Source of the DNA: Muricea muricata
Taxonomy: Eukaryota > Cnidaria > Anthozoa > Malacalcyonacea > Plexauridae
Reading direction: 5' to 3'
NCBI GenBank assembly: GCA_963855995.1
Contig: OY979722.1
Span: forward strand, 5,146,001-5,210,000
Length of the DNA stretch: 64,000 nt
Shown here: one piece after another, positions 1 to 64,000 of the stretch
How the letters are laid out: every line of letters begins with the position of its first letter
How positions within the stretch are numbered: the first letter of the stretch is position 1
Notes under the pieces: generated by a model
The model's database searches: none
What the model was told of the DNA's origin: nothing
Seen by the model: only the letters and a program-made list of their open reading frames with translations
Translations under genes and position numbers: made by a program

Positions 1-425
1 ATTATATTTTTTTGTGCATTTTAAATTCCCATGGGAATACGGCATGCTTTGTTTCAATGGTGATGCGTCTGTTTATGGTAATTACTGCATAATGCGAATC
101 CTCTTTGATTATTAATATGATAAGTATCTTGGTGCTTTCAGATTTGTTTTGGTAAGCAGGAACAATGAAGTCATTGTTTGTGTACACTAAAGCAAATTAC
201 GAAGGTGGTTTGAGAGCAGCTGCGAGGTGCCATGCAAATGAAGGCGTTTCGGTTAAATAAGTGTGAGAATTACGGCATTAAAAATTGCATGTCATCTACA
301 CTTAAGGATATAAGTTGCCAAAAAAAAAAAACAACTTTAGTGAATCTGTTGAGTTTCAATTGCTTTTTATTTTTGCCTAATTCTCATGCTTATTTGACCC
401 AGCCTTGGACTTTGGTAAGTATCAG

Positions 426-665
426 GGGCCGGTTGTATCAAAGGCGTTTAGCTTAAACGGTGGATAAGTCAAAAATATGAAACACGTTTCCATGTTGTAT
501 AAACAAACCAGCTGAAGTTATTTGACCTGAGAAGAACAATTATATATAAAACTAAATATTTATTCTATTTCAACTCATAATTTCGGTTCCGTACTAGGTG
601 TAAAACTGATTTTTAAATTTCACTTATCCACCGTTTAAGCTAAACGCCTTTGATACAACCGGCCC
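426..665. mobile_element. Inverted-repeat element (Harbinger-like MITE)
   Basis: Perfect terminal inverted repeats of about 44 bp beginning GGGCCGGTTGTATCAAAGGC. Direct repeats CAG (423-425 and 666-668) on both sides fit a 3-bp target site. No coding capacity. Confidence 0.85.
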
Positions 666-666
666 C

Positions 667-3600
667 AGGTTTATATTTACTCCGGAACAGTTAACACAAC
701 GAAAAGCCCATGCCCATTCAGCTAAGGTTTTACCGTTTGAAAATTCAATCAAAAACTCAGTCTAAGTGGGTTTAAGTAGCTAGAGATAACGTAATTTATC
801 TTTTTATTTTGCTTTTTTGTTTATAACGTAATTTATTAGCTAAACGTATGGACTGCGAGGGTGTGCGCCGTGTGTAAGTTGCATGGGGTTAGGTTTATTA
901 AAGGAATTAAAATTTTTGAAAGTATGCTTAAAAACCAAAATCTGTCGTCACTTCTAACAAAACAGTTAAGAGTAGGTTTCAACATCAACTAAATTGATCT
1001 ATACTATTAACTAAGAAAAATGCAAATTAAGTTTTATATTTTGCAAGCAAATTTTAAATAGAATTCTCACCTGTTTTTATGTACGAGCTTTTTCTGTTTA
1101 CGTTTGATCTAAAATATCCAAATAAATTGCATTTAAAATGCATACTTTACCGAAATTTTAACTCTTTTAATTTTCGAAATTGGGTGGCAGTCGGGGTGGT
1201 GGTGGTGCATGCGGGTTTATCAGCTGTGAGTGACTGTGCGATGGTGAGGAAAGTGAAGGTAACGAATGGAATGCAGGAGCTTAGAACTGAGGAAGACAGC
1301 TTAGAACTGAGGCAGGTAGGCAGTTGGTAGGATCAGCGGGGGGCACTTGACATTTTGGCTTTGGGAATCAAATTTGCATGCTAAGTACTTAAGTCACTAA
1401 CGTTTGTTGTTTTAATTTGTTAGGTACGCGCGGCTGCTCTCTAGGGAAGATCAACTTAGCAATTGTATTAGCACTTGCAAAGTTGGTCTTCTCTTTGCCG
1501 GCTACCCCGGCCAGTTCTCCGAGTGCTACTTCCACCGTGAATAAGTAGAAGTACTTGTACTACATGTATAAGTACTTCTACTTAGGTGGAAGTGGCACTT
1601 GGGGAGCTGGCCGGGGTAGGGGGATTTTTTTTATTCAATTTCTCAATTCCCATGGGAATTGAATTTTTAATTAAAAAGGGGTCACAAGTAAATTTTGTAA
1701 ACAATTTATTGAAAAAATTTGTAAAGATTACATACAATTTGAATAACAATAAAAAGAGATTAACTACCACACATTGTACTTATTAAAATAACAACAGAAG
1801 AAAACAGAACATGGCAGAGAGAACAATAACACAAGTGAATGAACAAAGTCCTAAAAAACTTGGGTCTTTTCAACGTAAGTAAATGTTTATACTTCAAAAT
1901 ATATTATAACAATGAAACAACTTGAAGTGATAAATTTTGAGAGTTTTGCAAAGGTTTACCCAGCATATAACGAGTTGTTTCACAATTACAAAGAAAAACA
2001 TGTGGCTCAAAACATGCAACTGATAGAGATGACGAGAAGGCTTAACAAGTCTAAGTAGAAAGGTTTTCAAAAGTTAGTCACATTTTTATAACCATATGTA
2101 ACTACCCTGTCAACTCTCCCAGTGGGAAGAACCGGAGTACCCGGAGAAAACCCACGAGTTTTGGCGGAGCGTTGACCAACGCTTTTTCAAATACAGCCAG
2201 CCTCACAGAAGAAAGGTATTTTTGTCAAAAGAAAAATATCATTTTTAATCAATTGTGCTTTTATAAGTCAGAAAAAATACATGCACGAATTACCAACGAA
2301 TTTTGATGGCTTTGAGACATGTAACGTGGGCACATAATTCTTCCTAAAAATACTTTTTTGTACTCGAAACAACCCTTCAAAACGTCGAAAAACAACGAAG
2401 AAACGATTTTTTTATAAATTCCAAATTGACCAAGCTGTAATGTTCGGAGCCACATTTTTCTTATTGCGTTTCTAACCTGACAATGTGAAATGCACTAAAC
2501 ATTGCTACCTTTATTTTTTTTAACAAAAAATTCAAAAATACATAGAATAAAAACCAAGCATTTTTATAATATTGTGTGTAGCACGACATTTTTCAGAAAC
2601 CAATCTCTTACACTTTTCTTTGCATAACAGTGCATGCGATCTATTTTTCGCAAAAAAATTCAAAGAAAGTCTCAGACATCTCATTTTTCTGGTGGGCACA
2701 AGAACAGAAGCTTTTTGTTCAAATTGTGATAATTTATTTGAGATAACTTTGGGCAAAATTCTATTTTTCATTGAAAACAGCCGAAAAATCAATGCTTTAG
2801 CTTTGCCCAGCAACTAATGAAGTCACTCGATAGTGAAGTTGCTTTATATACAATTGATAGTTTCAGTGTTAAAGAGACCAAAATAAAAGTAGAAATACAT
2901 AACTTAGATTGATCTTGGATTGAAAAGTAAAAAATTTATTCGAAGAATCAATTTAAATTTAGTCTTTTTGGAAGGTACCATTGTCAGGTTAGGAACATAT
3001 CTCTTTGAAGTATAAATTCATCTTTACTTACTTGTTGAAAAGACTATATTCAAGAGCCATGTAAACCTGTTTTCTTATATTATTATTACCACGCAAGTAT
3101 TACAAAGTGGAATATTTGAAATGTAAACTTGAACTGAAGCAAAGGAAATGCACATACAAATTCAGAAATATTTCAATTGCCAAAATACAAATTCACCACA
3201 ATCAAACAATATAAAAAGTTCCAGTAGGCAATATGTTGTAATTTTAATTAAGAAACTTATAAAGTAATAAATCATACAGGAAACACAAAAGAAATCATTT
3301 TCTCATCTTACAGAATCGGTATTTTCAAAATCACTTTGCTATAGATCTGATGTATAAAATTGACGAGTTTCACAAGCCATTTACAACATTCGCATCTGTG
3401 TATGTCAGATATCTCGCCTTCAGCTTGGGTTTGTATATCCGATACAACCCGGTCACTTGTATTGTAAATAGTACAAATCAAAATTGTTATCAAATCAAAG
3501 TCTCAAACTAATTTAAATTATTCTACTCCATATAATGCCAGACAGTTTTACTTTTTCTCAGGAAAGACCTTATGTTCAACAAGGTAAATTTGGCATGTTA

Positions 3601-5190
3601 ATTAAGAAGTCTGTAAAATTTGAAATTGCATAGTATCAACTAAAAGCTTCATGTGACTTAAAACTTTTTCAAGTCGATGTAATACGAAGAACTCTGGTAA
3701 AGTATTTACTGTATCCAGGCATCAATAGAAAACTTTTAAAATTAAAAATTTTAGTTACTTATACTTATTACTGGCCGACATCTGTACTGCTTGTTTATCT
3801 AGAAAATCTGGCATACTGTCAATTTTTTTAGTCCAAGGAAACTTTTTTACTCTTAAATTCTTACATCCGCCACATCTTTTCTTTGCTAATAAAAAGAGCC
3901 CACAGAATTTATTTGGCAAGTTGTGGTTTTCTTTTTCATTTAAGATATGTAATTAATTGATAAAGTTAAAGAACAACTGCATCAGTTCATCTCAATTCCA
4001 AACAAGTTCCACTTTGTAAACAAAAGACAATATGCTAGCTTATTTTGTCCTTAATAAGTAGTTCATCTTAAAGTTTGAAAGTCAACATTCTAGTACAAAA
4101 TCACAAAGTCTGTATCTAAGATAAATTACCAGTAGTATAAAATATTACAAAGTATTTTTTTAACTTTAAAGGGTCCAATATAACATTGAGAACTATTGTG
4201 ATTTTCAAATGAACTTTCCAAACTTTCAAATGAACACTCAAAGCCAGCTTAAACAAAAGATGATTGAGATAGTAAACCAGGAAATAACATAGGTGTTGTA
4301 ATTTTTTATCAAAAATATGATATAGTGCATATAACAGAAACATTTCAATTAAAAAGTAGAAATATATTTCCTGTGGTTAGTTTTAATTGCTACATATATT
4401 GAAATTTTAGTATAATAATGGATGTTTTTGTTTCTGGCAAAGTCACCTCAATCTCCTTATGTTTAACCAACATTACAAAGTCAAATAATGACAAACACGA
4501 ATGATTAAACACAAATTTATATTTTAATGGGTAAAAATAAATATGTCCAAATTAGTATAATCATGCATATAGGTCTAGTAGGGTACCAATTTTTAGAAAC
4601 AGAATTGTGTTGTTTAGAGGCATAACATATAAAATTGCTAGATTTGATATTTCAGTTTTTTAAGAAAGCCTTTTGTATGTGTTTTCATGAACTCTTGGGC
4701 CATAATTCAATTGATTTGAACCAAATAAGATTCTAACTTTCTTTTAAAACACAGTTCATCATTATTTGACTTTTTCTAAGATTAAAATGCTTCTGGAGCA
4801 CATGAGATTCCACGGTATGTGTACCCACAAAATAATCGTCAAATTAGGTGAGAATGAAACCGTCATGTCCAAAATTATACTGTCCCAAATTGTCCCATAT
4901 TCAATATTGTACATGCAATATTCCAATACCTTTAACAATTTCATTTTTCATAATCTGCCAGTTGTTGAGAGGAGGTTAAGCATTTTGTCGATCTACAAAC
5001 AAATTTCAAAGAATTCTATTGAAGATAGATAACTGAAATGGTAAACAAACTGCAAAAGATAACAATGCAAGTGGTTGTGTAAAAACTAAAGACCACGTAA
5101 TGTCGGCCATTCTGTACAGTGTTTGGATTTGACAGTTTGAATTTTAATTGCCTCAAGAAAAGTCTAAAAGGCATTAAAAACATAACATTC
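667..5190. other. Gene-poor stretch
   Basis: Apart from the hairpin at 1502-1619 and the palindrome CAATTCCCATGGGAATTG at 1644-1661 I see no gene, RNA or clear repeat. Open frames here are short, overlap on both strands and match nothing I know. Base composition is uniformly AT-rich. Confidence 0.6.
1502..1619. repeat. Long imperfect hairpin
   Basis: CTACCCCGGCCAG pairs with CTGGCCGGGGTAG, with further pairing inwards through AAGTAGAAGTACTT and a 13-base loop. The arms are about 52 bp. Confidence 0.75.
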
Positions 5191-5267
5191 CTTGTTCTTT
5201 TTTAACCTCCCAACCTTGCACGACTCCCACATCCTGCTCCGTCTCCTCCTATCCACCTCCCACCCTC

Positions 5268-5774
5268 AAGGCCCTGTCACACGGTGCAATTTTTCTTGCA
5301 CTTGTAACTGCTCCGTCTCCTTCTCTATCCACCTCTTACCCTTAAGGCCCTGTCACACGGTGCACTTTTCCTTGCATTCACCGTAGCAAAAAAGATGGCG
5401 ACATGTCGATTTTACCAGAATGCATTGCAGGTATCAAGAAAGAATACGTGGGAAAAGATGACAAGAAGCAAAGCTACTGGATTGAAATTTTAACACAAGT
5501 GTGAAAATAACCTATTGTCTTCTGTCTGTTCTTTAAAAGACGTTAATTTGCCTTTTTAAACAATTTCAGACTACCATGCACTCTGGTAAAATCGACATTT
5601 GCCATCTTTTTTGCTACAGGGAAAATCTACTCTTAAGTAAATTTGTGACAAATGTTTGGTACGTTAAAAAACCCCAGCAAACTGTGATGGAAACTTGCAT
5701 TTGCCAATTTTACATCTCCCAATAGTAGAATTGCATTTCAAGTTGCAAGAAAAATTGCATTGTGACAGGACCTT
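5268..5774. mobile_element. Inverted-repeat element with duplicated left end
   Basis: Ends AAGGCCCTGTCACACGGTGC (twice, at 5268 and 5344) and GTGACAGGACCTT at the right. Inner inverted repeats GTAGCAAAAAAGATGGC (5384) and GCCATCTTTTTTGCTAC (5602-5619) flank a second palindromic core, so two elements may be nested. Confidence 0.7.
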
Positions 5775-8700
5775 TATTCTCCAGTGTTCCCGCCAACCTG
5801 CTCCCACCATTAGATGGAAAGTCCTTTTTTCACTACATTTTAGTAATTAGGCTACCCCCCTCCTCTCACAAGTCTGTAATCGCCTGACGAAATCAATTGG
5901 TCGACAGTCCAAGGCATGTTTTGTAATCGAAATTCACAAAATTAAAATTAAATTGCCTTTTTTCAATAAATTTGAACCAGAACCAACTCTATACATAGAA
6001 CTGTCTCAGCATACTTTCTTCGACAATCTCAACAATTCAAGACCTCATTCAGTTTCTATAGCGGATTTCATGGTATTATTATCGAACCAACTTCAACTGA
6101 AAACGGTAGCCTTAATCTTACATGCGACCATAGCCATGCTTGGAAAGCACAAACTTACAATACTCGAAAATTGTACTTATTTCCAGCCTGATCTCTCAAA
6201 AATCGATCTCTATGCACAATCTAAGTACTTTGCTACAAATAATGATAGAAAATAAAGCATATTACCTTAAAACAAAGTTAGGATGCATGAAAATTTAGAG
6301 GACTTTCAAGGAGCAAAATCTTCGAGCTAGAGAAAAATTTTGAAAAAATAGTATTCGGAAAATCTTCGAGCAGCGTCGGAAACCGACGAATTCCGAGGAA
6401 CGCCGAAACTACCACTTTGTGTCGACATGCTCCGAGCAAGTTCCTTGTTCCTGATTCAGAAGAAGCTGTATCACAGATCAGATATATACAGATAGGGAAC
6501 TCGCACTCAATAACCTCAATTTTTGTGTCCCCGTGCTCACGTCATTCCACGCGCCACGCAAATTGCTCTGGCAAGTGTCGTTCGTCGTGTTTTCAGTCAA
6601 AAGCATAGGAAAAACGCCGTTCGAAAGTACAAAAATGAATATTTTTGCGAAGTTCCTTCACCGATCTTCATTTTGTATGTATGTAGATATTTCAGTAGAA
6701 TTTGCGTTTGATTCTTGTGTAGAAATTTCTAAATTTCCTTAAAAGTAGGAATAATTAACCAGAAAATGACGGAAACACGCTCTCAAAACTTCACCGCGAC
6801 ACATCGCTGGAATTTGTCGTTTTAAAGCATTTTGCATGAGAATCTTTGCACGTAAAACCTTCTTGCGGTTTAGATGTTCTAGCATGCACGTTTAAATGCG
6901 TGTTTTGTTGACACATTTCACTAGAAATTGAGTTTAAACGCCGTGTTTAGGTCGGCTCACGCGGTTTGTGCCAGCGGTATCACCCATGAGCGCTGCACCG
7001 ACTTCTGACACCGAAAAAAATAATAAAAAAAAAAAAAACAGAAACGGGGCGAATTTAAAACTCCGCCTCGCCTACGGCAGGCGGAGTAATAAGTACCTTG
7101 TTTTCTACTAACTTGTAAATTACCACTACTTCCTATTACAATGTCGTGTGTCTTCTCATTCTTGGGGATTGCTATCGACTTGTGGCTCCTTGTCGTGCAG
7201 GATCGTTCATTCTGGTCTTTTCTTCTTGCGTTCCTTCACATCACATCACCTTTAGAAATGAAATAATTGAATCATTAGATAATGATTGGGAATAATTCAT
7301 AAACTTTAATAGATAGCAATTTTGGACAGAATACGAATAACTGTTTATGCTAATATTCGACAATTATTCCCCGAAGACAAAGTGATTATCTTTCACAACT
7401 CATGCATAAAAGTCGCACGCACTCGCAACCATGCAGTTATCTCTATATATTTTTTCTCGAATGTTTTTTTTTGTTTTTTGAAACAAAATCTAAATAAATT
7501 TCCTAACCATACAATAGAATGCTATGTTCTGGGGGTATCTATTTCATGTTAGGGGACTAAAACAGGCAATGACAGATGTTTCCTCAATTTAGATTACACT
7601 TTTTGATTACGTAAATGACATGAAAACGAAATATAGAAGTAATAAAATGGTAAATGGTTTTCTGTTCAATTTAGCGTCATACATGCGCGCGGGATGTTGA
7701 GATATTGGGGGGGGGGGGGACTTCAGTTAGTGCTGGGATTCGGGCAACATGCCAGGTACGTGGATGACGCTATCCTGCCCAGAAAACTATTTAGTAATTG
7801 TTTGACAAAAAATTATGGTGAAACACAAGCCACCGCCGGCGAATTTAACTTCTCGTGTAGGATTGTTTGATCCTGCACAGTGATGACTATATGGCGCAGT
7901 CGTCAGAGCAGGCGACTGTAGCCTCTGAGATCGTGGGCTCTGTAGTTATAGTATAGTGTAATTGTCATGCTGAATGAACAATTAACGAAAGGCTAACAAT
8001 TATAAGAGGGGTAGTGGGAGAAGGAAGTGTGTGAACAGGATAAATATTGAAGTTCAGTGAAGGAAGGAATACTGCCCTAAAAAGGATAGTCGGGGAAAGA
8101 AGGGGGCAGAGAAGAGGAAGACTGGATTGGAGTAAAGAAATGGGTCATTTAATTTCGAAATTGACCCTGAAGCGCAAAGATCAAGGAATTCAAACTTGTA
8201 ATTCAAATCAAAGGAACTTGAAAGGTCATGTAAACACTTGTTGGGTCAGGGTTCTAACTTCGCCCTAGCTCGGTATCGCTTTTGAATTTGAACTGAAAAG
8301 CTGAGTTTCCATGTTTCCTCTAGAAAATACAGTGTAGCAGTGAACAGAAAAGGTTCACAAGAAAAAGAAAAAAAGAATATATATACATTAATCATCAATA
8401 TAAACTCAAGATTAGTCCCCATATGGTGGGTGTGGTCATACTGGAGAGGAAGGATTTGAAAAAGAGGGGGGTGACTATTGCTTTGATTGCAAGAAATAAT
8501 TTTGATCCTGAAAAAACGTTGAGGAAGGAGGGTTTAATCAACTTTTTCCAAATCACTCGCGGTGAAGGTGTAATAAAGGATTTGTAATGATAATAAGTAT
8601 ATCGTAATATTTAGTTTTCTTACCACTGAATCCTCTTAAAAGTGCAGTTGTCACGTGGTTGTCTCGCAATATCTCATGATTATCTAAAATGCAAACTGCA

Positions 8701-10037
8701 ACATGTAAGATATATAAAAATAGAACCATTCCCAATGGCGGCAAATACTTTAATTTGTTAAATAAAATTAATATAATCGGTTTTAGAGCCAAATGCAATA
8801 TGTAAGTATGTAAGAATAGAATCATTTCAAAAAGCGGCTAATACTTTATTAAATTAAAGAAACTGAGATTTCAACCTGGTAAGCAGACCGAGCTATCTCA
8901 AACAAGACAACATTTAATAACTGAAATACTTATAGAATAGTTAACTTTAAACTGTATGGTAAGTTACTGTAAATACTTACATGTTAAATAAAAAAACCAA
9001 CTATACTAGGGCGATTTTTGCTACATCTTTAGATGACGCCATTTTGATTCTGACTTGATTCGACAACGTCGTGACTCATTTCGGGATTTCTTTTCCATTT
9101 CGTCGTCGTTTCAGCTCAAAATTTCCATCAATGTCTTCCCTGTAATGTCTCGGCCATTTCTATATGATGAATTCACGTTTATCACGTTTCTTTAGACTTT
9201 CTGAGCAGTTTCAAAATCAGTGTTCCTCGGGCAGACATAAAAGTCGAAGTTTCTTCTTCGGTGGCATAAGCAAATGACGTCAGATGCGCTATATCCGCCA
9301 GCAAATACCCGTATGTATAATGTTCAATGATCGTTTTAGGAAGCAGAAAACAAGTTTTTATTGCGCGAACCAATTGCTTTTGCCATTGTTTCTTACTCAT
9401 GTCTTTCTTCTACTTCTTTACTTCTAGTTTACTTGGGTAATTCCAAAAAAAAAAACGCCTGAAGCGACATTGTTGCATTTTTTTATTCGCATACTGATGA
9501 GCAAAGAAAGATCTGTTAGAGCTTCCATTGGCAGACGTCTTCTCTCCGTGGCGGAGAGGCAATCTTAATTGTCTTCGGACTTTCCCACACAGTTTAAATT
9601 TAGTTTTGGGTGGACCAACGTTATTTGGCTATTGTTTTTAAATAATATTAAGGAAATTTCCTTGACTTGAGGGGACAGGCCAGTGGGGCTGGTGTATTGA
9701 AGGCTTCTTCTATTTCTCTTCGTTCAAGAATTCAAGTTGTCTTCCTCGAGAAATAGCGACGAGAAGACTTCCAGACACGACTAAACTGTGCTGTGCCAAA
9801 TACATAGGGTTGACTTCCTCCCAAAGCTTACGGTGCAGAAGCATGTATGCGCCAAGATGTGCAAACACTTTAAAGTCTTTAAAGCAAGTGTCTTCTTTCA
9901 GGAAAGAGTCGAACACGACAACGCTTACTAAATCGAGCCGTGCAGTCGTGTTTTAAGTTGTTTGGCTATGTTTTATAGCAAGTTTTTTGCAAGAAGCCAA
10001 TTCAACGTTTGCGTGCTGCTGTCTCTTTTTACTTTTT
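5775..10037. other. Gene-poor stretch
   Basis: Holds an A-rich tract at about 7010-7038 next to the small inverted repeat CTCCGCCTCGCC...GGCAGGCGGAG, an 11-base G run at 7708, and the possible SINE head at 7885. Minus-strand frames at 9182-9400 and 9710-9916 are open for 70 codons but show no recognisable domain. Confidence 0.5.
7885..7965 (+). other. Possible tRNA-derived SINE head
   Basis: TGGCGCAGTCGTCAGAGCAG resembles a tRNA box A region, with GTAGCCTCTGAGATCGTGGG where an anticodon arm and a degenerate box B would be. No clear 3' tail was found. Confidence 0.3.
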
Positions 10038-10690
10038 GTAGGCCTTTCTTCTTCCTTGATCGAGCTTTATATGCCATTGCGTTCAGTGTCCTTGAAAGGA
10101 GTCATTTATTTATGGCCTCGGGTTTAATTCCCAAACACTGAATGGCGCTCTTCAGCTCTCAAGTAATGAGATAACATTGCAGCAAGATGATGGTACCACG
10201 ATTTCACATCGCAACTATTTTGTCAACACATAATTCACGTCGAAACGAAGGACAAACGCATGGTACATTCTACAAGACTTGGCGCAAAAAGTGCGATTCA
10301 ATTTCTATAATCTAGTAGTTTACGTCTGATATAACGTATAAAATACATGGCTATATACAAGCTGCGAGCGTCAAGCTTTCTCGTTGAGTCGTTGATAGGA
10401 AAGTGTATTCCTGAGTAATAGGTTTGTTTTAAGACAACGACATGCATATAGTTTGCTCTGAAGTTTACTTCTGATAAAACGCAGTATAGTGCCTGGTTAT
10501 ATACAACCTGTGAGCGTCAGCGCCATCTGTAATGCCATCTTTAGCAATGTTATCTTACTACTTGAAAGAGCTGAAGACAGCCATTCAGTGTTTGGGAATC
10601 AAACCCAAGGCCATTAATAAATGACTCCTACATCAAGGACACTGAGCGCAATGACATAAAAGCTTGATCAAAGAAGAAGATAAGCCCACG
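10038..10690. mobile_element. Fold-back element with ~150-bp arms
   Basis: 10038-10180 is repeated inverted at 10535-10690 (for example TTCCCAAACACTGAATGG against CCATTCAGTGTTTGGGAA). The middle also has two direct copies of a segment containing GAGCGTCA (near 10365 and 10513). Confidence 0.8.
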
Positions 10691-10754
10691 GGAATTAAAA
10701 AAAAAAGCAGTTATAGTTATAGTTATACAAACGCAGAATTTGCTTCTTTCAAAG

Positions 10755-11010
10755 ACGTTGCAAAAAATGTCAAAAGTCATGACATGAGACATGTCAAAAG
10801 TCCATTTCAAAGCTTGTCCACATATCAAAAGACTAACTCAGATCTTATCAACATGTCAAAAGTCTGCTCGAAAACTTGTCAACTAGTCAAAATCCTTACC
10901 AACATTTTATAAACATGCCAAATATTTACCTGACACCTTATCAACACATCAAATATCTAATTCAAAGCTGGTCAATATATCAAAAGGCTAGCCAACATTT
11001 TCCCAACAAA
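10755..11010. repeat. 31-bp minisatellite, about eight diverged copies
   Basis: The unit begins ACATGTCAAAAGTC and ends CTTGTCA. Several consecutive units measure exactly 31 bp (from about 10792 to 11007) with many substitutions. Confidence 0.8.
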
Positions 11011-11937
11011 TTATATCGTGGAGACTTCAGGCAGTGTGCTACAGAATAGATTTAATAAATTGATGGATTTAATAGACTGATGTATTGTATACACTTTTAG
11101 TAAAATTTTCTTTACTTGCAAAATAAAACAGCTATTTGTTGGTGGCATTATGGCAAAAGAATCTTGTTTAACATATGTACTATTAAAGTCTTTAATCTAA
11201 ATTAAATTCTAAAAAATGCAATCCTACTAGGACTCTGGACAGAGTGCCTGGCAGGTCACTCAGACATTGATTTTTGGTTATCTTAGTGATTGCATAAGAT
11301 GTGCTAGCAATGTCTTAAAATGCCTTGGAAGGTACCGTAATAATAATTGATTTAAAAAGGAATTAGTTGGACAGAACAGAAATAAGTGAATGTACCCCAC
11401 CCCCAATGAACTCTCTAGTTACAGCCCTGCCTGGCCTTGTGCCCATTTTCGTTTGGCAGGCGGAGTGAACGCCTTAGCAGGCGTCTTGTTGTTTGAGAGA
11501 TCCAAGAGATTTTAAGTAAATTTTGTTGTTTCTCGTTGAAAAAATCATTGTTTCTTGTTAAGAAAAAAGATCATTGTTTCTTGTTGAGGAAAAAGAATAA
11601 GCAACAAATTAAATGGAAAAAATGTATTAAACACTTTTCAAGAAATAATCGCATGGAATGCTTAAAGAGTTTGGCAGTTTTACAAAAATGAAACACTTTT
11701 GTTTGGCTTCAAGTTTCGAGTTCAAGATCAGGAAATCAGAGAAAAGTATAATGGTTAATGTCGACAATATTTTTCACAGAAACAATAATCCTTCGTCCTA
11801 ACTTTAAAAATTGGGTCAAGTCTAGGTTTATTAATTCGATTCTATCACACATATTATCATGTGTTTAAAACGAGGAAAAATAACTTAACCTTTTTATTCT
11901 AATTCCTTAGGGAATGTACTATCTCTTTATTTCTTAA

Positions 11938-12413
11938 AGTGCTTATGAAACGAAATTTTCTCCAACAATTTTCGTATTGCATTGGAAAGATCAGTTAAAA
12001 TCACTGTATAACTTCTTGGTTAGAAATTTTGTAACTGCCTTACTTTTCGAGATATTCAATTTTATTTTATTTGAAAATTACCTAACCAGTGACGTCATAC
12101 TGCATAATGAGCGACTGTTAGATTGCTTATTTTGTAGCATATAATAGTGGAAAATAACTAAAACTACTTAACTTCCAGACCTGGGTATTTAGGTGTTATA
12201 TCTTGAGTACTTTTTAGATTAATTCAGCTTTTTTGAAAAGTGATTATGCGGTATGACGTCACTAGTTATGTAGTTTTCAAATCAAATAAAATTGAATATT
12301 TCGAAAAGTAAGGCAGTTACAAAAATTCTATCAAGGAAGTTATACAGTGATTTTAACTGATCTTTCCAATGCAATACGAAAATTGTTGGAGAAAATTTCG
12401 TTTCATAAGCACT
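11938..12413. mobile_element. TTAA-flanked fold-back MITE (piggyBac-like)
   Basis: Arms of about 175 bp beginning AGTGCTTATGAAACG; both ends are flanked by TTAA (11934-11937, 12414-12417). Target TTAA is the mark of piggyBac-type transposition. No coding capacity. Confidence 0.85.
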
Positions 12414-12435
12414 TTAATTAATTTGATTCTTAATT

Positions 12436-12491
12436 AATTAGTATGCAAATCATACATGGATTTTCATCCATGTATGATTTGCATACTAATT
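12436..12491. repeat. Near-perfect hairpin containing an octamer motif
   Basis: Arms of about 25 bp (TATGCAAATCATACATGGAT and its complement) around a 4-base loop. ATGCAAAT, the POU octamer, is in each arm. Confidence 0.8.
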
Positions 12492-12549
12492 ATCGTGATC
12501 CTTGCCGGTGGGTAGAGATACAACGCGGATACTGATAAAACAATATGGA

Positions 12550-12715
12550 TGATTGGATGGGGGATAAAAAGGGGGAAAGGGGATAAAACGCAGATGGGGG
12601 ATAAACGCAGATGGGGGATAAAACGAGGATGAAACAATGTGGATCGGGGATAAATTGTGGATCGGGGAATGGGGATAAAAGGAGGATGGCGGTTAAAACG
12701 CGGTTGAGAAAATGC
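12550..12715. repeat. GGGGATAAA-rich minisatellite
   Basis: Irregular repeats of GATGGGGGATAAAACGC and relatives, with a strong purine bias on the plus strand. Confidence 0.65.
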
Positions 12716-13350
12716 GGGATCTGTTACACCTGGAACGAGAGAAGCGGGAATCTGTACTATCAAAACGGGAAATTTGTGATTTTATTAGTTAAGTCTTGTA
12801 AGGCTCCCCTTGGCGTTTACCCTCTTGTCTAAAACAGAAAGATTGTAATAAAAGGTGAACGTGGGAATTTCTTAAATGCGACGTTTTGAACGCGAAATAC
12901 CGATGCTTGAATCATGATAGGCTGCCATTTAACTTGAGCATTTAAAATGATTGATCTCTTGATATGCAATACATACGTGTTCTTAGAGATAATTTAATTG
13001 CAAATATTTAGGGTTTTAATTCATGGATATATTTCACTATATTATAACTAAAATTATACACACTATAATATGTCATATTTATTATACGGCTTTGAAGAAT
13101 CCTGATTGGTCGACGTGCGGTCCGTGAAAACCCGTATTCGGTCCGGTCTTTTCCCAGTGTCTTTACTGCGTGCAATATAGACTTATTAATGAAATTAATG
13201 TTTTACTGATATGTTTCAAAACTTTATTTGTAAAAAATAAAGTTTTGTCACGTTCAATTTTTTTGTATTCTTATTAACAAAATCACAATTGACGTCATTT
13301 AAAATGTCACAATTACTCTGAAAATTACTGCGAGCCATATAATAAACAGT

Positions 13351-13458
13351 TTATTGACCTCGCTTGTTCGGTCTGTACCGTGAAATATTGGACTTCGGGT
13401 TTCCCCCGCAAACCTCAGTCCGATATTACACGGTACATAACTCACGCTCGGTCAATAA
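13351..13458. repeat. Fold-back sequence TTATTGACC...GGTCAATAA
   Basis: TTATTGACCTCGCTTGTTCGG pairs imperfectly with the right end; the inner arms TGTACCGTGAAATATTGGAC and GTCCGATATTACACGGTACA are nearly complementary. A related single arm occurs at about 13105-13160. Confidence 0.7.
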
Positions 13459-13763
13459 TCTTTTACTAGTTAATGTAACTATTACAGTCAATTTTAATCA
13501 TAGGAAACAAGTAGAAAAAATAGAGAAAAGATAGTAGAAAAAAAATAAAAAAACCCAGCTGAAAATAATCTTCGAGCGGTGAAAACAATTTTCTATCTTC
13601 GAGTGGCGAAAACAATACAAGTAAATACAGTTTCCACCGCCAGAAGATAAAATTTTTGTCTTTAAACCGTCGTGTAATATTCTGTTATGAATAAAATAGT
13701 CCTATTAAACAATTTAAAAACTCAAGTCAGTAATACAAATTTTTGATCGATAATTGTAAGAGC

Positions 13764-13769
13764 TTTATT
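13764..13769 (-). terminator. Likely SPG7 polyadenylation signal
   Basis: AATAAA on the minus strand about 240 bases after the SPG7 stop codon. It is the first perfect hexamer I see downstream. No other support. Confidence 0.45.
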
Positions 13770-14009
13770 TCACTTATTACATCATATTATTTAAACAACT
13801 CATTAGCTTTACAATTTTTATTTTTTTCGAGAGAAACATGTTGAGCAATGATAATAGACTGTCTACTTAAAATAAGAAGAGACGAGATGGCAGAAACTTC
13901 CACAGAAACGTGGAAAGGATAATCGACAGAAACTTCCAGAGAAACGCGGAAGGGATGGCAGAAAAAATATTTGACATTTACAATGAAATCATACCGATCG
14001 ATAAACTCG

Positions 14010-40730
<26,721 letters not shown>

Positions 40731-41160
40731 CGTGTACAGTGTTACACTGCTTAGCTATTTTTTTAGTTTCCAACGAGATTCAGCCAATCCATTACAGTAT
40801 GGTAACAGTATTTTCTGAAAACAAAATTATTTTCGCCGCCATGTTTGTTTTGCGTCAGACTGCACAGCTGACCCAAACCACCCGTACAATGATGATTGTC
40901 CATCAAGGGGGGGGGGGGGAGGGCATAAACTATACATTATTATAGGAATGCACTTTAACGATGCACTTTATTAAAGCGGACTTTAAAAATTCGCGTTAAT
41001 TCGAATAATGTCAAATTACGTCATCGTTAACTTTAAATATGTAATTTTTATTTAACGTTAATTGAAAAGTCGACCTTGATTTGTTTCATGCAACACCAGC
41101 TTTTGATATTAGAATACAGAGTATTAATTCAAAATAGAGACCTTAATTATGATTTCCGTT

Positions 41161-41861
41161 AATAGTCCGGCAGATAGGGGTACCAAAAAGCATGTTTACT
41201 TACCATATCGGGGGACAATTCCATTTTGGTTTTATCTTGTTCCTTTAAGGTTAGTAAGTATATTTCTGAATGTTGGCCGCGTTGAAATTTCTTATGGGCT
41301 CTTGCCAACACGTTTTTCTACAATATTACTATAAAGCTGTATTGCTGTCAAAAAAGGTGATATTTCAAGTTCAGTTTTAGAAAAAATAACTTGCATCAAC
41401 AGAAAGCTCGTAAAAAATTAATTATAAGTCATTTAAATGGCCACCCTTATTTTCCAATTCTAAATGAGTTATCAGCCTTTGAAAGCATATTTTCATACTA
41501 GTGCCCAGGTTTTTTGCGCGATTTTAGCATTTTTTCGTGGTTTAAAGGATCATTAACTTGAAAACCGCTTGAAAAATCCAGGTGGCCTTTTAAATGTCTT
41601 ATATTTACTTTTTTACGAGCTTTCTGTTGATGCAAATTACTTTTTCTAAAATTGAACTTGAAATATCACCTTTTTTCGACAGTAATACAGTTTTATAGTA
41701 GTATCGTAGAAAAACGTGTTGGCAAGAGCCCACAAGAAATTTCAACGCGGCCAACATTCAGAAATATACTTCCTGAGTTTAAAGGGACAAGATAAAACCA
41801 AAATGGAATTGTCCCTCGATATCGTAAGTATATCGGCCTCTATGTGCCGGACTATTACGCC
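41161..41861. mobile_element. 700-bp palindromic element upstream of SPG7
   Basis: Arms of about 300 bp: TAATAGTCCGGC at 41161 faces GCCGGACTATTA at 41848, and AAACGTGTTGGCAAGAGCCC faces its complement near 41290. No open frame of note. Confidence 0.85.
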
Positions 41862-42833
41862 AAACGGCTAACCTCGGTAATTCCCTTTGTGATGTAATCG
41901 GAATCATCAACCGTGATTGTTCATGCGACACGACTTATTAAAAGGGTCAAAAATGCTGCACTAAGACACGGTGTATGACCGCAGAAAAGTTATCACTGAT
42001 GAGCAATAGTTCAGGTAATCGCTCGACGTTGAAGTTGACGTTTAATTTAACTGCTGTCAGCAAGTTTTAGGAGCGTAAAACGATCCAAAATTGAATCTTG
42101 GATTGAGTTTTAAAGGTCAATATTCTCTCTTAAGTTAAGAGTTGAGTTAAACCCGCTACGGATAACAATTATTTTTCAGCTGGAAACCCATGAATTGGCT
42201 GAAAAACAACACGAACGACACGTTATGGTGTATAGTCGTATACAATGACCAGGAATCGCTCTTAATAATACCCCTTGTCCCAACTACTTTTAGAGGGCAG
42301 TTGCTTCAGACCCCTGCACTAACTGAATCTTTTCTGCAAAAAACGGACCCAAGGATAAAACCTGGAAATTATACATATACGGTTTAGAAACTATTGCCAA
42401 TATTTGACAAATGCTACAAGCTATTTTACATTAAACAGTTGAAAACTTACAATAGACGTCTAGCTTGCTGTCATCAAGGGTAAGCAATGCGAACGAATAA
42501 ATAGAATCGTTCAACTTACTTTCTAAATTTCTGGTTGATTTTCTTTACTAACTACGCTAAGTTTCAACAAGTTTCATAAAGGTATCTAAGTGAATAAAAA
42601 CAGGAAAATGAATTAAATTCTATTTGGTAGCTAGTTCCAGGCTTTTCACTCACGGTCACAGCAGCTAGTAAGAATAGACCAGAGAACTCTATATAAATAT
42701 ACCTGGAACGATAACTTAGCAGCCTTCTTTAAAATCAAATTGAAGGTCGTCATTGATAACCAGGAGCTCACAAGTTCCCCATTTTCAAACGCTGTTTTTA
42801 ATCCTAGAATAGCGTCTTTTTTTATATAAACAT

Positions 42834-43440
42834 ATTTAATAAAGCATTTGCCCCAAAAGCACAAAATAAAGCTTATCTTGGGGGATTATGCAATATAAAT
42901 AAATTACAAAAAACTGATACACACACACAAAAAATTACTAAGTATACAAATACACACAGTGAATTAAAAGCAAACATCACATAAAAAAATCTTAAACATG
43001 AATAACGGCAGTATATAGAATTACAACAATACAGGAGAGAAACGACATGAAGAAATTATATATCTGTGAGCCTCATAAAAGAAATCAAAGTTACTTGAAT
43101 AGCTCAGATTATCAAACCATTAAGAATATAAAACAACTTCATTTGATCATTACTCTCACTCCAATAACGACCACACATCCGCTCAGCAGAAGCAAACAAA
43201 GAGGCGCGTTAAGCAGCGAAACGGGGACAGTATAAGAAATAATGTTCAACGGTTTCATTCTCAATACCACAGTGACAAATAAGAGATGAATAACAGTTAA
43301 TCTTAAACAAATACGCATTCAAAGCATGTGATCCCAATCTAAGGCGAGCATGCAAAATACTTGCCCAATGGTTTAAGAATACATTAAACCTTTTTTTACC
43401 TATCAAAGGGCAAAAAATGATTTAATTCCTTTCTTAAATG
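42834..43440 (-). mobile_element. 5'-truncated non-LTR retrotransposon (LINE) fragment
   Basis: On the minus strand 43406-43209 reads HARLRLGSHALNAYLFKIN, then CHCGIENETVEHYFLYCPRF. This is the Cys-Cys-His-Cys motif at the C-terminus of LINE ORF2 proteins, after the endonuclease/RT part. The frame stops inside the motif's tail and continues as SLFASAERMCGRYW after it. The right duplicate (51650-51690) lacks this segment; the flanks here (GTCTTTTT and GTCCTTTTT) look like a short target duplication. Confidence 0.8.
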
Positions 43441-44439
43441 CACTTAACGAGGCGGAAGTCCTTAATTAGTCCTTTTTAAGTCAAATATCTTCAGGGCGTT
43501 AAACAGAGTTAAAAGAGTTCTATTCTAGGGTTGAAAACAGCGTTTGAATATGGGTGACTGTTATAGCTTCTGGTTATCAAGGGCGGCCTTTCTTTGGCTT
43601 AAAAGATGGTGGCCAAGTTATCGTTCCGGGTATAATTACATGCAGTTCACTGCTAGGTATAGACACATCCTCATATTGCGATACGGCTTAACGCAGATTG
43701 TCACTTAGTTCAAACCAGGCTCCTTACTGCACCTAGATGCTATCATATCAAAAACTGAATGTTCTATGAGGTGCGTTCCGCAATCAACATGCATGGATTT
43801 CAACCACTGCATTAAGCCTAGTTTTCATTTAGTCGTAAATGTCGTCAATGTATCAAAACAAACGATGTCAGAGAGTATTTGGTTTAAATACAGTCCACAA
43901 AAGAAAAGGTAGATCTGGATTATATAACATCTCAGAGAACGTCCGACAGTTGGAACCAAATGGAGACTGGGCTTTAGATAACACTAGAACTACGTGGACA
44001 CAACGTATTAGTGTAGCTCGCAATTATGAATTAATATTAATATATTAATATATAAACAAAATGTAACTCCGCGTTCTTTGTCTCGAACCCTCACTAAATC
44101 AAACAACTTTTGTTCAAAACCATTATATCGTACTTAGCAACGTATAGATATGCTTATTCAAGCTTTTGCGAGCTCGCACAATAGCTCAACTGCACTAAAA
44201 TTCCTCAATGAATGCACACGCTTGTCCATACTACTTTCACACTATAACATGCAGGTTCTAGGAAACTTGGAAAACCTATCCTTTATTTCCAAGTAAATTT
44301 AATTTTCAACAATGAATACATTAATTATTATATTTATCTATATATGAATATACGTCAAGATATCTATCTTTTTATTTTAATAATATATACAGGATTAAAA
44401 TTCTCACTTCTTTTCGTGCGCATGCGAAGATTTTCTAGA

Positions 44440-44625
44440 GGTATAATAGGATTCTCTCGGGCACGCGGTACGCGGCGAGCCGTCTCTAGAGTGACAACAA
44501 CGCGGACCCCGGCCACCAGTAACGCAACGCATTACTGAAATCATTTAGCTGCAACATCGGCAAGGCAGTGTCTGAAAATCACAGGGAAGAAACTGTAACA
44601 GAAAACGACCGTAACTCAAAACCAG
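44440..44625 (+). promoter_or_regulatory. CpG-rich promoter and probable 5' untranslated exon of the caspase gene
   Basis: A GC- and CpG-rich block in AT-rich surroundings. Just before it are GCGCATGCG (NRF1-like site) near 44420 and GTATAATAGG (possible TATA). The block ends with a donor CAG/GTACG at 44625. It is conserved at 54330-54508 in the duplicated copy much better than the flanks (GGCGAGCCGTCTCTAGAGTG is identical), including the donor site. The first base of the transcript is a guess. Confidence 0.5.
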
Positions 44626-45497
44626 GTACGCGTTACAATGTTTTGTCAGTGGTAACCGATCGAAAGTATACTCACTGTGAATGGATTCATTTTCGAAACT
44701 ACAATAATTTTTCACCTTCCTTTTTGATGAGCGATATCACTTTTGAATGAAAATAAGATCGATTGATTATACGTTCGTTGGAGAATTTAAATCGCATTCT
44801 AACAAGCTTATTAGCTGCATTTTCATGATATGATTAGTATAGGATTATATATATTTGAGCGCGTGTTTTGTGACACTCTAAAAGCACAATTTTTCATTTT
44901 TATTCGCTAGAAGGTCAGTTAAAAACCTTGAAAAATCAAATAGGGAATCGCAAGTGATATCTATTTTATATAAAAAACCTTAGTTATCGAAGAACCCTGT
45001 TGTGCATGCTTTTGATATTCTGTTCCAATTGACAATATAATGAAACGTCTCCGCAAATCAGGGTCACGTAGTTTTGCGTGGAATGGAGAAATTATGCACT
45101 TTTCATGAGCCACTTATATTTTAGAAATTTTGCTCTCCATATGGCTATTATATCGTACTACACTAGCTAAGAATAATTTAAAATTGTATTAGTAAAATGC
45201 TGAGATTTAATCAAGAAAAACGCTCTTTCATGCAGTTCCCTTATGAATAAGTAGATGGAAAGCAGCGACAACTATGTCACATTTCTCTCACTCTCAGTGG
45301 TATAAAACAGGCCCAAGTGCACGTCCAATGTAGATGCAATTCATTAATGTGCATATTGGTAAGCATAGAAATATATATGTACAGTCTGTTGAAAATATCG
45401 TGCTTCTGCTGCTGGCACCTGCTATCACAAAAATGTAGATTCTATATTCGTTTAATTATCGTATTTATTCATTGTTTGTGCGTTGTGGCGCAGTTAA

Positions 45498-45930
45498 AGG
45501 AGCTGTGTCATATTTCACGCATATGCTTCTGCGCATAATAAACTTGAAAGCGTTGGGCCAACGTTTTCAAGTTCGGAATCCAAGATGGCGTCCTCAATGG
45601 AGAATGGAGGGCGAGCATGGTCTGAAATTCGATATTTCCGGATGATAAAAAAGCAACAGAATGACAAACTTCGAAGGAAATTATACGAAAATCAACGCTA
45701 AAGAATTTATTCGGTGTACAATGTATTTAAAGCATGGAGAATGCAAGAATCGAGGCGGGACGTAACCGTTGGAATTGCAGTGATTCCATCGCACATCTGT
45801 TGCTCTTGCATACAGAAGAAGGTAAAAATAATGCAATTTATGTGCTTTAATCAAGCTGAATCTACAAGAAATTCGTAAAATAGCAAGAAAATAAAGAAAT
45901 AAAATTTGCGTGAAATGTGACACTGCTCCT
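45498..45930. mobile_element. TTAA-flanked MITE inside the left duplicate
   Basis: Inverted ends AGGAGCTGTGTCATATTTCA and its near complement, flanked by TTAA (45494-45497, 45931-45934). The right duplicate near 62362 has a single TTAA at the same place (GGCGTTAAAGTGTCGC), an empty site. Confidence 0.9.
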
Positions 45931-46254
45931 TTAAAGCGTCGCATACCAGCAGTATATGTATACTCCAACGAGGCGTCTCTTTAGAATAAGCGCCTCACTA
46001 ATTCAAACTGAAAAGTGTGGAAATTAGTAGAATTGCAGTATAATATTGCAAATGCTGTTGTCATTTGATTGGCTTTTCCACTCGCTATCTTTTCCTTTCA
46101 AAAAAATGACTTAAAATCTCGGAATGGAATCACGAGCACACGTAATGTAATTGCTAAATCACAACCTAGCTTTCCCCCAATTGACGTCCAGTTGCGTCTC
46201 TGATTCTATGCACCATTTTCTTCTACAATTTTAACAAGCTAAAATTTTCTATAG

Positions 46255-46300
46255 AGAGAGATTCCGAAATGTTTTGGAGAAGTCTAAAAAAACTCTGCAA
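46255..46300 (+). CDS. Proposed first coding exon of the caspase gene
   Basis: Acceptor TTTTCTATAG, then a short leader, ATG at 46269 and the frame MFWRSLKKLC, ending AA/GTAAGT in phase 2. The caspase exon at 48001 starts with one base that completes the codon, so the join is in frame. The same exon, differing only at the last two whole codons, is present in the duplicated copy at 63022-63065. It is inferred from splice signals, phase and conservation. Confidence 0.6.
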
Positions 46301-47029
46301 GTAAGTCATCCATCTAAGATCTACATGTTTGAATATCGATCGTGTGTGGGTAATTGAATTTATAATATACAAGTACGGTAAACTCTGCAATATGATTTTA
46401 AGACATTTTATGACCTACAGCATAATGCAGCATTTTCGTTTTCTAAACTAGGCAAAAATTAAACGAGACACGCAGTAAAAGTGTCTTTTACAAAGTTACA
46501 AAGAATAATTGAAATATTATACGCACGTTCCAGAATTCCTTCGTATCCAATCATTGTATAATGTAAAAAAGGTATCCCAGGCAAAAAGCAAAAAAAAAAG
46601 AATGACCGAAAAAACCCCCAACTAAATGGAAAATGAAATGTTGCATTTTTTTCATCTGTGTTAAGAATTTTGACCATTTGAATACAATAAAAAGTCTGAT
46701 GGAGTCGCCGAAAGTCAAATTGTTGCATAAATGAATATAGAGAAAATAACAATCCAATTTTCTCAACAGTACATTCAAAGTTACTTAGTCGCCAAATGAA
46801 TGGTGGAATTAAATTCCTTTCAATTGAATGGCTGAACCTATAGTTGGCACACTTTACAGATTTTTCTTCAACAATGCCAAAATTAATCTAGCGATAACGC
46901 TCTTTTGCCGTGGATTTATTATATCTGGACCTTCGTAATAATTTTTCATCATTTTGAATAGTTCTCAACCATTAAAAACGTAGAAAATGCGGTAGCTTTG
47001 CCGGGTTCCTCACTGGCATCGCAGCTTAT

Positions 47030-47460
47030 TTCGATTCCGTAGACGGTCGGACACCTCCTAGATGGTCGAGCACTCATTATCTCGTTCCCAGACTGCTCTG
47101 GCTCATTTAGACGAAGTTGTATTGCAAATACAAATTGTTTCGACGATTTCCAGCAAGCTCGTTGTTAAGTCAGTCGTCTTGGCGTGCGATTTCAAATAGA
47201 TTAGGCAGGGGTTGGAATCCCTTCCGAGGTTTTTTATTTTTAAAGTTCGTCAAACTTTTTTTCTTATATTTTTTTACTTTTATACTATTTTGTAAGGGTT
47301 AGGTTTAGGGTTTGGGTCAGGGATTGGATTATTTAAAATTTTAAAAAGAAAAATTTATTAGTTTTATCAGACACATAGGCTTGGAAACGAGATCAATGAG
47401 GTGCTCGGCCATCTCGGAGGTGTACGACCGTTTACGGAATCGAAATTTGCGGCATCGCAC
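47030..47460. mobile_element. Fold-back element in the caspase intron
   Basis: TCGATTCCGTAGACGGTCGG at 47030 faces CGACCGTTTACGGAATCGA near 47425; arms of about 65 bp. The middle has GGGTTAGGTTTAGGGTTTGG, telomere-like by chance or descent. Confidence 0.7.
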
Positions 47461-47622
47461 AACGGACTTTGCAGCATTTTAACGGTTTGTATGTGCCCGA
47501 TATCTTTGAAAAAGAAATTTATGACAGAAATAGAATCGGATAATGGATATTTGAATCCCTCACTCGTTTATTTATGGCTAGAGCCACAGCGAGAGTGCGA
47601 CCTGATATATTATGTATAGGTT

Positions 47623-47772
47623 CAGTAGCAACGCCAGCCCGACATTTGGTCATGCAAACGCAAATTTAAATCATCATTGTCAGTCATTTCTTCAGAAATT
47701 GATTTCTTATACGGACTATAAACACAGAAAAATGTATTTGCATGACCAAATGTCGGGCTGGCTTCGCCACTG
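47623..47772. mobile_element. hAT-type MITE in the caspase intron
   Basis: Ends CAGTAGCAACGCCAGCCCGA and GCTGGCTTCGCCACTG; 8-bp flanks TATAGGTT and TATGGGTT with one mismatch. Confidence 0.85.
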
Positions 47773-48000
47773 TATGGGTTCTAAATTCCAAGTGAGCTAC
47801 AAATAAATGAGCTATAAATTTGCAGTGTATAATATATTCAAAATTCGTTTGTTCCAGTCTTTTGCGCCAACATTGAAGTTTTGACCCCCCCCCCCTGTTG
47901 GACGGCAGGCTCTGCGGTTTCTTGCAATTCGTTTATATTTGTATACTTATATACAAAACAGGAAAAAAGCAAATTTTTTAATCTTTTTTGTGGATTTTAG

Positions 48001-48775
48001 TTCCATCCCAACGGTCAAGTCACACTCCACACTACAAAAATACCAAATGAAACGTGTCTTTGCTGTTGCCGTTGTCAACGAAAAGTTCCAGTCTGAGCGC
48101 AACCATCGTTATGGCGCTGAAGTTGATCGAGAAAATATAAATGAATTTTGTCACAAGGCTGGCTTTCATGTCGACAAGGAGTTAAAAACGCATGACATAA
48201 CAAAAAAGGAAATAAAAGATCTTTTCAAGAGAGTATCTAATCAAGATTTCAGTCAATACGACGCATTTGTTTGTTTCATATCAAGCCACGGATACACTGA
48301 TGAAATACAGGGAATTGATGCTAAGCCTATCAGTGTTGAAGAAATCGTTGGTCAATTTAAAGGCAACTCCACATTAGCAGGCAAACCGAAGCTATTCTTC
48401 ACCCAAAGTTGCAGAGGAGAAAAAGATGATTACGGGATCATAGAAAGTGATAGAGCATGTCGATCTATTTTTCACCCCAGAGAAGCTGATATTCTGGTTG
48501 CCTGGTCGTGTTCATATGGGCACGCATCCTATAGAAATTGGATAAAGGGGTCATTCTTCATCTCCGCATTGATAGACGTTTTAAGCAAACACGCACATGG
48601 TACAAATTTAACCGATATACTCACTATGGTCAATCATGAAATTGCTTCGAGGAAATTTCACAAGCAAATGCCGTGTTTTACCAGTAGTCTGAGAAAAGCT
48701 GTGTATTTCGAAATGCCCAAATCTAGTAGATCAAAATCAGTTCAACCACCGCCCTCACAGGAATCAAAAGTGTGA
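48001..48775 (+). CDS. Caspase (main coding exon)
   Basis: Cysteine protease of family C14A, cutting after aspartate, in the apoptosis pathway or a related one. The exon follows an acceptor ending GATTTTAG and codes for a complete p20/p10 domain. Seen: VFAVAVVNEKF strand, substrate-site arginine in HRYGAEVDREN, catalytic His in FISSHGYTD, catalytic Cys in FTQSCRGE, and p10 motifs ADILVAWS and SYRNWIKGSFF. Joined to the 10 codons of 46255-46300 it gives 268 residues with His107 and Cys148. The prodomain would be under 30 residues, so it looks like an effector-type caspase with no CARD or DED. The linker between the subunits is short (about 25 residues) with Asp at three places. Oddities: SSHG where LSHG is usual, and QSCRG for QACRG. 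AATAAA starts 3 bases after the stop codon. Confidence 0.92.
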
Positions 48776-48783
48776 GAAATAAA

Positions 48784-50652
48784 TTTAATTTTATTGAATT
48801 GCCTTATATTGCTCACCAAAACATTGTATAGCATGGCAATTTATTACTTTTGTGTTTTCCTTATGAATTATTATTAGAGAGTATTTTACATATAATGTAA
48901 ATTATCAGCACTTGAACCTATACATGCAAGTAGTTTTGGCTTTTATCTTATGTCACGTAGTACAGCTAAACGTATTTGTAAATAGAAGTGTATAGAATTC
49001 TTAGCTCTTAAGTTACAAGTAAATTGTAAGTTACAATAAATTGTAAGTTACAGTAAATTGAAAAACTCGTACGTGTTAGTGTCTTTTCAATAAACTATTT
49101 GAAATCAGGAAAAGACTTGCTTGCCTTAACAGTTTACCGCATATTAATCAGCCGACACAATGCTTATAATAAAAAAGGGTTTCGAAAAAACAAAATTGTT
49201 TAATTCATTTTGTCCATTTCGATTGAAGATTTACGCTTCTTTTCCGACGTAGCTAAATGCATAAAAGACGTACTGAATATTGAACTGTAAATGGTGCAAT
49301 TAAGTATTATTTGAATTTTATTGTTGAAGTGTCCTGTTTGGTTTTGAAGTTCTCAAAAAAGATGAAGACGCCTGTAATATTTTAGTTATGTATCACGAGT
49401 TTTCTTCACTTCATAGGACTTTTTATTCTCTTGAAACTTGTTTACACTACTCAACTGCCAAATCTTTTCTTCGCTGGTTGCCTAGCAACCAGCTTTTCTT
49501 TGCGCATGTTGTCCTTATTGCTCAGACATCACATCTCTCCTTTACCTCTACTAAGGATTATACTTTATTACTGCTGAAAGGTTTAGCTATCCAAGGCGTC
49601 AACTAGCCTCATGGTCATAGGCCAATGGTCGTTCAACCTATTTTTCTTTTTATAACTTTTGAACATCTATATTGTTTAGAAGGTAATATGTATCGACTAA
49701 ATTAAAATAAAATCGTTAAAACTTTATATTAATATAAACATATAATGAATTTCAATGTTTGACTAGTAATTTGAAGTATTTTGTTTGTTTTTATGGAAAC
49801 CGTTGAGTTTCAAGAATTGTGCAAAAACGCACATTTATATTGAAATCATGAATATAAAAATGGTTATAAAAAATCCTTTAAAAATTGATCATGATAATGG
49901 CATTTCAATTATCATGATCAGTTTTTGTAGCCCGCGTGTAATTCCAAAAAATATTCTTAGGGCAAACTAAAGTCTAATTTGGAATGACCTAACCTTGGCA
50001 TGATGCTACAACTTGTTCCAAGCCATGATCCTAAATCTTAACGAGCAAATCTATATTCGCTAGAAGCGAAAATTTTACACTCACTAGTTTGTTCAAAGTA
50101 TAACATATATCATGAATATGTAGTAGAAAGACCACATATGGTTATAATCATATGACTTCGGCTCCAAGTTTAATTTTAGTCAGTCAGTATATATATAGGT
50201 CGTACAAATGTATGAAATTAGTTGTGAATTCATTGCACGTGTAATTTGATGTCGATTCTTGAGTTCACAGTAAAGGGCCAATCTAGACGACGTTTTCGTA
50301 TATAATATATGTAATAACTGTTAGCACCGACTGCTGAGGTTAAAAATAAATTTAAAAATTTCACTCTGTAGAATCTTAATTTTTCTGTGTTAACCACATT
50401 ATCTGCTCATTTACCTTGATTGTCAACTCCAAGTCCGGCAACATGATTTCCCTGCAATCAACTCCATTTAGTTAAATATGATTTACTTGTGGTTAGAGTT
50501 CTGAATTTGTGATATTTCAAAGTATTTTAAAAGCTAACTCATCCGTTCCAGAACCTGTTTTCGGGTTTAGCAGTTGAGTTCTTCGAAGAAAAAACAACTT
50601 TGGAAATCAACAATCAACAATCAACAAATAAACAATTTACTTGAACTGGTGG
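48784..50652. other. Gene-poor stretch after the caspase gene
   Basis: No coding signal apart from the X-box at 49473. Further AATAAA hexamers near 49034 and 49089 could serve as caspase polyadenylation signals. Short stretch of GTAAGTTACA repeats near 49020-49060. Confidence 0.5.
49473..49493. promoter_or_regulatory. Perfect RFX X-box palindrome
   Basis: GTTGCCTAGCAAC fits the X-box consensus GTHRCC-N-RGYAAC exactly, within arms GCTGGTTGC/GCAACCAGC. It is 0.7 kb past the caspase stop; which gene, if any, it serves is unknown. Confidence 0.45.
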
Positions 50653-51075
50653 ACAATTTAATGGACCGATTGCATTATGGACAGAATTTTGAAAAAAGTT
50701 GAAGTGGGAAAATTCATAACCACAGCATTGAAGAGCATCCTAAAATTAGTAAAATGGTAAAGTTTGGTCGCGAAATGTTGTAAAATGAGGAAAATATAGC
50801 CCTGCAAAGTTTGCATATTTTGTATACTTTTGTATTATGCACTGAAAATTGATACCGTTTTCTCGATGTTGGTATCAATTTTCCGTGCGTAATACAAAAA
50901 TATACAAAATTTGCAATCTTCACAGGCTAACATTTTCCACATTTTAGGACGTTTCACAACCAAACTTTTCAATTTTACTAATTTTAGGATGCTCTTCAAT
51001 GTTGTGGTAATAAATTTTCCTATTTCAACTTTCTTCAAAATTTTGCCCATAATGGAATCGGTCCATTGGTCATTC
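50653..51075. mobile_element. Fold-back element, relative of 29699-30200
   Basis: Inverted arms of about 190 bp including GAGCATCCTAAAATTAGTA; the centre GTATCAATTTTC differs from the other copy. Ends near TGGACCGATTGCATTATGGA. Confidence 0.8.
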
Positions 51076-52275
51076 AGTTGTGTCATTTTCATACTTTTGA
51101 AGCAGTCGTTAATTATATTCTCTTTTGTACTCGTTCGACATACGTTTCCCAACTTTCTAGGGTTTCGTCAAAAACATCTATTTTTCCAATCGTAGTTATT
51201 TCTGGACTTATATCAATCCCATTTTCGTCACCACTGTCGTGTATTTTTAATGTTTTTAACAAAATATCAACATAACCAACATGGCCGATATCTATGTACA
51301 CTAACACGCATGTTTGTTACATTACCGCTGTCCGTTTGTATCTACATATACATAACAACCGTAAACCATTCCAAACGTTAGTATGTCTGAGATCAAGACT
51401 GAAGTTTGATTCGAAGAAGCAGAAGCAAATCAAATACACATGGCGCAACATTTTGTTCAACTGCAGGTCACGCTAGTTCCGGGCTTTTTACTCACGGTCA
51501 GAGCTGCTAGTAAGTATAGACCAGAGAACTGTATATCATTATACCTGGAACGATAACTTGGCTGCCTTCTTTGAAGCCAAATTGAAGACCGCCATTGATA
51601 ACCAGGAGCTCACAAGTTATCAATTTCAAACGCTGTTTTCAACTCTAGAATGGCGTCTTTTTAACCTTGTTTTAATTAAGTCAAATATTTTCTGGGCGTA
51701 AAACAGAGTTAAAAGAGTTCTATTCTAAGGTTGAAAAAAGCGTTTGAGTATGGTTGACTTTTGTGGCTTCTGGTTATAAATGGCGATCTTTCTTTGGCTT
51801 GAAAGATGGTGGCAAAGTTATCGTTCCAGGTATAACTATACGCAGCTCACTGGTAGGTATCGACACATCCCCATATTGCAATACTGCCTAAAGCGGATTG
51901 CCACTTATTTCTAACCAGGCTCCTCACTGCATCCAGATGTTTTCTCATCCAATCGTAATCTCTATTCCAAAATTGATGTTAAATGAGGTGTGTTCCACAA
52001 TCAACATGCACGGATTTCAACCTCGGGATTTCAACTACAGGCCTGAGGCAAATAAATATCTCGTAAATTTTTAACTCAGCAATTATACAACACATCAAAA
52101 CGAACATGACGAAAATGTAAAAACTGGAGAGTATACGTTTTATCAATTAAGATGTGCAACCAACTGTAAGTGAAGAAATTTTTGAGATGAATATTATTAT
52201 TATTATTGTTATTATCATCACTATTATTATTAAGAATTATATTATAAAATGTTTATAACTTTTGTAGATGATTTT

Positions 52276-52860
52276 AGGTGAGTCAAAGCCAAACCCAGAG
52301 AAGTCCTGTAAAGATATCCTGGCAGTAAATAAAAACGCCGTTTCTGGAATTTACTGGATCAAACCCCAGTCCAACAGACCATTTCAAGTTTGCTTGCGAT
52401 ATGGAAACTCAGGGGGAGCCAGGGCCTTTGGTTTACCTTTATAAATTACAGCAGTTTTGATGCATTCAGCCATGCGGTAACCTCCTGTCCAGACTAGAAC
52501 ACTCTTGACGCCAATGTGTCAATCTCAACCACTCCTCCACTCAGAGAGTAATCATTTGGTGCTGTCGATTGGAGTTCTTGGAAGGACATTGGACAAGAGC
52601 TCATGATGAAGTCAAATATCAACAACTGGATTGTTTGTCAACCAAATGAAGGAAGTATAGTCAGAATATAAAGAGCGTGGCAACAGCTTGTACGGGCCTG
52701 GCGTCATATCATTTGCTGTGGTAGTCTCGAGCACCAGGTCTCCGTACATCATCGAATTATGATTTGTTTCAAGGAAACGAAGACGTATCCTGGCTAATGC
52801 ATGATCCTTGTGGCAGGTCTGAACCAAAAGAGGTCAGCAACCCTGGTGGACAAATCTATC
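52276..52860 (+). pseudogene. Decayed fibrinogen-related / lectin-like secreted domain
   Basis: Reading across frame breaks gives SCKDILAVNKNAVSGIYWIK, PFQV, a Tyr/Phe region, WSSWKDIGQELMMKSNINNW, IVCQPNEGS and MHDPCGRSEP. A Cys-Lys-Asp-Ile-Leu start with SGIYWI matches the opening of fibrinogen-C-like and collagen-C-like domains; I associate the NINNWIVCQPNEGS part with a family large in corals and anemones. At least four stops or shifts are present. It lies in a segment found only in the right duplicate. Confidence 0.7.
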
Positions 52861-53699
52861 TTCGCTAGAAGCCAGACTTCTACATGCATTCTGTAGTTTG
52901 TTAGATATATAACACAATAAAAAAGTCACGTAACTCAAGAACGCATAGACTTTAATAATATCATGCCTTCTTCACGTATAATCTCTAACTTAAACTTCTT
53001 ATATAAACTGTTAGCTACATTTGTGTTTTGAATATTCACTTTATAATCAAGGCAAAATAGTACATGAGCCCTTATTATCAAGGCAAAATAGTGCATGAGC
53101 CCTTCATATTAATACAGATTTTTGCGCGAACCCAGTTCCAAAACAATTTCGGTATAAACGGGTTATACTTGCAAAGGCTTCCAAACAGAAACTTTGCTTT
53201 TGGCGAAAATATTTGCAACTGAGGTAAGGGTCCTTTGGGGATCCTTTGTTGTAACTTTATTGTTCATATAAAGCATAGGTATTTTGAAAGCATTAAGCCT
53301 AGTTTTCATTTAGTCGAAGATGTCGTCAATGTATCAAAGCAAACGATGTGAGAGAGAATTTACGCCGCCCCACGAAAGAAAAGGTAGACCTATATTATAC
53401 CAAAACTCCGAGAAGGAAAGCCAGGTCTGTATTGTATCAAATCTCTGAGAACGCCAATTATATAATAATCAGAACTCATTCTGTATTTTCATTGGTGGAA
53501 AACTGTGATCTATTAGAGGACAAACGCACGCTGACGCCATTTCAACGACAAGCCAATCACTGCAGCGATTTTTAGAATTATCGACAGCCAATGGCGTACT
53601 TTGTTTTATATAGATCATGATCACGTCAAATGACGCGCTAAAGTCTTTTTGTCGCACTGCAAAGCTTATTTTGGCAATTATCTCACATTTTTATTATAT

Positions 53700-53895
53700 A
53701 AAACAAATAGATAACATTTTGCCGTTGTCTGTTCAGTTATAGACACCTGGTAGACGTCAGAATCTGGTAAGAACATTCGTGACCCACACGCCTAGGCGGT
53801 TCGTGGGCCACTTTTTTGTTCTTACCAAACCATGACGTCATACCGTGTATCTATAAGTGACCAGACAACGGCAAAATGTTATCTATTTGTTAAAT
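53700..53895. mobile_element. Fold-back element in the right duplicate
   Basis: AACAAATAGATAACATTTTG at 53702 faces its complement ending at 53893, with ATGACGTCA-type arms inside. The left duplicate near 43955 lacks it (AACCAAATGGAGACTGG). Confidence 0.8.
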
Positions 53896-54329
53896 GGAGA
53901 CTGGACTTTGGATAACACTAGAACTACGTGCACACTGCGAATTAGTGTAGCTCGTAATTATGAATTAATATTAGAACTAAAATGTCAATGACTTATTAAT
54001 TACCAACTTTATAAACACAATGTAACTCCGCGTTCGTTATCTCGAGCCCTTACTAAATCAAACACTTTTGTCGTTGTGGAAAGTTCAAAACCAGTTCTCT
54101 ACTGCACTAAAATCCGTTAATTGCACACGCTTGTCTATACTACTTTCACACTATAACATGCAGGTTCTAGGAAAATTGTAAGACCTATCCTCTATTTCCA
54201 AGCAAACTTAAATTTCAACAATGAATACATTAATTAGTATAACTATCTATATATGAATATACATCAAGATATCTATCTTTTATTTCTCCTTTCCTTTAGT
54301 GCGCAAGCGAAGACTTTTTTCCCGGTATA

Positions 54330-54508
54330 ATAGGATTCTGTCGGGCACGCGGTACGCGGCGAGCCGTCTCTAGAGTGACAACAACGCGGACCTCGGCCAC
54401 CGGCAACGCAACGCATTACTGAAATCATTTAGCTGCAACATCGGCAAGGCAGTATCTGAAACTTTGAGGGAAGAAACTGTAACAGAAAACGACCGTAACT
54501 GAAACCAG
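54330..54508 (+). promoter_or_regulatory. Second copy of the CpG-rich promoter and first exon
   Basis: Matches 44440-44625, including the GTACGCGGCGAGCC core and the CAG/GTACG donor at 54508. The NRF1-like site of the left copy is changed to GCGCAAGCG here. It would serve the paralogous exon at 63022-63065. Confidence 0.5.
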
Positions 54509-56359
54509 GTACGTGTTACAATGCTTTGTCACTGGTAACTGAAAGTATACTCAGTGAATGTACCCATTTATAAAACTACAAAATTTTTCACCACCTTTTT
54601 TGATGAGCTATATCACCTTTGAATGAAAACGAGATCGATTGATTTTACGTAATTTGTAAAAGAGTTTAAATCATATTCTAACAAACTTATTACCTGCATC
54701 TTCATATGATTAGTATAGGATTATATATATTTATGCTCGTGTTTGGTGAAACTTTATAAGCAAAATTTTTAACCTTAGTTTTTCAGTAGCCAAATTAATT
54801 ACTTGTTATTCACAAGGAAGATAACATTTATTTAAACATATTTCTCTACAAATGTAAGCTTCGCTTCTAATGTAAAATTCAAGTTTGGATTTAGCTGTTG
54901 GAACGCATGTATTTTTATGTTTGTAAGTGATAATTATTAGTTTTTGAACTCCAAAGATTATGCCAGGTAAATTTGAACCTTTCTTACAAATAAAATTTGT
55001 TGAAATTAGTTCAAATACATATTCAACTACATTTACTGTGTTGTAATGCTTTATGATGTATGTTTTTAACTTTCAAGTAAGTACAGTAGATCAGTCCCAT
55101 ATAAGTTACAAACTATTTTAATTAATCCAGTTGATTGATTTAAAAATAGCCAACATTTCTTATCTGATAAATATTTTTGGATACGTTTACTCAGGGACTT
55201 TCTGCAAAACACACCTTGTGATTTCGCTTTTCTTAAATAAGTGCTATCATCCGTCAATGCGTAATTGTGTAGGATTGCTAATACAGACGTTATAGACTCA
55301 TAACTTTCGTTTATTTCTTAAACTCTTAGGTTACACAATTTATATAATTGCTGATTTCATGCTCTAACTCTTTCTCATGCTCTCGGACCAAGTCTTTTTC
55401 ATGCATGCATTGTTACTTATCTCAATTGAACATCAACTAGATTCCTATTCTATTACTTGTTGCTCATATAGCAATGACGTCAGTGGATGTACTTTCTAGA
55501 CTCACTGATTATATAACACCTTCCAACAATCAAATGCTTGGGTAATGCGCTTTTTCAAGCTCCTAAATAAAAGCGCGCTGATAACCTACGTTAAGTGCCA
55601 ATTTTTCGCCCAAAAAGCATCTCAAAGCTAAAACAGACTCAAAATTAAGACTAGATCAAATCTTGCATGGTTAAGTTAATTTGTAAGTTTTGCAGTCAGG
55701 TGCTTTTTACGAGCTAACTTCTATTCCATGCACATTGATTTGCATATTAACACTAAACTTTGTGCTGTCCACGAACAATTCCACAAAACGTGAAACACCT
55801 GAAAAACTGAAAATTGTCAACATTTTCATAAATTTAGCGCTATATAAACCAATCAAAAACTAGCCTGCTTGCAAGCTGTAAAGGTATAATATACGTATAA
55901 TAATAAATGTTTTCTGCAATATATGTGGCCTCCAAATAAGCATTTATAGGATTACCGTCCTACCATACAGTAATATTAGAAAGGATTGCTTTGTTATACC
56001 AGGGATTGTAAAAAAATTATCATGATGTCCCAGACAAAATGTCCACCACCAGCAAATTGAGCTAGATTTCTGAACTTATAAACAGTGAAAAAGTAACAAA
56101 CTGATGTACGCTCTTCCAATTGCAAATTATTAAATGACGATTTACGACAATATGGAAACGGTGCAGATTTATATTTGAGAAATAAACTAAAACCAGAAAA
56201 ACCCATAAAGCAGTTTTAAAGACAAGAGAAGTATTATCTACTGACAGAATAATGAGAATCAATCAACTTTATCATGCAATATTAATGCCAAAAATAAAAA
56301 AGGAACTTTTATACAGCTGGATTCAATAATTGTTTTCTTGGAAGGTCGGCTTTGTTTAG

Positions 56360-56646
56360 GGACCGTTTATTGTTATACCTCAGGGGGGGCACCGAAAAAA
56401 AATTGGGTGGGTAACTGATTTTTTAAACCTCTAAAATGTTGGGTGAAGAAAAGACCAATGAGAATACGAGAACATACTTCAATGAATAATAATAGCTAAT
56501 AAACGAACGCAGTTAAAAAATCTTGCATTTTTATTAGAGGCTGGGTAAAAAAAAATTGAACACCCAGAGCGGTTGGGTAATTTTTTTATATATACTTTTT
56601 TCAATTTCCCTTCGGTGCCCCCTGAGGTATAAATAATGAACGGTCC
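56360..56646. mobile_element. Inverted-repeat element with 5-bp TTTAG flanks
   Basis: Ends GGACCGTTTATTGTTATACC and GGTATAAATAATGAACGGTCC-type complement, with CAGGGGG(GG)CACCGAA further in. TTTAG on both sides. The tandem relative at 59692-59705 has a single TTTAG, an empty site. Confidence 0.85.
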
Positions 56647-59217
56647 TTTAGAGCATGTAATTGTCACGTGTTAAAGTAACGCATTAAAATTACACCAGTC
56701 ACAGATAATTTTCAATGTCGCTGTAGATGACAAGACGTCCAGAATGATCTCAACATAGTTTTTACGTAATTGAGCAAAATATCGGGATTTGTCGGTGGCG
56801 AGCAGATGAATTATTTGCCCATGCCAATGCATCTCGCAAGGACTTATGTAAGGTTGTTCTTTAAGAGATTGGTTTAACTCCTGCTAAAACATGCTAAAAC
56901 AGGGTCATTTGTGTGTCTTATTTTTTAGATTTCCAAAATGTGTTTCTTCTATTGATGTTGGAATTTCAAAATTGTTTTATAATTATAGAGTCTTGAATAT
57001 TACATATTTAATGCCAGTCATATGAATTTTTGGATCACCTGGAGCTCTCAATGTGTGCAATTTAGTCGTTGATTGGCTAAAATTCAAGCAATTTCGAGAT
57101 AATAAGCGTTATTCTTGTGGGCAGCCAGCATAGAATATATACAGCAATGACTGAGCAAAGAAGAGAATTAAGTCATTCAGAGAATTAACTTTCTGTTTAT
57201 AAGATAACAAGAACATCAGAAGGTATGGTTGCATGGTTTTATTTTTATGTTTGTGAAACCAACAGGAAGTGCTGTTATTGCTTCATCCACGACTATACTA
57301 GAGTCTAGATACCCTCTGTTGTTGTACGCAGGTCTACTTTCATTTTTTACATCTGAGTATTCTCGTCGCTCGATCCTGTCTTTGAACAGTCAGAGCTTGA
57401 ATGGCAATGAGTGCGGTATCATGAATGATATGTTTCAAGTGTCCACTTTTAAAGCGTTCATGGGTGAGTTTGAAGAAGGTGGACTTCAGACCTTCTACGA
57501 TATAATGCAAAATGTGTATAAATTTGCCTTGAGTTCCTAATTTTAGTCTTCTCCCTTCCAAGGGAGGTATGTATACCTTGAATGATTAAAAATGTTTCAA
57601 GTGTGTTATACATGTAATACCATAGGATTGGCAAAATATTGTGTTTTATATATAGTGTTGGAATTTTAAGATCATTATATTTATATATTTAGTAATTATG
57701 TCCACGTCGCATATAAATGTTGCAGGTGTGCATGCAATAATATTCAAGGGTGCTTTAGTTTTCTGTGCAATGGAGTGCGTTGATTAGTTAGAACTGTCAG
57801 GTATTTTTCTGTTGTTAGCGTTGTTGTGCGTTGGCAACCAGCAGTATAGCTGAGCACCGACTGAACAAAATACAAGCCAATGCAGGCATTCTTTCATTGA
57901 CATCTTGAGTTATATTTGGTCTTTACAACAACGATTTAAATGAATGATATCGTTTTAAAACAATTACAAGGTCGTACAGCCATACATTTCTTTATTTCCA
58001 ACACCCAGGCGCAGGCAACTTAAAAATTGTTGAGGTTGCATTTGGCAAATGTTTGGAATAAGGTACTTTCATTTCCAGGCTAGAGGCTAAAGTGATTGTT
58101 CTGTTTAGGCGTTTAGTGCATTCCTTAAATTATAATTGACGATACATAATGTATATTGTGAGACATCATACAGATATTTTGTTGGTACCATGGTAACGCA
58201 TACATCTACAGGTACTTTCGTTTTCTGTTGGTTCGAGTGCGCTGATTGGCTAAAGTTGTAAGGTGTGTTTCTCAACAAACGGTGGTGTGCGTCGGCAAAC
58301 CGCAGAATAGTTGGGTGTCGGCCATGTAAAGAACTACAAATAAAGTTATTCTTTATGTAAAGTTATTCTTCATGTATTCTTTATGTGCAGTCAATATAAG
58401 TCATTATAATATTATACAAAAGCCACTGTCGGATTCAATGAAATTGTTTTCCTGGAAGGCTTTTTATATACAGAGCAAGCCTGCAGAGAAGATACGCATT
58501 AAAATTACACCACCCACAGATAATTTTCAATGTTGTTCGGCAGATGAAAAGATCTTGTTGATGTCAATCATCGGCATGAGTTTTTACATAATTTTCAGCT
58601 GCACATCAAGACTCAGTATTAAAGTTTCTATAAGAATATCTAAATCATGGCAGAAGCCACAGAATTGTTAATAAATATATGTACACATAAATACAATGGA
58701 TTCCCAATTGCTACAAAATAGATTCACAGCGGTTAGTTCGTTTATAAAAGATCACATAGACTACAATAAAATTTATTCTGATTGGAGTTCTGCAGGAATA
58801 GTTTTCCATAACGATATCTATATGACCATGATGCTGTATAGAAGTCACATTTCTAGTAAAACATTTGCTAAATATTATATCGCTATATGTCTTTAAAGTT
58901 TAGATTCCACTCATCTGCACAGTACAGTGCTAAAACAGTTAAAAGTCTTTCAGTTGTTCGTCATTTAAGCCGTTAAATCAATTTCTACTTTGGCATTGAA
59001 TCCACAGAATCTCCAAACGAAGTTTTTCTCTCTCTCCGCGCCTCCATACTTTTTAGCCGCCATATTGCCCGCGCTATTTAGTATTTACGGGAATCTGGTA
59101 CGGGCAGCAGTATAGATGAGCACCGACTGAGTAAAATAAAAGCCTCATTGACAGCTTGAGTTAACATTCGGTTATGAAAACTACTTTCAAAGGTATGATA
59201 TCGTTTTAAAACGGACA

Positions 59218-59406
59218 ATGGAGCCATTGCTTTATTTCTATTACACAGGTGAAGGCAACGTAATAAAAATTATTGATGCTAATCGTTGTTTGCGACCATG
59301 CGGTAAAAATTGCAAAGAATGCTTTGATATGCGAGAAATTGTAAAAATGTATTATCACGACGTCGCAGACAAAATGGCCGCCAGCAGCAAATTGAGCCCG
59401 CAATAA
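59218..59406 (+). CDS. Short Cys-containing open frame in the tandem block
   Basis: 62 codons: TGEGNVIKIIDANRCLRPCG, then KNCKECFDMREIVKMYY. The frame is also open upstream (YDIVLKRT) to a possible acceptor at about 59190. A diverged copy at 57950-58050 has lost the frame. Not recognised; likely a relict exon if coding at all. Confidence 0.2.
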   Translation: MEPLLYFYYTGEGNVIKIIDANRCLRPCGKNCKECFDMREIVKMYYHDVADKMAASSKLSPQ

Positions 59407-60241
59407 TTCTTTAAATCCTTCAAGACTGATATGAACAAGTAACATACTGATACACCATTCGCATTGGAAATTATTACATGATGAGTTACGACCATATGGA
59501 AACGGTGCAGATTTAAAACTGAGAAATAAAATAAAACTAAAAACACGTAAAGCAGTTTGGAAAGACAAGAAAATAATTTTTCACTGACAGAATAATGCGA
59601 ATCAGTCAACTTTTTACGTGATATCTCATTGCAAAAAATGATAAAAAGGAAACTTTATACAACTGGATTCAATGATTGTTTTCTTGAAAGACTTTATTTA
59701 GAGTGTAATTGAAAGGGAGTCATGCATTAAAATTATTACACCACGTACAGATAGTTTTCAATGTCGTTGCAGATGATACCCAGAATGATCTCAACATAGT
59801 CTTGCATGCCCAGAATGATCTCAACATAGTCTTGCATGCACAACTGAGCGATGTATCAGTGACGAGCAGATCAATTATTTGCCCAGGCCAATGCGTCTTG
59901 CAAGGGCTTATATCAGGGGCTTTGTTTAGGAGATTGGTTTGAAACGCATTATCCCGCTGTTAAATATAAGCAATGCTATCAAAAAGATAACGGTACTTTT
60001 GTGTACCAGATGTTTTGACAATGCCAGGAAAACTAATAGATGAGTGTTAGTGCATGAGTTTTATCATTTGGATTAGTGTTATCAGTTCTCTTGTTGAACA
60101 TGTACAGTTGTTTTTCTAGAGCTTTACATATTACATATTTGACGCGAGTCATAGTAATTATTTGATCAGCTGGAGTTCTCAATCTGTGCGATTGAGTACG
60201 TTGACTGGCTAAAATTGAGGAGGTAATAAGCATAATTCTTC

Positions 60242-60583
60242 GTGGGCAACCAGCATGCTGGAATATTCATAGTTGCGCAAGAAACGACTGAGCAAAGAAG
60301 AGAAGTGGATTTAGCGAAAATTTATTATCAGTTAATAACATTGCAGGAGCCTCATCCAGAAGGTGCGTGGCTGTATTTTTATGTTTGTGAAGCAAACAGG
60401 AAGCTCTGTTATTGCTTCATCCATGCACGACTACTGAAATCTAGATACTCTCTGTCGTTGTACACAGTTCTATTTTCATTTTTTACTTCTGGCTCTTCTG
60501 TTCGCTCGATCCTCACTGTAACTTTACCGATCACAATTAGTGTGTTTGAACAGTTAGAGGTTAAATTGCAGTTGGTGCGGTAA
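60242..60583 (+). CDS. Uncharacterised 113-codon open frame in the tandem block
   Basis: I do not recognise it. It reads EQRREVDLAKIYYQLITLQE, then WLYFYVCEANRKLCYCFIH and a Ser-rich end. A relative at 57225-57540 keeps FYVCETNRK and CYCFIH in one frame but then runs into a stop; the next part stays open in another frame (to FALSS at 57540). It may be a gene remnant or chance. Confidence 0.2.
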   Translation: MGNQHAGIFIVAQETTEQRREVDLAKIYYQLITLQEPHPEGAWLYFYVCEANRKLCYCFIHARLLKSRYSLSLYTVLFSFFTSGSSVRSILTVTLPITISVFEQLEVKLQLVR

Positions 60584-61928
60584 CATATGTTATGTTTCCA
60601 GTGGCATAACTCCTCACGAATAACAAGGCGAATTTCAGCGTAAGGAGACCTTCCTTGATATAGTGCAAAATGTTAATAAATTTGCCTTGAGTTTCTAATT
60701 TTCATCGCATTATTAATATATTTGACCTTGAGAGTGCAAAACAATCCAGCATGCATGGGTATGTCAGGATGTGTTCAAATTGAATTGGTAACTATTTTAT
60801 GAATAAATGACTATGTTTAAAAATTTGAAACATTCGCCATGTGATACAATAAGCGTGGAAATTTAGGGGAGATGCTCAAGTGAAGCCAATTAAGATCCGA
60901 TTCTTAAAATAATATTGTTTTCTCATATGTTATTTGAAATATTTTAAAACATTTGAATGAAAGGCAATCCAGAGATATATTTACACGGGAGCTACAGCCG
61001 TATTCATTAACTGTTTTCTCAGAAAAGCTTTTATTCAAAATCTTGTAAAGAAGTCTTTCATTAGAATTTACCTCACACAGATAATTAATTTTGATTAGTA
61101 ACATTACGGTGACATACTAATACAGATGTTGTAATTTGATTGGCTACTCTACTAGTTATCTATTGCTTGATAGATAGCGAGTCGCCGAGTAGCAAAGCAA
61201 TAATTTTCCGATTTCGTGTATTTTTTTCAATTCAAAGACAGTTTGCAACAGTTTTTAAGTAACCTAATTGTTTTAGTAGAATCTGAGATATATATAATTA
61301 GTTGAAGTCACTTCACTAATTTACTTTAGATGCAGTGATAATTGTTCCTCTGCTTCGCCTTCATCACCTATCTTGAACTCGTTATCTAATTGTTAAAATA
61401 ATGACGCTACAAGTGCTTAGCAGGACGTCGAGAATTATGTACAAGTTTTTACATATTAAAAACTCATTGTACGTTTTCATGCTAAGAATCAATATCAGTT
61501 TCCTAACTTTAACGCCATTGTGTCTAAGTGCTTACGGTTACAAGAGTCTACACTTATCCGTATTAAATCTATTTTATGTAAAGAACTTTAGTTATGGAAA
61601 AATCCGCGGCAAATCAGGGTCACGCAATTTTTGCGGTGAATAAAGAAATAATGCCCTCGTTTTCATTAGCCAATCATATTTTAGAAATTTTGCTCTCCAT
61701 ATATATGGCTATTATATTATAATTCATGCACTAAGAATAATTTAAAATTGTATTGTAAAATGCTGAGATTTAATCAAGAAAAGCGCTCTTTCATGCAGTT
61801 CCCTGAATAAGTAGATGGAAAGCAGTAACAATCAGTTCACATTTCTCTCGTTCTTAGTAGTATAAAATAGGCCCAGGTCCATGTCCAATGTAGATGTTGT
61901 AATTCATTAATGTGCATATAGGTAAGCA

Positions 61929-62216
61929 CAGAGTTGCAAAAAGCGTTCAACCTTCCTCCGAGTAAAATTTTCAAAGTTTGCAAACCTTCCTCAAAATGAT
62001 GTAAAGTTGGGCTTTCTAAACTGAAGGTCAGAGTGAATCTTGAGAATGAGCATGATTTTCTAGAATAGATCATCATCTACCATTTTTTTGTTATGTTGGT
62101 GTTTAGGATACATTATGCATGTAGTGTTTGACATGAAACCTTCCTCACCGACTGCCCATTTTGCAAACCTTCCTCACGGGTAATACCCGCATACTCGTGG
62201 CTTTTTTGCAACTCTG
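61929..62216. mobile_element. hAT-type MITE inside the right duplicate
   Basis: Ends CAGAGTTGCAAAAAGC and GCTTTTTTGCAACTCTG; exact 8-bp duplication GGTAAGCA at 61921-61928 and 62217-62224. The left duplicate has one GGTAAGCA at 45358-45365, an empty site. AAACCTTCCTC-type motifs repeat inside. Confidence 0.95.
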
Positions 62217-63021
62217 GGTAAGCATAAAAATATATATGTGCAGTCTGTTGTAAATATCGTGCTTCTGTTGTTGGCACCTGCTATCTTTGCAGGACATTCA
62301 CAAAATTTAGATTCTATATTCGTTTAAATGTCGTATTTATTCATTGTTTATGCGTTGTGGCGTTAAAGTGTCGCATATCGGCAGTATGTAAACTCCGAAA
62401 AGGCGTCTCTTTAGAATAAGCGCCGCACTAATTCAAACTGAAAAGTGTAAAAATTAGTAGAATCATACTGCAGTAGTGCAGTAGTATAGTATTGCAAATG
62501 CTGCTGCCATTTGATTGGCTTTTCCACTCGCTATCTATTCCTTTCAACAAAATGGCTTAAAATCTCGAGGTGGAAATATCGAGCTCACGCAATGTAATTG
62601 TTTTAAATAACAACCTCACGCATCTAATTTGGATGTCCAAATCAGAGTCAAATTTCAACACAGCATAAATTTCGACTTTTTAAGCTAGGGCTTCCAGGCT
62701 TTTAACTCTTAAAAAACTTGGTCACGAGACATGCATGGACATGTGATGTTCGCGTCTCAGAATAATTCTTGGAGCCTGGCCACAAACTACGTCTAAATGT
62801 GGTCTTAAGTGCGGTAAACTGTGCCTATAATGACTTGCTGTAATAAACTATGCAACAATAAAAACTTCCCTGAATTGGCTGAAATATTTTTACTAATGAA
62901 CAAATGAGCAGAACTCGAATATATGAATATACATCCCTTCCCACAATTGACGCGCTAGTTGCGTCTCTGATTTTATGCACCATTTTCTTCTACTATTTTA
63001 TCTAGCTAAAATTTTCTATAG

Positions 63022-63065
63022 AGAGAGATTCAAATGTTTTGGAGAAGTCTAAAAAAATTCTACAA
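63022..63065 (+). CDS. Paralogous first coding exon (MFWRSLKKFY)
   Basis: Duplicate of 46255-46300: same acceptor TTTTCTATAG, ATG at 63034, ten codons and AA/GTAAGT donor in the same phase. No caspase exon follows before the end of the window, 935 bases later; in the left copy the gap is 1.7 kb. Confidence 0.5.
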
Positions 63066-63135
63066 GTAAGTCATCCATTTAGGATTCTATATATTTGAAT
63101 AACGATTGTGTGTGGCTAATTGAATTTATAATATA

Positions 63136-63389
63136 TAGCTAATTCAATGAAGGTTGTCCTTTCAAACCTTAAACTCTAAGCACGCAAAGCATAATGGGAG
63201 CACAATTTAAGCAGCTTAAAAAGCATGTATGGATCCCATTTTTTTATAGGCATGGTAACTATCCCCTAAGAAAACATTCCACTCACAAATAGCTCCAATA
63301 TGCAAATCTAAAGCTTAGAAGTTGTCCCCATCATCCTTCGCGCGCTTAGAGTTTAAGGTTTGAAAGGACAACCTTTTTTGAATTAGCTG
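63136..63389. mobile_element. TA-flanked MITE inside the right duplicate
   Basis: Inverted ends of about 47 bp: AGCTAATTCAATGAAGGTTG with GTCCTTTCAAACCTTAAACT further in. TA on both sides. The left duplicate continues without it (ATATACAAGTACGG near 46368). Confidence 0.88.
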
Positions 63390-63489
63390 TATAAGTACGG
63401 TAAAATCTGTGATTTTATGACCTTTTATGACCCACAGCATGATGCACGAAGCTCAATAGCTTTTGCAGTTTTTGTTTTCTAACCTAGAT

Positions 63490-64000
63490 CGACCAACCTC
63501 GATCCCAGGACCTTTTCTTAAATCAGGAAAGGGAAAAGGCCCTGGCATCCGCTGGTCTATTTTGTAATCCCATTGCCTCATTCAAACTGTCAATTAAATC
63601 ATTTAAGAGTATAATTTATTCATAAAATACAACCGAAGAGAGATTTAAATCATTTAAACCCTTTGCTTAGTTTGTTTATGTAGCTTTAAATCACTTATTC
63701 GGCTGACTCTTAACACTCTTCGTATAAAGTCATATACGTAGAATATCCGTACGCTTCATTATCGGAATTTGATGAAGGTATAGGGACAACTTATGCATGT
63801 TATCAGCTCACACACAGCAATCTTCTAAACAAGTTTTAACTGTATTATACCTACTAAGCACTTACTCTACCAGATTTAACATATTACTTTATTTCATTGG
63901 GCATTGTAGTGTCATATACACAGCCGAAGATGTAGAGCCAGCTATAGTCCGTAGAAGGTTGCTTTTATAGGAAGTTATTTACCTTAAAGCTAGCTGTATT
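63490..64000. other. Right edge of window
   Basis: Similarity to the left duplicate fades near 63490. No open frame or repeat is visible to the end. Confidence 0.5.

Follow-up and report, generated by a model that had tools for sequence, protein, structure and literature searches.

A caspase exon and a direct duplication of the sequence upstream of it in Muricea muricata

Tandem duplicates of caspase genes are already well documented. In Mytilus coruscus, tandem arrays account for 16 of the 47 caspase genes, and 14 of those 16 are of the executioner type (available excerpt of PMC10967218). In Crassostrea gigas, the neighbouring genes Cg3B and Cg3B-like are duplicates of which one carries a deletion in the active-site motif, and the oyster Cg3A has the active-site motif QSCRG together with a Tyr that replaces the catalytic His (available excerpt of PMC7836458). 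Cleavage of the linker is described as the standard activation scheme of executioner caspases (available excerpt of PMC11121540).

The window analysed here, a stretch of 64,000 bases of contig OY979722.1 of Muricea muricata, shows nothing categorically new in comparison. It contains a caspase whose prodomain appears to be short, in a locus that is duplicated locally. The features of the locus are collected in Table 1. As far as the excerpts describe the bivalve arrays (Mytilus coruscus, PMC10967218; Crassostrea gigas, PMC7836458), the locus resembles them as a lineage-specific local duplication of short caspases. Unlike these arrays, the window shows only a putative 5' part of the second copy. 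The visible caspase shares QSCRG with Cg3A as described in PMC7836458, yet it retains SSHG.

Table 1. Coordinates of the caspase locus and its duplicate (positions in the window)
Feature	Position	Strand	Remarks
Left copy, visible homology	42630-46455	+	BLAST pieces to 46429, extended by alignment to ~46455
Inverted-repeat (foldback-like) element and adjoining bases, edge of left copy	42630-43813	+	Split by 42822-43475; matches 51472-52030
Left putative exon 1 (5' untranslated)	44440-44625	+	CpG-rich; no ATG; TATAAT at 44442; donor
Left putative exon 2	46255-46300	+	ATG at 46269; ten codons and two bases (phase 2); donor; frame joins caspase exon
Caspase exon	48001-48775	+	Stop codon; own in-frame ATG at 48047; PF00656 and PDB caspase-3 matches
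Right copy, enlarged by extra sequence	51472-63490	+	BLAST pieces to 63446, extended by alignment to ~63490
Second copy of inverted-repeat element, edge of right copy	51472-52030	+	Inverted repeats; BLAST match
Right putative exon 1	54324-54508	+	175/185 bases equal to left; 16 CpG; donor
Right intron 1 sequence without left counterpart	54771-61566	+	Holds two diverged internal copies
Right putative exon 2	63022-63065	+	ATG at 63034; 42/44 bases equal to left; 2-base gap before ATG
Window end	63491-64000	+	Hairpin-like 63491-63553 (by eye), then no convincing left counterpart (alignment)

The caspase exon and the predicted gene model

Judged from its sequence, 48001-48775 encodes a caspase domain in which the catalytic His and Cys are present. 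The frame of this exon scores 158.3 bits against PF00656 (Peptidase_C14; cut-off 21.4, E 3.2e-46), covering positions 3-233 of the 233 in the profile, and its match to the PDB sequence of caspase-3 has E 3.9e-31; both bear out the caspase exon proposed in the original prediction. The PDB search gave 206 distinct sequences at E 0.001, of which the best 60 were examined; these are named caspase-3, procaspase-3, apopain or caspase-6. Alignment with the PDB sequences places the His of SSHG and the Cys of QSCRG on the SHG and QACRG of caspase-3. Two Arg residues also fall on Arg residues of caspase-3, and these are presumably part of the basic S1 pocket that gives Asp specificity. A single-sequence structure model of the caspase has poor confidence (mean pLDDT 48.4).

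The nearly full coverage of the caspase profile, the aligned catalytic residues with the two Arg, and the short N-terminus of the predicted protein resemble executioner caspases of the caspase-3/6/7 type. A Pfam scan at E 0.01 showed no CARD or DED, nor any transposase domain, among 51 of the 130 frames of at least 50 aa listed in 40-64 kb. The 51 scanned frames are mostly of at least 70 aa; the caspase frame was scanned separately, and the frame at 45508-45726 (at least 70 aa) is outside the 51. In comparison with caspase-3/6/7, the window has QSCRG instead of QACRG, and in the PDB alignment the stretch from the catalytic Cys to the small subunit is a net three residues shorter than in caspase-3. 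The executioner-like assignment is one of sequence similarity. By analogy with the family, the visible enzyme would be a zymogen that is cut at an Asp between the large and the small subunit, with IESD as the candidate site, and the activated caspase would then cleave proteins after Asp through its Cys-His pair. Our reading of the sequence places IESD between the catalytic Cys and the small subunit, and we take it to resemble the site at which caspase-3 is cut between its subunits. In the PDB alignment, however, IETD(S) of caspase-3 faces a gap, and IESD is paired with VDDD, which lies five residues further along. IESD is therefore only a candidate cut site.

The gene model upstream of the caspase exon is predicted. 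The ten codons and two bases of the left exon 2 continue in frame into the caspase exon, and the predicted protein has 268 residues, 26 of which precede MKRVF. Exon 1 lacks an ATG in both copies. The left exon 1 contains 15 CpG and has a GC content of 0.51 compared with 0.36 for the window, and most of the 15 top 200-base windows by CpG count lie in the two exon-1 regions, with the others near 21.95 kb and 6.9 kb. Because TATAAT lies within the interval that the original prediction called an exon, transcription may begin inside 44440-44625 itself. The donor of the left exon 1, CAGGTACGC, agrees with the consensus at 7 of 9 positions, and that of the right exon 1, CAGGTACGT, at 8 of 9.

A tblastn search of the window with the 268-residue protein at a very loose threshold showed no second caspase and no other significant stretch among the best 20 matches; 48001-48775 was found at E 1e-174, and the peptide of the left exon 2 came next (E 0.025). 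With E 1.2, the peptide of the right exon 2 ranks behind two chance-level matches at E 0.53. Thus, the right exon 2 is known from the DNA alignment rather than from tblastn.

Extent and divergence of the two copies

BLAST comparison of the window with itself showed ten direct matches in a single order, from 42630/51472 to 46429/63446. The longest matching block has 966 columns (E 0.0), which excludes a chance similarity of the left and right copies. Nine of the ten pieces were aligned in detail after trimming the overlapping ends of neighbours, the piece 44959-44997/61567-61605 (33 of 39 bases equal) being left out of the identity counts. With the repeat element at the left edge excluded, 1700 of 1898 aligned bases (89.6%) are equal. 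These alignments indicate that the duplication is real, so the partly duplicated caspase locus of the original prediction stands; its extent, however, is wider on the left (42630/51472), and the visible homology ends inside the window at ~46455/63490, which had not been stated. Exons 1 and 2 both align with counterparts in the right copy, as had been claimed. Their splice sites and frame are intact there (across the copies, all four donors examined read GT and all three acceptors AG), and two of the ten codons are altered at the residue level (MFWRSLKKLC to MFWRSLKKFY), again in agreement with the earlier description.

At the left end the copies are 8.8 kb apart; by exon 2 the distance has grown to 16.8 kb because of extra sequence in the right copy. 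BLAST and alignment place the extra sequence at 52031-53289, 53415-53891, 54771-61566, ~61933-62216, 62617-62937 and ~63136-63389, and in some of these cases the left copy may instead have lost the sequence. Left-copy sequence at 42822-43475 and ~45500-45930 is missing on the right (BLAST). Within 54771-61566, two diverged copies of one unit are present, at 55962-57544 and 59295-60702, and their matching pieces are 70-77% identical.

Between the two copies of the inverted-repeat element, 458 of 528 bases are equal, compared with 1700 of 1898 for the unit (p=0.07). The slightly lower identity of the element would fit repeats that are older than the unit they flank, but the difference is not significant. 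Unequal exchange between copies of the element at the left edges of both units would be a possible mechanism of the duplication, and would predict a third copy of the element to the right of the second unit. However, the inverted arms start ~48 bases inside the edge of the duplication, which speaks against taking this exchange as more than a possibility.

The original prediction held that the introns had diverged while the ten codons were kept, and took this as a sign of constraint on both copies. The counts do not agree with this for exon 2. Its codons are equal at 30 of 32 bases and the aligned introns at 1031 of 1158 (89.0%; Fisher p=0.57), indicating that the introns differ through gain or loss of sequence and not clearly by faster substitution. 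Comparison of the whole exon 2 (42 of 44) with the introns gave p=0.22. Both coding substitutions alter the residue, and two or fewer differences are also seen in 368 of the 1127 windows of 32 columns taken from the introns. In neutral simulations at about the observed divergence, which ignore indels, 40% of the trials retained the ATG and a frame free of stops while altering no more than two residues; the share falls to ~21% when three intact splice dinucleotides are also required. The argument for constraint on exon 2 is therefore rejected. Since about one in five neutral copies in these simulations looks alike, a duplicate with 10% divergence that retains its splice sites and a short reading frame gives little evidence of constraint. 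Exon 1 is equal at 175 of 185 bases (p=0.018 against the introns, one of five intron comparisons and uncorrected), which weakly suggests mild constraint. The stretch upstream of it, 43814-44439, is no better conserved than the introns (452 of 511, p=0.74) and so does not suggest constraint on a promoter upstream of exon 1. Within this stretch, 148 of 160 bases are equal in 44213-44372, and 31 of the 41 aligned columns between 44213-44372 and exon 1 are equal.

Possible fates of the right copy

We lean slightly towards a head-to-tail duplication of the whole of 42630-51471, with later enlargement of the right copy. A short-prodomain, executioner-like caspase gene would have been duplicated as a unit of ~8.8 kb, the right copy would afterwards have grown by insertions, and a second caspase exon, intact or decayed, would be located at ~65.0-65.5 kb or further. 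The copies are adjacent and in direct orientation. If the duplication was a simple tandem one, the two copies abut at 51471/51472, so the unit would contain the caspase exon and the 2.7 kb behind it. The copy of the caspase exon would then start at ~65.0-65.5 kb, provided that the last 510 bases of the window are an insertion and that nothing else intervenes. This geometry supports a second caspase independently of the constraint argument of the original prediction, which fails. The caspase domain, the direct repeat with its order and the extra right-copy sequence are present in the window; that the duplication was simple and complete, and hence that a second caspase exon lies to the right, is plausible. 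If the right copy holds a caspase, the locus would be a further case in which a cell-death gene has expanded locally, one of the copies visibly filling with insertions.

The visible homology halts in intron 2, at ~46455/63490 and short of the caspase exon, and alignment of 63491-64000 found no convincing left counterpart (at best 64% over 56 bases, E 0.055). Thus, a whole-unit duplication must assume an insertion of at least 510 bases, and a truncated copy is nearly as likely. In a truncated duplication, a serious possibility though short of probable, only the 5' part up to ~46455 would have been copied, leaving a relic of promoter and two exons with no caspase behind it. Neutral decay would account for such a copy, as chance alone retains splice sites and frame in about a fifth of the simulated cases (21%, indels ignored). 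However, six further stretches of the right copy have no left counterpart, so that one more at 63490 is easily believed, and the hairpin-like piece at this junction (63491-63553, by eye) favours an insertion there, although truncation explains the same data. It is very improbable that another gene has been captured and is now driven by the promoter and first exons of the right copy. The right exon 1 is CpG-rich and kept (175 of 185), and the phase-2 donor is intact, but no downstream exon is visible in the window. When 51 of the 130 frames of 40-64 kb were scanned with Pfam at E 0.01, a single match was obtained, a weak fragment upstream of the right exon 1, and no result here supports capture of the promoter by an unrelated gene. 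We give scarcely more credence to an active right copy in which the kept CpG-rich promoter and the ten-codon leader would be spliced to a non-caspase or to a catalytically altered caspase that regulates its neighbour.

A further reading, which overlaps with the others, is that exons 1 and 2 are foreign to the caspase gene, which would be translated from the ATG at 48047 under its own promoter, the duplicate being non-genic. Since this in-frame ATG lies a few residues before the caspase similarity (it is residue 16 of the exon frame, and the similarity starts at residue 20 in Pfam and mostly at 21 or 23 in the PDB caspases), the caspase may alternatively be a one-exon protein. The acceptor of exon 2 is weak in both copies: its pyrimidine count is 9 of 17 in the left one, which 23% of AGs attain, and 10 of 17 in the right one, which 14.5% attain. 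In addition, a search outside animal protein collections found no relative of the ten exon-2 residues. However, the donor of the left exon 2, CAAGTAAGT, is strong (8 of 9 consensus positions, a score reached by 0.6% of 3501 GTs), the acceptor at 48001 is good (12 of 17 pyrimidines) with a matching phase, and exon 1 is CpG-rich and free of ATG. We consider the separation of exons 1 and 2 from the caspase gene rather unlikely.

Other features of the window

No RNA family reached its gathering score in the window, and one scan of viral contigs for relatives gave nine pattern matches, none of which was confirmed. On the plus strand, a 58-aa frame at 52268-52441 has a weak match to COLFI (fibrillar-collagen C-terminal; 20.4 bits against a cut-off of 26.2, E 3.5e-4) and is probably a decayed fragment, located in sequence that only the right copy contains. 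Nearby, 52851-52982 resembles 50046-50174 (66%).

Further to the left, the plus strand contains a single frame of 547 aa, open from stop to stop (26645-28285), with long hydrophobic stretches by eye and no Pfam match at E 0.1. The shorter frames at 25168-25446, 26217-26486 and perhaps 24406-24651 are similar to it by eye, which suggests local duplicates or relics. On the minus strand, pieces within 19585-34574 resemble an FtsH/m-AAA protease gene interrupted by introns, with Pfam matches to FtsH_ext at 34158-34574 (E 5.5e-5, just under the cut-off) and to AAA_lid_3 at 19585-19821 (E 1.5e-8). Hairpin or foldback elements are found at 47028-47446, 47623-47772, 50660-51067, 53702-53891 and 63132-63393, and the one at 50660-51067 has relatives at ~29.8-30.1 kb.
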